Source of the DNA: Chryseolinea lacunae
Lineage (GTDB): Bacteria; Bacteroidota; Bacteroidia; Cytophagales; Cyclobacteriaceae
Length of the DNA: 64,000 nucleotides
Assembly: GCF_016735595.1 (NCBI RefSeq)
Contig: NZ_JAERRB010000015.1
Coordinates: 1 to 64,000, forward strand
Reading direction: 5' to 3'
The position numbers and the translations under genes were made by a program. The notes under the pieces were generated by a model, which saw nothing but the letters and a program-made list of their open reading frames with translations, was not told the DNA's origin and ran no database searches. Each line of letters opens with the position of its first letter. The first letter of the stretch is position 1. This document shows positions 1-64,000 of this stretch, one piece after another.

Positions 1-84
1 AGGCTGAAGCTATCTTTATAGTGATGTTGAAATATGGAAAACCCAGCCCACTATCAGGCACATGTTTCCCACATTCCAACATCT

Positions 85-900
85 TCAACAATTATTACTG
101 ACACAGTTTATTTTACAGACCCTGAGATTATACAAAGGATTTCGTTCAAATAATGCTCGTTTAAATGTGGTAACAGTTACGCCTTCGATAAGAGTCCTCG
201 ATTTTACAGAGTGTCGTTTGATTACACTGTCGAGTACTTCTTTAAGATCCTCCTGTTCGTCCTTCCAATCCTCATCTGTGTAATCCGCTGTAGTATCCTC
301 ATCTTCCTCCGCATCGTCAGCCTCGTCTTCTCCGAGCATAGCGCTTATCATCTTGTCTACCTGTCGTTCTTGTGTTTCTACCGCTGATTTTACAAAGTCT
401 AAATCGTCCGCCGGATTAAACGAAATTTTGAACCCTTCAATTTTTGAAGAGTCAGAATATTCTAGTCTTAGGGAATCTGGCCGCAGACTGAAATACGTCG
501 TTACGAGTTCATCATTGGTCTTTGGTTTATCAAGGGATAGTGCGACGAGGCTCTCTGCACTGAACTTGAAGTACGGAACGTCTGTCACAGAGATGCTATT
601 AAGAAGTGAGCCAGGCATGCTTTGCTGTATTGTCCAATTTATACTACTGGGCCGTATTAAAAGAAAATTAAGATTCGGTTCAAAATAAGCCTCTTTTGTG
701 TCGGGTACAGCGCCTTTTTTAATCTCGATGTCATTGACGTTAAATGATACCGTGACCCTGTCTGTTTTTGAAATTAGCTTCTCGATTATCCATGGAGCAT
801 CTGTCCCGAGGACACTTGAAACGATTGTCATCACCAGTCCACCTAAGAGTGTGCTCGTTGAGATGGCTAGCCAGTTTTTTGTTTTTTTGTTTTTTGTCAT
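85..900 (-). CDS. membrane-anchored hypothetical protein
   Basis: I do not recognise this 271-residue protein. The ATG at 900 is chosen over a TTG twelve bases upstream. It starts with a basic stretch (MTKNKKTKN) and one hydrophobic segment near residues 10-30, so it should be a single-pass membrane protein or have an uncleaved signal anchor. The remainder is hydrophilic, with a very acidic run around residues 190-215 that is rich in Glu and Asp. The tail carries Cys residues (VCKINCVSNNC). Base composition looks more AT-rich than the following genes, which hints at foreign origin. A terminator-like hairpin lies immediately upstream. No function is inferred. Confidence 0.6.
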   Translation of the reverse strand: MTKNKKTKNWLAISTSTLLGGLVMTIVSSVLGTDAPWIIEKLISKTDRVTVSFNVNDIEIKKGAVPDTKEAYFEPNLNFLLIRPSSINWTIQQSMPGSLLNSISVTDVPYFKFSAESLVALSLDKPKTNDELVTTYFSLRPDSLRLEYSDSSKIEGFKISFNPADDLDFVKSAVETQERQVDKMISAMLGEDEADDAEEDEDTTADYTDEDWKDEQEDLKEVLDSVIKRHSVKSRTLIEGVTVTTFKRALFERNPLYNLRVCKINCVSNNC

Positions 901-922
901 TTTGATCAGCAATAAAATAAAA

Positions 923-962
923 AGCCCATCCCGTCAGTCGCAGCAACTGACGTGGATGGGCT
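923..962 (-). terminator. strong hairpin with T-tract, reading leftward
   Basis: AGCCCATCC at 923-931 pairs with GGATGGGCT at 954-962, and CGTCAGT pairs with ACTGACG inside it, giving an almost continuous 16-bp stem. On the minus strand the stem is followed at once by TTTTTATTTTATT. It probably ends transcripts from the DUF1877 gene at 1196-1699, but it sits only 23 bases before the start codon of the 85-900 gene. Confidence 0.6.
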
Positions 963-1195
963 CATTACTTAAATATAATAAAAAAATTAATGGAGAAAAA
1001 TAGGCGTCGGGATTGAAGTTTTAGACCTTGTGCATGCTATAATTTAGTGGATTGTCAGCTATTCACAGCTAGGATTATGATACTGAACAAGTTCGTTCGG
1101 CTCGTTCCGGTAGCGCCATGAAAGTAATCTTACTCTATGTTGCCGGAATCTTGCTAGCGGATAAACCTGTCGTCATTGCCAGTGGTAACGAAGGC

Positions 1196-1699
1196 CTAGC
1201 TTATAAACGAAATCACCCCCAAATTCTCATCTCCAGCCTTTTTATAAAACTCCTTCATCGCTACAAAATATTCCAATAGATATTCCTTTCCGTCTTCGCC
1301 TTCCCAGATTTCCGGATAGACGCCGTGGTCGGTCATTTGTTGGCCGTCGTAGTGTTGGGACAGGTGGTCGGCGGTTATTTTGTCGAGTTCTTTGTTTAGT
1401 TTTTTTACCTGGTCGGGGGTGATGTATTGGGCGGGGCCATAGCCCATGTCCTGGTCTTCGCTCACGGTTTTGTCGCCGAACACGACCCAGGCCAGCGGGG
1501 GAGCGGCTTCTTCAATTTGTGCGAGGGTGAAGCCGGTGATGGCATAGAAAATTCCTTCCCAGGCTTTGTCGAGGTAGAGGAGGCCTTCAATTCCGCTTTC
1601 ATCGTCGGCATACACTTTCTCTTCCAGCAGTGTGGGGTTGTTCAAAATGTCTTTCAGTTCTTTTTCTGTCACCTGCAAAAGGTTGCCGATCATGCTCAT
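1196..1699 (-). CDS. DUF1877 (YfbM-like) family protein
   Basis: A 167-residue cytoplasmic protein. The pattern of an N-terminal MSMIGNLLQVT, a central segment GLLYLDKAWEGIFYAITG, and a later YGPAQYITPDQVKKL-type segment is what I know of the DUF1877/YfbM family; the biochemical role of that family is unknown. The reading frame is open further upstream, but the added residues do not resemble the family and the ATG at 1699 fits the conserved start. It stands alone, and the terminator at 923-962 is the next one downstream. Confidence 0.75.
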   Translation of the reverse strand: MSMIGNLLQVTEKELKDILNNPTLLEEKVYADDESGIEGLLYLDKAWEGIFYAITGFTLAQIEEAAPPLAWVVFGDKTVSEDQDMGYGPAQYITPDQVKKLNKELDKITADHLSQHYDGQQMTDHGVYPEIWEGEDGKEYLLEYFVAMKEFYKKAGDENLGVISFIS

Positions 1700-1849
1700 G
1701 GTATTTCTTGGGTTTTGGTTCTCAAATAAATTACTATTCCAGGAGACTGCAAAGATAAAAAAAGTGCGAAATGAACAAACCAATATGGTTAGATAAATAA
1801 ACTAATTAAATTAGTTGACTTGCGTGCCGCCAGATCCTTCTTTTACAGC

Positions 1850-2236
1850 ATGAAAATGGCAGCGCTGGGCCCGGGCATGTATAAGATCAGGCGGAAGGAG
1901 TATCAATCGGGTGGGAACAAGGCGGGACGCAAGAATGTGAACACCATCCACCTGCTCACCGTGCGCGGCGTGGGCGACGGGTTGCGCTATCACATCGACC
2001 ACGATCCGTTTGGCGCGCATCCCCGCGACATGAACCTTCTTGACGATTACGAAATTGTGAGCCGCTACGACGGTCCACCCCAGATCGACCACTGCCTCAT
2101 CACACTCACCTTCACCGACGCTGCAGGCGACACCTTCAACTTCCAGGTGAAAAGCCTGTGGACGTTGCGCGCGTTGATGGAGTCGATGGAGTTTTTGAAG
2201 AAGCCGTTTGATTTTGTGGTGCGGAAGCGGAAGTGA
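1850..2236 (+). CDS. hypothetical protein
   Basis: A 128-residue protein of unknown function, without signal peptide or membrane segment. It is basic at both ends (KIRRKEYQ near the start, RKRK at the end). The frame extends to a TTG at 1820, but the ATG at 1850 is preferred; the start is uncertain because no convincing ribosome-binding site is visible. Codon usage with GC-rich third positions argues that this frame, not the antisense one, is coding. Confidence 0.5.
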   Translation: MKMAALGPGMYKIRRKEYQSGGNKAGRKNVNTIHLLTVRGVGDGLRYHIDHDPFGAHPRDMNLLDDYEIVSRYDGPPQIDHCLITLTFTDAAGDTFNFQVKSLWTLRALMESMEFLKKPFDFVVRKRK

Positions 2237-2384
2237 GTGCCTCTTAGGGGTTGGTTTTGAGAAATGTACGAAACAGAAATAGATTAAACAGGATCGCTGA
2301 AATGGCGACGCTTAACGATAGCGATTTGAAGCATTGCCAAAAAGATCCAGTTGCCGGAAAAGCGTAAAATTCCGCGGTACTTTA

Positions 2385-2975
2385 TTATGCTTCCTCCATC
2401 ACTTTGATCAGCTTGTCAATTTTCTCCAGCCGTGGAATGAATTGTGTTTTCACAGCGCGTTTGTTCAGGTAATAGATAACCACGCTCAGCCCGACAATGC
2501 CTGCGCTGGTCTTCATTATTTTGGGCAGACGTCCGGCCACGCCGGGCCCGAGCACGAACAGGATCATGAGGATCATGGCGGGCAGGATGTACCAGTAGAG
2601 AATGTTGTCGAGCATCTGTTTTTGGATGTTCAGGTATTCTCTTGACTTGTACAGGTATTGCAGGTAGGTTTCGGTGAATGCCGTGGGTTTGTGTTTCCGG
2701 GCGCTGCGCAGGCGGTAGATCACGTAGATGCCCCACACGATGATGAGCACCGAGGCAATTTTGGTGAGCACAAACGGGAAGTGATAGGCATAGTAGGCAA
2801 ACACGGGCATGCCCAGAAGTGCGGCGATCTGTTCGGCCCAATCGCGGGTTTTTATCTTCCGGTGAAAGGTGTCCAGGTTCGATTGCACGTCGATCATCAG
2901 GCGGGATTTCTCAAACTTCACACGCTCCTGGTTGGGCGACGACTGCCAGATTTTTACCAATTCATCCTCTATCAT
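2385..2975 (-). CDS. membrane protein coupled to the ECF sigma factor (candidate anti-sigma)
   Basis: A 196-residue protein whose ATG overlaps the stop of the sigma factor gene as ATGA, so the two should be translationally coupled. The first 50 residues are a charged, helical cytoplasmic-type domain (MIEDELVKIWQSSP...). Two hydrophobic hairpins follow, near residues 55-85 and 125-165, then a short basic tail. The long frame continues upstream through the sigma gene in the wrong frame and is ignored there. In Bacteroidota a small membrane protein right after an ECF sigma factor is often its anti-sigma factor; that role is inferred from position only, because no zinc anti-sigma (ZAS) HxxxCxxC motif is present. 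Confidence 0.7.
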   Translation of the reverse strand: MIEDELVKIWQSSPNQERVKFEKSRLMIDVQSNLDTFHRKIKTRDWAEQIAALLGMPVFAYYAYHFPFVLTKIASVLIIVWGIYVIYRLRSARKHKPTAFTETYLQYLYKSREYLNIQKQMLDNILYWYILPAMILMILFVLGPGVAGRLPKIMKTSAGIVGLSVVIYYLNKRAVKTQFIPRLEKIDKLIKVMEEA

Positions 2976-3484
2976 GACCTTTCGATTATACAGTTCAGTA
3001 GTTTGTCTTTGATTCTTTTCACCATCACGGCCACGTGATTTTCGGTGAGGCCGGTGATTTCTGAGATTTCCCTGTAGGGCAATTCCTCCAGATACAATGT
3101 GATGACGGCCCGGTCGGCATCGTTGAGTTTTTTTATGCAGGCCCTGAGTTTGATGAGCCGTTCGTGATCTTCGGTGTGTGGTGCTTCGGGTTCGATGTTT
3201 TCGATGGTGATGCTGTCCATCTTCAGAAACCGCGTTCGCTTTTTTTCCTGCTTCGACTGCAGCCGAAGGCAAACGTTGAGTGTGATGCGGAACATCCAGG
3301 TGCCGAGCGATGCCTTTTCCTGAAACGAGGGCATGGCTTGCCAGATGTTGATGACGGCTTCCTGGAAAAGATCTTTTTTGTCGTCGGCATCTTCGGCATA
3401 GACAGAACAAATCCTCAGCAGCTTTTGCTGATGCTGTTCCAACGCCCTGAGAAAGGTGTTTTCAAGTTCCTGATCCATGTGCAT
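2972..3484 (-). CDS. ECF-type RNA polymerase sigma factor
   Basis: A 170-residue sigma-70 family protein of ECF size. Region 2 is visible as DLFQEAVINIWQAMPSF followed by the promoter-melting segment GTWMFRITLNVC. Region 4 is the helix-turn-helix LPYREISEITGLTENHVAVMVKRIKDKL. ATG codons at 3484 and 3478 are both possible. The adjoining, overlapping membrane protein gene is a likely partner. Target promoters cannot be told from the sequence. Confidence 0.9.
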   Translation of the reverse strand: MHMDQELENTFLRALEQHQQKLLRICSVYAEDADDKKDLFQEAVINIWQAMPSFQEKASLGTWMFRITLNVCLRLQSKQEKKRTRFLKMDSITIENIEPEAPHTEDHERLIKLRACIKKLNDADRAVITLYLEELPYREISEITGLTENHVAVMVKRIKDKLLNCIIERS

Positions 3485-3598
3485 GTTTGGTCCTTACCTT
3501 CTTGGTGACAGGAGGGTGGAAAATATGACAAGTAATTTAATTTTTTTTTATTGAAGTGGTGAGGGGAGGTGTAGTAAGACGTGGGCGTCGCGAACGAC

Positions 3599-3691
3599 GC
3601 ATAGTCCCGGGGCGGAGACTATGCTGCTGCGTGGTGTGAAGGAATTGTGGGTGATAAGTGGGCAGTGTGAAAGATAGTGAGACTATGCTGC
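3599..3691. repeat. three-armed short repeat (GACTATGC)
   Basis: GCATAGTC at 3599-3606 is the inverse of GACTATGC at 3617-3624, and the 13-mer GAGACTATGCTGC occurs at both 3615-3627 and 3679-3691. It fills most of the gene-free interval between the sigma factor start and the end of the 3703-4155 gene. Function is unknown; it could fold as a hairpin. Confidence 0.5.
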
Positions 3692-3702
3692 GATGCGGGG
3701 AG

Positions 3703-4155
3703 TCACAACGTGACTTTCGCGCCAAGCTTTTCGGTTGCGAAAGATTTGAATTCGGTCAGGCGGTTTTCGCTGATCAGTTTGCGGAGGGGGAACATTTCTT
3801 TTTTGGATGAGGCATAGGTTATATTCACCACGATGCCGGTTCTTAGTGAGTTGTATATGAAATAGATTCCGACACAAGGGATCAAAAGGAAAAGCATCAT
3901 TTTCACATACCGCTCGGCGTGTTCTTTGTTTGCCAGAATGTCGAACGTGCGGAAGCTCAGGTATGTGCCTACGCCCACGAGTATGGTTCCGATCAGCAGA
4001 ATGATCCACCAGTTGTAGAGTTCTTTTCTTTTTTCGAAGCGCATCGCGTTTATCTGGCTCCAGCGAATGGTTTTGTAGTTGAAGCCGCTGCGCAACAAGT
4101 GAATGCCGTGGTCGGTAATTCCAAACTCACCGGTTTCCAATAGATAGTGGCTCAT
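3703..4155 (-). CDS. hypothetical two-helix membrane protein
   Basis: A 150-residue protein with two predicted transmembrane segments (about residues 48-68 and 85-103). The N-terminal part, GEFGITDHGIHLLRSGFNYKTIRWSQI, has the look of a small PH-like (bPH) membrane-associated domain, where a short strand pair ends in an IRWSQI-type motif; this is a resemblance, not a firm call. No operon partner is close. Confidence 0.6.
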   Translation of the reverse strand: MSHYLLETGEFGITDHGIHLLRSGFNYKTIRWSQINAMRFEKRKELYNWWIILLIGTILVGVGTYLSFRTFDILANKEHAERYVKMMLFLLIPCVGIYFIYNSLRTGIVVNITYASSKKEMFPLRKLISENRLTEFKSFATEKLGAKVTL

Positions 4156-4306
4156 GGCATGCTTTCTTTATGTGAATCGTGTTTCGTCGAATCGCCGGGC
4201 GTTTGCGAAGGACGCCAGCCGTTTGGCGAAACGTTGAATAAAGATACAGATTTCAGCATGCTTTGATAGGGCGACGCTGGAAAATTTCGTACTGAGCTTT
4301 TTTTGC

Positions 4307-4687
4307 TCAGTACGTGAATTGCTCCAGCACAATGCGGCCATCTTTCACTTCATAGAGCATGATTTGATTGATCACTACTTTGCCATGGCCTTCCACCGTG
4401 ATGTCAACTTCGCGGCCCACCGCAAAATGATTGCCACCCACAATGGGGGTTGTGGTCGACAATTTGTGAACCTCCTGCACACGGGCCACCCAATCTTCGC
4501 CTTTTTTTCGCACGGCACTTTTGCCTTGAGCATCTTTGAAGTAGGGCGAGTCGGCGGGCTCAACACTTCTCACGTTGTCGGCAAACAATTCGTCCTGAAT
4601 TTCGAACCACATTTCTTTTTGGGCCAGGGCGTTGAAACGATCGGCCACCTGCTGGGTAGTGAGCGTTTGTTTTGTTTCGGTTGTCAT
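4307..4687 (-). CDS. SnoaL-like / NTF2-like domain protein
   Basis: A 126-residue single-domain protein of SnoaL size. The first half is the helical part (TTQQVADRFNALAQKEMWFEIQDELFADNVRSVEP), and the C-terminal half alternates into strands (NHFAVGREVDITVEGHG, MLYEVKDGRIVLEQF), as in NTF2-fold proteins. Some members are cyclases or isomerases and many have no known substrate. It is the last gene of a three-gene minus-strand operon, 7 bases after the ArsR gene. Confidence 0.75.
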   Translation of the reverse strand: MTTETKQTLTTQQVADRFNALAQKEMWFEIQDELFADNVRSVEPADSPYFKDAQGKSAVRKKGEDWVARVQEVHKLSTTTPIVGGNHFAVGREVDITVEGHGKVVINQIMLYEVKDGRIVLEQFTY

Positions 4688-4694
4688 GCGAAGG

Positions 4695-5027
4695 TTAGTT
4701 GTTTTTGTTGTCCAGTTTGTTGTTTAATAGCGTTTCCAGTTTTTTCAATTTCGAAACCCAGAATTTGTCGAAGTAGGAAATGAATTCCTGGAGCTCGTTG
4801 AAGCCGTCTTGCTTCAGTATGCAATAGCGTTCGCGGCCAATGTCCTGGATGGAGATGAAGCCGGCGGTGTGCAATATTTTCACGTGCTTCGAAACGGCGG
4901 GGCGGCTCATGTCGAAGTTGTCGGCCAGGTTGTTGATGGTGAGGCTGTTTTTCGAGAGCAGCTTCAGCATCTTGCGCCGGCTCGGGTCGGCAATGACCTG
5001 AAAGGTGTCAAGCGTGGGTTGTGCCAT
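4695..5027 (-). CDS. ArsR family winged-helix regulator
   Basis: A 110-residue protein with the compact ArsR fold: FQVIADPSRRKMLKLLSK, then the recognition helix region LADNFDMSRPAVSKHVKILHTAGFI, and the wing around DIGRERYCILK. It lacks an obvious metal-binding ELCVCDL box, and its operon partner is a SRPBCC protein, as in the common ArsR/AHSA1 regulatory pairs that do not sense arsenic. Its start overlaps the end of the SRPBCC gene by 20 bases. The operator-like repeats upstream of the operon are the probable binding site. Confidence 0.88.
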   Translation of the reverse strand: MAQPTLDTFQVIADPSRRKMLKLLSKNSLTINNLADNFDMSRPAVSKHVKILHTAGFISIQDIGRERYCILKQDGFNELQEFISYFDKFWVSKLKKLETLLNNKLDNKNN

Positions 5028-5457
5028 GTTGTGTGGTGTTTATGTAATTGGCCATTTTCTGCAGGTTTGTGAGCCAGCCGTTCATCATGCCTTTGTAGAT
5101 GTCGTGGTTTTCGGGATCCCGGAAGCCGCTGTGTTCGAGGTGAAGTTCGGTGCCGTTGGCGATGGGGCGCAGCGTCCATACCACAAGGGTGTCGAGTTCA
5201 ATCTTGCCGTTGCCGGGGCCCGCCTTCCAGGTATAGGACAACTTTTTGAAGGGAACAATTTCCAGCACCGTGCAATGCATAATGCCGTCGATGTTGAGGC
5301 TGGGGATGGGGTTTGTTTTGAATTGAAACGCATGACCCACGATGGGCTTGAAATCGTTTTTCATGAGCCACTGCGCCATCAGGTCGGGGTCGGTCAGAAA
5401 TTGCCAGACTGCTTCCGGCGGATGGGAAAAGGTGAAGGTGTGGTTTATGCTGTGCAT
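5008..5457 (-). CDS. SRPBCC (AHSA1/START-like) domain protein
   Basis: A 149-residue protein of the AHSA1-like SRPBCC superfamily. It has the usual beginning FTFSHPPEAVWQFLTDPDLMAQWLM, a middle of beta strands, and the late signature LHLEHSGFRDPENHDIYKGMMNGW. Such proteins bind hydrophobic ligands in a deep cavity; the ligand here is unknown. It is the first gene of an operon with the ArsR regulator and the SnoaL-like protein. Stop and start of the next gene overlap, implying coupled translation. Confidence 0.85.
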   Translation of the reverse strand: MHSINHTFTFSHPPEAVWQFLTDPDLMAQWLMKNDFKPIVGHAFQFKTNPIPSLNIDGIMHCTVLEIVPFKKLSYTWKAGPGNGKIELDTLVVWTLRPIANGTELHLEHSGFRDPENHDIYKGMMNGWLTNLQKMANYINTTQHGTTHA

Positions 5458-5473
5458 GGATATGTAATTTTTA

Positions 5474-5507
5474 AGTTACGTAAATGTATGGGTAACTTTT
5501 GAGTTAC
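5474..5507 (-). promoter_or_regulatory. operator-like repeats and promoter of the SRPBCC-ArsR operon
   Basis: GTAACT at 5492-5497 and AGTTAC at 5502-5507 form a perfect inverted repeat with a TTTG spacer. A further AGTTAC lies at 5474-5479 and TTACGTAA at 5476-5483 is palindromic. Between them, on the minus strand, TACATTTA (5488 to 5481) differs by one base from the Bacteroidota -7 element TAnnTTTG. The arms thus flank the promoter, as expected for repression by the ArsR protein. Confidence 0.6.
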
Positions 5508-5771
5508 ACAAATGATTTTGAGGAAATGAACGGCGTGGTGCTTCTTTTGAAGATTAAACCCTCTGTTCGATGGAGGCCGGTACCGGTGATGATGGAGCCA
5601 TAAGGATTGCTTCGCGGCCCTATCGAATGATTGCGGCCTGGAGTCATTCGGGGCGCGGCCGGACATTCATCCGGCGTTGTGGTGGCTCAACTCCGTTTCG
5701 TGTTGCTTGGCTTAAATGCCCTTTCGTGGCAGCGCAAACCTTCTATTTTTAGGTACGCTAATGCAGACCCT

Positions 5772-6380
5772 ATGGAAGTTCTGAGGTTCATGTTGTTTAA
5801 CAGGCTTACAAATTCCTATCTCATTTCGGACCACCGGTTTTTGCGGTGGAACAAACGGCTGCAGACTATGGCTGCGGAGATGGGGTTCACGCCTTCTATT
5901 TTTATTCCCTATCTGGTGGTGTTCATGATTCCGCTGGTGCTCTTTGCGGTGAGCCCGATCCCCAAACATTTTGGGGTGCTCGAATTTTTGAGCCTGGTTC
6001 CGTTCGGGCTGTTGGTGATGGCGCTGATGAACAAGGATTTTTTTAATGGCCAGAGCGTGGTGCACCGGCGATTTGGGTATTGTGTGGTTGATATTAAAAC
6101 GAATCAACCGGCCGGTCCTTTGAAATGCATGTTGCGGAACGTGACCAATCCGTTGTGGCCGATAGAAGCTATTTTTGTTTTGGTGAATCCCCGAAGACGA
6201 CTTGGTGATTTTATAGCCGGGACGATGCTGGTTGATGTTACGCCGTCTGATCCGGAATTGATTCTGGATGAAATCCGGAGTGCGAAGTTTGATAAACAGA
6301 CGGTGTTGACGTTGTTGTGTTCGATTTTTTGGGTGGTAATTTTTATGATCTCGTTTGATCCGCGGATGCGGTTTTGGTGA
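5772..6380 (+). CDS. RDD family membrane protein
   Basis: A 202-residue membrane protein. It has three or four hydrophobic segments (around residues 42-62, 65-85 and near the C-terminus) and the RDD-type core: FNGQSVVHRRFGYCVVDIKTNQPAG followed by NPRRRLGDFIAGTMLVDV. The ATG at 5772 is preferred because the upstream 47 codons of the open frame look non-coding. RDD proteins are mostly of unknown role; a few have been linked to ion transport. The gene stands alone between two minus-strand groups. Confidence 0.8.
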   Translation: MEVLRFMLFNRLTNSYLISDHRFLRWNKRLQTMAAEMGFTPSIFIPYLVVFMIPLVLFAVSPIPKHFGVLEFLSLVPFGLLVMALMNKDFFNGQSVVHRRFGYCVVDIKTNQPAGPLKCMLRNVTNPLWPIEAIFVLVNPRRRLGDFIAGTMLVDVTPSDPELILDEIRSAKFDKQTVLTLLCSIFWVVIFMISFDPRMRFW

Positions 6381-6576
6381 GCGATCTTTTTGACCGGTGG
6401 TATCGGTTCGCGACAACCTGAATTTCTTGGACCGGGTGATAATTTTTTTTTAATTTCTGAATGTGTCGTTCCATTGATGCGTGGATCGCTGCTCGGGGTG
6501 AGTGTGCGTGGGTGCCAAGGGGGGATTGGAGATCGATTTGGGGTGTGCTGTGGCACTTAAGGTAAATGTGGTTTTG

Positions 6577-6604
6577 AAAAAGCCGCCGGCAGAGCCCGGC
6601 GGCT
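6577..6604 (-). terminator. rho-independent terminator of the 6675-7145 gene
   Basis: AGCCGCCGG at 6581-6589 pairs with CCGGCGGCT at 6596-6604. On the minus strand the stem runs directly into TTTTTC. A looser T-run on the plus strand (6611-6617) could let it also stop rightward transcription. Confidence 0.7.
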
Positions 6605-6674
6605 GTCATGTTTTTTTGGGGTGATGGGATTTGTGTTTGGTGTGTGGTGAATATTTTAAGCGCGCTTAGCGATT

Positions 6675-7145
6675 TTAGTTTACGGTTTGGGTCTTTTGTT
6701 CTTTGAGGGTTGGGTTGCCTTTGCCGGTGTTGATTAGGTTGGCGAGGCTTTGCTGGAGGTATTCGGCCCATGCTTTGGAGCAGTCTTTGAAGCATTCAAT
6801 TTGGGGGATGAGGCCGAGGTGGGTGAAGTGGATTTGGGTTTTGTTGTTGTGCTGGGAGATTTCGAACGTGATTTTGGTTCCGGTCCATTCGTCTTGGTCG
6901 GCAATGAAGTTGAGGGTGCTGTGGGTGACGAGCCAGACTACTTTTTTGTCGGGCACGAGTTCGATCAGCTTTTGTGTTGACACGTGGATGTCGTCGAAAA
7001 AGCGAACTGTGAATTCGTCGTTTAGTTTTTGGGAGTTGCCTTCCAGGTTGTCGGTCCACCATTGGGTCACGTTGTTGATGGCCGTGAAAGCTTCGTGCGG
7101 GGTGGCGTTCACGGTTATGGTTTCGGCATAGTCTTGTTGTTTCAT
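6675..7145 (-). CDS. AHSA1-type SRPBCC protein, tandem copy 2
   Basis: A 156-residue protein with the START-like pattern YAETITVNATPHEAFTAINNVTQWW at the start, GTKITFEIS in the middle and TQIHFTHLGLIPQIECFKDCSKAWAEYLQQSL near the end. The ATG at 7145 lines up with that of the neighbour at 7298-7789; the open frame runs 22 codons further without family likeness. The two proteins share most of these landmarks, so they arose by tandem duplication. The ligand is unknown. Confidence 0.85.
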   Translation of the reverse strand: MKQQDYAETITVNATPHEAFTAINNVTQWWTDNLEGNSQKLNDEFTVRFFDDIHVSTQKLIELVPDKKVVWLVTHSTLNFIADQDEWTGTKITFEISQHNNKTQIHFTHLGLIPQIECFKDCSKAWAEYLQQSLANLINTGKGNPTLKEQKTQTVN

Positions 7146-7297
7146 TTTTGAGTTGGGTTTATGATGTTTATCTCTAAGCGCGTTCGCGCTTGTGTTTTTG
7201 CCGATGGGCATTGCCTTTGCAAGCTCCGGTGTGGCTTTGTCTCACGGCGAAAGCTTGCCCCGACTGTTGAGATTGCAATCATGCCGGGGCAGGCTGT

Positions 7298-7789
7298 TTA
7301 GCTGCGGGTCAGGAATTTTTCTTCGTGTTTGGTTCGGGGTGGTTTGCTTTTGCCGTTGGGCAGGCCTTTGCCGGTGGTGATGAGGGCTTTCAGACTTTTC
7401 TGGATGTATTGCGTCCAGCCGTCGCGGCAAACGTCATAACATTCGTATTCCGGAACCAGGCCGATGTGGGTGAACACGATCTGGGTTTTGTTTTCCTTCT
7501 GTGAGATCTCGAAGGTGATGGTTGTGCCCGTCCATTCGCTGCTGTCTTTGGTGAATTTGAAGAAGTTGTTTTTGACAAGCCAGCCAACCTTCTTTTCAGG
7601 AACCAGTTCCACTACCTTGATCTGGCAACGGTGAATGTCTTCGTACTGATAGTTGAACGCTTCGTTTAGTTTGTTGGTGTTGCCTTCAACGTCTTCCGAC
7701 CACCAGCCGCGAACGTTGGTGATGGCGTTGAATGCTTCCAGGGGCGTGTTGTCTACCAGAAGGGTTGTGGTGAAATCTTTTGTGGCCAT
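7298..7789 (-). CDS. AHSA1-type SRPBCC protein, tandem copy 1
   Basis: A 163-residue paralogue of the gene at 6675-7145: FTTTLLVDNTPLEAFNAITNVRGWW, GTTITFEISQKENKTQIVFTH, and LVPEYECYDVCRDGWTQYIQKSLKALI. Both have the Cys pair ECxxxC before the last helix (ECYDVC here, ECFKDC there). The tail after GKGLP is extended and basic. The 152 bases between the copies hold a small hairpin (7176-7191) but no gene. Confidence 0.85.
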   Translation of the reverse strand: MATKDFTTTLLVDNTPLEAFNAITNVRGWWSEDVEGNTNKLNEAFNYQYEDIHRCQIKVVELVPEKKVGWLVKNNFFKFTKDSSEWTGTTITFEISQKENKTQIVFTHIGLVPEYECYDVCRDGWTQYIQKSLKALITTGKGLPNGKSKPPRTKHEEKFLTRS

Positions 7790-7826
7790 ACGTGTTTTTG
7801 TTATTGTGTTGAAGTGCGTTTGTTTG

Positions 7827-8444
7827 TCAGGGGTTCTTCTTTGGAAAGTTGGGGTTCTTCATCACCTCGTCTATCTGCGCGGTGTGGCGGATGCTGTGGG
7901 CGGTCATGAGGAGAATGGTTTGGTAGGCGTCTATTTTGCCAAAGGGGAAATCGTTGTAGTGGTTTCGCAGGTCGTCGGTTGTGGTCTTCAGGTAGTATAT
8001 GTTGTTGTCGCGCGCGGTTTTGAATTCGCGGACAATTCCATCGAACGATCCAAACTTGCCGTTAGGCACAAGCTCGGGTTCTGCTTTTCGTTTGGTGCTG
8101 CGGTCCGAAACCATTTTCACGATGTCGATGTCTGTCACCTTCACTTCGCTTCGTTTGGAGGGATCGGCGGGTTCTTTCAGGCTTGCTTGCGACTGGGCGA
8201 AGATTTTTGTTTCGGAGGTGGCAATATGTTCCAGGCACTCTGCTATCGACCAGCTGTTGGCGTCGGCTTTGAAGTTTAGTTGCTCCGCCGTGAGGCCGTT
8301 CACCTTCTGAAGTATTTTGTCTTTGTTTTCCTGAAGCAGGTCGACGGCGTATTTTCGTTCTGCACTGGTGAGGCGTGTATCGGGGACGATGAAACTCATG
8401 GACAGAACAGCAACTGTGAGGAGAAAAAATTTGATTGTTTTCAT
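7827..8444 (-). CDS. secreted DinB-like (DinB_2) protein
   Basis: A 205-residue protein with a cleavable signal peptide (MKTIKFFLLTVAVLSMSFI) and a DinB/YfiT four-helix core. The metal ligands expected for this fold are visible: the first His in AECLEHIATSE and a later pair in MTAHSIRHTAQIDEV. DinB-superfamily proteins often use a three-His metal site for thiol-linked transfer or hydrolase chemistry; export to the periplasm is less usual for the family. It is 37 bases upstream of the tandem SRPBCC genes on the same strand and may lead their operon. Confidence 0.8.
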   Translation of the reverse strand: MKTIKFFLLTVAVLSMSFIVPDTRLTSAERKYAVDLLQENKDKILQKVNGLTAEQLNFKADANSWSIAECLEHIATSETKIFAQSQASLKEPADPSKRSEVKVTDIDIVKMVSDRSTKRKAEPELVPNGKFGSFDGIVREFKTARDNNIYYLKTTTDDLRNHYNDFPFGKIDAYQTILLMTAHSIRHTAQIDEVMKNPNFPKKNP

Positions 8445-8555
8445 GCGCGATGGGGCTTTGTGATTTTTTTGTTGTTGGAATTTTGATGTTGGTAAAGTTC
8501 AAATGTACAGTCTTGATAGGCTTGTTGTAGGGTGTGATTCAGACGTTGTGCTGGG

Positions 8556-8586
8556 TTGATTTGGACAAGCTATCCGGATAGCTTTG
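8556..8586 (+). promoter_or_regulatory. promoter with overlapping 18-bp palindrome
   Basis: TTG at 8556-8558, a 20-base spacer and TAGCTTTG at 8579-8586 match the Bacteroidota -33/-7 promoter. The perfect palindrome AAGCTATCCGGATAGCTT at 8567-8584 covers the spacer and most of the -7 element, so a bound dimer would block the polymerase. It drives the GlxA-type regulator 16 bases downstream and is probably autoregulatory. Confidence 0.65.
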
Positions 8587-8601
8587 TTGAAAAAAAATAC
8601 C

Positions 8602-9597
8602 ATGAAACAGGTGATCATCGTTGTTCCCGAAGGGAACGCCACAAATCTGAGCAGCATCACAGGCTCGTTCGAAATTCTGAATGGTGCCAATGAATACTGG
8701 AAGATGATGGGCCACGCGTCGGTGATGGACATTCGCCTTGCGGGCTTTGTGCCGGAGTTGAAAATGGATGTCGGTTTCTTTTCGGTTTTTCCGGTGAACA
8801 TTGGCGACGTGAAGAAAGCCGACCTTGTGATCATTCCTTCTGTGTCGTCTGATTTTGAGAACGTGGTGAACAGCAACGGCAACCTTGTGGACTGGATTCG
8901 GGAGCAGTATAAAGGCGGGGCCGAAATCGCCAGCATGTGTGGTGGCGCTTTTTTGCTGGCGGCCACGGGCCTGCTGGACGGGAAGAGTTGTTCCACGCAC
9001 TGGAATGCCGCGGCCGATTTCAGACGATTGTTTCCCAATGTCGATCTTCACATCGACAAACTCATCACCGTGCAACACGGCATCTACACCAACGGCGGCG
9101 CCTTTTCATTTTTGAATCTTATCCTTTTCCTGGTGGAGCGATACTTCGACAAAGAGACCGCCGTCTTTTGTTCCAAGATGTTTCAAATCGACATGGAACG
9201 CGCATCGCAATCGCCCTTCGAAATTTTCCAAACCCAAAAGAATCACGGCGACGAAATGATCTGCAAGGCGCAAACGTACATCGAAGAAAACCTGAAGGAA
9301 AAAATATCCTTCGAAGCGCTGGCCTCCATGCTGGCCACAAGCCGGAGAAACTTCGACAGACGTTTCATTAAAGCTACGGGCAACACCCCGGTGGAATATT
9401 TGCAACGCGTGAAAGTGGAAGCTGCGAAGCGAACGCTGGAGAAGGGAAGGAAAACTATTTTTGAGGTGATGACGGAGGTGGGCTATTCGGATGACAAAGC
9501 GTTTCGCGAAGTGTTTAAGAAGATCACGAGTTTGTCGCCGTTGGATTATCGGGCGAAGTATAATCGAGTAGGGGCAGGGGTTGGTGGTTATGTTTGA
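8602..9597 (+). CDS. GlxA-type transcriptional regulator (DJ-1/PfpI + AraC)
   Basis: A 331-residue protein. The N-terminal half is a DJ-1/PfpI-like domain with the nucleophile-elbow-like segment ASMCGGAFLLAATGLLDG; the C-terminal hundred residues are an AraC double helix-turn-helix (KISFEALASMLATSRRNFDRRF and TIFEVMTEVGYSDDKAFREVFKKITSLSPLDYR). This layout is the GlxA family of AraC regulators, which sense small molecules through the DJ-1 part. The ATG at 8602 is chosen over a TTG at 8584. It is divergent from the DinB/SRPBCC genes, its likely targets. Confidence 0.9.
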   Translation: MKQVIIVVPEGNATNLSSITGSFEILNGANEYWKMMGHASVMDIRLAGFVPELKMDVGFFSVFPVNIGDVKKADLVIIPSVSSDFENVVNSNGNLVDWIREQYKGGAEIASMCGGAFLLAATGLLDGKSCSTHWNAAADFRRLFPNVDLHIDKLITVQHGIYTNGGAFSFLNLILFLVERYFDKETAVFCSKMFQIDMERASQSPFEIFQTQKNHGDEMICKAQTYIEENLKEKISFEALASMLATSRRNFDRRFIKATGNTPVEYLQRVKVEAAKRTLEKGRKTIFEVMTEVGYSDDKAFREVFKKITSLSPLDYRAKYNRVGAGVGGYV

Positions 9598-9618
9598 GAG
9601 ATGATGTGAATCATTTCG

Positions 9619-10110
9619 TTATTCTCCCCACACATGATAAATTTCCATTTCCGTATTCTCGTTTCCTAAGATCACAAAGCCATTGATGTCTGTTGAGTTG
9701 TCTGTTCCGGGTTCAATCGTCACCCAGCCAGTTTTGAATCTGTAGATTTTTGTGTTTGATTTTATCCAACGTGGGAATTTTTCATACATGGAGATTTCAT
9801 GCTGTGTCATTGCGTGACTACTATCGGGTACGTTGTTGGAATGCTCTGTTTTCGAATTGCCCGAAGGATACTCCAAACTATCAACCAGGACCCATCCGTT
9901 TTGTTTTGCAAATTCGATGATTTCGTCTGTGTCGAATGCGCTTCCCTTATTCGATTTCCAATACATTGCCCTATGCCCACCGTAGGGTCCTTGGTCATTA
10001 ATTGATTTCTGTTGGAACTCCTTTTTGAAATGCGCCCAAAAGCCACTTGGAGTCGCATTACTACATGCGAAGAGCATCATCAGAAAAGCGGGCAGGGCAG
10101 TTTTGCTCAA
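9619..10110 (-). CDS. putative lipoprotein of unknown function
   Basis: A 163-residue protein that starts at a TTG: KTALPAFLMMLFAC gives a short signal peptide ending in an LFAC lipobox, while the next ATG (10080) would leave no signal. No known domain is recognised. The sequence is rich in Asn, Ser and aromatic residues. The base composition is more AT-rich than its neighbours. An alternative is that an upstream start has been lost, since the frame stays open beyond the TTG. Confidence 0.55.
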   Translation of the reverse strand: MSKTALPAFLMMLFACSNATPSGFWAHFKKEFQQKSINDQGPYGGHRAMYWKSNKGSAFDTDEIIEFAKQNGWVLVDSLEYPSGNSKTEHSNNVPDSSHAMTQHEISMYEKFPRWIKSNTKIYRFKTGWVTIEPGTDNSTDINGFVILGNENTEMEIYHVWGE

Positions 10111-10240
10111 TGTTTTTTCTGTTTTATGATAACGGTTCGAAGGGGCTGGTCCACGTGCAGGTCATACACAAATTTTCGACTGGCCTTCAGACGGTGGCCG
10201 ATGTCTAAGCGGAGCGCATGTCCTTTTATACTCCCTATGT

Positions 10241-10438
10241 TTATTTGAAGATGTTGTAGTTCGCGGCTATTATTTTATACTCGGGCAGAATCTTTTCATA
10301 CAACGCTTCGTCTACTTTTTTGAGAGAATTGAGGAGCACGCCGATGCCCGAGTCTTTCATGGTGACGCGTTGGGCTTTGATGTCTTCCATTTTGGTTCGG
10401 ATGGTGGCTTCCAGTTTTCGCAGTTCTCTTTCCGTCAT
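10241..10438 (-). CDS. small hypothetical protein
   Basis: A 65-residue charged, helical protein beginning MTERELRKLEATIRTKMEDIK and likely a coiled coil. It has an ATG start and no signal or membrane segment. It is not recognised and may be a small cytoplasmic adaptor. Confidence 0.5.
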   Translation of the reverse strand: MTERELRKLEATIRTKMEDIKAQRVTMKDSGIGVLLNSLKKVDEALYEKILPEYKIIAANYNIFK

Positions 10439-10569
10439 TGCCGTAAGGGTTTGGGCTGCAAATTAGTGAGTTATGATTCAATCTAATAATGCTTGGCAAA
10501 ACTTCGGTGATGGAATGTTAGATAAGGATGTTAGAATGAGGATGTGGTAATTGCACGCCGGGCATAAGT

Positions 10570-10601
10570 AAAAAGGAGGAGTCTACGGATAGACTCCTCC
10601 T
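10570..10601 (-). terminator. rho-independent terminator of the methyltransferase gene
   Basis: A perfect 12-bp stem, AGGAGGAGTCTA at 10574-10585 with TAGACTCCTCCT at 10590-10601 and a CGGA loop, followed on the minus strand by TTTTTACTT. Confidence 0.75.
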
Positions 10602-10661
10602 GTTATAGATGAACATGTTGTGATAGTCACCCTGCTGCGAGGGTTTTGTATCGCATCTTTC

Positions 10662-11471
10662 TCAAACCGTCACCGTCACGCGCAAGAATGTGGCGGGAAT
10701 GGAGGTGTTTCCTCCGGTGCCTTTGTTCTGGGTTTCGAAAAGTGTTTCCAGTTCGCGTTGGAGGTCGGCGGTTTTGCCGTTTTTTTCGGCGGCGTCGAAG
10801 GCGTTCATGGTGGGACCGTAGTAGTTTTTGAAGCGGTCCACAAATTGGGAAGGCGAGAAGGGTGCGTTGAAGGTGTAGGTGTCGCGGGTGCAGGAGATGT
10901 TTTCTTTGGGTACGCCAGCGCTGGCGAAACGTTCCACCACGTTTGTTTCTACGCCCCACAGCATCGGGCTGATGAAGCCGTCGGGGGGTGGCGGTGTGTA
11001 GGCGGAGCTGATTTTGAGTATCTGGGCCACCAGGGTGGGGTCGCCCGGAATCCAGTTGCCCATCACGATGCGGCCGCCGGGGCGGGTCACGCGCACCATT
11101 TCTTTGGCGACGTCAAGCGGGCGTGGCGCAAACATGGCACCGAAGATGCTCACGGTGAGGTCGAAAGTGTGGTCGGGCAGGTCCTGTAGGTTGGTGGCGT
11201 CGCCTTCCTGGAACGTACAGTTTTTGAGGCCTTCTTTTCTGACACGGGCGTTTCCGGCTTCCACCAGGTTGCTGGCAATGTCTACGCCCAGCACATTGGC
11301 TCCCGATTTTGCCGCGGGTATGGCCGTGGTGCCGTCGCCACAGCCGAGGTCGAGCACGTTAAGGCCTTTGGTGATGCCCAGTTTTGATACCAATTCGGCT
11401 CCGCTTTCGCGCATGGTTTCTGCCAGTCGGGTGAAGTCGCCCTTCTCCCAGAGTTGTTTGTTAGGATTCAT
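10662..11471 (-). CDS. class I SAM-dependent methyltransferase
   Basis: A 269-residue cytoplasmic enzyme. Motif I is VLDLGCGDGTTAIPAAKSGANVLGVD, with the acidic residue ending the second strand; motif IV-like LTVSIFGAMFA and the motif V region VTRPGGRIVMGNW follow, typical of UbiE/Methyltransf_11-type enzymes. The substrate is not predictable. The ATG at 11471 is used; 33 further open codons upstream overlap the promoter. It is divergent from the AraC gene at 11659, with 187 bases between them. Confidence 0.88.
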   Translation of the reverse strand: MNPNKQLWEKGDFTRLAETMRESGAELVSKLGITKGLNVLDLGCGDGTTAIPAAKSGANVLGVDIASNLVEAGNARVRKEGLKNCTFQEGDATNLQDLPDHTFDLTVSIFGAMFAPRPLDVAKEMVRVTRPGGRIVMGNWIPGDPTLVAQILKISSAYTPPPPDGFISPMLWGVETNVVERFASAGVPKENISCTRDTYTFNAPFSPSQFVDRFKNYYGPTMNAFDAAEKNGKTADLQRELETLFETQNKGTGGNTSIPATFLRVTVTV

Positions 11472-11503
11472 CTGTTTGTGATTTAGAGAGTTAATTTTTT
11501 TGA

Positions 11504-11511
11504 CAAAGCTA
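11504..11511 (-). promoter_or_regulatory. -7 promoter element of the methyltransferase gene
   Basis: Read on the minus strand, 11511 to 11504 is TAGCTTTG, an exact TAnnTTTG match, 32 bases before the start codon. No clear -33 TTTG is visible at the right distance. Confidence 0.45.
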
Positions 11512-11658
11512 GTCACTTTGCCGGTAGGGCGTTTTACTGTGCGGTCCATTGATATGCCCAGACGGTTCATTTGTTGGTTTTTATCTGTATTTTTAGGATG
11601 TGTTGCTTCGTTAGCCTGCGGGGTTGACGATTTTTTTGGCCATCTCTCTGCAACGTCT

Positions 11659-12543
11659 ATGGTAAATTTCTATGAAAGGGTTCTGCTGAACCCGAGCTAC
11701 TACCGGCAGTTCAATTGCAGCGATTCGCTGATCACGGTTTTTAATTGCCCGCTCGAAGCCCGCCTCATGAAGTCGCGGTTTGCCGATCTGTGGACACACT
11801 ACAACTACCTGTTTTATGTGATCGACGGAAGGAAGATCTGGCACACGGCGCACCAGGCCTACGACATCGGCAAAGAAACCTGCGTGTTTGTGCGGAAGGG
11901 TGCCTGGATCTTCGAGAACTTTCTGGACAATGGCTTTTGCGTGGTGCTGTTTTTTATCCCCGACGATTTCATTTGCAAGACGCTGAAGGCACGGTCGCGT
12001 CCTTTGCAAACCACTACCCGCCACATCCCACCCGTCATGATCCTCGACAAGAGCGACACCCTGTCGGCATTCTTTCTTTCGATCTCGTCCTACTTCAGCG
12101 AGGCGCACGAGCCCGACAGTTCGTTGCTGGAACTGAAGTTCAAAGAACTTATCCTCACCATCGCCGGCAATCCCAACAACGCGGAGCTGGTGTCCTACTT
12201 CTGTTCGCTGCTCGACGAGCCACAACATGTGTCGCTGCAGCGGGTGATGGACGAAAACTATTGTTTCAACCTGAAGCTGGAAGAGTATGCGCAGCTGAGC
12301 AACCGAAGCCTGTCGACGTTCAAGCGAGACTTTCAGAAGGTCTACAAAACTGCTCCGGGCAAATGGCTATTGGAGCAACGCTTGAATCATGCAGTGCGCT
12401 TGTTGAGGGAGCGTCACAAGACTATCAGTGAGGCTACGTTCGAGAGCGGGTTTGAAAGTGTGTCGCATTTCAGTCGTTCGTTCAAGGAACGGTTTGGTGT
12501 CACGCCCTCTGCATTCAGGCAGGAGGGGTCGTTGCATTCTTAA
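11659..12543 (+). CDS. AraC family transcriptional regulator
   Basis: A 294-residue protein with an N-terminal ligand/regulatory domain (about 1-190) and a C-terminal AraC DNA-binding domain: FNLKLEEYAQLSNRSLSTFKRDFQKVYKTAPGKWL, then TISEATFESGFESVSHFSRSFKERFGVTPSAFR. The ATG at 11659 gives the length usual for this Bacteroidota subgroup (the open frame begins at 11500 but its first 53 residues overlap the divergent promoter). It probably controls the divergent methyltransferase or itself. Confidence 0.88.
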   Translation: MVNFYERVLLNPSYYRQFNCSDSLITVFNCPLEARLMKSRFADLWTHYNYLFYVIDGRKIWHTAHQAYDIGKETCVFVRKGAWIFENFLDNGFCVVLFFIPDDFICKTLKARSRPLQTTTRHIPPVMILDKSDTLSAFFLSISSYFSEAHEPDSSLLELKFKELILTIAGNPNNAELVSYFCSLLDEPQHVSLQRVMDENYCFNLKLEEYAQLSNRSLSTFKRDFQKVYKTAPGKWLLEQRLNHAVRLLRERHKTISEATFESGFESVSHFSRSFKERFGVTPSAFRQEGSLHS

Positions 12544-12879
12544 CTGCTGTAGAGTCTCTGCGAGTTTCTCGTACGAGTTTTGCGTAGGCGTTTTGCTTAC
12601 GATTTTCATCAAAACTTACTTCTGCGATATAGCGTCGACGATTACTTTATTACAAGGGTAAATGAGGAATGTCAAGCGTATCTATTCTTCGAACATAAGT
12701 CTATTCTGATTTGAATCTAAATCTATCGATGCTTCGTTGTATGTGCATAGTCAATTCAAGTCATGTGGGTTTACGGTAAGTTTCTTTTAATTCACACATC
12801 AAATTTATGCCAGCGGTGGAAAAGTTTGGCCAGCGAGAAGCCATTGCAATCGTTCGCGTCTGTTGTTGATAGAAGGTTA
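12544..12879. other. AT-rich gene-free interval
   Basis: No reading frame with coding character is seen. It separates the AraC gene from the efflux operon. Short imperfect dyads are present but nothing convincing as a terminator. Confidence 0.5.
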
Positions 12880-12911
12880 TTTGTCTGGTACACCATCTTT
12901 ATCTACATTTG
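12880..12911 (+). promoter_or_regulatory. promoter of the small secreted protein / efflux region
   Basis: TTTG at 12880-12883, a 20-base spacer and TACATTTG at 12904-12911 fit the Bacteroidota -33/-7 consensus closely. The ATG at 12920 is only 8 bases after the -7 element, so the transcript would be leaderless or nearly so. TGGTACACCATCTTT (12886-12900) inside the spacer recurs with one mismatch at 13393-13407. Confidence 0.65.
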
Positions 12912-12919
12912 ACCACCCG

Positions 12920-13348
12920 ATGAAGAAGTTTGGTTTTTTTCTTTCGCTGATACTAGTCCTCTTGAGTGGCTTCAACACCCTGTTGGATGCTCATGTGGAT
13001 CGCGATTGTGACCTTGCTTCATCAGAACTTTCCCAGACTTTACGAATTTCCACAGAAGATGCCGAGTGGCCGAGGCTGATCTTTGATCGCGCGGCTTCCG
13101 ACAGAGAGCGTCACGTTTTTAAGGCCCATGCCGAGCGGGAAGCCGAAGAGGAGGAGAGAGACGAACACGAGTCGATCTCCCCGAAGAAGAAAAAATCCGA
13201 TAGCAGCCACTACCTCATAGCGATTTCAGGCAGCCCTGCGCCCGACGCTTTTATCCGTGTTCATCAAGAAGGCCTGCCGTTTGGGAAGGACCTTTCGTTC
13301 GCTTCGTTAACCAAGCGATATCTCGTATTCCAGGTTTTCAGGATTTAG
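12920..13348 (+). CDS. small secreted protein upstream of the RND operon
   Basis: A 142-residue protein with a signal peptide (MKKFGFFLSLILVLLSGFNTLLDA) and a highly charged mature region rich in Glu, Arg and Lys near residues 70-95. I do not recognise a catalytic domain. Its last residues, YLVFQVFRI, match those of the HYC_CC_PP-type protein at 28551-28958 (DVQVFRI), which also precedes an RND efflux operon, so the two may be distant relatives. It lies 165 bases before the adaptor gene. A role linked to the efflux pump is inferred from context only. Confidence 0.6.
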   Translation: MKKFGFFLSLILVLLSGFNTLLDAHVDRDCDLASSELSQTLRISTEDAEWPRLIFDRAASDRERHVFKAHAEREAEEEERDEHESISPKKKKSDSSHYLIAISGSPAPDAFIRVHQEGLPFGKDLSFASLTKRYLVFQVFRI

Positions 13349-13513
13349 TATTCTAGTCCCCCGACCGGCCAGCGATCTGCTATCCGGTTTTTTGGTACAC
13401 CATTTTTGCTATCACAGCCGATTGTTTTTTTTGCCAGCGGCGCATGTGCGTGTATCGTGAAATAGCCTTTCAATTAGTCCTATATAAATCCCCGTCGTTA
13501 AAAATTCAAAGTT

Positions 13514-14605
13514 ATGATGAGTAAAAATCTCATGTTCATGTTGGCCAGTGTGTGTGTTTTACTAAGCTACACAGGCTGCCATTCGAAGAAAGAAGAGAAA
13601 GAGGAGGCGACAGAATTTTTGGTCACCAATCCTTTAAAGAGAGACACGATCGTTACCCGCGAGTATGTGTCGCAAATCCGGTCCATTCAACACATCGAGC
13701 TGCGTGCCCTGGAGCGCGGCTATCTGCAGAAAATTTACGTTGACGAAGGTCAGTCTGTGAAGCAAGGGCAGCTTATGTTCCAGATCATGCCCATGCTCTA
13801 TAAAGCCGAGTTGCAAAAGGCCGAAGCCGAAGCCAACTTTGCCGAGATCGAGTATAAAAACACCAAGGTGCTGGCCGATAGCAACGTGGTGTCGGCCAAC
13901 GAGCTGGCCATGGCCCAGGCCAAGCTCAACAAAGCAAAAGCCGAACTTGCCCTGGCTGCCGTGCACCTGGGCTTCACCGAAATTCGCGCACCGTTCAATG
14001 GCATCATGGATCACTTCCAGGTGCGATTGGGAAGCCTCGTGGATGAAGGCGACCTGCTCACCACCTTGTCTGATAACAGCAAGATGTGGGTCTACTTTAA
14101 CGTGCCCGAAGCCGAATACCTGGAATATAAGAGTCACGCCAGAAAAGACAGCCTGATCAAGGTGCAACTGATGATGGCCAACCAGCAGATGTTCCAATAT
14201 CCGGGCGTGGTCGAAACCATTGAAGCAGACTTTAATAACGAGACGGGAAACATCGCGTTCCGCGCCACATTCCCCAACCCGAACGGATTGCTCAGACACG
14301 GCGAAACAGGAAATATCCGCATCGAACAACCCATCAACAATGGCCTGCTCATTCCGCAGAAGGCAACGTTCGAAGTGCTCGAAAAGAAATATGTGTATGT
14401 AGTGGATAAGGACAACGTGGTGCGGTCGAGAGAAATTACGATCGCCGCCGAGTTGCCTCACATTTTTGTGGTTCGAACCGGTTTGACGGCGGGCGACAGA
14501 ATTCTTCTGGAAGGATTGCGCCAGGTGCACGAGAACGAAAAGATTGCCTGCAAGATGGTGAAGCCGGATTCGGTTATCTCGCACCTGGAGTTGTATGCCG
14601 AATAA
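13514..14605 (+). CDS. RND efflux periplasmic adaptor (MFP) lipoprotein
   Basis: A 363-residue membrane-fusion protein. It has a lipoprotein signal ending at Cys22, then the barrel-sandwich start TREYVSQIRSIQHIELRALERGYLQKIYVDEGQSVKQGQ, a coiled-coil hairpin rich in Ala/Glu/Lys (about residues 95-150), the second lipoyl half FTEIRAPFNGIMDHFQVRLGSLVDEGD and beta-barrel and membrane-proximal domains. In this family the adaptor bridges the inner-membrane RND pump and the outer-membrane TolC channel. The pump and channel genes follow directly, at 23 bases and then with an overlap. Confidence 0.92.
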   Translation: MMSKNLMFMLASVCVLLSYTGCHSKKEEKEEATEFLVTNPLKRDTIVTREYVSQIRSIQHIELRALERGYLQKIYVDEGQSVKQGQLMFQIMPMLYKAELQKAEAEANFAEIEYKNTKVLADSNVVSANELAMAQAKLNKAKAELALAAVHLGFTEIRAPFNGIMDHFQVRLGSLVDEGDLLTTLSDNSKMWVYFNVPEAEYLEYKSHARKDSLIKVQLMMANQQMFQYPGVVETIEADFNNETGNIAFRATFPNPNGLLRHGETGNIRIEQPINNGLLIPQKATFEVLEKKYVYVVDKDNVVRSREITIAAELPHIFVVRTGLTAGDRILLEGLRQVHENEKIACKMVKPDSVISHLELYAE

Positions 14606-14628
14606 TCACATCCTAAAAAGCAGAACAC

Positions 14629-17600
14629 ATGTTTAGTAAGTTCATACGCAGACCGGTATTCGCTATTGTGATATCGATCGTCATAATCTTTGTGGGGGTG
14701 TTGGCTATCAAGAAGCTTCCCATCTCCCAGTTTCCCGACATTGCGCCCACCACGGTGAACATTTTCATCGCCTATCCCGGCTCGAGTGCCGATGTGTTGG
14801 TGAAGTCAACGCTCATCACACTGGAGCAGGCCATCAACGGTGTTCAGGACATGCGCTACATTGCCACCGATGCCACCAGCGCCGGTGAGGCCACGCTTCG
14901 TATCATCTTTGAGCCGGGGACCGACCCGAACGATGCCGTGATCCGGGTGAAGACCCGCGTGGATCAGGTGATGCCGCTGTTGCCGTTGCTGGTGCAACGC
15001 GAAGGGGTTATCATCACCCCAATCCAGCCGAGTATGTTGATGTATGTGAACCTCTACTCGAAAGAGAAGAGCATGGACGAAAAATTCCTGTTCAACTATG
15101 CCACGGTGAAGATGATTCCCGAGATTCAACGCACCAAGGGCGTGGCCCGTGCGCAAATATTGGGTAGCCGTCGCTATGCCATGCGCGTTTGGTTAAACCC
15201 CGAACGCATGCGTGCCTACAATGTGTCGGTAGAAGAGGTGATGGATGCCATTGGCGAACAAAGTATTATCGGTCGTCCTGGCCGGATTGGTCAAAGCTCG
15301 GGTATTGCTGCGCAGTCGCTTGAATATGTGCTTACCTACAAGGGGCGCTACAACAAGCCGGAGGAATATGAGAGTATCATTATCCGCGCCAATGCCCAGG
15401 GTGAAAGCATTCACTTGCGCGACATTGCCACGGTGGAGTTGGGTAGCGAGTTCTTCGACATCTATTCCAACCTCGACGGTCGTGCGTCTGCCGCCATCGT
15501 GTTGAAACAAAACTACGGAAGTAATGCCAGCGACGTTATCGAAGAAGTGAAAGCGAAACTCGAAGTGATGAAAGAGTCGTTCCCTCCCGGAATGGACTAC
15601 AAGATCAGCTACGACGTTTCTCAGTTTCTCGATGCGTCTATTGAACAGGTAATAGAAACTCTGCGCGATGCCTTCATCCTGGTGGCCATTGTGGTGTTTG
15701 TGTTCCTGGGCGACTGGCGCTCTACGCTGATCCCCATCCTGGCTGTGCCGGTGTCGTTGATCGGTGCCTTCTTTGTTATTCAGTTCTTCGGACTTTCCAT
15801 CAACCTCGTAACCCTCTTCGCCCTTGTGTTGGCGATCGGCATTGTGGTCGACGACGCGATTGTCGTCGTCGAGGCGGTCCACGCCAAAATGGAAGAGGAG
15901 CCGAACATCACGCCGTATAATGCGGTGAAGAAAGTGCTGGGTGAAATCAGCGGTGCCATCATCGCGATCACCATGGTGATGGTGTCGGTGTTTGTGCCGA
16001 TTTCATTCATGTCGGGTCCTGTGGGAACGTTCTACCGTCAGTTCTCGATCACCATGGCCAGCTCTATTGTGATCTCGGCCCTGATCGCCCTCACGCTCAC
16101 GCCAGTGCTTTGTGCCATGTTGCTGAAAAATCACCATGGTCATCCCAAGAAGAAAAACATCCTCACCAAGTCGCTCGATGCCTTCAACAATAGTTTCGAA
16201 AAACTGACCGGCAAATATGTTTGGTTATTGAAACTGATTGTGAACAGACGCGTGGTCACCTTTGGTATCCTGTTGTTGTTTTGCGCGGGCATTTACTACG
16301 AAAACAAGATTGTGCCATCGGGCTTTATTCCCAACGAAGATCAGGGAACAATCTATGCGATCATTCAAACACCTCCTGGTTCCACCCTTGAAAAAACAAA
16401 CCAGGTGTCGCAACGACTCCAGAAGATTTGTGAAAAGATCGATGGTGTGGAGTCTGTGTCGTCGCTGGCCGGCTATGAAATCATGACCGAAGGCCGGGGC
16501 TCCAACGCAGGTACCTGTTTGATCAACCTCAAGAACTGGTCGGAACGCCATCACACCGTGAAAGAGATCATGGAAGAACTGGAGGAGAAAACAAGAGGTC
16601 TCGGCGCCGTAGTCGAATTCTTCGAACCTCCTGCCATTCCCGGCTTTGGTACATCGGGCGGTTTCTCCATGCGTTTGCTGGACAAAACCACCGACACCGA
16701 CTATCACCAGTTCGACCAGATCAATAAAGAGTTCATGGAGAACCTGGGCAAGCGCAAAGAGCTTACCGGCTTGTTCACCTTCTTTGCCGCCAACTATCCT
16801 CAGTATGAACTGGAGATCGACAACAACCTGGCCATGCAAAAAGGTGTGTCTATCGGCAAAGCGATGGAGAACCTCAACATCATGATCGGTAGTACCTATG
16901 AGCAGGGCTTTATCAAGTTCAACCAGTTCTTCAAGGTCTATGTTCAGTCCGATCCAAAATTCAGAAGACTGCCGTCGGATCTGCTCAGCCTTTTTGTGAA
17001 AAACGATCAGGGTGAAATGGTGCCTTACTCGGCCTTTATGAAACTGAAGAAGGGTCAGGGGCCGAACGAAATCACGCGCTTCAACTTATACAACTCGGCG
17101 GCCATACAAGGGCTTCCGGCCAAAGGCTACACCACGGCCGATGCCATTCAGGCCATTCGCGAAGTGGCGGCCAAGACGTTGCCCAAGGGCTACGACATTG
17201 CGTTCGAAGGGTTGTCGTATGACGAATCGATTCGCGGCAACGAAGCGGTGTATGTATTCCTGGTGGTGTTGCTGTTTGTGTACTTCGTGCTGGCGGCACA
17301 ATATGAAAGCTTTATCATTCCGTTGGCGGTGGTGTTTTCGCTTCCCGTCGGGGTGTTTGGTTCGTTCTTTATGCTGAAGATGATGGGACTTGAAAACAAC
17401 ATCTATGCGCAAGTCGGGTTGATCATGCTCGTGGGCTTGCTGGGTAAAAACGCCGTGCTTATTGTGGAGTTTGCCGTGCAGAAACGGCAACAGGGAGAAA
17501 CGATTCTGAATGCGGCGATCGAAGGTGCGCGGGTGCGTTTCAGACCTATCCTCATGACGTCGTTTGCCTTTGTGGCAGGGTTGATACCGTTGATTATTGC

Positions 17601-17832
17601 CACGGGCGCAGGGGCCATCGGTAACCGCACCATTGGTGCATCTGCCCTTGGCGGTATGTTGTTCGGAACCATCTTTGGGGTGATCATCATCCCCGGCTTA
17701 TACTTTATTTTTGGTAGCCTGGCCGATGGTCGCCATCTGATTAAACATGAAGACGAAGATTCGTTGACCGAAAACCTGGTGCACCAAATGGACACCTTCC
17801 CCCAAACCGAAGAAAATGACCAACATGCGTAA
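14629..17832 (+). CDS. HAE1-family RND efflux permease (AcrB-like)
   Basis: A 1067-residue inner-membrane pump of full AcrB length. It starts with the typical MFSKFIRRPVFAIVISIVI. The proton-relay aspartate pair is in TM4, GIVVDDAIVVVEAVHAKMEE, and TM10-12 include the AAQYESFIIPLAVVFSLPVG and GLLGKNAVLIVEF segments of this family. Two large periplasmic loops (about residues 40-330 and 560-870) form the porter domain. Homology to HAE1 predicts export of hydrophobic or amphiphilic compounds such as drugs, dyes or bile-like agents; the actual substrate is unknown. Its stop overlaps the TolC gene start. Confidence 0.95.
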   Translation: MFSKFIRRPVFAIVISIVIIFVGVLAIKKLPISQFPDIAPTTVNIFIAYPGSSADVLVKSTLITLEQAINGVQDMRYIATDATSAGEATLRIIFEPGTDPNDAVIRVKTRVDQVMPLLPLLVQREGVIITPIQPSMLMYVNLYSKEKSMDEKFLFNYATVKMIPEIQRTKGVARAQILGSRRYAMRVWLNPERMRAYNVSVEEVMDAIGEQSIIGRPGRIGQSSGIAAQSLEYVLTYKGRYNKPEEYESIIIRANAQGESIHLRDIATVELGSEFFDIYSNLDGRASAAIVLKQNYGSNASDVIEEVKAKLEVMKESFPPGMDYKISYDVSQFLDASIEQVIETLRDAFILVAIVVFVFLGDWRSTLIPILAVPVSLIGAFFVIQFFGLSINLVTLFALVLAIGIVVDDAIVVVEAVHAKMEEEPNITPYNAVKKVLGEISGAIIAITMVMVSVFVPISFMSGPVGTFYRQFSITMASSIVISALIALTLTPVLCAMLLKNHHGHPKKKNILTKSLDAFNNSFEKLTGKYVWLLKLIVNRRVVTFGILLLFCAGIYYENKIVPSGFIPNEDQGTIYAIIQTPPGSTLEKTNQVSQRLQKICEKIDGVESVSSLAGYEIMTEGRGSNAGTCLINLKNWSERHHTVKEIMEELEEKTRGLGAVVEFFEPPAIPGFGTSGGFSMRLLDKTTDTDYHQFDQINKEFMENLGKRKELTGLFTFFAANYPQYELEIDNNLAMQKGVSIGKAMENLNIMIGSTYEQGFIKFNQFFKVYVQSDPKFRRLPSDLLSLFVKNDQGEMVPYSAFMKLKKGQGPNEITRFNLYNSAAIQGLPAKGYTTADAIQAIREVAAKTLPKGYDIAFEGLSYDESIRGNEAVYVFLVVLLFVYFVLAAQYESFIIPLAVVFSLPVGVFGSFFMLKMMGLENNIYAQVGLIMLVGLLGKNAVLIVEFAVQKRQQGETILNAAIEGARVRFRPILMTSFAFVAGLIPLIIATGAGAIGNRTIGASALGGMLFGTIFGVIIIPGLYFIFGSLADGRHLIKHEDEDSLTENLVHQMDTFPQTEENDQHA

Positions 17833-19261
17833 GAAGAGAATAGTTATGTATCTGGGGATTGTATGTACGTCCCTGTTATACACCGCGTGCACGCTACCCT
17901 CATCGTTGGTGCCGCGCGCAGAAAACAAAAGCACACCGCCGGCCTACTACGCATCGAAAGATACGGTGAACACGGCCTCGGTGAAATGGAGAGAGTTTTT
18001 TACCGATCCCTATCTCGCCGCCTTGATCGACACGGCCCTGAAGAACAACCAGGAGTTTAACATCATGGTGCAGGAGATCAACATCGCCAAGAACGAGATA
18101 CGCGCCCGCAAAGGAGAGTACCTTCCGTTTGTGGATATCCACGCCGGTGCCGGTGTTGAGAAGACCGGACGCTACACCCGCCTGGGTGCCGTGGAAGAAA
18201 CCGACGAGATTGCGCCCGGCAAAGCCTTTCCCGATCCGCTCACCGACATCATGGTGTCGGCAAATGCATCGTGGGAACTTGACGTGTGGCGGAAGCTGCG
18301 CAATGCCAAAAAATCGGCTGTGCTGCGTTATCTCTCTACGGTGGACGGCAGAAACTTTATGGCCACCAACCTGATTGCCGAAATCGCCAACTCATACTAC
18401 GAGTTGGTGGCGTTAGACAACCAGCTGGAAATTCTGAAACACAACATCGACATTCAGCAGGACGCGTTGGAGATTGTGAAGCTGGAGAAACAGGCCGCGA
18501 AAGTGACCGAGCTTGCCGTGCGCAAGTTTGAAGCCGAGGTGCTCAAGAACCAGAGCCGCCAGTATTATATCATTCAGCAAATTACGGAGACCGAAAACGA
18601 GATCAATTTTCTGGTGGGAAGATTCCCGCAGCCCGTGCCCCGAAACTCTCAGGGGTTCACGGCCATGGTGCCCTATGCGGTTCAGGCCGGCATCCCGTCG
18701 CAGTTGTTGGCAAACCGTCCCGACATCCGTCAGGCCGAGCAGCAGTTGATTGCATCGAAGCTGGATGTGAAGGTGGCAAAGGCAAATTTTTATCCTTCGT
18801 TCCGCATCACCGCCGGCATTGGCTATCAGGCCTTCAACACCCACTACCTGTTTCAAACACCTGCGTCGATGTTGTATTCGGCCGCGGGAGAGTTAGTGGC
18901 ACCGTTGATTAACCGGAATGCGATAAAGGCATACTACTATTCTGCGAATGCCAAACAGATCCAGAATGTCTACAATTATGAGCGCACCATTTTGAATGCC
19001 TACATCGAAGTGGCCAACCAGGTGTCGAACATCAGCAACCTGGAGAAGAGCTATGATCTGAAAGCAAAGCAAGTGCAGGCCCTCACGCAGTCGATCAACA
19101 TTTCGACCGGCTTGTTCAAGTCTGCCCGTGCCGACTACATGGAAGTGTTGCTGACCCAACGCGATGCCTTGGATTCGAGATTTGAATTGATTGAGACCAA
19201 GATGCAGCAGATGCATGCCGTGGTAAACATCTACCGCGCGCTTGGCGGTGGCTGGAACTAA
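17816..19261 (+). CDS. TolC/NodT-family outer-membrane efflux lipoprotein
   Basis: A 481-residue outer-membrane factor. The signal LGIVCTSLLYTAC ends in a lipobox-like cysteine, as in NodT-type channels. Two OEP repeats of long helices are visible, each with the start WREFFTDPYLAALIDTALKNNQEFNIMV or the later LLANRPDIRQAEQQLIASKLDVKVAKANFYPSFRI. ATG codons at 17816 and 17825 both overlap the permease stop, so translation is coupled. It completes the tripartite efflux system and is followed by a strong terminator. Confidence 0.93.
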   Translation: MTNMRKKRIVMYLGIVCTSLLYTACTLPSSLVPRAENKSTPPAYYASKDTVNTASVKWREFFTDPYLAALIDTALKNNQEFNIMVQEINIAKNEIRARKGEYLPFVDIHAGAGVEKTGRYTRLGAVEETDEIAPGKAFPDPLTDIMVSANASWELDVWRKLRNAKKSAVLRYLSTVDGRNFMATNLIAEIANSYYELVALDNQLEILKHNIDIQQDALEIVKLEKQAAKVTELAVRKFEAEVLKNQSRQYYIIQQITETENEINFLVGRFPQPVPRNSQGFTAMVPYAVQAGIPSQLLANRPDIRQAEQQLIASKLDVKVAKANFYPSFRITAGIGYQAFNTHYLFQTPASMLYSAAGELVAPLINRNAIKAYYYSANAKQIQNVYNYERTILNAYIEVANQVSNISNLEKSYDLKAKQVQALTQSINISTGLFKSARADYMEVLLTQRDALDSRFELIETKMQQMHAVVNIYRALGGGWN

Positions 19262-19311
19262 ACGATATCGCCAACCTGAATAGAGAGGGGTTTTAGGGTT
19301 CAGGGGAAGCG

Positions 19312-19351
19312 AAAGCCCGCAGGTCGAAAGGCTTGCGGGCTTTATTTTTTT
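19312..19351 (+). terminator. rho-independent terminator of the RND operon
   Basis: AAAGCCCGCA at 19312-19321 pairs with TGCGGGCTTT at 19334-19343 (12-base loop) and is followed by a T-rich run to 19351. It lies between convergent genes. Confidence 0.8.
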
Positions 19352-19376
19352 GGTGGTTTGTCAACCGGTGATCAGA

Positions 19377-19559
19377 TCACACCAGGAGCGTAGCACAAAT
19401 TCCTCCGGCCACAATGAGCCAGGCTGCGGCGAGAATAAAAAATACCTGCGCGGCCTTTTTGTCTTTGGGGCGTTTAACGAGTCCAATCACCAGGAGCAGA
19501 AACGGTGTGCCAAAGGAGAAGAGGAGGGCAAGGATGATTAAGGTTGCGAGTCCGTCCAT
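19377..19559 (-). CDS. small two-helix membrane protein of the radical SAM operon
   Basis: A 60-residue protein made of two hydrophobic helices (about residues 4-26 and 38-58) joined by a basic loop VKRPKDKKAA. Its ATG lies 22 bases inside the end of the radical SAM gene, which argues for coupled translation and against a chance frame. Function is unknown; it could anchor or assist the enzymes encoded before it. Confidence 0.6.
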   Translation of the reverse strand: MDGLATLIILALLFSFGTPFLLLVIGLVKRPKDKKAAQVFFILAAAWLIVAGGICATLLV

Positions 19560-20950
19560 AGGGGTTCGGTTTGTAGTTTTTGAAGGCGTTCTCTTTTTTC
19601 GTCGCGATAGAACAGGTTCATCGTTTCGAATGGAATGATTTTATAGTCTTTGTTCACAATGTGCACACACGATTTTTTGACAGACCGCACATCGAAATTG
19701 TAGGCGTCTATGAATTGCATGATGATGACGCGGAACAGGTTGTTGTAGCTTAGTTCGGGCGCATGAATCTGCGGCAGGCAACACAGCAGCGAATGCAGCT
19801 TTTCGGTGGCGCCCTCAATAGAGTTTCCGGTGCTGAACAGGTTTATCATTTTGCTGTGAAGTTGTTCGTCCTGTTCGTAGACGATGGTGTTGCGGCTGTT
19901 GTCGAGCAGGTCGGCGGGGTTGACGTAGCGGGTGAGCGGAAATACTTGTCCGCTCAGCTTCAGGGCATAGCCCATCACCAACGCGTCGGGATTGCATGGC
20001 ACGGGAATGAGGTCGTCGGCATTGAAGACGTCTGTCTGTTCCAGAATTTTTCTCCGCACTTCGGTGAGCGTGATGCGGTCGGTGAGCGTATCGAAATTTT
20101 CGAGTCGCCCGGCGATTTGTGTGGGTTGCAGGGTGACGCCGCGCACACAGGGTTGCAAGAGCGCAAAGTCTATGATCTTGCCGATCTCGTCGTCGTTGAG
20201 ATTTTTTTGAATGGTCACCACCAGGGTAGTCGACAGGTTGAGGGCATTGAGGTTTGCCAACGCCTGTTCGCGGATGGAGAGGAGATTGGCCGCGCGCATA
20301 GACTGCAACACTTCCGGGCGGAACGAGTCGAACTGCAGGTAGATCTCGAAGTCGGGTGCGTAGGTGGCCAGGCGTTTTGTGAATTCGAAATCCTTGGCGA
20401 TGGTGATGCCGTTTGTGTTCAGCATCACGTGTTTGATGGGCAGCGACTTGGCGTAGTCGAGAATTTCGAAAAGTTGTGGGTGCAGGGTGGGTTCGCCACC
20501 GCTGATCTGGATCACGTCGGGCTCGCGTTCGTTGGCCACCACGGCGTCGAGCATTTTCTTTACTTCCTCCAGGGTGCGGTGGCGTCCATAGGTGGGCGAG
20601 GAGCCGGCGTAGCACGTGGGGCACGTGAGGTTGCAGCGGTCCGTAATTTCCACCACCGTGAGACAGGAGTGCTGCTCGTGGTCCGGACAGAGGCCGCAGT
20701 CGTAGGGACATCCGAAATGCGTGGATGTGTTGAAGGTGTAGGGGGTTTCGGAAGGTTTGTTGTAGTTCCGGATGTTCTTGTAGTAGGGTACATCGTCGGC
20801 AATAAGAACTTTGGATGCGCCGTGTTCGGGGCAGCGCTTCAGCATATACACCTTGTCGTCTTCGAAGACAATTTTGGCATCGATGCGTTTCAAACACTCC
20901 GGGCACAGGCTCAGCGTGAAATCATAGTAGGTATACTTTCGGGTTGGCAT
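19538..20950 (-). CDS. radical SAM enzyme, MJ0619/Tes-like
   Basis: A 470-residue radical SAM protein. The cluster motif is CNLTCPTCYA (Cys106, Cys110, Cys113), followed by the GGEPT motif ISGGEPTLHPQLFEIL. Extra cysteines precede it: CPEC near residue 16 with Cys40, and FGCPYDCGLCPDHEQHSC (residues 79-96). That preface is what I know from the archaeal MJ0619/tetraether-synthase (Tes) group, whose characterised members make carbon-carbon bonds on lipid chains or methylate pterins. Assignment to the group is by motif layout; the substrate here is unknown. It overlaps the Lgt-like gene by 29 bases and the small membrane protein by 22. Confidence 0.85.
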   Translation of the reverse strand: MPTRKYTYYDFTLSLCPECLKRIDAKIVFEDDKVYMLKRCPEHGASKVLIADDVPYYKNIRNYNKPSETPYTFNTSTHFGCPYDCGLCPDHEQHSCLTVVEITDRCNLTCPTCYAGSSPTYGRHRTLEEVKKMLDAVVANEREPDVIQISGGEPTLHPQLFEILDYAKSLPIKHVMLNTNGITIAKDFEFTKRLATYAPDFEIYLQFDSFRPEVLQSMRAANLLSIREQALANLNALNLSTTLVVTIQKNLNDDEIGKIIDFALLQPCVRGVTLQPTQIAGRLENFDTLTDRITLTEVRRKILEQTDVFNADDLIPVPCNPDALVMGYALKLSGQVFPLTRYVNPADLLDNSRNTIVYEQDEQLHSKMINLFSTGNSIEGATEKLHSLLCCLPQIHAPELSYNNLFRVIIMQFIDAYNFDVRSVKKSCVHIVNKDYKIIPFETMNLFYRDEKRERLQKLQTEPLWTDSQP

Positions 20951-21683
20951 GCGACAGGGTTGTTAACGTTCGGCGGTAGTATAGAAAGCAAATAACACAA
21001 AGCCATTGAATGGTGCTCAGTCCCAGGAAAAAGAAAACATTCGGCTTGATAAATTCGAGGAGAAACCTGAATCCGAAATAGCAAAGCATAAAGAGTTTGA
21101 ATAGAAGTCCGTTTGGCATTTTCTTCCGGCGATAAAGTCTATGCAGTGCCAGGAACAATATCGCTAAAAATACAAGCTCATACAATGCCAGGGGATGGCG
21201 TTTCAGTCCGTCGCCCAGATTCATGCCCGTGATGAATGTGGTGGTGGTTCCATAGGTAAATTCATTCGTGCCCGACAAAAAACACCCGATGCGGCCAATA
21301 AATATTCCCACGATGATGGGCAGCGTGAACAGGTCGCCCGATGATTGTTTTTCGCCAATGATGCGCTTGGCTGTTTCCACCCCCAGCAGGCCGCCAAACA
21401 ATCCGCCCATAATGGTCTTGACATTGAAGAGAACAAGCAGGCTGACGTTACTGAAATCGACCAATGGATTTTCCAGAAATCCCACCACGCGCGACCCCAG
21501 CAGTGCACCAAGGGAAGCGCCGAGAATGATGGTGAGCCGGTTGGCCGAAGGAATGGGATCGGTTGTTTGTTTTTTCAGGAAAACATAATAGCGGTAGCCC
21601 AAAAAGAAAGCCACATACTCAAGGATCAGGTGAACGTTGATAGTCCAGCCCGCCAGTTGGGGTTCGAACGGAATTGACAACAA
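20922..21683 (-). CDS. Lgt-like (prolipoprotein diacylglyceryl transferase family) membrane protein
   Basis: A 253-residue membrane protein with about seven helices and Lgt landmarks: GRIGCFLSG (residues 130-138, equivalent to the Lgt signature GRIGNFxNGE), and KRHPLALYE. Two positions differ from classical Lgt: the signature Asn is Cys134 and the essential HGG histidine appears replaced by Met92 in KTIMGGLFGG. Lgt moves diacylglycerol from phosphatidylglycerol to the lipobox cysteine; with these changes the reaction here may differ. Translation begins at one of two tandem TTG codons, with a stop 12 bases upstream. It is first in an operon with the radical SAM enzyme. Confidence 0.75.
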   Translation of the reverse strand: MLSIPFEPQLAGWTINVHLILEYVAFFLGYRYYVFLKKQTTDPIPSANRLTIILGASLGALLGSRVVGFLENPLVDFSNVSLLVLFNVKTIMGGLFGGLLGVETAKRIIGEKQSSGDLFTLPIIVGIFIGRIGCFLSGTNEFTYGTTTTFITGMNLGDGLKRHPLALYELVFLAILFLALHRLYRRKKMPNGLLFKLFMLCYFGFRFLLEFIKPNVFFFLGLSTIQWLCVICFLYYRRTLTTLSHANPKVYLL

Positions 21684-21794
21684 GGCTTTCGTTTAGTGAT
21701 CGGTTGCCAAGGTAGTGATTTGCTTCTTCGTGCGCATGCGTTTTTTTTGTAGGTTAGCAGCCTGTTAAAACAACACGACATTAAAACCAACTGT

Positions 21795-22097
21795 ATGATC
21801 GCCACCCTTGTCCATGTGTTTGTGAAACCGGAATTCCGCGAAGCGTTTGTTGAGGCTACGCGCGCGAATCATGAACGGTCTGTTCAGGAGCCGGGCAACC
21901 TGCGCTTTGATATTTTACAGGATGCAGGCGATCCGGACAAGTTTGTCTTTTATGAAGCTTACGCGAGCGAACAGGCTGCGGCCAACCACAAGGAAACCGA
22001 GCACTACAAAGTTTGGCGCGACACGGTGGCTTCCTGGATGGCCAAGCCGCGTGAGGGCGTGAAACATCAGATGCTGTTCCCGGTTTCTAACGCCTGA
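21795..22097 (+). CDS. ABM-domain monooxygenase (YgiN/LsrG-like)
   Basis: A 100-residue protein with the ferredoxin-like antibiotic-biosynthesis monooxygenase fold: MIATLVHVFVKPEFREAFVEATRANHERSVQEPGNLRFDIL, then FVFYEAYASEQAAANHKETEHYKVW. Family members oxidise quinol-type substrates without cofactor, or isomerise phospho-AI-2 (LsrG). The alcohol dehydrogenase gene starts 4 bases later, so the two should act together on one carbonyl or aldehyde pathway. Confidence 0.88.
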   Translation: MIATLVHVFVKPEFREAFVEATRANHERSVQEPGNLRFDILQDAGDPDKFVFYEAYASEQAAANHKETEHYKVWRDTVASWMAKPREGVKHQMLFPVSNA

Positions 22098-22101
22098 TGC
22101 C

Positions 22102-23271
22102 ATGGTGGATGCTTTTGCTATTGCGGCTACACCACAACTTCACTTCGGTGCAGGCAAACTTTCCATACTTCCCTCTCTTGTGAAGACCTATGGAAAAAAG
22201 GTGGCGCTCATCACCGGCGCGCATTCTTTTTTGCAGTCAGAACAGGGCACAAAACTTCTGGCGCTCTTGGCCTCACAAGGTTTTGATGTCTCTCTTGTTT
22301 CGATCGCGAAAGAACCCACGCCCCAGCTGGTCGACCATGCTGTTGAACAATGTGTGCGCTTTCAGCCGGATGTGTTGGTGGCCATTGGCGGAGGCAGCGT
22401 GCTCGATGCGGGCAAAGCCATTGCGGCTATGGTGCCGTTGCAAGCGGGAGTGAAGGATTACCTGGAAGGCGTGGGCACAAAAAATCATCCCGGTGTGAAG
22501 GTGCCGTTTGTGGCTGTTCCCACCACGGCAGGAACCGGAAGCGAAGCCACCAAGAATGCTGTGATTTCGGAGATTGGTGAGCATGGGTTCAAGAAATCAC
22601 TACGACACAATAAGTTTGTGCCCGATGCGGCTATTGTTGATCCCGCACTCACATTGTCGTGTCCGCCGTCGGTAACGGCGGCAAGCGGCGTGGATGCGTT
22701 CACTCAACTGTTGGAGTCTTATCTGTCTACTCAGGCCAATCCCGTAACCGATGCGCTGGCGTATGAGGGGTTGAGGCGAATTGCCCATTCTCTTTTGAAA
22801 GCCTACCGCGAAGGTTCGGACCTTGACGCGCGCACAGACGTGGCGTTGGCTGCCTACCTTTCCGGGGTGACACTGGCCAATGCGGGGTTGGGTGTGGTGC
22901 ACGGTTATGCATCGTCTATCGGTGGCTACTTCGACGTGCCGCACGGTGTGGTGTGCAGTTCGGTGATGGCCGCCGCGAATGCCGTAACGGTGCGCAAGCT
23001 GCGCGCAACACATGGCCATGATGAAGCCCTTTCAAAATATGCCACTGCCGGAAAAATATTCTCGGCCATCGCGCATAAGTCAAACGACTACTACATCGAC
23101 TTTCTGTTGGACCTCATCGCCCAATGGACCCGCGACATGAACATTCCGTCGCTGCAGACCAGCGGCGTGCAGCGCGATTATTATGAACGCATCGCTGCGC
23201 GCACCGATAACAAATACAACCCTATTGCGCTTGATGCCAGCGAACTGATGGAAGTGCTCACACTGAGCTAG
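22102..23271 (+). CDS. iron-containing alcohol dehydrogenase
   Basis: A 389-residue group III alcohol dehydrogenase. The nucleotide-binding region has GGGSVLDAGKAIAAM and VPTTAGTGSEATKNAVI, and the metal site has the histidines of GVVHGYASSIGGYFDVPHG. These enzymes reduce or oxidise aldehydes and alcohols with NAD(P)H. The frame starts right after the ABM monooxygenase gene (4-base spacing), so they form a two-gene operon. Confidence 0.92.
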   Translation: MVDAFAIAATPQLHFGAGKLSILPSLVKTYGKKVALITGAHSFLQSEQGTKLLALLASQGFDVSLVSIAKEPTPQLVDHAVEQCVRFQPDVLVAIGGGSVLDAGKAIAAMVPLQAGVKDYLEGVGTKNHPGVKVPFVAVPTTAGTGSEATKNAVISEIGEHGFKKSLRHNKFVPDAAIVDPALTLSCPPSVTAASGVDAFTQLLESYLSTQANPVTDALAYEGLRRIAHSLLKAYREGSDLDARTDVALAAYLSGVTLANAGLGVVHGYASSIGGYFDVPHGVVCSSVMAAANAVTVRKLRATHGHDEALSKYATAGKIFSAIAHKSNDYYIDFLLDLIAQWTRDMNIPSLQTSGVQRDYYERIAARTDNKYNPIALDASELMEVLTLS

Positions 23272-23275
23272 TCCG

Positions 23276-23467
23276 TCACAATTCTTCGCGCGGTGTGGGC
23301 TTGCGTTTTTCGAGCTCTTCTTTTGTTATAGATTTCGATTTGGCATCTTCCGGACGTTTGCCGGGCGAGGGATGCGTTGAAGGGTCCATGTCTTGTGGCG
23401 GTTGAGGCGTATTCACATTGTGGCCTTGCGATTTCTTTGACGGATTTTCCTTTTTAGCTTCTTTCAT
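23276..23467 (-). CDS. small disordered hypothetical protein
   Basis: A 63-residue, Lys/Glu/Pro/Ser-rich protein (EAKKENPSKKSQGHNVN at the start, KSITKEELEKRKP near the end) with no predicted fold. It has an ATG start and normal codon use for the window. Similar small hydrophilic proteins are often general stress proteins, but there is no direct evidence here. Confidence 0.5.
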   Translation of the reverse strand: MKEAKKENPSKKSQGHNVNTPQPPQDMDPSTHPSPGKRPEDAKSKSITKEELEKRKPTPREEL

Positions 23468-23601
23468 GATCGATTGTCGTTAGTGTGACACAGTAGCTAC
23501 CAGGAAATTCGTGCCGGAAGGAGAACGGTCGGGAAGCGGGCAGGAGCGGCGATGGGGTGAGGGAGTATGTCGTCAGGTGTGTAGTTTATACTCACCCCGC
23601 G

Positions 23602-24066
23602 CTACACGTTCACCATGTCGCGGGCGCGATCCAGAAACACCACTTGTTTGGGATTGATCATGATGGCCGCCTCGTCGTAGCGCATCCATGCCCCGCGATC
23701 CACCTCGGGAGCCTCTATGAATTTGCCGGAGCGAGGTGGCCACTCCAGCGTGAAGGTGTTTGACGAAACACCTTGTGCGGCGTCCCACGCGCCAAAGAAC
23801 AGCCAGGCATAAATGGTCTTTCCGCTCTTTAGTTTTGTAGAGCCCAGTGCATGAAAAGGAGGTGTGGGTTGGATACCGGTTTCTTCGAAGAACTCCCGTT
23901 GTGCTGTGGCTTCGGGGGCTTCATCGCCGTCGGGCAGTCCTTTGGGGATGCTCCACACACCTTCGTTCTTTTTTGCATAGAAGGGTCCGCCCGGATGCAC
24001 CAGAAAAAATTCCAGATGCCCGTTTTCTTTCCGGCACATGAGCATGCCTGCGGAGACTAATGCCAT
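23602..24066 (-). CDS. NUDIX hydrolase
   Basis: A 154-residue protein with a complete Nudix box: GLPDGDEAPEATAQREFFEETG (written here as GLPDGDE...REFFEETG), giving the GX5EX7REUXEEXGU pattern. The N-terminal SAGMLMCRKENGHLEFFLVHPGGP and VWSIPKG strands precede it, typical of diadenosine-polyphosphate or NTP-type pyrophosphohydrolases. The true substrate cannot be read from the sequence. Confidence 0.93.
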   Translation of the reverse strand: MALVSAGMLMCRKENGHLEFFLVHPGGPFYAKKNEGVWSIPKGLPDGDEAPEATAQREFFEETGIQPTPPFHALGSTKLKSGKTIYAWLFFGAWDAAQGVSSNTFTLEWPPRSGKFIEAPEVDRGAWMRYDEAAIMINPKQVVFLDRARDMVNV

Positions 24067-24130
24067 TTTGTATTTTCTTTAGGATGATGGTATGATGTTA
24101 TAAACGAATAGTGGACGTGAGGCACTACTT

Positions 24131-24901
24131 CTATTTCTTATGGCCCAGCAAATATAACACCACACCAGGCCCGGACTTTAATCGTTTGATTTCCCAGACG
24201 AACGTATCCTTGTTTTGGAGACTGTCTACCAGCGATTGCATTTCGCGCACCGAATAGGTTCGCAGTGCCGACACAATGCCGTCCCACCAAATGAAGAGCG
24301 GCACCAGGGGAATGAAGTATGTGAACACTATGCGGCCGATCCGGAACGGACGAATGAACGGCGTGACCAGCAACACCGTGATGGGTGAGAAAAGCATGGC
24401 CACCACACTTTGCACGCTGCGCTCCTGTGCTTCGAAGATGGCAATGGGACTGCCCGTGTCGACCGCGTTCTGTAAGATCTGTTGTGCCTGCTCTGGTGTG
24501 AAATGATGGAACGATAGAAACTGTGTGCGAAGGCCCACAAGGTTGGTCGGCACGTTGAGCGCATTTACCGGATGTTCTTCGTAGCGAAAGCAGGGAAGTT
24601 TGGCTGCCGTATAGCGAAAGGCATCGAGGTTGGGAAAATAGTCGGTGAGCACAATGTCGATGTCGGGGCGTCGCGTCATCAGATGTTTTGCCAGACGCAC
24701 CAGTCCGCCACCACCGCCCGACGCGAGGTCGATAATGGTGTTGCCGCCGCTGTGATCCAATCCTCTTTCAATGACGGGCACAACGGGCTTGAAGAAATCG
24801 GAAAGGTTGGCGAGCGTTTGCAGGAAATCGGTCATGTAGTTCCGGAGAAATTCGGGGAACCAGGGGAAGTCTTCAAATTCAAAAGCGTGGATGCGCGACA
24901 T
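24131..24901 (-). CDS. class I SAM-dependent methyltransferase-like membrane-associated protein
   Basis: The start is set at the ATG at 24901 (MSRIHAFEFEDFPWFPEF), which looks like the conserved beginning of this group; an ATG at 24976 would add 25 residues. Motif I is IIDLASGGGGGLVRLAK, followed by the acidic second strand IDIVLTDYFP, so SAM binding is likely. A hydrophobic segment (about residues 155-200) suggests membrane association. The product is not known. Confidence 0.75.
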   Translation of the reverse strand: MSRIHAFEFEDFPWFPEFLRNYMTDFLQTLANLSDFFKPVVPVIERGLDHSGGNTIIDLASGGGGGLVRLAKHLMTRRPDIDIVLTDYFPNLDAFRYTAAKLPCFRYEEHPVNALNVPTNLVGLRTQFLSFHHFTPEQAQQILQNAVDTGSPIAIFEAQERSVQSVVAMLFSPITVLLVTPFIRPFRIGRIVFTYFIPLVPLFIWWDGIVSALRTYSVREMQSLVDSLQNKDTFVWEIKRLKSGPGVVLYLLGHKK

Positions 24902-25110
24902 GGCAACTGGTTTTAGTTTTTGGCGTGGCATGGAGGGATCAATGTCCTGCCTTGTTAAAAATACAGGTTGCGCCATTCCTTTGCAACGGCAAAGCTATCC
25001 TGGTTTGGTGTGCAACTGTTGCTGCGTCAGATCTTCAAAGTCCTAAAAACTAATGTGAAAAAGAACTATTCCCTATCCGATCAGGGTTTTATAACCGTAA
25101 ATATTCCTCC

Positions 25111-25118
25111 TAACTTTG
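25111..25118 (+). promoter_or_regulatory. -7 promoter element of the HMA-AraC regulator
   Basis: TAACTTTG matches TAnnTTTG exactly and ends 6 bases before the ATG at 25125, implying a leaderless or nearly leaderless transcript. No good -33 TTTG is visible. Confidence 0.5.
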
Positions 25119-25124
25119 CCCTGC

Positions 25125-25700
25125 ATGACACTACACATAAAAAACATGGTCTGTAACCGTTGCATCACTGTGGTGGACCAGGAACTTACCAAACTGGGTT
25201 TGCATGTCGACAAGATCGCGTTGGGCGAAGTGAGCCTGAAAGAAGAAAACCTCTCCGAATCCCAACTGCACCAACTCGACGACGTGCTGGTGCGCAACGG
25301 CTTCGAACGCATCGACGACCGCAGGGCGCGCCTTGTAGAGAGCCTGAAGAACAGCATCATCAAACGCATTCACCACAGCGACCGTGTGAGCCGCAAGTTC
25401 AACTGGTCCGATGTGCTGGCCGACGAAGCTCATCTGGAATATAACTACCTCAGCAACCTCTTCTCTTCCATGGAGGGCATCACGCTGGAACAATACATTA
25501 TCCGCCAAAAGATTGAGCGGGCCAAAGAACTGCTGTTCTACGACGAACTCACCCTCAGCGAAATTGCCGACAAACTTGGCTACAGCAGCGTGGCCCATCT
25601 CTCGGCTCAATTCAAAAAAGTGACGGGTCTCACACCCTCCGAACTCAAAAAATCGCGCACCGTCGATGCCGCCCGGAAGCCCCTGGATTCAATTTCTTAA
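25125..25700 (+). CDS. HMA-like domain fused to AraC DNA-binding domain (metal-responsive regulator)
   Basis: A 191-residue protein. The N-terminal part, LHIKNMVCNRCITVVDQELTKLG, has the heavy-metal-associated (HMA) CxxC motif (Cys10, Cys13). The C-terminal 110 residues are an AraC helix-turn-helix domain (LTLSEIADKLGYSSVAHLSAQFKKVTGLTPSELKKS). The domain pair implies a regulator that binds Cu(I) or a similar metal ion directly. It opens the copper island, 157 bases before copA, and is the probable activator. TTG at 25116 is an alternative start; the ATG is preferred. Confidence 0.85.
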   Translation: MTLHIKNMVCNRCITVVDQELTKLGLHVDKIALGEVSLKEENLSESQLHQLDDVLVRNGFERIDDRRARLVESLKNSIIKRIHHSDRVSRKFNWSDVLADEAHLEYNYLSNLFSSMEGITLEQYIIRQKIERAKELLFYDELTLSEIADKLGYSSVAHLSAQFKKVTGLTPSELKKSRTVDAARKPLDSIS

Positions 25701-25857
25701 GCAACATGCCTGGATTCTATGACCTGGGATGGCCTTTTTGGGCAGGGGACTTGTAAATCCTGTAACGCAAAGTGGCAATTGTATAAAACTAACCAGGCGA
25801 TTTGCGTGTAATGTTGTAGTGTCGAAACAGCGACAGGAACTTTAACACGAAATCAGT

Positions 25858-28110
25858 ATGTCAGCCCCAACCATATCCACCGCCGCCACCCGGAGCGGCA
25901 ACGCCGTGAAGCAATCTTTTCCCGTTCTTGAAATGACGTGCGCTGCGTGTGCCGTCAGCGTTGAATCCATTCTCAAAACAGCTCCCGGTGTGAAAAACGC
26001 CGCCGTCAATTTTGCAAACCAGTCGGCGTGGGTGGAGTTCGATCCCACCCAAACCAAACCCGCCGAACTTCAAAAAGCCGTGCAGTCTATCGGCTACGAT
26101 CTGGTGGTGGATGTTGAAGACCCTCACGCCGTGCAGGAAGAGGCACAGCGCCAACACTATGCCGATGTCAAGTTTAAAACCATAGGCTCGATAGCCCTGG
26201 CTCTGCCGGTGGCCATCATCGGAATGTTCTTTATGGACATGCCCTATGGCACCTACATTTCATTGCTTCTTTCCGCGCCGGTGGTGTTCTACTTCGGTCG
26301 TAGCTTTTTTGTGAATGCCTGGAAGCAGGCCCGTCACGAGAAGGCAAACATGGACACGCTGGTGGCGTTGTCGTCGGGCATCGCGTTTTTGTTTAGCGCG
26401 TTCAACACGTTCTTTCCCGAGTTCTGGCATGCACGGGGTGTGCACCCGCATGTTTATTTTGAGGCGGCGGCCGTGGTCATTGCCTTTGTGTTATTAGGAA
26501 AATTGCTGGAAGAAAAAGCAAAACGCGGAACGTCGTCGGCATTAAAAAAACTGATGGGCCTGCAACCCAAGACCATCCGCATCCTGGTGAACGAGGTGGA
26601 GCAGGAGGTACCCGTAGCCAACGTAACTCCCGGCATGATCGTACTGGTGCGCCCCGGCGAACGCATCCCGGTAGACGGTGTAGTGCGCAGCGGGGCATCG
26701 TTCATCGACGAGAGCACCATCACCGGCGAGTCCCTGCCGGTAGAAAAAATGGTGGGCGGCAAAGTGTTTGCAGGCACCGTAAACCAAAAAGGAAGCTTCA
26801 CGTTTTCGGCAGAGAAAGTTGGTGCCGACACCGTGCTGGCGCACATCATCAAAATGGTGGAAGAAGCGCAGGGCAGCAAGGCGCCCGTGCAGGCGCTGGT
26901 CGATAAAATTGCAGGCATCTTTGTGCCCATCGTTCTCGCCTTGTCGTTGCTCACCTTTGCTGCGTGGATGATCTGGGGTGGAGAGCAGGCGTTCACACAT
27001 GCGTTGCTCACGTCGGTCACCGTGTTGGTCATCGCTTGTCCGTGTGCGCTGGGCCTGGCAACACCCACGGCCATCATGGTGGGCGTGGGCAAGGGCGCAG
27101 AGAACAACATCCTCATCAAAGATGCCGAAAGCCTCGAACGTGCCCACCAGGTCAACGCCATTGTGCTCGACAAAACCGGCACCATCACAGAAGGCAAGCC
27201 CACCGTCACAGGTTTGCAATGGGGCACCGATGGCGTGAACGATCAACCTAAAAATATCTTCTATTCCCTCGAAGCACAGTCAGAACATCCTCTGGCCGAA
27301 GCGGTAGCCGCCCGGTTAAAGGCTGACGGCGCAAGCCGTGTTTCACTCACCGACTTCAAGAGTCTCACAGGCCGCGGTGTGATGGCAAAGGTTGGAGATG
27401 AAACGTTTTTCGTGGGCAACAAAAAACTGCTGGCCGAACAAGGCATCGCCGTCGATCGTGACCTGGAGGCTGCGGCCTCGCAGTGGCAGGCGGAAGCGCG
27501 CACGGTTGTCTATTATGCAAACACCAGACAGGTGCTGGCCATCGTGGCCTTTGCCGACACCATCAAAGCCACCGCCGCACAGGCCATCCAAACCCTGCAG
27601 CAACGCGGCATCACCGTCTACATGCTCACCGGCGACAACGAACAAACGGCTCGCGCCGTGGCCGCCCAGGTGGGTATTGAACACTTTCGCGCCGAAGTGC
27701 TTCCGTCAGACAAGGCCACGTTTGTGAAAAGCCTGCAACAACAGGGCAGGGTAGTGGCCATGGTGGGCGACGGCATCAACGACTCGGAAGCGCTGGCCCA
27801 GGCCGACGTGAGCATCGCCATGGGCAAAGGCTCCGACATTGCCATGGATGTTGCCAAGATGACGCTCATCACGTCCGACCTGCTCTACATTCCCAAGGCA
27901 TTAAACCTCTCCACCAAAACCGTGCGGGGCATCCGCCAGAATTTGTTCTGGGCATTCATCTATAACCTCATCGGCATTCCCCTGGCGGCCGGCGTACTCT
28001 ATCCAATCAACGGATTTTTGCTCGATCCCATGATTGCCGGTGCGGCCATGGCCCTCAGTTCGGTGAGCGTGGTGGGCAACAGCCTGCGCCTCAAAGCAGC
28101 AAAGATCTGA
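25858..28110 (+). CDS. copA: P1B-type copper-translocating ATPase
   Basis: A 750-residue pump. One N-terminal HMA domain (CAAC, Cys28 and Cys31) is followed by eight membrane helices, the TGES actuator loop ([11 protein letters not shown]), the transport-site CPC ([13 protein letters not shown]), the phosphorylated aspartate in DKTGTITEG, and the hinge [22 protein letters not shown]8 has the Met-Ser-Ser of Cu(I) ATPases ([14 protein letters not shown] preceded by a YN pair). It exports Cu(I) or Ag(I) from the cytoplasm. It is followed by the CopZ-like gene. Confidence 0.95.
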
Positions 28111-28220
28111 CGCGGGAATTATATAAACCTTTCCCGAAATTATGGAACACCCCAATGCAGCACCCTGCGTTTACTTTGTAGTAACAAATCAAAACACAAA
28201 TCTTAACATTTAGACCAAAC

Positions 28221-28427
28221 ATGAAAACAACGACGTTTAAAACCAACATAAAATGCGACGCCTGTGTGGCCAAAGTGACCCCGGCATTGAACGAGGTCGT
28301 AGGCTCCGGAAACTGGAGTGTAGACCTCACCAACCCTGCGCGAACCCTCACGGTGAACGAAGAAACTTCGGAGGAAAAAATCAACGAAGCCTTGCAAAAG
28401 GTGGGCTATAAAGCTCAGAAAAACTGA
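28221..28427 (+). CDS. HMA-domain copper chaperone (CopZ-like)
   Basis: A 68-residue single HMA domain with the metal-binding CxxC in TNIKCDACVAKV (Cys12, Cys15). Such proteins carry Cu(I) in the cytoplasm to CopA-type pumps. Its size and lack of a signal peptide support a cytoplasmic role. A 14-bp inverted repeat lies just after its stop codon. Confidence 0.9.
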   Translation: MKTTTFKTNIKCDACVAKVTPALNEVVGSGNWSVDLTNPARTLTVNEETSEEKINEALQKVGYKAQKN

Positions 28428-28441
28428 TCCCCTATAGGCCT

Positions 28442-28483
28442 TCACGTGCTTTTTCAAGTCATTAAGAACGAAAAAGCACGTGA
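28442..28483. repeat. 14-bp perfect inverted repeat
   Basis: TCACGTGCTTTTTC at 28442-28455 and GAAAAAGCACGTGA at 28470-28483 are exact inverse copies with a 14-base loop. It lies between the CopZ-like gene and the HYC_CC_PP gene. No T-run follows, so it is not a classical terminator, though the stem could still stop or attenuate transcription or bind a protein. Confidence 0.6.
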
Positions 28484-28534
28484 TCACTTTCAATTTTCAG
28501 CCCGTCGCGCCAACCTCCATTCCATAAAATCCGT

Positions 28535-28542
28535 TATCTTTG
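28535..28542 (+). promoter_or_regulatory. -7 promoter element of the HYC_CC_PP gene
   Basis: TATCTTTG matches TAnnTTTG exactly, with 8 bases to the ATG at 28551, the same spacing as at 12904-12911. No -33 TTTG is evident at 20 bases upstream. Confidence 0.5.
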
Positions 28543-28550
28543 CTCAACAC

Positions 28551-28958
28551 ATGAAAGCCATCCGCTCCATCGCCGCCATTGCCTTCAGCCTGCTGGTGCT
28601 CGTTTCGTCGAGCAGCTTCGTGGTGGGCATTCACTGGTGCGGGGGGCATATCAACAGCGTGGCCGTGCTGTCGAAAGCCGAGGCCTGCGGCATGGAACAA
28701 AACGTTCCGCCGTGCCACCGCCACATGAAGGCGTCGTGCTGCCAGGACGAAAACATTGTGCACGAAGGCCAGGGCTTCAAACTTTCGCATAACGACCATC
28801 ACATCGGCCATGCGCCGTTGCTCAGCATCGGGCAACCCCTCGTGTTGCTGGCCGAAATCATTCCTTCTTCTCCCGTTGCCATCACCCCATTCCGGAACTA
28901 TGATCCGCCGCTGCGATCGTCCGACATTCTTGTCGACGTGCAGGTTTTCCGTATTTAA
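28551..28958 (+). CDS. HYC_CC_PP family secreted protein
   Basis: A 135-residue exported protein. The signal peptide (AIAFSLLVLVSSSSFVVG) is followed by the HYC-type motif IHWCGGHINSVAV, then PPCHRHMKASCCQDE and a proline-containing end. The name is given to a Bacteroidota family with His-Tyr-Cys, Cys-Cys and Pro-Pro features; here Tyr is Trp. The many His and Cys fit binding of copper in the periplasm or outer membrane. The frame could start at 28446 but the ATG here gives the signal peptide. It sits 109 bases before cusA. Confidence 0.8.
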   Translation: MKAIRSIAAIAFSLLVLVSSSSFVVGIHWCGGHINSVAVLSKAEACGMEQNVPPCHRHMKASCCQDENIVHEGQGFKLSHNDHHIGHAPLLSIGQPLVLLAEIIPSSPVAITPFRNYDPPLRSSDILVDVQVFRI

Positions 28959-29067
28959 GTTTTCTTTCTAAAGAAGGCAATATCCCTTTGTCTTCCGCTC
29001 GCTGTCTGCCTCTTCGTGTAGCAGCAAACACTTCCATCATTTTCATTTTCTCATTACGTTTTCAATC

Positions 29068-30348
29068 ATGATTGAAAAAATAATTTCCCTGTCGCTAAAG
29101 AACAGGTTCCTGGTGTTGCTCACGGCGGGCGGCCTGCTGGCCTGGGGTGTGCACGCGGTGCGCATCAACAAGATCGACGCCATTCCCGACCTGTCCGAAA
29201 ATCAGGTCATCGTGTTCACCGAGTGGATGGGACGAAGTCCGCAGATCATCGAAGACCAGGTCACCTATCCGCTGGTCACCAACCTGCAGGGCCTACCGCA
29301 GGTCAAGTATGTGCGCGGAGCGTCCATGTTCGGCATGAGCTTCGTCTATGTCATCTTCAACGACAACACCGATGTGTATTGGGCCCGCGAGCGCGTGCTG
29401 GAGAAGCTGAACTATGCGTCGCGTTTGTTGCCGCAAGGTGTCACACCCACGTTGGGTCCCGACGGCACCGGTGTGGGCCACGTGTTGTGGTATACGCTCG
29501 ACGCCCCCGGCATGGACCTTGGCGAACAACGCGCGCTGCAAGACTGGTATGTGAAGTTTGCCTTGCAGAATGTGGCAGGCGTGAGCGAGATCGCGTCGTT
29601 TGGCGGCTTTCAGAAACAATACCAGGTCACACTCAACCCCAACAAGCTCACCTACTATAACCTGTCGTTGCAAGACGTGATCCAGGCCGTGCGTCAGAAC
29701 AACAACGAGGCGGGTGGGCGCAAGTTCGAGATGAGCGACATCGGCTACATCATCAAAACCTCGGGCTATTTGCAGTCGGTCGAAGAAATTGAAAACATCC
29801 CGCTCAAAACCGTCAACACCGTGCCCGTCAGCATCCGCGACGTGGCCACCGTGCAAACGTCGGGCGAAACACGCCTCGGCATCTTCGACATGAATGGCGA
29901 AGGCGAAGTGGTGGGCGGCATCGTGGTGATGCGCTATGGCGAAAATGCCGACGAAGTGATCGGCCATGTCAAAACCAAAATGGCCGAAGTGGCCAAAGGA
30001 TTTCCCGAAGGCGTGAAGTTCAACATCGTGTACGACCGCAGCCAGCTCATCGAAGAGTCGGTGTCGTCCATCAAAAAAACGCTGGTCGAAGAAATGGTCG
30101 TGGTGTCGCTGGTGGTGCTCATCTTTTTGTTTCACTGGCGCAGCGCCGTCAGCATCATCATCCAGATTCCCATCACGCTGGCCACAAGTTTCATTTTGCT
30201 GAACGCGTTTGGCATCACGTCAAACATCATGTCGCTCACGGGCATCGCGCTGGCCATCGGCGTCATTGTCGACAACGGCATCATCATGGCCGAAAACGCC
30301 TATAAGAACCTGTCGCATCGCTACGAAGAATTGAACCCCGACGCATAA
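29068..30348 (+). CDS. CusA/CzcA-type RND permease, N-terminal part (frameshifted)
   Basis: 426 residues of a heavy-metal RND pump. It begins MIEKIISLSLKNRFLVLLTAGG, includes the porter strands and ends in TM4, ALAIGVIVDNGIIMAENAYKNLSHRYEELNP, where the reading frame then hits a TAA. The sequence resumes one base out of frame in the next entry. Removing one C from the CCCC at 30336-30339 would join the two halves and keep the loop THNRTKLMAKKNYQP in frame. It may be an error, a mutation, or real splitting. Confidence 0.85.
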   Translation: MIEKIISLSLKNRFLVLLTAGGLLAWGVHAVRINKIDAIPDLSENQVIVFTEWMGRSPQIIEDQVTYPLVTNLQGLPQVKYVRGASMFGMSFVYVIFNDNTDVYWARERVLEKLNYASRLLPQGVTPTLGPDGTGVGHVLWYTLDAPGMDLGEQRALQDWYVKFALQNVAGVSEIASFGGFQKQYQVTLNPNKLTYYNLSLQDVIQAVRQNNNEAGGRKFEMSDIGYIIKTSGYLQSVEEIENIPLKTVNTVPVSIRDVATVQTSGETRLGIFDMNGEGEVVGGIVVMRYGENADEVIGHVKTKMAEVAKGFPEGVKFNIVYDRSQLIEESVSSIKKTLVEEMVVVSLVVLIFLFHWRSAVSIIIQIPITLATSFILLNAFGITSNIMSLTGIALAIGVIVDNGIIMAENAYKNLSHRYEELNPDA

Positions 30349-30361
30349 CCGAACAAAGCTC

Positions 30362-32275
30362 ATGGCGAAGAAAAATTATCAACCCATCCCCGAAGCCGAA
30401 CGACTGTCGATCATCGAACAATCGTCGCGGCAGGTGTCGCGCGGCGTGTTCTATTCCACGGTCATCATCATCACATCGTTCCTTCCGGTGTTTATGCTCG
30501 AAGGGCAGGAGGGCAAACTGTTTCACCCGCTGGCGTGGACCAAAACGTTCATCCTGCTGGTCGATGCTGTGCTGGTGGTCACGCTGGCCCCCGTCATCAT
30601 CTCGTTGTTCATGAAAGGAAAATTCAGGAACGAAAAACATAACCCCATCACCCACGGTCTCGAAAAACTATACGAGCCCATCATCCGTGCCTGTCTCAAA
30701 TGGCGCAAGACCACGCTGGCCGTGAACATCCTCGCGCTGGCCGTGAGCGTGCCGTTGCTCATGAGCCTCGGCTCTGAATTTATGCCGCCGCTCGACGAGC
30801 AGTCCATCCTCTTCATGCCCGTCACACTGCCCGACATCGGCAACGAAGAAGTGAAACGCATTTTGCAGGTCCAGGACAAAATCATCAAGTCCGTTCCCGA
30901 AGTCGACAAGGTGTTGGGCAAGGCGGGTCGCGCCAGCAGTGCCACCGACAATTCGCCCATCAGCATGATCGAAACCATCATCATGTTGAAACCAAAATCC
31001 GAATGGCGCGCCGGCATCACCAAGAAAGACATCATCAACGAACTCGACGGCAAGCTGCAAATTCCCGGCGTGGTCAACGGGTGGACACAGCCCATCATCA
31101 ACCGCATCAACATGCTCTCCACCGGCATTCGCACCGACGTGGGCGTGAAAGTCTACGGCCAGCAATTAGACAGCATCCATGCCCTGTCCGAGAAAGTGAA
31201 AGCGGCCCTTGTTAATGTTCCGGGGGTGAAAGACCTCTATGTCGATCCCATCACAGGCGGCAAATACCTCACCGTGCAAATCAACCGCGAAGCATTGGGC
31301 CGCTATGGTGTGAGCGTGAGCGATGTCAACACACTGGTGGAGTCGGCCATCGGCGGCACGGCCATCGGCCAAACCATCGAAGGGCGTCAACGCTTCACCA
31401 TCAGTGTTCGTCTTGCGCAGGACTTTCGCAACAGCGTCGATCAACTCAAACGCATTCCGCTCAAGACACCCGCCCTCGGCATCATCCCGCTGTCGAGCGT
31501 GGCCGACATAAAATTTGAAGACGGCCCGCCCATGATCGTTTCCGAAAATGCATTGCTGCGCGGCGCCGTGCTCTTCAACGTGCGCGACCGCGACCTGGGC
31601 AGCACCGTGCAAGACGCCATTGCCACCATCAACCAACAGCTGGGCACGTTGCCCAATGGCTACTACCTCGAGTGGAGCGGCCAATACGAAAACCTCATCC
31701 GCGGCAAGCAAACGCTCATGATCATTTTGCCCGTGGTGCTGCTCATCATTTTCATTTCGCTCTACCTGGCCTTTCACTCGCTGCGCGAAGCCTTCCTCAG
31801 CCTCATCACCGTGCCCTTCGCACTCATCGGCGGCGCCTACATGGTCTACTTCTACGGTGTCAACTTATCTGTTGCCGTGGCCGTGGGCTTCATCGCGCTG
31901 TTTGGCATCGCGGTCGAAACGGGCGTGGTCATGGTCATCTACCTCAACGACGCCATGCAACAACTGGTGAAACTCCGCGGCAACAGCAGCGAAACCATCA
32001 CGCGCGAAGACCTGCGGGAATATGTGGTGCACGGCGCCGCCAAGCGTCTGCGTCCAAAAATCATGACGGTGTCGGTGGCGTTGTTTGGCCTGGTGCCCGT
32101 GCTCTGGTCTACCGGCGTGGGCAGCGACGTGATGCTGCCCATTGTGCTGCCCATGATCGGCGGCGTGCTCACCTCGAGCACACACATCCTGCTGGTGACA
32201 CCCCTCATCTTTTTGATGACCAAAGAATATGAACTCCGAAAGTTTGGAAAACTGGAAGTATATGAAAAACATTAA
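30362..32275 (+). CDS. CusA/CzcA-type RND permease, C-terminal part (frameshifted)
   Basis: 637 residues matching the rest of the pump from TM5 on: QVSRGVFYSTVIIITSFLPVFMLEGQEGKLFHP, the second porter loop, TM10-12 (FGIAVETGVVMVIYLNDAMQ). Together with the previous entry it totals about 1060 residues, the normal CusA length. No ribosome-binding site is seen before its ATG, so independent translation is doubtful. It overlaps the TolC gene start by 14 bases. Substrate by context is copper or silver. Confidence 0.85.
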   Translation: MAKKNYQPIPEAERLSIIEQSSRQVSRGVFYSTVIIITSFLPVFMLEGQEGKLFHPLAWTKTFILLVDAVLVVTLAPVIISLFMKGKFRNEKHNPITHGLEKLYEPIIRACLKWRKTTLAVNILALAVSVPLLMSLGSEFMPPLDEQSILFMPVTLPDIGNEEVKRILQVQDKIIKSVPEVDKVLGKAGRASSATDNSPISMIETIIMLKPKSEWRAGITKKDIINELDGKLQIPGVVNGWTQPIINRINMLSTGIRTDVGVKVYGQQLDSIHALSEKVKAALVNVPGVKDLYVDPITGGKYLTVQINREALGRYGVSVSDVNTLVESAIGGTAIGQTIEGRQRFTISVRLAQDFRNSVDQLKRIPLKTPALGIIPLSSVADIKFEDGPPMIVSENALLRGAVLFNVRDRDLGSTVQDAIATINQQLGTLPNGYYLEWSGQYENLIRGKQTLMIILPVVLLIIFISLYLAFHSLREAFLSLITVPFALIGGAYMVYFYGVNLSVAVAVGFIALFGIAVETGVVMVIYLNDAMQQLVKLRGNSSETITREDLREYVVHGAAKRLRPKIMTVSVALFGLVPVLWSTGVGSDVMLPIVLPMIGGVLTSSTHILLVTPLIFLMTKEYELRKFGKLEVYEKH

Positions 32276-33611
32276 ACAGGGCGGCCCCCTCGTGCCTCGG
32301 GTCGGGCTATCCGCTACAAGTCCTCGCCCCACCGCGCAGCCCAATCCTGCGCTCCGGGCTTTCCGCTGCTATCCCTGCCGCGTGGTGTTGCTATGGGCTC
32401 TGCTCATCGCGTCGTCGTCGGCCTTCGCACAAGTGATGTCGCTCGACACGGTGCTGGCCACCATCGACCGGCGCAATCCCATGCTGCAACAATACAACGA
32501 GAAGGCAAGTGCCTATCGCGAATACACTGCGGGCGCCAAAAGCTGGATGGCCCCCATGGTGGGTGCAGGAACCTTCATGACGCCCTACCCGGGCCAGCAA
32601 CTCATGGAAGCGCGCGACAAAGGATCGATCATGATTTCGGTCGAGCAGCAAATTCCCAACCCCGCCAGGCTACAGGCCAACCAAAACTATCTGGCCTCGC
32701 GCGCCGCCATCGAAGAGAAAGGCCGCGCCGTGCAATTCAACAGCCTGCGCGCCGAAGCCAAAACTCTCTACTACCAATGGCTGGTGGCCGAAGAGAAAGT
32801 GCGCGTGCTTCGCGAAAACGAACGCGCGCTGCAACTCATGTTGAAGCTGGCCCGCCTGCGCTATCCCTACAACCAGGGCTCGCTGGGCAACATCTACAAA
32901 ACCGAAGGCCGCCTGCTGGAAGTGCAAAACATGCTGCTGATGGCGCAAGGCGACATCGACGAAAAAAGTTATCGCCTCAAGTCGCTCATGACCTTGCCCG
33001 CCCAAACGCCGCTGCAAGTCGACACCACGCTGCAAATAACTTTCCAACCCTTTGCATCGCCTTTCGACACGGCCGCGCTAAGCGCACAACGCAGCGACAT
33101 CCAGCAGCTCGACCGCACCATCGAAGCCATGCAGCTCAACCAACAACTGCAACGCTATCAGGCCAAGCCCGATTTCAAAATCCGCTTCGACCACATGCAG
33201 CCGCTTGGCGACATGCCGGTGCAATTCACGGCCATGGCCATGATCTCCATTCCCATCGCGCCGTGGTCGTCCAAAATGTATAAGGCCGAAGTGAGAGGCA
33301 TGCACTACGACATCCAGGCCATGAAGCGCGAGCGCGAGTCGGTGCTGGTGGAAACACAAGGCATGCTGGCCGGCATGAGCGCGCAGATCGCCCGCATGCA
33401 ACAGCAGGTCGACAACTATCAGCACAAGATTGTGCCCGCCCTGCAAAAGAACTACGATGCCGCCCTGCTGGCCTACGAAGAAAACCGCGAGCAACTGCCC
33501 GTGGTCATCGACGGCTGGGAGGCCCTGAACATGGCGCAGGTGGAATACCTCAACAAACGCGAAGCCCTTTACATCATGATTGTGACCTATGAAAAACAAG
33601 CGGAGAAATAA
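32262..33611 (+). CDS. TolC-family outer-membrane channel of the metal efflux system
   Basis: A 449-residue outer-membrane factor. The helical channel repeats start with SLDTVLATIDRRNPMLQQYNEKA and continue with long amphipathic helices (QLPVVIDGWEALNMAQVEYLNK near the end). The leader is abnormal: between MKNIK and VVLLWALLIASSSAFA lies a 35-residue insert encoded by a dispersed repeat (32279-32384). GTG codons at 32382 and 32385 could serve as new starts just before the hydrophobic part. It overlaps the permease stop and the adaptor start. Confidence 0.85.
   Translation: MKNIKQGGPLVPRVGLSATSPRPTAQPNPALRAFRCYPCRVVLLWALLIASSSAFAQVMSLDTVLATIDRRNPMLQQYNEKASAYREYTAGAKSWMAPMVGAGTFMTPYPGQQLMEARDKGSIMISVEQQIPNPARLQANQNYLASRAAIEEKGRAVQFNSLRAEAKTLYYQWLVAEEKVRVLRENERALQLMLKLARLRYPYNQGSLGNIYKTEGRLLEVQNMLLMAQGDIDEKSYRLKSLMTLPAQTPLQVDTTLQITFQPFASPFDTAALSAQRSDIQQLDRTIEAMQLNQQLQRYQAKPDFKIRFDHMQPLGDMPVQFTAMAMISIPIAPWSSKMYKAEVRGMHYDIQAMKRERESVLVETQGMLAGMSAQIARMQQQVDNYQHKIVPALQKNYDAALLAYEENREQLPVVIDGWEALNMAQVEYLNKREALYIMIVTYEKQAEK
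32279..32384 (-). repeat. dispersed GC-rich repeat, copy A, inside the TolC leader
   Basis: The element contains CGGGCTATCCGCT (32303-32315) and CGGGCTTTCCGCT (32355-32367), a direct pair. Its reverse strand reads GCGAGGAcTtgTAGcGGAtAGCcCG, matching copy B at 46990-47081 (GCGAGGAgTaTAGtGGAcAGCgCG). From memory, repeats of this kind are common between genes in Bacteroidota. Here it lies within coding sequence and keeps the frame. Confidence 0.7.
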
Positions 33612-34899
33612 CCCGAAACGTTTTGTGCTGCGTGCCGCGCTGCTGTTCATGATGGTGGTGGCCCTGGCCGCCTGCAAACACCAGGAGGAATCGCACGACG
33701 AATATACCTGCCCCATGCATCCCACCGTGCTGGCCGACAAACCCGGCACCTGCCCCGTGTGCGGCATGGACCTGGTGCGCAAAGCCCGCTCCGGCGAAGA
33801 AGTAACGATCAACAACGCGCTGGTGCCGCTGTTGAAGTCGACCAACGAGTCGGTGGTGAGCTCGGTCAAGACCGTGAAAGGCGAATACCGCACGGTGCCC
33901 CTCACGTTGCAAACCAACGGCATCATCACCTACGACACACGCAAGAGCTACACCATCGCCGCCCGCACCGGCGGCCGGTTAGAGAAAGTGTATCTGAAGT
34001 ATGCCTTCCAGCCGGTGAAGAAAGGACAGAAGATCGCCGAACTCTACAGCCCCGAGCTGCTCACAGCTCAGCGCGAGTTGCTGATGCTGGTGGAGAGCGA
34101 CGCCGGCAACACCGACCTGGTGGCATCGGCCAAACGCAGACTGGAACTGCTGGGCATGTCGTCCACCCAAGTCCAGCAACTGACGACTCGCAAAACTATT
34201 TCCAACACGTTCCCCATCTATAGTCCATACGACGGCTATGTGGTGTCGGAGCAGAAGCCCGCCACCGCACCCTTGCCCGACGCGACGGCGCAAGCCGCAC
34301 CAGCCGACGGCATGGGGGGTGGCATGGCCGGTTCAGCCGGTAGTGCATCCGTTGCTTCTGGCGCTGCACAATCGCAGAGCACTGTGTTGTTGCGCGAAGG
34401 CAGCTATGTGTCGCAAGGGCAAACGCTGTTCAACATTGTGAGCCACGACGCGCTGCGCATCGAACTGGATGTGCCCGCGTCGCAAGCCGGCACTATCCGC
34501 ACGGGCGACCAGCTGACCCTCGACTTTGGCAACGGCACACAAGAGCAGGCCACGGTCGATTTCATTCAGCCCTTCTTTTCGCAAGGGCAGGAGTTTCTGA
34601 AACTGCGCGTCTATGCCAAACACCTGCGCGACCTGCACATCGGCCACCTGGTGCGCGCCGCCATTCAGCTCAACGCCGTGGCCTCGCTGTGGGTGCCGCG
34701 CGATGCCGTGATGGACATGGGACGCGAACGCCTCGTGTTTGTGAAAGCGCACGGACTCTTCAAACCCAAAACCGTCACCACCGGCGTGCATGCCAAAGGC
34801 TGGATCGAGATCAAGGAAGGCCTCGCCACCGCCGACGAAATTGCCGCCAACGCGCATTACCTCGTAGACAGTGAAAGCTTTGTTAAAACCACACCCTGA
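33589..34899 (+). CDS. CusB-type efflux adaptor with heavy-metal-binding domain, first copy
   Basis: A 436-residue lipoprotein (lipobox LAAC, Cys29). After the signal comes the heavy-metal-binding motif YTCPMHPTV...CPVCGMDLV, then the barrel-sandwich GGRLEKVYLKYAFQPVKKGQ and the remaining membrane-fusion domains. CusB-type adaptors bind Cu(I)/Ag(I) through methionines and link pump to channel. A Gly/Ala/Ser-rich insert with MGGGM (about residues 230-262) is unusual. The start overlaps the end of the TolC gene by 23 bases. Confidence 0.9.
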   Translation: MKNKRRNNPKRFVLRAALLFMMVVALAACKHQEESHDEYTCPMHPTVLADKPGTCPVCGMDLVRKARSGEEVTINNALVPLLKSTNESVVSSVKTVKGEYRTVPLTLQTNGIITYDTRKSYTIAARTGGRLEKVYLKYAFQPVKKGQKIAELYSPELLTAQRELLMLVESDAGNTDLVASAKRRLELLGMSSTQVQQLTTRKTISNTFPIYSPYDGYVVSEQKPATAPLPDATAQAAPADGMGGGMAGSAGSASVASGAAQSQSTVLLREGSYVSQGQTLFNIVSHDALRIELDVPASQAGTIRTGDQLTLDFGNGTQEQATVDFIQPFFSQGQEFLKLRVYAKHLRDLHIGHLVRAAIQLNAVASLWVPRDAVMDMGRERLVFVKAHGLFKPKTVTTGVHAKGWIEIKEGLATADEIAANAHYLVDSESFVKTTP

Positions 34900-34900
34900 C

Positions 34901-36103
34901 ATGAGAACACTCGCCTGTTTTATGTTGACGTTGTTGCTCGCGGCCTGTTCCACAAAGGACGCCTCGCACCAACACGCGCACACGGCAGAAGCGCCCGCCG
35001 CGCCCGCAAAATATACGTGCCCCATGCACCCCGAAGTGATTCAGGACGGCCCCGGCAAATGCCCCGTGTGTGGCATGGACCTGGTGCTCAAAAAGGAGGG
35101 TGTTGCCTTGATGCTGAACGAAAGCCAGATGCGGCTTGCCAACATCACCACACAACCCGTGTCGATGCAGCCTGTTGGGCAGACCGTGTCCATCAATGGC
35201 AAACTGGTGCTGAACGAAGAAGGCTCTTCAGTCATCAGCAGCCGCGCAGCCGGAAGAATTGAAAAGCTGTTTGTGAAGGAGACCGGCCGGGCCGTGAAGA
35301 AGGGTGAACCGCTCTATGAACTCTACAGCGAAACGCTGCTCACGCTGCAACGCGAATACCTGCTGGCCAAAGAACAATACGAGACGTTGGGGAAAGATCA
35401 TCCGCGCTATGAGTCGTTTTTGAAGAGCGCCGAACGCAAGCTGTTGCTCTATGGCCTCACCCAAAACCAGGTAAACAAACTGGCCACCACCAAAACGTTT
35501 GCCGAGCGCGTCACCTTTGTGGCGCCCACCAGCGGGTTGGTGACCGAGCTAAAGGTGGCCGAAGGACAATATGTGGCCGAGGGCGCGCCGCTGTTCAGCA
35601 TCGAGAATGTGAATACGCTCTGGCTCGAGGCCGAAACCTATCCGCAGGAAACGGCGCTGGTGAATGTGGGCGACAAAATTGCCGTGCGCGTGAGTGGCTA
35701 TGAGTCCACCCCGGTGGAAGCAACGGTCATGTTTCTCAGCCCGGAGTATCGGGCCAACACGCTCATCACTGTGCTGCGTGCCACGTTGCAAAACGAGCAG
35801 AACACATTCAAGCCCGGCATGCAGGCGCAGGTGCTCTTCACGCATTCGTCGCGCAGAGCGCTGGCGTTGCCTTCGGATGCAGTGATACGCGACGGCTCGG
35901 GTGCGCATGTCTATGTGCAAACCGGCGCGCGCACGTTCGAACCGCGCGAAGTGAAAATCGGCCTGGAGAATTTTATGCAGGTCGAGATCACCGAAGGGCT
36001 TGCAGAAGGTGACACCGTGGCCGTGTCGGGCGCCTATTTATTGTATAGCGAAATCGTGCTCAAGAAAGGGGGCGATCCCATGGCCATTCATCAACACGAA
36101 TAA
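34901..36103 (+). CDS. CusB-type efflux adaptor with heavy-metal-binding domain, second copy
   Basis: A 400-residue lipoprotein (lipobox LAAC, Cys16) with the motif YTCPMHPEV...CPVCGMDLVLK, then RAAGRIEKLFVKETGRAVKKGEP and the usual hairpin and barrel. It starts one base after the stop of the first copy (ATG at 34901; an in-frame GTG at 34871 is less likely). The two adaptors are diverged paralogues with the same layout, and this one lacks the low-complexity insert. Confidence 0.9.
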   Translation: MRTLACFMLTLLLAACSTKDASHQHAHTAEAPAAPAKYTCPMHPEVIQDGPGKCPVCGMDLVLKKEGVALMLNESQMRLANITTQPVSMQPVGQTVSINGKLVLNEEGSSVISSRAAGRIEKLFVKETGRAVKKGEPLYELYSETLLTLQREYLLAKEQYETLGKDHPRYESFLKSAERKLLLYGLTQNQVNKLATTKTFAERVTFVAPTSGLVTELKVAEGQYVAEGAPLFSIENVNTLWLEAETYPQETALVNVGDKIAVRVSGYESTPVEATVMFLSPEYRANTLITVLRATLQNEQNTFKPGMQAQVLFTHSSRRALALPSDAVIRDGSGAHVYVQTGARTFEPREVKIGLENFMQVEITEGLAEGDTVAVSGAYLLYSEIVLKKGGDPMAIHQHE

Positions 36104-36173
36104 TCAGCATAGTTTAAAACATAAACCGTATAACCACTCAATTTTTATGAACCTGCACAACACAACACCCAAC

Positions 36174-36785
36174 ATGAACTTTCGAAACCTTGCCGCATCG
36201 CTGCTCCTGGGTGGAGCGCTGCTGTTGTCGGCCTGCGCCGGCAAAAAGGAAACCGCCGAACATCACCACGAAGGCCACGACACCGCAGCCGCGAAAACCG
36301 AGACGGCTGCCGCACCGGCCGGTCCGCAGTATGCTGTGGATGCCGCTTTTCAGCAACAACTGTCGACGGTGTTTGCCGCCTATGTGAAATTGAAAGACGC
36401 CTTTGTGTCGACCGACGCCGCCAAGGTGAAAACGGAAGCGGCGGCCACGGCCCAGGCGCTGGCAGCCGTTGACATGAAATTGGTTACAGATGCTGCACAC
36501 CACGATTGGATGAGTTATCTTCAGGGTCTGGAGGCATCCCTGAAACAGATCCAGGGCACCGGCGACATCGAAGCCCAACGCAGGGCGTTCAAGAGTCTGT
36601 CGGACGTGTTCTACAAAGCCATTAAGGCCTATGGTTTGGGAGGCACGGCGGCGTTCTACGAATACTGTCCCATGGCGTTCAACAACGAAGGTGCATTCTG
36701 GCTCAGCGATCAGGAAGCCATTCGCAATCCCTACTTTGGCGACAAGATGCTGACGTGTGGCGAAGTGAAAGAAAAGATGCCATAG
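36174..36785 (+). CDS. DUF3347 lipoprotein, first copy
   Basis: A 203-residue protein with lipoprotein signal (Cys21), a His-rich stretch EHHHEGHD right after it, a DUF3347 region with FAAYVKLKDAFVSTDAAKVK, and the conserved end YCPMAFNNEGAFWLSDQEAIRNPYFGDKML followed by CGEVKEKM. ATGs at 36147 and 36174 are both possible; the second gives the better signal. In this family the Cys, Met and His are candidate copper ligands and the domain is often fused to CusB. It follows the adaptor genes, supporting a role in periplasmic copper handling. Confidence 0.85.
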   Translation: MNFRNLAASLLLGGALLLSACAGKKETAEHHHEGHDTAAAKTETAAAPAGPQYAVDAAFQQQLSTVFAAYVKLKDAFVSTDAAKVKTEAAATAQALAAVDMKLVTDAAHHDWMSYLQGLEASLKQIQGTGDIEAQRRAFKSLSDVFYKAIKAYGLGGTAAFYEYCPMAFNNEGAFWLSDQEAIRNPYFGDKMLTCGEVKEKMP

Positions 36786-36863
36786 TTTTTTAGTACCGAA
36801 AACTTAACTCTGGAGAAATCCGGAACCCCAATCATAAACTCAATAACTCAAAACGATTCACCT

Positions 36864-37331
36864 ATGAAAACAACACTCATCCTGCTCGCGACGCTTTGTC
36901 TGAGCCTCTCGTCTTTTGCACAGGCACCCACCTTTGCCGACAAAAACCTGGGCGATGCCTATCAACAGTATGTGAAAGTGAAAGATGCGTTGGTCGCCTC
37001 GAAGAGCGCCGATGTGAAAACTACGGCGGCCACACTGCAAAAAACACTGGCCACCGTGTCGAACGGAAAAGCGGCTGCCGCCGAGGCCCTGAAAGTTTCT
37101 TCGGGCGCCACACTCGACGATCAGCGCAAAGCCTTCTCGACGTTGAGCAATGAAATGGCCACGCTGGTGAAGGCCGGCAAACTTTCGGCCGGCACCCTGT
37201 ATGTTGACTATTGCCCCATGGCCAACAACAACGCCGGTGCCTTCTGGCTCTCGAACGACAAGGACATCAAGAATCCCTATTTTGGCGACAAGATGCTGCA
37301 CTGCGGCATGGTGAAGGAGACCTTGAAATAG
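36864..37331 (+). CDS. DUF3347 secreted protein, second copy
   Basis: A 155-residue protein with a cleavable signal peptide (LLATLCLSLSSFAQA) and a DUF3347 domain ending YCPMANNNAGAFWLSNDKDI...YFGDKMLHCGMVKETL. It parallels the lipoprotein before it, but lacks the lipobox and His-rich stretch, so it should be a soluble periplasmic version. Likely to bind or pass on copper, by context. Confidence 0.85.
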   Translation: MKTTLILLATLCLSLSSFAQAPTFADKNLGDAYQQYVKVKDALVASKSADVKTTAATLQKTLATVSNGKAAAAEALKVSSGATLDDQRKAFSTLSNEMATLVKAGKLSAGTLYVDYCPMANNNAGAFWLSNDKDIKNPYFGDKMLHCGMVKETLK

Positions 37332-38087
37332 ATGACCAAATCGTTATTGCTCCGCAAAGCACACCGCTATCTCGGACTCTTCATCGGCATTCAATTTTTA
37401 GGCTGGACCATCAGCGGCTTGTACTTCAGCTGGAACAACATCGACAACGTGCACGGCGACCACCTCCGAAAACCCGCCCGCTACCTGGCCGGTGGGGTGG
37501 AGGTGGTGCCGCCGTCGGCGGCCATCCGAAACCTGGCCGCCACACAGGCGGTCGATTCGCTGCACTCGGTGCAGTTGATCAGCCTGCTGGGCAAGCCGGT
37601 CTACCAGCTTCAATACTTTTCAGGCCATGTGGGCGAGGGCATGCACCTGCATGTGCACCACGCGCTGGCCGACGCCACCACGGGCGCGCTACTGCCTGCA
37701 CTCAACGAAGCCCAGGCGGTGGCCGTGGCGCGTGAGAACCTCGTGGCCGGTGCCAAGGTTGCATCGGTTCAATATCTGGCCAGCACCGATCCCAAACACG
37801 AGTATCGCGAGAAGCCTTTGCCGGCGTGGGCCGTGTCGTTTTCCGAACCGGCCTGCACGGCCTATGTGAGCGCCGAGTTGGGAACCTTGCAAGCCGTGCG
37901 TCACGATCAATGGCGCGCGTTCGATTTTCTGTGGATGTTTCACACCATGGACTATGCCACCAAAGACAATTTCAACAACGTGCTGCTCAAGATTTTTTCA
38001 TTGGCAGGACTTGTCACCGTGGTTTCGGGGTTCGCGTTGTTCATTGTTTCGTCGCGCACGCTGAAACGCATCACCCGTTGGGGATAA
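37332..38087 (+). CDS. PepSY-associated membrane protein
   Basis: A 251-residue protein with an N-terminal helix (LGLFIGIQFLGWTISGLYFSW), a periplasmic domain and a C-terminal helix (IFSLAGLVTVVSGFALFIV), the layout of PepSY-associated TM proteins, some of which act as metal or siderophore-ferric reductases. The periplasmic part contains a His run (HLHVHH). The ATG follows the stop of the DUF3347 gene with no gap, so it belongs to the same operon. A copper-reducing or binding role is inferred. Confidence 0.8.
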   Translation: MTKSLLLRKAHRYLGLFIGIQFLGWTISGLYFSWNNIDNVHGDHLRKPARYLAGGVEVVPPSAAIRNLAATQAVDSLHSVQLISLLGKPVYQLQYFSGHVGEGMHLHVHHALADATTGALLPALNEAQAVAVARENLVAGAKVASVQYLASTDPKHEYREKPLPAWAVSFSEPACTAYVSAELGTLQAVRHDQWRAFDFLWMFHTMDYATKDNFNNVLLKIFSLAGLVTVVSGFALFIVSSRTLKRITRWG

Positions 38088-38295
38088 CCAGACGACGCGA
38101 CGCAGAGAAATCTCATTCCAAAGAAATCCCACCAGGGGTCGCATTGCGTATGTGATCCTGGGTGGGATTCTTCACTGGAAAAATCTGCCGGGTTTGCGCC
38201 ATTTTTTATATCTGGGTGAAATGTATTTCAGGCGACATTATGCCGCAAACCAAACGGAGACGATTAGCGTTTTGAATGTAAACCAACAAAAAGTC

Positions 38296-38805
38296 ATGCA
38301 ACGATTCATGTTTATTGTGAGTGTCGCCCTGTTTGCGGCCTGCACGGGCAACGGCCAGAACCGGGCGGCCGAAAAAGCGAAGATTGCGAAAGACACGGCC
38401 AAAGTGATTGAGCGCACCGACGCAGAATGGCGGAAGATTCTCACCTCCGAGCAATATCACGTGCTCCGCGAAAAAGGAACCGACGCGCCCTACATGGGCG
38501 AATATTACCTGCACCACGAAAAGGGTGTGTATACCTGTTCGGGCTGTGGCACCGAGCTGTTCACGTCCGATATGAAGTTTGATTCAAATTGCGGCTGGCC
38601 CAGCTTCGACAAGGAGATTGCCGGCAACAAGATCATCAAAATAGAAGACCGCTCGCATGGCATGTTGCGCACCGAGATTGTGTGCGCGCGCTGCGGAGCC
38701 CACCTTGGCCACTTGTTCGACGACGGCCCCACACTCACCGGCAAACGCTATTGCGTGAATTCGACGTCGTTGAATTTTGAGTCGGCACCGAAGAAGAAAA
38801 AATGA
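38296..38805 (+). CDS. msrB: peptide-methionine (R)-S-oxide reductase, exported
   Basis: A 169-residue protein with a lipoprotein-like signal (VALFAAC) and the MsrB fold: zinc CxxC pairs (CSGC and CARC), the central FDSNCGWPSF, and the catalytic cysteine in RYCVNSTSLNF. It reduces R-methionine sulfoxide in proteins; export would protect Met-rich periplasmic copper proteins. The start at 38296 gives the signal peptide. It has its own strong terminator and stands 208 bases after the PepSY gene. Confidence 0.9.
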   Translation: MQRFMFIVSVALFAACTGNGQNRAAEKAKIAKDTAKVIERTDAEWRKILTSEQYHVLREKGTDAPYMGEYYLHHEKGVYTCSGCGTELFTSDMKFDSNCGWPSFDKEIAGNKIIKIEDRSHGMLRTEIVCARCGAHLGHLFDDGPTLTGKRYCVNSTSLNFESAPKKKK

Positions 38806-38828
38806 TAACATCGCCATGCGATGGGAGA

Positions 38829-38858
38829 GGGATGCCTGACAGGCATCCCTTTTTTTTT
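38829..38858 (+). terminator. rho-independent terminator after msrB
   Basis: GGGATGCCTG at 38829-38838 pairs with CAGGCATCCC at 38840-38849 (one-base apparent loop, so a few pairs open), followed by nine T residues. Confidence 0.85.
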
Positions 38859-38983
38859 GAACTCCTGAACCGCGTCATGCGCCTGTAGGCTTATGGCCTG
38901 CTTTGCCTTTGAATGTGCCGCTTTTTTATATACCTTGACCGCGTGTTGACTCCCCACTACACTTTCAAAATACCGGTTCTTGC

Positions 38984-39946
38984 ATGAAGCTACACTTACG
39001 CACACCTCTCCGTTATCAGGGAATTTTTGCACTGCTATTCATCCTCTTTTCACAGCACGCGAGCCTCGCGCAGTCGTATGACTCGTTGCTCTATTCAGCC
39101 GATTCTTCAAAGACCTATAAAGCCACGGTGGTTCCCTATAAGGACCAGCTGATGATTTACAAAACACCCAAGCCGTTTTCGTTTATCTGGCAAGTGCCCA
39201 AAACCATCGGCTGGTCGGCCAAGGACGCGTTCCGGAAAAAGGCCTTGCCGGCGTGGGGAATTATTGCGGCCACCACCTTGATTTTTATTCCGCTCGATCA
39301 CCACATGCAGCGGGGCGTGCAGAATTTTTGCGACTACACCAGCATCAGTCCCGACACCGAATACAAAACACTGATCGGCTTCAAGCTTGGCTCGAAGGAT
39401 GTGCCGGTCTATCAGCTTCCGCAGAATGTGAACACGGCGTTCTATTCCATCGGCGAAGGGTTCACCAGTGTGGCCATTTCGGGGGGGCTTTGGGTCTATG
39501 GCAAGATCAAGCGCGATCGCCGCTCGGTGTCTACGGCCAGCCAGATATTGCAGGTGCAGTTCACGGTGGGTGTGCTCACGCAGGCCATCAAGCGCATCAC
39601 GGGTCGCGAGAGCCCGTTCATGGCCACGTCGCCCACCGGTGTGTGGCGTCCGCTGCCGGGATTCAAAGAATTTACAAACAACACTCCGAAATACGACGCG
39701 TTTCCTTCGGGCCACATTGCCACCATGATGGCCACTGTGACCGTGCTGGCCGACAACTATCCGGAGAAGCGCTGGATCAGACCGGTTGGCTACACCCTGA
39801 TGACACTGGTGGGCGCTGCTATGGTGAACAACGGCGTGCACTGGGTGAGCGACTATCCGCTGGCCATTGGCATCGGCTATGTGTGTGCCAAGGCCACCGT
39901 GAAGATGAACCGGCTGGTGCAATACCGCCCGGAACGCAGACGCTAG
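38984..39946 (+). CDS. PAP2-type phosphatase, first
   Basis: A 320-residue protein with a signal peptide (GIFALLFILFSQHASLAQ) and a type-2 phosphatidic acid phosphatase core in order: KRITGRESPF, PSGHIATMMATVT, and NNGVHWVSDYPLAIGIG with the catalytic His. These enzymes remove phosphate from lipid phosphates or undecaprenyl diphosphate. Unlike many PAP2 proteins it has an extra N-terminal region of about 150 residues. The LTA-synthase-like gene follows on the same strand. Confidence 0.88.
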   Translation: MKLHLRTPLRYQGIFALLFILFSQHASLAQSYDSLLYSADSSKTYKATVVPYKDQLMIYKTPKPFSFIWQVPKTIGWSAKDAFRKKALPAWGIIAATTLIFIPLDHHMQRGVQNFCDYTSISPDTEYKTLIGFKLGSKDVPVYQLPQNVNTAFYSIGEGFTSVAISGGLWVYGKIKRDRRSVSTASQILQVQFTVGVLTQAIKRITGRESPFMATSPTGVWRPLPGFKEFTNNTPKYDAFPSGHIATMMATVTVLADNYPEKRWIRPVGYTLMTLVGAAMVNNGVHWVSDYPLAIGIGYVCAKATVKMNRLVQYRPERRR

Positions 39947-40121
39947 CGTCGAAGCCTGATTTTCGAAATCCAAAAACTTCGCGTCGTTTCGTTCGCCCGA
40001 CAGCCGGTGGGCAGATTGGTTTACCGGGGTAGCTTCCTTATCTTTCGGGAATGGTGTGTGATGGCTTCGGTTTTTTTTGCCGGCCGGATCGCCTGATTAT
40101 TTTGTTCAAGCTATTTTTTAC

Positions 40122-42062
40122 ATGATTACAACATTTTTTAAGGATGGCCGCGCCTCGAAATATCTCTACGGACGCTTCGGATTGGCCATTGTGCTGGTGC
40201 TCCTGCTGGTGAGCATTTCGTTTCTGACACGTCTTGTGTTTTTGATGTATTCGTGGCCCGATGTGGCGGCCTCGTTCGGAAATTTGCTCGGCATCTTTTT
40301 CCTGGGATTATTTTTCGACCTGATCAACAGCGCCTACTTTGTGATTCCGGTGATGCTCTACCTGTGGCTGATTCCGCAGCGCGTGTATGGCAAGCGATGG
40401 CACCGCGTGGTGCTGATGGTGCTGCTCACGTTCTTCACGTTTCTGTTGCTGTTCAACGCCGTGGCCGAATGGTTTTTCTGGGAAGAGTTTAATACGCGCT
40501 TCAATTTTATTGCGGTTGATTATCTGGTCTATACCAACGAGGTGTTGGGCAACATTCAGCAGTCATATCCCATCGGCGCCATTGTGGGGGCATTGGTGGT
40601 GGTTTGCGGATTAATTCTCTATCCATTGTGGCACATTGTGAAGCGGCTGCCGGCAGCAGAGCCTGTGCGCTTCCGGAAACGGAGCACGGTGTTTCTGGCC
40701 TATGCTGTGTTGCCCGTGTTGTTTTTCTTTAGCGTGAACAGCAAGTATCACCAGTTCAGCAGCAATGCGTTTGTGAACGAGTTGGCCGGCAACGGCATGT
40801 ATGAACTGTTTGCCGCCTACCTGAACAACGAACTCAACTATGATCAGTTCTACGCCACCATCCCGCAAGACAAAGCCTTTGCCGAACTGCGCGACATGAT
40901 CAAAACACCCGAAGCCACATTTGTGACCAACGACCCCTTCGACATTCGCCGCCGCATTGTGCACACCGGCGAAGAGAAGAAGCTGAACGTGGTCATGATT
41001 TCGGTAGAAAGCCTGAGCGGCGAATTTCTCACGGCCTTTGGCAGCACGGTGAACATCACACCGTTCATGGATTCGCTGGCGCAACACAGCCTGTTCTTCA
41101 CCAACCTCTATGCTACGGGCACACGCACCGTGCGCGGGTTGGAAGCGCTGTCGCTTTGCGTGCCGCCCACACCGGGGCAGTCTATTGTGCGCCGGCCCCA
41201 CAACGAAAATCTTTTTTCGCTGGGCAAAGTGTTTGAAGAGAAGGGCTATGAGTCAAAATACATCTATGGCGGCTACGGCTACTTCGACAACATGAACTAC
41301 TTCTTTGCCAACAACGGCTACACCGTGGTGGACCGAAGCGAGCTGGCCGATACAGAAATTGACTATGAAAACATTTGGGGCGTGGCCGACGAAAACCTGT
41401 TTACGCTGGCCCTGCGCGAGATCGACAAAACGGTGAAGAGCAACACGCCCGCGTTTGCGCACATCATGACCACCTCGAACCACCGGCCTTATACGTATCC
41501 GGAAGGAAGAATTGATATTCCGTCGCACACCGGCCGCGAGGGCGCCGTGAAGTATACCGACTATGCCATTGGCGATTTTATTAAGCGCGCGCGTCACAAG
41601 CCGTGGTTCGACAGCACCATCTTTGTGGTTGTGGCCGACCATTGTGCGTCGAGTGCGGGAAAAACAGAACTGCCCATCAACAAGTATCACATTCCGTTGC
41701 TCATTTATTCGCCTGCCAACATTGCGCCCGCAAAGATGGAACGCCTCATGAGCCAGATCGACCTTGGGCCGACGTTGCTGGGATTGCTGAACTTCAGCTA
41801 TGAGAGCAAGTTTTATGGCTACGACATTTTTCAACTTGAGCCCGGCCGCGAGCGCGTGTTCATCAGCACGTATCAGAACCTCGGTTTTATTCGCGACAGC
41901 AAGATGGTGGTGTTATCGCCACAGCGAAAACAGGAGACTTTCAACATCACGTTTGGCAGCGACTCGGTGACGCGCACCAACGACGACAAGGCCCTGGCCG
42001 CCCAAGCCATTTCGTGGTATCAGGCCGCGAGCTATGCGTTTCGCGAAGGGTTGATGAAGTAG
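40122..42062 (+). CDS. LTA-synthase-like sulfatase (membrane phosphotransferase)
   Basis: A 646-residue protein. Five membrane helices fill the first 220 residues, and the C-terminal periplasmic sulfatase-fold domain has the acidic metal ligand in MISVESLSGEFL, the catalytic threonine region ATGTRTVRGLEAL, and VVADHCAS near the end. The family transfers phosphoglycerol or phosphoethanolamine onto envelope polymers or lipids. In a Gram-negative this is more likely a lipid or glycan modifying enzyme than lipoteichoic acid synthesis. The start at 40122 is preferred over an upstream extension. Confidence 0.88.
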   Translation: MITTFFKDGRASKYLYGRFGLAIVLVLLLVSISFLTRLVFLMYSWPDVAASFGNLLGIFFLGLFFDLINSAYFVIPVMLYLWLIPQRVYGKRWHRVVLMVLLTFFTFLLLFNAVAEWFFWEEFNTRFNFIAVDYLVYTNEVLGNIQQSYPIGAIVGALVVVCGLILYPLWHIVKRLPAAEPVRFRKRSTVFLAYAVLPVLFFFSVNSKYHQFSSNAFVNELAGNGMYELFAAYLNNELNYDQFYATIPQDKAFAELRDMIKTPEATFVTNDPFDIRRRIVHTGEEKKLNVVMISVESLSGEFLTAFGSTVNITPFMDSLAQHSLFFTNLYATGTRTVRGLEALSLCVPPTPGQSIVRRPHNENLFSLGKVFEEKGYESKYIYGGYGYFDNMNYFFANNGYTVVDRSELADTEIDYENIWGVADENLFTLALREIDKTVKSNTPAFAHIMTTSNHRPYTYPEGRIDIPSHTGREGAVKYTDYAIGDFIKRARHKPWFDSTIFVVVADHCASSAGKTELPINKYHIPLLIYSPANIAPAKMERLMSQIDLGPTLLGLLNFSYESKFYGYDIFQLEPGRERVFISTYQNLGFIRDSKMVVLSPQRKQETFNITFGSDSVTRTNDDKALAAQAISWYQAASYAFREGLMK

Positions 42063-42103
42063 ATGAAAATTCTGAACGCCTGGTTTACTAAGCGGAACAC
42101 CGT

Positions 42104-43057
42104 TTAGTTAAGCGCCCACGTCATGCTGACCGCCATGGTTTTGTTGCCATAGGTAGGCATGATGACGGGTGCATTCTTTTTCTTTCCCCATTTGTTTTTG
42201 TGCGTGAGGTAGACCAGGTTGGTAGACAGGATGCCTACACCTGCACCGGCCACCACGTCGGTGATCCAGTGGCGGTTGTTCATGACCCGTAATGCTCCGA
42301 CGCCCGTGGCGGCTGTGTAGGCCAGCACGCTATAGAGCGGATGTCTTTTACCGTATTCCTTGTGCAGGAATGTGGCGGCAACAAACGCTGTGGCGGTGTG
42401 GCCCGAAGGAAACGAATTGAGCGCGCCCGAGTCGGGACGCGGCACCTTGGTGATGGTTTTGATAGGGAAGACGATGGCCGCCATGAGCAACTCGGACTTG
42501 ACGAGCAACACCGTTTGGTTGAGCACGTCGTGTTCGCCTTTCACTTTAAGGAGGTCGAGCACATAGACGGCGGCCGCGGGGCCGTACTGCAAAAAGTTGT
42601 CGATCGACGTGTGGAAGTCGGGCATGTGTTCGTCGCGCTCTTCTTTTATTTTATAGCGTTCCAGCACCACCGCATCTTTGGTTCCCAGGGCACCCATGGC
42701 GATGAACAACGAAGGCACGGCCACGGCCCGCGTGAGATTGCGTTTGAAGAACGGAGGCGCTATGCGCGGCTCTTCCGGCAACGACATGGCCGGCAGCGTG
42801 CGGAAGTTCACAGGCATGGCCTCGGCGAGCGACCGCGGTGTGGCAAACGAAATCCGAAACGGCGACGCTTGCTGCTCGCGAAACTCCACGGCTTGTCGTT
42901 CAACATCCGTGCGCGACGACCGCACAATTTGTGAAGGGTAGAATGAACGGGATGTGCCCGGGTGTGCCACCTGTGTGAGATAATGCTGGGCGTCTTGCTG
43001 AGCGCATGCAGGCCTAAAAAAACAAGCCGCCACCAGCGCGGGGAAAAGTATTTTCAT
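42104..43057 (-). CDS. PAP2-type phosphatase, second
   Basis: A 317-residue protein with a signal peptide (MKILFPALVAACFFRPACA) and the core KTITKVPRPDSGALNSFPSGHTATAFVAATF and NNRHWITDVVAGAGVG. It converges with the LTA-synthase-like gene. The first ATG-like start at 43087 is a TTG-type extension; 43057 gives the signal. Same enzyme class as the 38984-39946 protein but clearly separate in sequence. Confidence 0.87.
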   Translation of the reverse strand: MKILFPALVAACFFRPACAQQDAQHYLTQVAHPGTSRSFYPSQIVRSSRTDVERQAVEFREQQASPFRISFATPRSLAEAMPVNFRTLPAMSLPEEPRIAPPFFKRNLTRAVAVPSLFIAMGALGTKDAVVLERYKIKEERDEHMPDFHTSIDNFLQYGPAAAVYVLDLLKVKGEHDVLNQTVLLVKSELLMAAIVFPIKTITKVPRPDSGALNSFPSGHTATAFVAATFLHKEYGKRHPLYSVLAYTAATGVGALRVMNNRHWITDVVAGAGVGILSTNLVYLTHKNKWGKKKNAPVIMPTYGNKTMAVSMTWALN

Positions 43058-43174
43058 TAAAAAAATGTTATCCAAAAAAGTCTGCACAACGAAATCATTC
43101 CATCAACATTCGGGGGCCGCCTTACACCAGCGTTATGCATCTCTAAAGTACAATTTTTTCGATGATATGTACAT

Positions 43175-43214
43175 TGACCGGTGCGCGATTCTTTGGAAAA
43201 AGGTACACCGGTCA
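43175..43214. repeat. 9-bp inverted repeat in the divergent interval
   Basis: TGACCGGTG at 43175-43183 and CACCGGTCA at 43206-43214 are exact inverse copies with a 22-base loop. The whole 43058-43427 stretch (370 bases) holds no gene; a second short dyad, TTGTGGT/ACCACAA (43397-43421), lies right before the Kelch gene start. Confidence 0.5.
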
Positions 43215-43427
43215 GGGAATGTTTGACAACGCAGATGACGCCGTATACAACAGAGGATGATTGTGCAGTTTCAGATAAAGCCGTGCATCAATAATACATG
43301 TTTGAACGTGGGCTTTTATCGGAGATACCGCGCTGTTGTCCGGATTTTTTTGTCGTGCTGCGCCACTGCAGAATTTTTGCAGTGAGGGCCGGTAGCTTGT
43401 GGTGAATTTCAAAAACCACAACATCAC

Positions 43428-45164
43428 ATGAAACAATTTTGCTTGATGGGTTTGCTGCTGCTGGCTCTTGGCCCGGTGCACAGCCAAACGTATCGCTGGA
43501 CCTGGAAGGGCGGCTCAAAGAATTTTGAAACGTCGCCCACCTGGGGCGTGCGCGGTGTGGCATCGGCCACCAACACGCCGGGTGCCCGGCAGGAGGCCCT
43601 GACCTGGACCACACCCGACGGTGCGTTCTGGCTGTGGGGCGGAAGAATAAAACAGAATTTATATAGCGACCTCTGGCGTTTCGATGCCACCACCGGATGG
43701 TGGACCTGGATGAACGGACCCAGCGGACTGAACGCCGCCGGGACCTATGGAAACCTGCGCGTTGAAACTCCAGGCACAAATCCCGGCGCGCGACGCGGCG
43801 CCGTGGGTTGGGTGGACGACCAGGGAAACCTGTGGATGTTTGGTGGCCGCGGCAAAGCCTCGCTCGATGTGGACCCCGCAAAACAGGAGGGCTACCTGAA
43901 CGATGTCTGGAAATATGTGCCGGCACAAAATCAGTGGGTGTGGATGGCCGGTGCCAAGCGCGCCAACGAAATCAGAATACTGGGCAATGGCAACGGCGGC
44001 GAACCCGGTGGCCGCATCGGATGCACCGCGTGGAAGGGCAAAGACGGAAATTTCTATTTGTTTGGCGGCGGCTGGGCCGATGGCTGGGCGTTGCCCAACG
44101 TGTTTTATAACGACCTGTGGCGCTATGACCAGACGCGCAATGTGTGGATGTGGCAATGGGGCGATCCGCCGCAACGCAACTGGGGCGATTATGGAACGCT
44201 GGGTGTGGAAGCTCCCTGTTCCGGAAATGCATCAGGCCCCTGCAACCTGCCTCCCAAACAGACAAACGCAACGGGGTGGACAGACGCCGAAGGCAACCTC
44301 TGGTTTTTCGGCGGCGAACCCAATGGCAACCCGTTGTTCTCGCAATACACCACGCACCTGTGGCGCTATCGGCCAACGTCTAAACGCTGGACCTGGATGG
44401 GTGGCCAGGCCGCCGACGTGCGCACCAAACTGGAAGGGCAATATGGCACACGCGGTGTGGCCTCGACCAACAACCTGCCCATGGCGCGCTCGCGCGCAGC
44501 CACCTGGACCGACGCCACCGGCAACCTCTGGCTGTTTGGCGGCGATGTGCTGGGCACCTATGGCAACGATGTGTGGAAGCTGGATGCGAAAACACTGGAG
44601 TGGACGTGGGTGGCCGGCGCAAATCTGAACGTGACCTCCGAACCGCTGGCTGTGTTTGGAACACTGAACACAACTGCCGACACCAACCAACCCGGCGCAC
44701 GCACCGGCGCGGCCACTTGGGTGGATGCAAAAGGCAACCTGTGGATCTATGGTGGCGCCGGTCTGGGTGAAACGTCGTTTGCCTACGGCACACTGTCGGA
44801 CCTGTGGATGCTGGATGCCGCCACGCCGATTGTTACACCACCACCAACACCACCCGTGACGCCACCGGTCACACCGCCCACGACACCACCTACTGACCCC
44901 GGCACGGTGACTGCGACGGAAGAAATGGAACAGCAAAGGATTCACATGTTTCCCAATCCGGTTAGTGAGGGAAATCTTGTGCTGGAACAAATGCCGCGTG
45001 AGGTGCGTGTGGAGGTGATGAATATTGATGGCGCAATGGTGTGGCAGCGCGAGGCAAGCGTGGTGGAGGAAGTGGTGGTGCAGGGATGGCCCGCGGGCGT
45101 GTATTGTGTTCGTGTGAAGGCGCGGGGTGAGGTGATTTATGTTGCGCGGTTTGTGAAACGGTAG
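43428..45164 (+). CDS. Kelch-repeat protein with T9SS sorting domain
   Basis: A 578-residue secreted protein. After a short signal peptide come six Kelch-like blades, each with a GN-LW-FGG core and a DLWRFDATT- or DVWKL-type strand (from about residue 60 to 465), which would close a beta-propeller. A linker of repeated TPP units (about residues 467-490) leads to a T9SS type A tail: MFPNPVSEGNLVLEQMP...GWPAGVYCVRVKA...VARFVKR. It should be exported across the outer membrane and anchored at the surface. Binding partner unknown. Confidence 0.88.
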   Translation: MKQFCLMGLLLLALGPVHSQTYRWTWKGGSKNFETSPTWGVRGVASATNTPGARQEALTWTTPDGAFWLWGGRIKQNLYSDLWRFDATTGWWTWMNGPSGLNAAGTYGNLRVETPGTNPGARRGAVGWVDDQGNLWMFGGRGKASLDVDPAKQEGYLNDVWKYVPAQNQWVWMAGAKRANEIRILGNGNGGEPGGRIGCTAWKGKDGNFYLFGGGWADGWALPNVFYNDLWRYDQTRNVWMWQWGDPPQRNWGDYGTLGVEAPCSGNASGPCNLPPKQTNATGWTDAEGNLWFFGGEPNGNPLFSQYTTHLWRYRPTSKRWTWMGGQAADVRTKLEGQYGTRGVASTNNLPMARSRAATWTDATGNLWLFGGDVLGTYGNDVWKLDAKTLEWTWVAGANLNVTSEPLAVFGTLNTTADTNQPGARTGAATWVDAKGNLWIYGGAGLGETSFAYGTLSDLWMLDAATPIVTPPPTPPVTPPVTPPTTPPTDPGTVTATEEMEQQRIHMFPNPVSEGNLVLEQMPREVRVEVMNIDGAMVWQREASVVEEVVVQGWPAGVYCVRVKARGEVIYVARFVKR

Positions 45165-45194
45165 AGGGGAAAGTCGGAGACTTTGAAGATCAGG

Positions 45195-45217
45195 GGCGCG
45201 GGTCGCAGACCCGCGCC
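45195..45217. terminator. GC-rich hairpin between convergent genes
   Basis: GGCGCGGGTC at 45195-45204 pairs with GACCCGCGCC at 45208-45217 (GCA loop). There is no T-tract on either side; its place between converging genes suggests a bidirectional transcription stop or repeat-type hairpin. Confidence 0.4.
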
Positions 45218-45220
45218 AGG

Positions 45221-46321
45221 TTAGTGGAGGGCTTCTTTCTTTTTGGAATAGACGGCGTTTAGCCTACGGGTGAAGTTGTCCATTTCCTGGGAGACCACCT
45301 TGATGTAGTTGATGTATTCCAGCAGTTGGTCGTGGTTGGGCTTTTCCATTTCGATGACGGATGTCAGGCCCAGCATGGTGGCAACGGGGCGGCGGAGCAC
45401 GTGTGAAATGTCGTGGGTGATTTGTTCGAGGGCTTCTTCGTAGGCCTTGCGGTTTGAGATGTCCTGGAAGGTGCCATACCAGAGTACGTTGCCGTTTTGC
45501 ATTTTCTCGGGCTTGGCCTTGGCCCAATACCACGACGTTTTGTTTGGGTCCGCTTCGGTCATTCTGAATTCCACACTTATGTCTGAAAGATTTTTGTAGG
45601 ATTGGTCTATGGCGCTTCGGACTTTGGCTTTGTCGTCGGCGTGCATAAGGTCCATGATCGAGACGGTTTTGCTTTTGATGGCGTCGGGGGTGAGCAGGGG
45701 GTTTAGGGAAGTGATGCCGTTGCTTATGAAATGAAAAAAGAAATCGCCGGTCTCGTTCATTTCAAATTGGTAGATGCAGCCCGGTGCCTGGTCGGTCAGT
45801 TTTTTTAGCAACACGGCGCTCGATTCAATTTGCTCTTCCTGATCGTGCAGGAGTTTTCGGGCGTTGAGAATGTCCATCACTTTTTTGGCCAGCAGTTGAA
45901 GGGCGCGCTTTTGTTCTTCGGAGATTTCGCGTGTTTTGTCGTCGATGACGCAGAGTGTTCCCAGCACGTTTCCTTTTGGCGTCTCCAGCGGTGCGCCTGC
46001 ATAGAACCGGATGTTGGGTGTGCCGGTGACGTAGCGATTGTTTTTGAACCGTTCGTCGTTTAGCGGATCGTTGACTACCAGCAATTCTTTTGGTTTTGTT
46101 AATGCGTGTTGACAAAACGAGTCCGAACGGAGCGTTTCCTTGTCGTCGAGACCTTTCACGGCTTTGAACCATTGCCGTTTGTCGTCGATGAAGGTGATGA
46201 GTGAAATGGGAGTGCCACAGATGGCGGACGCAATGTCGACGAGATCGTCAAGGCCCTTTTCAGGAGGCGTGTCTAAAATGTGGTACTCAAGTAGATCGAT
46301 AAGGCGCGAATGCTCATCCAT
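45221..46321 (-). CDS. GAF-PAS protein with a histidine-kinase-like H-box but no ATPase domain
   Basis: A 366-residue cytoplasmic sensor. The GAF domain (residues 20-170) contains NIRFYAGAPLETPKGNVLGTLCVIDDKTRE; a PAS domain follows (about 180-300, with WYGTFQDISNRKA closing it). The last 65 residues form a helical hairpin starting with THDISHVLRRPVATMLGL, similar to a HisKA phosphoacceptor helix with His before LRRP, but the chain ends without the HATPase part. It may be phosphorylated in trans or act as a dimerisation sensor. Confidence 0.85.
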   Translation of the reverse strand: MDEHSRLIDLLEYHILDTPPEKGLDDLVDIASAICGTPISLITFIDDKRQWFKAVKGLDDKETLRSDSFCQHALTKPKELLVVNDPLNDERFKNNRYVTGTPNIRFYAGAPLETPKGNVLGTLCVIDDKTREISEEQKRALQLLAKKVMDILNARKLLHDQEEQIESSAVLLKKLTDQAPGCIYQFEMNETGDFFFHFISNGITSLNPLLTPDAIKSKTVSIMDLMHADDKAKVRSAIDQSYKNLSDISVEFRMTEADPNKTSWYWAKAKPEKMQNGNVLWYGTFQDISNRKAYEEALEQITHDISHVLRRPVATMLGLTSVIEMEKPNHDQLLEYINYIKVVSQEMDNFTRRLNAVYSKKKEALH

Positions 46322-46462
46322 AACTTTATTGTGACAACAGTTGTGAAAAACGACAACATTAATTTAAAAGTTATTTGGAAGAATATCCACTAAAAATCCT
46401 GAATTTATTGCCGCGTCAGAGGCTTGGTGATAGTGATGTTGAAAACTTATAGCTTAATAAAT

Positions 46463-46708
46463 ATGAAGCTGATCGATTTAATAGAGTACCTAATCAATCC
46501 CGAAAAATTAAAAGTGTTGTATGAAAATGAAAAGTTAAGTGCAGACTCAGAAGGTTTGTTAGCATACATGCAGGAAAGATTGAGCCTTGATTCCGAGATT
46601 GTTTTTTTTAAGATTGAAGAAACTGAGGATATGGTTTATGAACACGGCGGAGTGCGCTATGTACAGTTTTTTCCAATTGACTATGCGGTTGAACTTGTTC
46701 GAATCTGA
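46463..46708 (+). CDS. small hypothetical protein, probably frameshifted at its 3' end
   Basis: An 81-residue acidic protein (MKLIDLIEYLINPEKLKVLYENEKL...). Near 46690-46700 the +1 frame continues as ESDLALKGKGYTNLQIAERLLHYRIYDA up to a TAA at 46785-46787 with coding-like character. Deleting one base would give a continuous protein of about 107 residues whose C-terminus looks helix-turn-helix-like. No family is recognised. The gene is AT-rich compared with its surroundings. Confidence 0.55.
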   Translation: MKLIDLIEYLINPEKLKVLYENEKLSADSEGLLAYMQERLSLDSEIVFFKIEETEDMVYEHGGVRYVQFFPIDYAVELVRI

Positions 46709-46989
46709 TCTGGCGTTGAAGGGAAAAGGATATACGAATCTACAAATAGCAGAGCGGTTGCTGCACTACAGAATTTATGATGCTTAACAGTTTGTATTTG
46801 GGAATTGTAATCATTTAGATCATCATACTGAAAGCTTCTGAAAAGATTATCAAAGAATGACCACGCCAGTTCAGCAATTCTTAGATGTCTTCGCTAACAA
46901 CAGACGTTTTTCGTTGCCATGCGCTGATCAAAGTTGCGTGAGCGCGCGGGTTGAAATTTCGCCGATGTTCAATTAGAAGGAGAGTGTGC

Positions 46990-47081
46990 GTGAGCGATGG
47001 GAACGGCACCCCACAGCAGGGTGGGATGTGTGTGGCGCGAGGAGTATAGTGGACAGCGCGGCCGCCAACTGGCGGACACGC
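46990..47081 (+). repeat. dispersed GC-rich repeat, copy B
   Basis: The stretch aligns with the reverse complement of 32279-32384: GAGCGATgGGAACGG near its start and GCGAGGAgTaTAGtGGAcAGCgCGgCC (about 47036-47061). A small hairpin CCGCC/GGCGG closes it. It occupies part of the gene-free interval 46788-47094. Confidence 0.65.
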
Positions 47082-47094
47082 TCTGAAATAAAAA

Positions 47095-47120
47095 ATCCGG
47101 CTTCGGGCCGGATCTTTTTT
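47095..47120 (-). terminator. terminator of the metalloprotease operon
   Basis: ATCCGGC at 47095-47101 pairs with GCCGGAT at 47107-47113. T-runs flank it on both strands (TTTTTT at 47115-47120; TTTTTATTTC on the minus strand), so it can act in both directions. Confidence 0.75.
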
Positions 47121-47132
47121 ATCGAGTTAATA

Positions 47133-49529
47133 TTATTTCTTAATCCACTTTTTCAATACACCCTGCGATCCCATTCTCACATGGATAAGATACAACCCCG
47201 CCGGCCACGTGGAGGTGTCGATCGCGGTGCTTAACGTGGGCGTGTCCTTTAGCAGCGACTGGGGTGCCATCACATCCTGGCCCAGCATGGACTGGGTGTG
47301 CAGGGTTACCTGGCCCGCATAGTCGTTGGCGATGGTGAGGTTGAGGCGGGTGGTGCCGGGGTTGGGGTGGAGTTGGATGGAGGCGTTGAGGTCGGCGCGC
47401 TCGGTGGGCGTGGGGGTGCCACTCACGTATACCGTGGCCGTTGCGTTGGGGTGGCAGAGTTCGAGGCCGGAGCCAGTGACGGTGTAGGTGGTGGTGCGCA
47501 CGGGGTTGACGGTGAGTTGCGGACCGAGCACATCGCTGATGGTGTTGTCGCTGGAACTCCAGGAGAAGATGCTGGCGCCGCGGCCGTTGAGGATGACCTG
47601 TTCGCCCGGCTCGATGAGCAGCTTGGACGACGACACCTGCACCGAGGGGTTAGCGCCCACAATGGGCACGATGTTGAGGGCCACGTTGGCACCAAAGGCG
47701 ATGGTCATGGAGCGCCACTCGCCGTTGTCGTCCTGCACCCACGAGGTGGAGTTGGTGGCTTCGTTGTTGGCCGAGGTGATGACGGCGAGTTTATAGCCCG
47801 CGTCGTTCACAATTTCGATGCCCACGTGGAAGGGTTTGCCAAAGGCTGCGGGTGTTTCGCGGTCGAGGGTCACTTCGGTGAAGCGGTTGTTGGCGATGTC
47901 GTCCTGCACTTGTTTGAGCAGGAGTTCTTTGCGTTCGAGCACGGCGCCGGGTCCGCTTTGGTAGCCCAGCGCATTCCAGACGGTGACGTTGATGGTGGCG
48001 TCTTCGCTGAGGGATTCGAGATGACCGAATTTGATTTTGACGCCGCTGATGTATTTATAGCCACACGTGTTGTTGAACAGTTCGGAGTAGGCCTTGGCTT
48101 TGGTGCTGTTGGTGCCGGCGAGGTAGCCGGTGTAGGCGCCGAAGTCGGCCGCGTCGAGCACAGTGGGTGTGTATTCGGGTTTGAAGTTGGAGAAGCTGGA
48201 GCAGAGGCCTTCAGACGACACGGTGATGTAGCCAGCCACCTCCAGGGTGTCGGCCCATCCGATTTTGTTTTTGGCGCTGTGCCACACCTTGTAGACACCG
48301 GCCACGTTGTAGCGGATCTTGGGGTTGGCTTCGGTTGAGGAGGCCGGGTCGCCGCCTTCGAACTTCCAGTAGTATTGTGTGGGGAAGTTGGTAGACAGGT
48401 CGGTGAAACGCACTTCGCTGCCCGACAGCACACAATTTGTTTTGTCGGCAATGAAGCTGACCACCGGCGGGTCGGTGACGTTGGGCGGCGCGCAGAGCGA
48501 ACCTTGTGCATAGAGCGCTTTGCGTCGTGGACTAACGGACAACACGGCGCGGATGCGTGCCTTCTGGCCGATGGTGAAGATGTTCATGCAGTCGTCGTCG
48601 GTGTAGTCCATGTAGTTTTGGGGCATGAGCAGGTTCACGTTGTCGCAGCTGAGCTTGGTGGTGGGGCAGCCTCTGTTGGGACCCTGGGCAGGCGGTGTGT
48701 CGTCTACAAAGTCGGTGGCGCAGGAGCCGTCGCCCCAGATGTGGCGCAGGCCGAGCCAGTGGCCGGTTTCATGGCTGAGGGTGCGGCCTTTGTTGTAGGG
48801 TGGCGACATGATGGGGAAGCTTCCTTTCTGAGCCGAGCCGAAGGATGTGTATTGAATGACCACGCCGTCGGTTTTGTCGGAGCCGCCCACGTCGTTGAGA
48901 CCGGAGAGGCCCGACTGGTCGGGGAATTGCGCATAGCCCAGGAGGTTGGCATCTTCGCCGCCGAACTTGAGGGTCCACACGTTGAAAAATTTGGCGGAGT
49001 TCCAGATGGTTGTGGGCTTGAGCGAGTTGTCGATCTGTGCGCGTGTCCAGGTGTCCTGGCCGCCGTTGTAGCGGTGGATGCCAGGTTCGGTGAGGAGGTT
49101 GCCCTGCTCGTCTACAGGCGAGAGGCAGAATTCAATTTCGATGTCGGCACCCACGGGGCTTGTGTTGAAGCCGTTGGTGCCCGCCTTGCGGCGGAAGTCT
49201 TCGTTGAGCACTTCGATCTGCGATTTTATCTGGGCCTGGCTCAGGTTCATGCCCGTGCCCACGGCTTCGCCTTTGTGCACCACGTGCACGATGATGGGGA
49301 TGGTGATGAGTTCAGCCTGGGGGCGGCCGTTGGGACTCTGGTGTTGAAATTCTTTCATCTTGGCCTGGATGGCCTGCTCCAGGTCGTCGAAGTTTTTGCG
49401 TTCGGGATAGCGCCGTTTGTTGATGCTGTCCTGTTCCATGGTTGCGCACTGGCGGATCGATGTCTGGGCCAGGCCGGAACCGAGGGCTGCGGTGAGGAAT
49501 GCTATTGTCAAAAAAACGCCACGTGTCAT
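47133..49529 (-). CDS. M43-type (pappalysin-like) zinc metalloprotease with PKD domain and T9SS tail
   Basis: A 798-residue secreted protease. After the signal peptide and a propeptide-like region comes the catalytic domain with the zinc motif HETGHWLGLRHIWGDG and the Met-turn PQNYMDYTDDDC. A PKD-like domain follows (about residues 355-440: VRFTDLSTNFPTQYYWKFEGGDP), then a beta-rich region and a T9SS type A tail (IQLHPNPGTTRLNLTIAND ... PAGLYLIHVRMGS). It is the last gene of the SusC-SusD operon, so it should digest proteins outside the cell for uptake by the TonB-dependent system. Confidence 0.92.
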   Translation of the reverse strand: MTRGVFLTIAFLTAALGSGLAQTSIRQCATMEQDSINKRRYPERKNFDDLEQAIQAKMKEFQHQSPNGRPQAELITIPIIVHVVHKGEAVGTGMNLSQAQIKSQIEVLNEDFRRKAGTNGFNTSPVGADIEIEFCLSPVDEQGNLLTEPGIHRYNGGQDTWTRAQIDNSLKPTTIWNSAKFFNVWTLKFGGEDANLLGYAQFPDQSGLSGLNDVGGSDKTDGVVIQYTSFGSAQKGSFPIMSPPYNKGRTLSHETGHWLGLRHIWGDGSCATDFVDDTPPAQGPNRGCPTTKLSCDNVNLLMPQNYMDYTDDDCMNIFTIGQKARIRAVLSVSPRRKALYAQGSLCAPPNVTDPPVVSFIADKTNCVLSGSEVRFTDLSTNFPTQYYWKFEGGDPASSTEANPKIRYNVAGVYKVWHSAKNKIGWADTLEVAGYITVSSEGLCSSFSNFKPEYTPTVLDAADFGAYTGYLAGTNSTKAKAYSELFNNTCGYKYISGVKIKFGHLESLSEDATINVTVWNALGYQSGPGAVLERKELLLKQVQDDIANNRFTEVTLDRETPAAFGKPFHVGIEIVNDAGYKLAVITSANNEATNSTSWVQDDNGEWRSMTIAFGANVALNIVPIVGANPSVQVSSSKLLIEPGEQVILNGRGASIFSWSSSDNTISDVLGPQLTVNPVRTTTYTVTGSGLELCHPNATATVYVSGTPTPTERADLNASIQLHPNPGTTRLNLTIANDYAGQVTLHTQSMLGQDVMAPQSLLKDTPTLSTAIDTSTWPAGLYLIHVRMGSQGVLKKWIKK

Positions 49530-49538
49530 GCCTTGTCG

Positions 49539-50042
49539 TTAGTTAGAATTGGTAGCCTTGAAAACCATGCGATAGCTACTGGTATTATTTTCGTCGAGGA
49601 AGATTTCGATCTCCATTTGCGAGTCGTCAACATTGCGCACAAAGTAGGGGAGGCGCACATCGGCCAGCACCGGAAACACAAACGACAGCGTGGCGTTGGC
49701 ATTGGAAAAACTCCAGGTGTCGGTGAGGTAGACCTGCGGGTCGCCGGGTTTGCAGGTGGTTGCGCCTTCGAGCACTTCGAATGTTTTTTGTGGATCGGCG
49801 TGAAAGGTGTAGAGGTCGTCGGCCGCGCAGGCGCCCAGCGCCTGGCGGAGGTCGGCTTCATTGAAGTTCACATCGCCCTTGCCGTCTTCTTTGATGGTGA
49901 GGCGCGTGAGCTTCCACGAGCGGCTGCTTTCGCCGGTGAACACCTGCGTGTAGGTATAGGGTTTGGGCTTCAGCTCTTCGTTGCAGGCCGAAGCCAGCAG
50001 CAGCAGGGCCAGCGATTGCAATATGGTGTAGCATGTTTTCAT
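49539..50042 (-). CDS. putative lipoprotein of the SusCD operon
   Basis: A 167-residue protein with a lipoprotein signal (Cys20, lipobox ASAC) and no recognised domain. Beta-rich, with a segment DTWSFSNANATLSFVFPV, resembling small lipocalin- or Ig-like surface lipoproteins. The gene starts 11 bases after the previous one and is followed 9 bases later by the protease gene. It may bind substrate at the cell surface. Confidence 0.7.
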   Translation of the reverse strand: MKTCYTILQSLALLLLASACNEELKPKPYTYTQVFTGESSRSWKLTRLTIKEDGKGDVNFNEADLRQALGACAADDLYTFHADPQKTFEVLEGATTCKPGDPQVYLTDTWSFSNANATLSFVFPVLADVRLPYFVRNVDDSQMEIEIFLDENNTSSYRMVFKATNSN

Positions 50043-50053
50043 TTCGCGTTGGT

Positions 50054-50851
50054 TTAGTCCCGTACGAGCTTAAATGAAAATTCGGGTTGCCCCTTATAGT
50101 CCACCAGCTTCACCTTCATGTTGATTTCGCGCGTGAGCGGATTCACAAAGCCGGAGCCGTTAATGGTGGCCGAGTCGGCCAGCAGGGTTGTTTCTTCTTG
50201 GTCGGGAATGGTGAGCGTGTTGTCGCCGTTGTCGACAAAGGTGAGGTCGCGCTCGCGGGAGAATTGAAACACACCGATGTCCCAGTTAGACAAGGTGTAG
50301 GTTTCGCAGTCGGTGCTCACAATCGAGATGCCGGTGACGGGCACCGTCAATTCGTTTTTGATGCCGGAATAGGAACCGCCCAGAATGCAATCGTCCTGGA
50401 TGGTGAGCATAAATTTTTTGCCGATGGTGCTACCGGCCTGTCCCACCTGAATCTCGTCGTTGCTGGTGGTGTTGAGGGTGAACACCAGGTTTTGGGAGCG
50501 GAGAATGTTGTTGGCATTGTTGATGAGTTGCACGGTGATGTAGCCAAAGCTGTTTTGCTTGGCGATCTTCACCACGCCCCGTGTGCCCACAATGGTGTAG
50601 TCGATGCCTTCGCGTGCCGTGCCGCTCACGGTGTAGGTGGCCGTGATGTCGTCGGCGAGTTGAGGGCCCACGAGGTGCACTTCTACCTGCAGGGGTTTGC
50701 TATAGCTTTCTTTCAGCACCTGCACGGTGTCGGAGAACCGCACGTGGTAGGGGCCTTCGAAAATGACCCGTTCGGTTTCACAACTCCACACCAGCGCGGC
50801 GAGCGCCACCAGGGTCAAACACAAATTCCGTATCGTCGTGTTGCGCATCAT
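50054..50851 (-). CDS. surface lipoprotein with Calx-beta-like domain (DUF4843-like)
   Basis: A 265-residue lipoprotein (Cys24 in VWSC). The middle, LQVEVHLVGPQLADDITATYTVSGTAREGIDYTIVG, is Calx-beta/DUF4843-like: the GT-AREG-DYT motif is typical. A C-terminal beta-sheet region follows. Proteins of this type often sit next to SusD and help bind nutrient at the surface. Its start is 2 bases after the SusD stop. Confidence 0.75.
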   Translation of the reverse strand: MMRNTTIRNLCLTLVALAALVWSCETERVIFEGPYHVRFSDTVQVLKESYSKPLQVEVHLVGPQLADDITATYTVSGTAREGIDYTIVGTRGVVKIAKQNSFGYITVQLINNANNILRSQNLVFTLNTTSNDEIQVGQAGSTIGKKFMLTIQDDCILGGSYSGIKNELTVPVTGISIVSTDCETYTLSNWDIGVFQFSRERDLTFVDNGDNTLTIPDQEETTLLADSATINGSGFVNPLTREINMKVKLVDYKGQPEFSFKLVRD

Positions 50852-50853
50852 AG

Positions 50854-52221
50854 TTAGTAGCCGGGATTTTGATTGCCGACCAAAGCCGGGTTGTTTTGAA
50901 TTTCACGCTGGGGCACAGGCCACAGTTCATATTTCGATTGCCAGTTGGGCGACGCTGCGGCCATCACGGCGGAGGCGCGGCCGGTGCGCACCAGGTCGTA
51001 CCAGCGATGGCCTTCGAAGGCGAGTTCATAGCGGCGCTCGTTTTCAATGAGCTGTATCATCTGCGATTTGGTGACGGCGCCGATCTGTGGTGCTTTGGCG
51101 CGTGCCCGCAACACATTGATGTCGGTTTGTGCTGTGTTGTCGCCGGTCACCTTGTCTTGCTGCGCGCGGGCTTCGGCGCGGATCAGATACATTTCGCCCA
51201 GCCGGAAGAATATCACGTTGTTGTTGTCCTGGTCGGCGGTGCCATATTTGGCTACAGACCAGCCGTTGTCGTTTCCTTTCAGGTTGTCGGCATTGAAGCT
51301 GATGGAGCTGAAGCGGTCGCCCGACTCGTCTGACGCCAGCGCCACAACGGTGGGGTTAGACGGAATGATTTCGCGCCGGCCCACAAACAGGTTGTTGAGG
51401 CCGATGTTGCCGTTGGTGCCGGGATCATCAGTGAGTGTGTAGGCGGCTTCGAGGATGGACTCCGCAGGAAAATCGCGGGTGACCACATTCACAAAAGCCG
51501 TGTCGAGCGAATATTGTTTGGAGGTGATGACCTGTGTGGCAAATTTTTCGGCGTCGGCCCAGTTTTCCTGGTAGAGATGAAAGCGTGCCAGGGCGGCTTG
51601 CACGGCATACTCTCCGGCAAACCCTGTGTTGACAGGTTTTGTAGGAAGTTTGCCCAGCGCGGCGGTGTAGTCGGCCAGCACAAACGCCAGGATTTCGTCG
51701 CGCGAGGTGCGACCGATGTTCCGGTTGTCGTCAATGGCCGTGGTGGTGACCAGGGGCACGGCGCCAAACGAATAGGCCGCGATGAAGTAGGCATAGCCGC
51801 GCAGAAAGTGAGCCGTGGCCATCACCTTGTCGCGCTGCGAGGTGGGCACGCCTTCCACTTTGGGGAGCCGCTCGAGAATGAAGTTGGCGATATACACTGC
51901 CTGATAGATCGAAGACCACAGCGTGGCCACCGATGCGTTGGCCGACGTGATTTGTTTTGTTCCCAACTCCTGATACTGTGTGAACGTGCCGTTGTTGATG
52001 AGCATGTCGGCCGTGGCGTCGCCGGCGATGACCGTTGCCGGGGCGATGGTGCGGAAGGCGTTGTATAGACCGATCTCCACGTTGTTTACATCAGCCGGTT
52101 CGTTCAGCACCACGTCGTCGGTGAGGATGTCGACGGGCTTGGGTTCAAGCGTGTCTTTGCAGGCGGGCAGGAGGCCGATGCAGAGCGCTGTCGTGAAGAG
52201 GATGCGGTATAGATTTTTCAT
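50854..52221 (-). CDS. SusD/RagB family nutrient-binding lipoprotein
   Basis: A 455-residue lipoprotein (lipobox LPAC, Cys21) with the tetratricopeptide-like helices of SusD: FLRGYAYFIAAYSFGAVPLV in the first half and the RagB C-terminal EMYLIRAEARAQQ, NERRYELAFEGHRWYDLVRTG. SusD caps the SusC channel and captures ligand. Its ATG overlaps the SusC stop as ATGA. Confidence 0.95.
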   Translation of the reverse strand: MKNLYRILFTTALCIGLLPACKDTLEPKPVDILTDDVVLNEPADVNNVEIGLYNAFRTIAPATVIAGDATADMLINNGTFTQYQELGTKQITSANASVATLWSSIYQAVYIANFILERLPKVEGVPTSQRDKVMATAHFLRGYAYFIAAYSFGAVPLVTTTAIDDNRNIGRTSRDEILAFVLADYTAALGKLPTKPVNTGFAGEYAVQAALARFHLYQENWADAEKFATQVITSKQYSLDTAFVNVVTRDFPAESILEAAYTLTDDPGTNGNIGLNNLFVGRREIIPSNPTVVALASDESGDRFSSISFNADNLKGNDNGWSVAKYGTADQDNNNVIFFRLGEMYLIRAEARAQQDKVTGDNTAQTDINVLRARAKAPQIGAVTKSQMIQLIENERRYELAFEGHRWYDLVRTGRASAVMAAASPNWQSKYELWPVPQREIQNNPALVGNQNPGY

Positions 52222-55200
52222 CGGAGTGCAGCGTTAATACCCACAGAGAGCGTGCGCACTTGCGGTAGGGTGAAAAAGTCGATGCCTTGCGAGGCCGTGG
52301 AGCCGTCGAGCGTGCTCACTTCCGGATCGCCGCCGCTATACTTGGTGTAGGTCCACAGGTTTGTGGCAGAGGCAAACACGCGCACGCGTTCCATGTGAAG
52401 CCGCGCCGTGAGGTTTGGCGGAAGCGTGTAGCCAAAGCTGAGGCTCTTGAGGCGCAGATACGATCCGTCTTCGAGGAAGCGGCTGCTGTGCAGATTGTTG
52501 TAGGTGTTGCTCAGCTCATAGCGCGGCACGTCGGTGATGTCGCCGGGTTTTTGCCAGCGTCGCAGGGCTTCTACCAGCTGGTTGTTCTGAATGTCTTGTC
52601 CTGAATTGACCAGCGTTTCTTTTGAGAAGTTGAGCACCTTGTTGCCCAGCGACCATTGAAAGAACACCGACAGGTCGAAGCGGCCATAGTTGAATTTGTT
52701 GGTGATGCCGCCAATGAGTTTGGGTTGGGCATTGCCAATGACCACGGCATCGCTATTGGTGATTTTGCCGTCGTGGTTCACGTCGTCGTAGATGGCGTTG
52801 CCGGTGCCGGGGTCCACGCCCAGAAAGCGCAGGCCGGTGAAGGTACCCAGCGGCTGGCCAACCTGCAGCACGTTGGTGCCGTCCACACCGTTGGCCTGGT
52901 AGCCAGTGTAGACGGGGATGGAGTCGGCCAGGAACAGGATCTTGTTCAGGTTGCGCGACAGGTTGATGATGGTGGTCCACTTCAGCTGTTTGTCGATGTT
53001 CACGGTGGTGAGTCCCAGTTCAACTCCTTTGTTTTCCAGCTCGGCAATGTTGTCGAACACGCTGGTGAAACCGGTGGTGGAAGGATAGGGGCGGGCAAAC
53101 AAGAGGTCTGATGTTTTATTGTAGTAGCCGTCGGCCGTGAGCTGGATGCGTCCTTCGAGCAGCGACACGTCGAGGCCCACGTTGAGTTCGCGGGTGGACT
53201 CCCACTTCAGGTAGGGGTTTCCGATTTTTTCAGGACTCACACCCGAGTTGCCGTTGTAGGTGGCGGCGCTCCAGGTGCCCAGGAATTGATAGTTGGTGAT
53301 GCGCTCGTTGCCCGTGAGGCCGGCGCTGATGCGCAGTTTCAGGTCATTCACAACCTCATGGATAGGCGATGCTGTGAAGAAGCTTTCTTCCGAAATCCGC
53401 CAGGCGGCCGACACAGAGGGGAAATAGCCAAACCGGTTTCCAGGTCCAAAGTGCGACGATCCATCGCGGCGCATGCCGAGGGTGAGGAGGTATTTGTCTG
53501 CGTAGTCGTATTTCACTTCACCAAACAAAGAGAAGAGGCCCGATTGCGCTTTGAACGAAGTGCCCTGGTCGACAATGCCGGCCGAGGTGATGTAGGTGAA
53601 GTCGTCGCTGGGGAAAATGCGGCCCTGCACACTGCTGTTGCGCGAGTTGGTGCGGATTATCTCTGTGCCCAGCAAAGCCGACAGGTGATGTTTTTCGTTG
53701 AGGGTTTTGTTGTAGGACAGCGTGGCGTTGGAGATGAACGACGAGTTTGTGGTGGTGCTATAAACACCATAGCCTTTGCCGCCCACGCTTTCGAGCACAC
53801 CGCCTATGGCCGTTTGAGTAGACTCATATTGATCTTCTTCCACGCCGTTATAGTCGATGCCCGCCTGCACACGGAAGAGCAGCTCCTTGCTGAATTCGTA
53901 GCGAAGGTTCACGTTGCCAAGAATTTTTGTGGTGAACGCATCGAACCGCGGCAACAACGCCTGGCCCACAGGGTTGAAGTTGGGAAAGCCTCCATACAGT
54001 GCCGATCCTGGGCCAACGATCCTGCCGTTTTCGTCATAGGGTGTATAGTAGGGGAGACTTTTCACGGCGCCGGAATACACCCCGTCGAGGAAGTTGTCGC
54101 CCTTCACGCGGTTGTTGATGGAGCGCGCCAGGGTGAGGTTGGTGCCCAGTGTAAGTTTGGGGTTGAGCTTCTGTTCGATGTTCATGACCCCCGACAGGCG
54201 GCGGAAGCGGTTGTTGAGTTGCACACCCTGTTCGTCGCGATAGCTGCCGCTGAGATAGTAGGTGGTGTTGTCGCTGCCACCCGAAGCCGACATCTGGTAT
54301 TGTTGCATGATGCCCGTGCGAAGCACCGCGTCCTGCCAGTTGGTGTTCACGGCGTCGGTCACGCCGGGGATCAGACCAAGGCCATCGGGATTTTTGCCGG
54401 CGTTGCGCACGGCTTCACGTTGCAGCTCCAGCAATTGCGTGGAGTTGAGCAGGTCTATTTTTTTGGTGATGTCAACAATGCCGCGTTGAATGTCGAACGT
54501 GATAGACGATTTGGCTTTGCGGCCGCGTTTGGTGGTGATGAGCACCACGCCGTTGGCTGCGCGCGAGCCATACATGGCTTTTGCCGAAGCGTCTTTCAGC
54601 AACTGCCAGCTTTCGATGTCGCCGGGAGGAATGAGCGCGAGGGCGTTGTCGTCCTGGCCGCCAAAGTCGCGCTGCGATAAGGCACCAACCTGAACCGGCA
54701 CACCATCGATGATGTAGAGCGGGCGGTTGGAGGCGTTGATGGAGGTGCTGCCGCGGATGCGCACCGCGATGCCGCCACCGGGTGTGCCCGACGATTGCAC
54801 CACCTGCACGCCGGCCACTTGCCCTTGCAGCGCCTGGTCGACACCGGTGATGGAAATGTCTTTAATGTTATCGGCTTTCAGTGTAGCCACCGAACCCGTG
54901 ATGTCTCTTTTCTGAACGGACGAGTAGCCAATCACCACCACTTCGGTGAGTTCGGTCGATTCTTCTAGTAACAGAATGTTGAGCCTGGTTTGGCCGGCGT
55001 AAACAATCTCCTGGGTTTGATAGCCCACAAACGAAAACACGAGGGTGGCGCCGGGAGGAACCTGCAACGAAAATTTGCCCTCAATGTCGGTGATGGCGCC
55101 GTCGGACGTGCCTTTGATCACCACACTCACGCCGGGCAGGCCGTCGGTTTCCGTGGAAGAGGTCACCAGGCCCGTCACAAGCTGTCCTTGTGCAAGGGTG

Positions 55201-55247
55201 AGGGAGGAAAGCAATATGAAGAAAATGCCCGGTAAAAATCTTCGCAT
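52218..55247 (-). CDS. SusC/RagA family TonB-dependent transporter
   Basis: A 1009-residue outer-membrane transporter. The N-terminal CarboxypepD_reg-like domain (GLVTSSTETDGLPGVSVVIKGT, residues about 25-110) is followed by the plug with QALQGQVAGVQVVQSSGTPGGG and the RGSTSINASNRPLYIIDGVPV signature, then a long beta-barrel. It imports the ligand captured by SusD using TonB energy. The last gene of the operon is a protease, so peptides are the likely cargo. Confidence 0.95.
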   Translation of the reverse strand: MRRFLPGIFFILLSSLTLAQGQLVTGLVTSSTETDGLPGVSVVIKGTSDGAITDIEGKFSLQVPPGATLVFSFVGYQTQEIVYAGQTRLNILLLEESTELTEVVVIGYSSVQKRDITGSVATLKADNIKDISITGVDQALQGQVAGVQVVQSSGTPGGGIAVRIRGSTSINASNRPLYIIDGVPVQVGALSQRDFGGQDDNALALIPPGDIESWQLLKDASAKAMYGSRAANGVVLITTKRGRKAKSSITFDIQRGIVDITKKIDLLNSTQLLELQREAVRNAGKNPDGLGLIPGVTDAVNTNWQDAVLRTGIMQQYQMSASGGSDNTTYYLSGSYRDEQGVQLNNRFRRLSGVMNIEQKLNPKLTLGTNLTLARSINNRVKGDNFLDGVYSGAVKSLPYYTPYDENGRIVGPGSALYGGFPNFNPVGQALLPRFDAFTTKILGNVNLRYEFSKELLFRVQAGIDYNGVEEDQYESTQTAIGGVLESVGGKGYGVYSTTTNSSFISNATLSYNKTLNEKHHLSALLGTEIIRTNSRNSSVQGRIFPSDDFTYITSAGIVDQGTSFKAQSGLFSLFGEVKYDYADKYLLTLGMRRDGSSHFGPGNRFGYFPSVSAAWRISEESFFTASPIHEVVNDLKLRISAGLTGNERITNYQFLGTWSAATYNGNSGVSPEKIGNPYLKWESTRELNVGLDVSLLEGRIQLTADGYYNKTSDLLFARPYPSTTGFTSVFDNIAELENKGVELGLTTVNIDKQLKWTTIINLSRNLNKILFLADSIPVYTGYQANGVDGTNVLQVGQPLGTFTGLRFLGVDPGTGNAIYDDVNHDGKITNSDAVVIGNAQPKLIGGITNKFNYGRFDLSVFFQWSLGNKVLNFSKETLVNSGQDIQNNQLVEALRRWQKPGDITDVPRYELSNTYNNLHSSRFLEDGSYLRLKSLSFGYTLPPNLTARLHMERVRVFASATNLWTYTKYSGGDPEVSTLDGSTASQGIDFFTLPQVRTLSVGINAALR

Positions 55248-55370
55248 AGGGTATGGTTAGACTAGTATTCTAAAATTAAAAATTAAAGGTTAAACAACAA
55301 GGTTAGGATGGAGAAAGAACGCTGGAATGGACAGATTTAAAGATCAATGCCGCAAATGCGTAGCGCAAAC

Positions 55371-56276
55371 TCAGGTGTTGATGAATTTCACCATGTCGTC
55401 GCGTTGTTTTTCGGACGGCAGTCGCCCCAGGCCTGCGCCGAGGTTGTCGAGCATGTGTTGAGGTTTTGAAGTGCCGGGTATCACGCAAGTTACGGCAGGA
55501 TGCGAGAGGATGAATTTCAGAAAAAATTGTCCCCAGCTGTGGCAGTTAAATTCTTCGGCCCACAGCGGCGGCACTTTTCCCTTCACACGCTGAAACAGCG
55601 CGCCTTCTTCGAACGGCTGGTTGACCAGCACGGAGATTTTCTTTTCCTGCGCCAGTGGAAACAAGCGGTCGGCGGCCTTGCGGCTGAGCAGCGAATAGTT
55701 TACCTGGATGAAATCCAACGGTTCGCGCAACATGACCTGCTCCATGGCGTCGTAGGCGCTTTCGGTGTAGTGTGTGATGCCGATATAGCGAACCCGGCCT
55801 TGTTCTTTCCAGCCGCGCAGGGTTTTGAGATGCGTTTGCCAGTCGACCAGGTTGTGGATTTGCATGAGGTCGATCTTCTGGCGCCGCAGCAGGGCGAACG
55901 ACTGGTTCATTTGTGCGATGCCTTCGCGTTCGCCACGCGTCCACACTTTGGTGGCCACAAAAAGTTTGCTGGCCAGGTTGAGTTCGGATGAAAGATCGCC
56001 CACCACTTTTTCGGACTGGCCATACATGGGCGAGCTGTCAATGACACTGCCGCCGTTTTCGACCAGGGTTTTCAGCACAGCTTTCAGGGGTTCGCGTTCG
56101 GGTGTGATGTCACCCACGTCAAAGGTTTGCCAGGTGCCCACACCCACGGCGGGCAGCCATTCAGACGTGCCCAGTATGGGTCGCTGCAAGAGGTTGTCTT
56201 CCATAAATTTCCACCCCGAAGAGAGGGAAAGTAAACCTAATGCAGAAAGTTGTTGAAGCCAAGTTCTCCGGTCCAT
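55371..56276 (-). CDS. aldo/keto reductase family protein
   Basis: A 301-residue enzyme with a hydrophobic N-terminus (RRTWLQQLSALGLLSLSSG, twin-arginine-like RR) and an AKR barrel: VIDSSPMYGQSEKVVG with the catalytic Asp and Tyr, VATKVWTRGEREG with the Lys, YIGITHYTESAYDAM, and IPGTSKPQHMLDNL near the end. Export by the Tat system is possible, since RR is near the start. The substrate is unknown. It stands alone after the SusC gene. Confidence 0.85.
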   Translation of the reverse strand: MDRRTWLQQLSALGLLSLSSGWKFMEDNLLQRPILGTSEWLPAVGVGTWQTFDVGDITPEREPLKAVLKTLVENGGSVIDSSPMYGQSEKVVGDLSSELNLASKLFVATKVWTRGEREGIAQMNQSFALLRRQKIDLMQIHNLVDWQTHLKTLRGWKEQGRVRYIGITHYTESAYDAMEQVMLREPLDFIQVNYSLLSRKAADRLFPLAQEKKISVLVNQPFEEGALFQRVKGKVPPLWAEEFNCHSWGQFFLKFILSHPAVTCVIPGTSKPQHMLDNLGAGLGRLPSEKQRDDMVKFINT

Positions 56277-56542
56277 ACGGTCTTTTTTTTGAATGTAGTC
56301 GAAGACCGTCGCGCGCGGGCATGACCTTGCGCGACGAAGTTTTTTTGAACACCTGTTCCGGTAAGTAAAGTCACGATGAACTTAGGCTCTTAAGATCAAG
56401 ATGACGGATGTATGCTAAAGTTAGCCGTTACCCGGGCGTTTACCAAAAAAAGTGATGCATAATTTGCTGTCATTTTCGCAGGAGTAGGTTGGTCTACAGT
56501 GTGTTGTAGAGAAAATTCCCCCGCAAAAACAAGGTGACAACG

Positions 56543-57907
56543 TTAGTTTCGTTTTGCGGGCAGCTGCAAATAGAACGTGGCCCCCTGGTTTGGGATGGAC
56601 GACACCTTGAGCGTGCCGCCGTGCAACGACGCAATTTGTTTGGAGAGGCTCAGACCAATGCCGGATCCTTCTTTTTTTGTGGAGAAGAACGGCACAAAAA
56701 TTTCCTGAAGTTCTTTTTCGGGGATGCCTTTGCCGTTGTCGGTCACCTCGATGCGAAGGGTGTTGTCTTTGGCGTGCGCTTTCAATTCAATGCGTTTGTC
56801 GGGGCGGTTTTCCAGCGCGTGGCGGCTGTTGGTGATGAGGTTGATGAGCACCTGTTCGATGAGGGTGGGGTCGAAGGTGGCGTTGAGGTCGGAGGGCTCA
56901 ACCAGAATCGTGAGTGCAATGTTGTCGCGCACCAGCGTTTGCTGCATGAGCTTTTCGATGGTGGAGAAAAACACATGGAGGTTCACCTGCTCCGGAGCGG
57001 GTTTGGGCACGCGCGTGAGCTTGCGATAGTTTTCTACAAAGTCGAGCAGGCCGTCGCTTCGTTTGTGGATGGTGGCCAGCGAAAAAAGAATGTCGCCCAC
57101 GGTTTCCTCGTCAATGTCGTGCAAGGATTTTTGTCGGCCTTCCTTGTCTTTCAACATCGTTTGCATGGTTTCCGTGAGCGAGGCAATGGGGGTAACGGAG
57201 TTCATGATCTCGTGCGTGAGAATGCGGATGAGTTTGTGCCACGCTTCAATTTCCTTTTGCTCGATTTCGGAGTTGATGTCTTGTAGTGTGATGAGTTTGT
57301 GTGGCTGGTTGAGGATGACCAGTGTGGTGACATCGACCGACACGATTTTATTTCCCGCGTCCGAGCGCACCTCAATGACCTTGCGGCCCGCGTCGCCCAG
57401 CGATTCAATTTCCTGCACCAGCGCGGGGTGAAGCTGTCGGATGAGTTTCCAATTCTTCAAACCCTGTATGCCCATCAAACGCTCGGCGGTAGAGTTGATG
57501 AGCGACACTTCGTCGCGTTGCAGGGAAACTACGCCCACGGCCAGTTGCGACACCAGCAGTTGCAGAAAATGATATTGCGCCTCCTTCTCAATCTTCACCT
57601 GTTTGTAGGCGTCTATGATTTCGGCCATGCTGTTTTGAAGCTCGGAAAATGAACTGCCTAGCGGCGTGCGTTTGAAGGTGACGGAGAAGTCGTTGTATTT
57701 GATGGCGAGAAAAAAACGCGACAGTTCGCGGTTGGTGTGATTCACAAAGCGGATCAGCTCCACCACCTGCAACACCAGCACCAGAAACACAATGATCTGG
57801 TTGAAGAACAGGCGGTCGTCGCCAAAAATCCACGTAAGCAACAACACGTTGGCCACGAGCAACAGCACGCGCAAAACGGTGAGCCAGGTGAAGCGTTGGT
57901 AGATCAT
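56543..57907 (-). CDS. NtrB-like sensor histidine kinase
   Basis: A 454-residue kinase. Two membrane helices lie at residues 8-30 and 33-52, then a HAMP-like coiled region, a PAS domain (about 110-210), the H-box with His232 (RILTHEIMNSVTPIASL), the N-box (VLINLITNSRHALE) and the G-boxes (VTDNGKGIPEKELQEI, GSGIGLSLSKQIASLHGG). It phosphorylates the NtrC-type regulator encoded 45 bases upstream. The signal is not known; the adjacent permeases suggest an envelope signal. Confidence 0.92.
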   Translation of the reverse strand: MIYQRFTWLTVLRVLLLVANVLLLTWIFGDDRLFFNQIIVFLVLVLQVVELIRFVNHTNRELSRFFLAIKYNDFSVTFKRTPLGSSFSELQNSMAEIIDAYKQVKIEKEAQYHFLQLLVSQLAVGVVSLQRDEVSLINSTAERLMGIQGLKNWKLIRQLHPALVQEIESLGDAGRKVIEVRSDAGNKIVSVDVTTLVILNQPHKLITLQDINSEIEQKEIEAWHKLIRILTHEIMNSVTPIASLTETMQTMLKDKEGRQKSLHDIDEETVGDILFSLATIHKRSDGLLDFVENYRKLTRVPKPAPEQVNLHVFFSTIEKLMQQTLVRDNIALTILVEPSDLNATFDPTLIEQVLINLITNSRHALENRPDKRIELKAHAKDNTLRIEVTDNGKGIPEKELQEIFVPFFSTKKEGSGIGLSLSKQIASLHGGTLKVSSIPNQGATFYLQLPAKRN

Positions 57908-57952
57908 GCGTTGGTATGTGGTTGGAGTGTCAAGATGGTTCGCGTGTTTGTC

Positions 57953-59320
57953 TTAAATGCCGTGCTTTTTCATGCGCCGATATAACGCGGTTCGTGTCAT
58001 GCCCAGGGTTTTGGCCGTGTTGCTCACATGGCCGTCGTGATCGTGAAGCGACTGGAGAATGAATTGTTTCTCCATCTCGTCGAGCGTTTGGGGTGGCGTG
58101 TCTTTTTTGGGTGAATAGCCCGCGTTGTTGATGAGCAGCTCGGCCGAGTGAATCACCTTGTCTTCATTGAGAATGACGGCGCGCTCCACGGCGTGTTGCA
58201 GTTCACGGATGTTGCCGGGCCAGTTGTATTTTTTTAGTTTGGCCACCACCGCTTTGTCAACACGGATGTCGGTGCGTTTATATTTTTGGCCATAACGTTG
58301 CACAAAGTGATCGAGCAGGGCGGGCAGGTCGTCGAGGCGTTCGCGCAACGGTGGCACGCGCACTTCCACGGTGTTGATGCGGTAGAGCAGGTCTTGTCTG
58401 AATTTTTTCTCGTAGACCATTTCGTGCAGCGGCATGTTGGTGGCGCAGAGCAGGCGAAAGTCTACAGGTGTTTCTTTGCCGCTGCCCACCCGTTGCACTT
58501 TCCGGTGTTGCAGCACGGTGAGCAACTTGGCCTGCAAGGGAAGCGAGAGGTTGCCGATTTCGTCGAGGAAGATGGTGCCACCCGAAGCCAGCTCGAAGCG
58601 GCCGGGCTTGTCTTGTTTGGCGTCGGTGAAGGCACCTTTCACATAGCCAAAGAGTTCGCTTTCGAAAAGCGTTTCGGTGATGGCTCCGAGGTCTACGCTG
58701 ATAAACACGTTGTCGCGTCGCGCAGACTGCCGGTGTATGGCGCGCGCCACCAGTTCTTTGCCCGTGCCGTTTTCGCCGAGAATGAGCACGTCGGCATCGG
58801 TGCCTGCCACACGGTCTATCATTTCGTGCACCCGTGCGATGGCCGGCGAGGTGCCGATGAAGTCTGCGTAAGGATGGTCGATTTCGTCGCGCAGTTTCTC
58901 TTGTGTGTTTTTGAGTTTCTCCACTTCCTTGCGCGAGTGGCGAAGTTGCAGGGCAGAGAGCAGTGTGGCGAGTAGCTTCTGATTTTTCCAGGGCTTCAGC
59001 ACAAAATCGACGGCGCCGTTTTTCATGGCTTTCACGGCAAGATCCACTTCGCCATAGGCCGTCATGAGCACCACCACGGCGTGGGGGTCGAGTTTCAGAA
59101 TCTGGTCGAGCCAGTGAAATCCTTCTTCGCCGTCGTTCACACCTTTCTTGAAATTCATGTCGAGCATGATCACATCAAACTCTTGTACCTTCATGAGGGC
59201 GGGGATTTTGGTGGGATCGTCTTCAATCTGCACAGTGGCAAACTCTTGTTTCAAAAACATGCGCGCTGTTTCCAGCACATCGCGGTCGTCGTCTACCATC
59301 AAAACCTTTGCTGCATTCAT
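57953..59320 (-). CDS. NtrC-family sigma-54-dependent response regulator
   Basis: A 455-residue activator: receiver domain with phosphoacceptor Asp54 (IMLDMNF), AAA+ domain with Walker [15 protein letters not shown], the sigma-54 contact loop as GAFTDA (usually GAFTGA), Walker [12 protein letters not shown], and a C-terminal Fis-type helix-turn-helix ([24 protein letters not shown]). It activates sigma-54 promoters when phosphorylated. It is divergent from the permease gene at 59597, whose upstream region carries a palindrome. Confidence 0.95.
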
Positions 59321-59484
59321 ATCTTAAGGCAATGTGTTTTTAGTTTGTATCCCCTTCGCTGGCTCGGCCTGGCACCACGGGTCTCCGGCAAGCCAGTGAC
59401 CATGCAAACCCAGCCCCGGCATTCAAAAACGGGCTGCTAACGTCCTTAAACATAAATCAATTGTATCAATTTCAAACATTATTG

Positions 59485-59502
59485 TGTATCAATTCCGATA
59501 CA
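59485..59502 (+). promoter_or_regulatory. candidate activator-binding palindrome
   Basis: TGTATC at 59485-59490 and GATACA at 59497-59502 form a perfect inverted repeat with an AATTCC spacer. A related half-site, TGTATCAATTTC, lies at 59462-59473. The site is about 100 bases before the permease start and about 70 before the -24-like sequence, the usual place for an NtrC-type upstream site. Confidence 0.55.
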
Positions 59503-59565
59503 ACCAGTATCTTCAGGTTTTTGAATTGGAGTTGTAATGACTTGATATTCAAAGTCTTGATAGAA

Positions 59566-59581
59566 TGGCACAACTTTCGTA
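59566..59581 (+). promoter_or_regulatory. candidate sigma-54 promoter
   Basis: TGGCAC at 59566-59571 matches the -24 element; after a 5-base spacer TCGTA (59577-59581) matches the -12 element TTGCA at 3 of 5 positions. The predicted start would leave a leader of only about 5 bases before the ATG at 59597. The weak -12 makes this tentative. Confidence 0.4.
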
Positions 59582-59596
59582 AAGGGCTTAGGCATT

Positions 59597-62023
59597 ATGA
59601 TAAAAAACTATCTCGTTATCGCGCTCCGGAATTTTCTGCGGAACAAGAACTACACCATCATCAACGTGCTGGGGTTAACCATCGGCATCACGTCGTGTGT
59701 CGTCATCTTTTTGCTGATCACCTACGACCTGGGCTTTGATAAATTTCATTCGAAATACGACAACATCTATCGCGTGGTGCAGGGCGCAAAGAGTGCATCG
59801 GGCACGGAGTATAGCTCCACAACGCCTTATCCGTTAGCGCCAGCCCTTCGGAACGACTTTCCTGAAATTCCTTTGGTGACTCAATTGCACTACCAGGATG
59901 AAATGCTGGTGCGCATCGGCGACGAAAAACAAATGGTGGACAACATCATCTTTGCCGACTCGCTGTTTTTTCAGGTTTTCGATTTTAAGGTGTTGTCGGG
60001 TCGGCCTGAAGTAGACCTGGGGCAGCCCGGCAAAGTGTTCCTGACCGAATCGCTTGCCAAAAAACTGTTGAAGGACGATAACATCACTACGCTGAAATTT
60101 GGCAAGGATCAGTCGCTCGAAATCGCGGGCATCATTGCCGATCCGCCCGCGGCCTCGCACGTGAATTTCTCGATGGTGGTTTCCATGCCGTCGCTGAATT
60201 CAGACCTGCTCGGAGGTTTGCCGCTGGACCAGTGGGGCATGACGGCTTCGGGTTACGTATACATCGTGCTTCCTTCCAACATCACGGCGGCATCGATGAC
60301 CCCGCGCTTCAAAGGGTTTGTTGATAAATATTTTGACAAGGAGGATGCCACACGCAAATGGTTTTCATTGCAACCGCTGCGCGAGATTCACTTCAGCAAA
60401 GACTATGTTGAAAATCCAGGCCCCAGCGCCAACGCCGAATATTCCGACCTGGTGGTGATGGGCGTGCTGGGATTGTTCATTCTGATCATCGCCTGCATCA
60501 ACTTCATTAACCTGTCTACGGCGCTCGCCATTCGGAAATCGAAAGAGATTGGCATACGCAAAACGCTGGGCGCAAAGCGCGGACAACTCACCCTTTATTT
60601 TCTGGGAGAAACGTTGCTCATCACGCTGGTGGCCGTGCTCATCTCTCTGTGTGCCACGGAGTGGCTGTTGCCCTGGCTGAACACGTTCCTCAGCAAGGCG
60701 CTGGTGCTTAATCTTTTTTCCAACGGCCTGCTGGCGCTGTTTCTGGTGGGACTGATCTTTATCGCTACATTCTTTTCAGGATTTTATCCTGCCGTTATTC
60801 TTTCGGGTTTTGATCCGGCCGCTGTGTTGAAGAACAAAATCTCGGCGCAGGGAAGCTCCGGTGCCACCGTGCGAAAAGTGTTGGTGATCTTTCAGTTCAT
60901 GATCGCGCAGGTGCTCATCATCGGCACGCTGGTGGTGGCCGACCAGATGGAATATTTCCGTAGCAAGCCCCTTGGCTTTTCGAAGGATGCCATCATCGAC
61001 ATTCCTATTCCCGACATCACAAAAGAAAATTTGCAATCGCTGCGCGCGCGGCTGGAAGCCATTCCCAATATTGAGCATGTGTCGTTCACGCTGGGACCTC
61101 CAACATCGTCGAACAATTTTAATACAGGCTTTCAACTGAGCGAAAAGGGTTCGGACGAAAGTTTCCGCATCACCGTGAAGCCGGTGGATGTGCACTATAT
61201 GGAAGTGTATGGCATTAAGTTGAAAGCCGGCCGCTGGTTCACGGAAGCAGAAGAACGGCAGGCCGACTCGGACTTGCCGAAAGAAGAGCGGGTCTTCAAA
61301 TACATTCTCAACGAGTCGGCCGTGCGCACGCTCGGTTTTCATGATCCACAAGAGATTCTTGGGAAAATGATTACCACCGGTGTGCGACGCATCAGCGCAG
61401 AAGTGATTGGAGTTGTAGAAGATTTTCATAGCGCTTCCCTTCACGAAGCGATCCAGCCCGTGGTGTTGATGCACATGCCCGACTTTTATTATGTGGCAGG
61501 CCTGAAAGTGAAACCCGAAAATTTTTCAGAAACCATTCGTGCCATCGAGAAGAACTGGACAGAAGTGTTTCCCAACTATTTCTTTAGCTACGAGTTTCTG
61601 GATCAGGAACTGGCCGCCCTCTATCGCCAGGATGAACGCACCTTTACGCTGTTCAAGATTTTTGCGGGCATCTCCATCTTCATCGGGTGCCTGGGATTGT
61701 ATGGACTCATATCATTCATGGCCAACCAGAAGATGAAAGAGGTGGGCATTCGCAAAGTGATGGGCGCCTCTACGGGCAGCATCCTGATGTTGTTCTCGAA
61801 AGAGTTCATTAAACTGATTGTGATCGCGTTTGTGATGGCCGCACCGCTGGCGTGGTATTTCATGCACACGTGGCTGGAAGGCTTTGCCTATCGCGTAGAC
61901 ATTCAGTGGACGGTGTTTCTGATCGGTGTGATCTCTACCATGGTCATTGCCCTTGCCACCGTGAGCTATCGTTCGCTGCGCGCGGCAGTGTCTAACCCCG
62001 CAGAAACATTGCGCACCGAATAG
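59597..62023 (+). CDS. FtsX/MacB-type ABC transporter permease
   Basis: An 808-residue permease with the long Bacteroidota layout: TM1 near residues 20-40 (NVLGLTIGITSCVVIFLLITYD), a large MacB-like periplasmic domain, three helices around 290-410 with the FtsX motif EIGIRKTLGAKRGQLTLYF, a second periplasmic domain and a last helix group with EVGIRKVMGASTGSILMLF. Such two-module permeases work with separate ATPases to move lipids, peptides or signals across the envelope. It lies opposite the sigma-54 regulator and is its probable target. Confidence 0.92.
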   Translation: MIKNYLVIALRNFLRNKNYTIINVLGLTIGITSCVVIFLLITYDLGFDKFHSKYDNIYRVVQGAKSASGTEYSSTTPYPLAPALRNDFPEIPLVTQLHYQDEMLVRIGDEKQMVDNIIFADSLFFQVFDFKVLSGRPEVDLGQPGKVFLTESLAKKLLKDDNITTLKFGKDQSLEIAGIIADPPAASHVNFSMVVSMPSLNSDLLGGLPLDQWGMTASGYVYIVLPSNITAASMTPRFKGFVDKYFDKEDATRKWFSLQPLREIHFSKDYVENPGPSANAEYSDLVVMGVLGLFILIIACINFINLSTALAIRKSKEIGIRKTLGAKRGQLTLYFLGETLLITLVAVLISLCATEWLLPWLNTFLSKALVLNLFSNGLLALFLVGLIFIATFFSGFYPAVILSGFDPAAVLKNKISAQGSSGATVRKVLVIFQFMIAQVLIIGTLVVADQMEYFRSKPLGFSKDAIIDIPIPDITKENLQSLRARLEAIPNIEHVSFTLGPPTSSNNFNTGFQLSEKGSDESFRITVKPVDVHYMEVYGIKLKAGRWFTEAEERQADSDLPKEERVFKYILNESAVRTLGFHDPQEILGKMITTGVRRISAEVIGVVEDFHSASLHEAIQPVVLMHMPDFYYVAGLKVKPENFSETIRAIEKNWTEVFPNYFFSYEFLDQELAALYRQDERTFTLFKIFAGISIFIGCLGLYGLISFMANQKMKEVGIRKVMGASTGSILMLFSKEFIKLIVIAFVMAAPLAWYFMHTWLEGFAYRVDIQWTVFLIGVISTMVIALATVSYRSLRAAVSNPAETLRTE

Positions 62024-62084
62024 AAAATAGTGAACAAAGACATCGGCATTAATAAGCATTAGAAACGATTAATCTCTTCTGGAT

Positions 62085-64000
62085 ATGTTGAAAAATTATT
62101 TCAAAACCGCGCTTCGAAACATACTTCGCGAACGCCAGTATGCCCTCATCAAAATCGGCGGCCTGGCGTTGGGACTGGGCACAAGCCTTGCGTTGTTTTT
62201 GTATGTAAGAAATCAGTTGTCCTACGACGAGATGCACCCCGATGTAGATCGGTTGTATCGGGTGAATCAAACCAACATCTGGGACACGAGCGGTGGATAC
62301 TTTGGGTCCACTGGCCCTGCCGTGGCATCGGCACTGATGGCGGAATATCCCGAGATTGAAAGCGTGGTGCGCGTGAACACTCCCGGTGCGCAGACCGTGC
62401 GCTACACAAAGCCCAACAAGCAGGTGGTGGCATTCAACGAAGACAAAGTGATGGCCGCAGACTCCATGTTCTTTTCGTTTTTTGCCTTCACGCTGAAAGA
62501 GGGCGATCCTCAAACGGCTTTGCAGGGAAAAAACAAAGTGGTGCTTTCCGACAAAGCCGCAAAGCGCCTTTTTGGCGACGAGCCTGCCCTGGGAAAAATC
62601 ATTCAGGTGGGTGACAGCCGCCAGGCCGTGGAAGTGACTGGCGTGACGACCGAGCAACCCGTGAACATGCATTTTCAATTTGATTATATGTTGTCCATCT
62701 ACACCAACCCCGCCATCAAAAACATGGAGTGGAGCTGGATCTGGACACAGGTGGTGACCTATGTGAAGTTGAAACCCAACACCGATTTGACCGCCCTCAA
62801 CGCAAAGCTAAAAACGTTACCCTCGCGCTATGCGCCCGCCACGTTTAAAAATCTGGGCATCGACTTCGACGAGTTCCTGAAGGAGCGCGGCCACTGGGAA
62901 GTATACCTGCAGCCGGTGCGCGACATTCGTCTGTATTCTGCAAAGCTGGGCAACCGTCTGGGCGCGGTGGGCGACATCACCTATGTGTATGTGTTCAGCA
63001 TTGTGGCGGCGTTTATTCTGCTCATCGCTGTGGTGAACTTTATCAACCTCTCCACAGCACGCGGCGCCAATCGTGCCAAGGAAGTGGGTGTGAAAAAAAC
63101 GCTCGGGCTTTCCCGGCTTTCACTGATCGCCCAATTCCAGGTTGAACACATCATGGTGACGCTGGTGGCCATGCTGTTGGGGCTTGGTGTGATGGAGTTG
63201 TTACGCCTGGTCATACAGCCGTTGACGGGGCTGGAAATTCCTGTCGCGACGTGGAACAATGGAACGTTTTTCGCCATCGTGTTGCTGTTGCCGTTGGTGA
63301 TCGGTTTTTTGGGTGGACTTTATCCGGCATTCTATCTCACATCGTTCCGGCCCGCACAAGTGCTGAAAGGAAAAACAGTGTCGGGGTTGCGCACGTCGCA
63401 GCTTCGGAATGCCCTGGTGATTTTGCAGTTCACCATTTCCATCACACTCATGGTGGCCACGCTGGTGGTGTTTGATCAGCTGGATTATTTTCAGTCGACA
63501 AGCCTGGGCTATGAACACGACAACATTCTGATTTTGAACAACGCCGAAAAACTGGGCGATCAGTTGAAGTCTTTCCGCGATGAGGTGTCGGGCTATCCCG
63601 GCGTGCAAGAAGCTTCGGCGTCTATGGACATGCGGACAAGTTATGAAGACATCTTCATGCGCGAGGGCGACAACCTGAAGCTGCCCATCACGCAAATGAA
63701 AATTGATGAACATTTTTTTGCGACCACAAAGCTCCAACTCGCCGCCGGTCGCACCTTTGAAGAAAACCGTCCGTCGGATGTAAATGCTGTCATCATCAAT
63801 GAAACCACAGCGAAGCTCTATGGCTGGACGCCCGAAGAGGCCGTGGGGAAACGCATTATTTATCTGGGCGACGACCTTGACAAGCAGGAAGTGATTGGTG
63901 TGGTGAAAGATTTTCATTTTCAATCGCTCTATCAGAACATCGCACCGTTTATGTTCTTCAACATGCGGTCGCACATGTATGGTCAGCAAAAGATGGTGAT
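62085..64000 (+). CDS. FtsX/MacB-type ABC transporter permease, 5' part
   Basis: A reading frame with no stop up to the window edge (638 codons visible). It begins MLKNYFKTALRNILRERQYALIKIGGLALGLGTSLALFLYV and follows the same layout as the upstream gene, with NFINLSTARGANRAKEVGVKKTLGL for the FtsX motif. It is a paralogue of the 59597-62023 protein, 61 bases apart on the same strand, so probably one operon. The C-terminal module lies outside the window. Confidence 0.9.
   Translation, partial: MLKNYFKTALRNILRERQYALIKIGGLALGLGTSLALFLYVRNQLSYDEMHPDVDRLYRVNQTNIWDTSGGYFGSTGPAVASALMAEYPEIESVVRVNTPGAQTVRYTKPNKQVVAFNEDKVMAADSMFFSFFAFTLKEGDPQTALQGKNKVVLSDKAAKRLFGDEPALGKIIQVGDSRQAVEVTGVTTEQPVNMHFQFDYMLSIYTNPAIKNMEWSWIWTQVVTYVKLKPNTDLTALNAKLKTLPSRYAPATFKNLGIDFDEFLKERGHWEVYLQPVRDIRLYSAKLGNRLGAVGDITYVYVFSIVAAFILLIAVVNFINLSTARGANRAKEVGVKKTLGLSRLSLIAQFQVEHIMVTLVAMLLGLGVMELLRLVIQPLTGLEIPVATWNNGTFFAIVLLLPLVIGFLGGLYPAFYLTSFRPAQVLKGKTVSGLRTSQLRNALVILQFTISITLMVATLVVFDQLDYFQSTSLGYEHDNILILNNAEKLGDQLKSFRDEVSGYPGVQEASASMDMRTSYEDIFMREGDNLKLPITQMKIDEHFFATTKLQLAAGRTFEENRPSDVNAVIINETTAKLYGWTPEEAVGKRIIYLGDDLDKQEVIGVVKDFHFQSLYQNIAPFMFFNMRSHMYGQQKMV

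Follow-up and report, generated by a model that had tools for sequence, protein, structure and literature searches.

A recurrent operon combining an Lgt-like protein, a Tes-like radical SAM protein and small membrane proteins with a conserved C-terminal cysteine

Three overlapping genes in the window, by which we mean the whole 64,000-nucleotide stretch of Chryseolinea lacunae DNA that was analysed, form an operon that is genuine and recurs in many genomes. It encodes a divergent Lgt-like protein, a radical SAM protein related to archaeal tetraether synthase (Tes) and a small membrane protein. As a unit the module is well supported, and its most informative signal comes from the small-protein family, where a cysteine near the C-terminus is conserved amid lipobox-like residues. 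The reading that we rate highest among those weighed, and judge somewhat better than an even bet, is that these genes make up a dedicated protein-lipidation module, in which the small protein would be the substrate, the Lgt-like enzyme would lipidate its cysteine and the radical SAM enzyme would modify the lipid or the resulting lipopeptide.

The operon and its recurrence

All three genes lie on the minus strand and, as read from the open reading frames of the window, run in the order Lgt-like, radical SAM, small protein. The Lgt-like gene (20922..21683; 253 aa, TTG start) overlaps the Tes/MJ0619-like radical SAM gene (19538..20950; 470 aa), which in turn overlaps the gene for the small membrane protein (19377..19559; 60 aa), a predicted helical hairpin and the proposed substrate. 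An earlier note on this DNA had given these overlaps as 29 and 22 bases, and the coordinates of the three frames bear this out. A divergent gene for an ABM-domain protein at 21795 sets one boundary of the operon and a convergent gene ending at 19261 sets the other; at the small-gene end a GC-rich hairpin with a T run can be read by eye at about 19315-19350.

Given that the same arrangement is found in many genomes, it is not the product of chance. We analysed a locus set made up of the best 80 of 566 matches to the radical SAM alignment, all from Bacteroidota by title. Of these best 80, 79 hold a full radical SAM gene, and in 66 of the 79 a script found the Lgt-like gene directly upstream. The other 13 comprise three loci with a slightly longer overlap (L185, L190 and L195), seven with the Lgt-like gene further upstream, one with fragments only (L136) and two at a contig end (L175 and L197).

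The two enzyme genes also occur together. Among 291 genomes of the order, the Lgt-like gene (E below 1e-50) was present in 41 and the radical SAM gene (E below 1e-30) in 41, and the two lists, compared by eye, are identical; 14 genomes with E values between 1e-13 and 1e-10 were left out of this count as being at the level of canonical Lgt. The two genes, treated as partners in the earlier note, are thus strongly linked. In a sample of 395 genomes from the phylum, 32 had the Lgt-like gene (E below 1e-20) and 34 the radical SAM gene, with 31 in common. One genome (G307) has the Lgt-like gene only, with neither partner nearby and no radical SAM match, two (G355 and G581) have only distant radical SAM proteins of 32-34% identity, and in G383 a distant radical SAM gene adjoins an Lgt-like gene that falls below the phylum threshold (78 bits with a profile that we built). 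Both enzyme genes are present yet apart in G109, G261, G072 (about 5 kb apart), G324 and G552; near neither enzyme gene of G324 and G552 was a small gene found. In three genomes with split enzyme genes (L229, L230 and L233), the small gene stays by the radical SAM gene and not by the Lgt-like gene.

All three parts also sit in one cluster on plasmids of Mycobacterium branderi, M. avium subsp. hominissuis and Nonomuraea, the Nonomuraea record being unannotated in that region and its ORFs read directly. These actinobacterial clusters hold an Lgt-like gene with GRxGC, a Tes-like gene and one or two small proteins, which end in ...GxCTG(L/I)NP.... The module is thus carried on some plasmids, and its neighbouring genes differ widely between loci. 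As regards a mobile or viral origin, viral contigs yielded no relative.

The two enzymes

The Lgt-like protein matches the Pfam LGT family (PF01790) with 83.5 bits, where the cut-off is 24.9, and scores 44.4 against the cut-off of 118.9 of the Lgt equivalog model TIGR00544. Among the checks proposed in the earlier note were a structure prediction of this protein and a search for a further classical Lgt in the genome. In the AlphaFold2 model (pLDDT 89.3) the predicted fold is that of Lgt, with E. coli Lgt (5azb) the sole PDB match at E up to 0.001 (E 5.3e-6, TM 0.64). The genome search gave five LGT matches in total; three of the other Lgt genes keep both His103 and Asn146 in the numbering of the E. 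coli enzyme. The fourth other match (L004) has Cys at the Asn146 site and no His103, and neither a radical SAM nor a small-protein gene was seen beside it.

For the E. coli enzyme, PMC8689077 proposes His103 as the base and reports that Asn146, Tyr235, Arg143 and Arg239 are important for activity, His103 and Asn146 both being needed. The GRIG and HPLALYE motifs noted earlier are present in the window's protein as GRIGC and RHPLALYE, and the cysteine read in place of the signature asparagine is Cys134 (codon 21282..21284, minus strand), at the Asn146 position. The same reader had put a methionine in place of the HGG histidine: the histidine is absent, as claimed, but where a methionine falls depends on the alignment, ours having a gap opposite His103 and Met92 opposite Asp97. 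We aligned 131 rows (125 core and 6 distant), picked by HMM score from the fetched loci with close relatives and redundancy kept, and in all 131 of them His103 is missing and Asn146 has become Cys. Arg143 is retained in every row and Arg239 in 130, the remaining row being gapped, while the Glu243 position holds Glu or Asp in all except one gapped row. Compared with canonical Lgt, then, the fold and the Arg143, Tyr235, Arg239, Glu243 and Glu202 positions are kept, whereas His103 is gone, Cys replaces Asn146, the score falls below the TIGR00544 cut-off and the core group has invariant residues of its own (His18, Glu22, Glu103 and Lys106). By these residues the protein belongs to a separate Lgt subfamily.

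The Pfam match and the fold would suit ordinary lipoprotein biogenesis by a divergent Lgt whose neighbours are incidental. We regard this as highly improbable and reject an ordinary Lgt identity, given that three other Lgt genes of the genome retain His103 and Asn146, that both residues are lost from all 131 rows and that co-occurrence with the radical SAM gene is strict.

The radical SAM protein matches the Radical_SAM and HMPTM zinc-ribbon domains of Pfam, the latter name going back to an earlier label for this radical SAM group. Its closest solved relative is archaeal Tes (PDB 7tol, E 4e-71). It scores 300.7 bits with the Tes model NF045702, for which the equivalog cut-off is 450, and 331.3 bits, its best NCBIfam score, with the model NF045646 of the radical SAM (seleno)protein TrsS, for which the cut-off is 490; lying below both cut-offs, it is neither TrsS nor Tes by the NCBIfam models. 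A pterin methylase identity was rejected, since the scores and the metal sites point to the Tes/TrsS group.

These metal sites are conserved, and their layout follows that given for MJ0619 and Tes in PMC9433317. A rubredoxin-like site, C16-x2-C19-x20-C40-x2-H43 (20822..20905, minus strand; an MJ0619 motif in PMC9433317), is followed by the N-terminal auxiliary [4Fe-4S] cysteines C81, C85 and C88 (20687..20710, minus; PMC9433317) and by the radical SAM motif C106-x3-C110-x2-C113 (20612..20635, minus); each of the three is invariant in ten aligned rows. A C-terminal auxiliary-cluster region from M411 to C428 (19667..19720, minus) is assigned from the 7tol alignment, from conservation and from PMC9433317, with Cys428 invariant in the ten members and Met411, at the position of Tes Met439, nearly so (at least nine of ten rows). 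At the position of Tyr459, which PMC9433317 describes as conserved in archaeal Tes, the protein has Ile431, and Ile is invariant across the ten rows; both the Met439 and the Tyr459 correspondences come from the 7tol alignment, with a 20-residue offset between chain and paper numbering.

The earlier assignment to a Tes/MJ0619 type holds as a relationship and fails as membership. The protein resembles Tes and MJ0619 in domain order, in the rubredoxin, N-terminal auxiliary and radical SAM motifs and at the Met439 position (PMC9433317), and differs in being bacterial, in scoring below the cut-off, in having Ile431 for Tyr459 and in being coupled to an Lgt-like protein and small proteins.

Trees of 36 radical SAM and 34 Lgt sequences, both midpoint-rooted and with several long branches, contain the same three module groups: a Bacteroidota core, L112-L114, and Actinobacteria with L115. 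Tes-like proteins that accompany a methyltransferase (L210, L235 and L236) or that have no Lgt-like neighbour (L116 and L117) fall outside these groups. One weak branch of the Lgt tree (92/67) joins canonical Lgt and L004 to the Actinobacteria-L115 group and separates that group from the remaining module Lgt, and a single origin of the module Lgt is therefore not established.

The small membrane proteins

The earlier note listed the small membrane protein as the third gene and passed over its conserved C-terminal cysteine, Cys55 (codon 19395..19397, minus strand), which is the residue conserved across the family. The usual end of these proteins is G-x-G-x-C after a K/R-rich stretch and a helix. 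AlphaFold2 predicts the window's protein as a helical hairpin (pLDDT 80); it has no Pfam match above cut-off, and a comparison of the hairpin fold with viral proteins gave nothing at E up to 0.001. DUF4064 was considered for the family and set aside as a weak match: the best E value was 3.4e-6, 25 of 42 members matched at E up to 1, and one member compared with it scored 19 bits against a cut-off of 32.1. A search for further substrates elsewhere in the genome returned four matches, of which none was accepted, the best other match (E 0.008) having an internal stop.

Beyond the end, the proteins vary freely. In 42 motif-selected members with 22-43% identity to the window's protein only the cysteine column is invariant, an invariance which, like the short tail and the residues at -2 and -4, is partly built into motif-selected sets, because the selection asked for a late Cys with G/S/A-type residues at those two positions. 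From 162 small candidates, 13 of which failed the helix/motif filter, 149 motif-selected proteins were obtained; 144 have a net positive charge in the stretch that precedes the last helix, in 141 this stretch exceeds the tail in positive charge, and 112 have a single cysteine. One-, two- and three-helix forms, the helices being judged by eye, share only the end. One form is a single helix of 38 aa, while the Nonomuraea protein, of 368 aa and with a Pro/Gly-rich front, has only the end in common with the other forms. Divergent copies, one to four of them, stand in a row.

A cysteine-blind test took the nearest same-strand hydrophobic ORF that starts -60 to +300 bases from the end of the radical SAM gene. 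Such an ORF exists for 118 of 125 distinct radical SAM proteins, and 116 of the 118 have a Cys within the last 22 residues, compared with 35 of 80 hydrophobic same-strand ORFs elsewhere in the same loci. A late cysteine alone is not rare; its position is what is rare. Around the cysteine, the 116 proteins have Gly at -2 in 103, Gly or Ser at -4 in 109 and Gly at +1 in 81, with a tail of median 5 and at most 16 residues; residue -1 is Ile in 60, Val in 13, Thr in 11, Ala in 7 and Ser in 6. The seven cases with no ORF in the interval are L102, L122, L103, L105, L107, L120 and L123, and in L103 and L107 the small gene sits, by eye, between the two enzyme genes. At L127 and L169 the first ORF has no such cysteine and further copies there do, and one protein (L045_07) has Tyr at its place, beside copies with Cys.

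In searches by motif, the first motif placed a small-protein candidate within 1.3 kb in 77 of the 79 loci (from the best 80 of 566), and the other two, L130 and L150, have one by eye; a second script found one in 121 of 127 loci from both sets. Among its six misses, L166 and L103 have a candidate by eye, L122 is at a contig end, L123 was also missed, and at L102 and L110 no small gene was found near the radical SAM gene. The 127-locus and 125-protein counts cover radical SAM matches over 700 bits, with the distant groups L112-L117 outside them, and the locus sets contain two records in duplicate. Of the 744 ORFs in the 1.5 kb that follow the radical SAM gene, 157 carry the full motif, compared with 3 of 483 upstream, 10 of 1469 at a greater upstream distance and 15 of 1205 beyond the 1.5 kb downstream; on the opposite strand 17 of 3943 pass a closely similar filter.

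In a lipobox, position -1 is Gly, Ala or Ser and the cysteine is followed by the mature chain. The small proteins, with mostly Ile at -1 and a short tail, depart from this pattern of bacterial lipoproteins and DAG-RiPP precursors. A short gene beside a modifying enzyme, with a variable body and a conserved end, does match the layout of a RiPP precursor. The radical SAM enzyme might modify the small protein itself, by a thioether or carbon-carbon link at or near the Cys, with the Lgt-like protein secondary. Genes that are short, divergent and present in several copies next to a radical SAM gene are reminiscent of RiPP precursors, and the predominance of proteins with one cysteine would fit such chemistry. 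The positive-inside charges, however, point to a periplasmic Cys, across the membrane from an enzyme that is presumably cytosolic, no transporter or protease belongs to the conserved gene set of the loci examined, and the closest solved relative of the radical SAM protein acts on lipids. We consider this RiPP-like role distinctly unlikely.

A proposed lipidation module and its relation to known systems

Under the protein-lipidation reading that we favour, the last helix of the small protein would imitate a lipoprotein signal peptide, with the K/R-rich stretch in the cytoplasm, a hydrophobic core, and G-x-G-x-C at the periplasmic face, a topology predicted from the charges. The cysteine would then lie where an Lgt active site would meet the small protein, and the Lgt-like enzyme would transfer a glycerolipid group to it. 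The radical SAM enzyme would act on hydrophobic chains, either preparing the lipid donor in the inner leaflet or, once the peptide has been lipidated, joining or modifying its chains; which lipid is used and how the steps are ordered are likewise part of this proposal. In favour of this reading are the co-occurrence of the two enzymes, the late cysteine of the small proteins and its position, the positive flank, the end that otherwise different forms share, the plasmid clusters, the modelled Lgt fold and the matching module groups of the two enzyme trees. Cleavage by LspA is unlikely, because the chain ends a few residues past the Cys and the -1 residue is usually bulky. In Leptospira, an Lgt without the usual signature is described, together with lipoboxes that tolerate bulky -1 residues (PMC4758666). 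A bolder version, in which the radical SAM enzyme would couple one lipid chain with a second chain or with the peptide and so give a new kind of ribosomal lipopeptide with a permanently cross-linked or membrane-spanning anchor, is tentative, and we think it possible but not probable.

Several points count against the lipidation reading. The Lgt-like enzyme keeps the arginines that bind the head group and has no catalytic histidine, and since His103 and Asn146 are both needed in E. coli Lgt, it may carry out a different chemistry or none. The predicted periplasmic cysteine and the presumably cytosolic radical SAM enzyme could not easily meet, which is a weak point of the model. In addition, the small gene stays with the radical SAM gene in the three split genomes, which may make the radical SAM enzyme its real partner; this, with the missing small gene in G324 and G552, keeps alive both the RiPP-like role and that of a membrane partner. 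The solitary Lgt-like gene of G307, the lack of a nearby small gene at L102 and L110, the small proteins without the cysteine at L127, L169 and L045_07 and the weak branch of the Lgt tree also weigh against it as a lipidation module.

As a membrane partner or anchor, the small protein would serve a module whose product is a free membrane lipid, such as a glycerolipid with joined or modified chains. Archaeal Tes binds two lipids and joins their chain ends (PMC9433317), and bacterial Tes homologues have been proposed, without proof, as makers of membrane-spanning lipids (PMC8941075; PMC11868695). In most cases the small gene either overlaps the radical SAM gene or comes shortly after it, and its staying there when the Lgt-like gene lies elsewhere would be in keeping with such a role. 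Yet free variation apart from the end would be unexpected of a partner or anchor, as would up to four divergent copies and shrinkage to a 38-aa single helix, and a free-lipid product would leave an Lgt-type enzyme without an acceptor. We therefore hold this alternative to be unlikely. The earlier suggestion that the genes modify membrane lipids or lipid anchors is plausible in our judgement, with dedicated small membrane proteins as the likely target.

If the lipidation reading is true, the module would constitute a protein-lipidation route separate from Lgt-LspA-Lnt, with an enzyme that may transfer lipid without a catalytic histidine. The module also links one group of bacterial Tes homologues to a definite partner enzyme and a definite candidate substrate, in Bacteroidota that can be cultured. 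Our literature search, mostly of titles and abstract openings and with few subscription papers, returned no description of this gene set.

Besides Lgt, Tes and TrsS, two known systems come close. The MYXO-CTERM/myxosortase system likewise has an invariant cysteine beside a C-terminal helix, for which lipidation by an Lgt-like enzyme has been predicted (PMC11980579). The MYXO-CTERM tag runs from Cys through the helix to a cytoplasmic Arg-rich tail and is cleaved by a CPBP protease (PMC11980579), whereas in the small proteins this order is reversed, and no linked protease gene was seen at the module loci. DAG-RiPPs share with the small proteins a ribosomal peptide whose cysteine is placed for a diacylglyceryl group (PMC12636315). 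In DAG-RiPPs the lipobox is N-terminal and is served by the canonical lipoprotein pathway, with an MNIO enzyme as partner (PMC12636315); here, the module has a dedicated Lgt paralogue, a Tes-like enzyme and a cysteine at the C-terminal end.

Lgt-like genes and the surroundings of the module

The module is adjoined, on the opposite strand, by an apparent RND efflux operon (window 13514-19261), in which a membrane fusion protein, an inner-membrane pump and an outer-membrane factor were assigned by eye. Beyond the window, the fourth Lgt paralogue of this genome, L004 (L206:4132-4920, corresponding to G000:C28:128682-129413), carries GRIGC and lacks His103 (E. coli numbering), and neither a Tes-like nor a small-protein gene was seen beside it; L004 is another non-canonical Lgt type. 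An Lgt-like gene of the module's own subfamily (L227, G307:C10) occurs in a genome listed as 100% complete, where the genome gave no radical SAM match and the small protein was not found near the Lgt-like gene.

Variants of the small protein

Phe or Tyr takes the place of the cysteine in two copies of the proposed substrate: L045_07 and, in L169, the ORF next downstream of the radical SAM gene. Each adjoins other copies that keep the Cys, and both are possibly decayed or non-substrate copies. Because the Nonomuraea candidate substrate (L209:4129-5235) is 368 aa in length and begins with an extended region rich in Pro and Gly ahead of its helices, the C-terminal element can sit on a much larger protein.

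Further radical SAM genes

In L114, a distant radical SAM match (G407:C49:34518-35885), a single TGA in frame was tallied by the genome search; this codon may simply be the gene end, or may be selenocysteine. On Mycolicibacterium and haloarchaeal plasmids, the Tes-like radical SAM genes of L210, L235 and L236 are each followed by a methyltransferase-domain gene, a pairing that differs from the Tes-like and Lgt-like pairing of the module.
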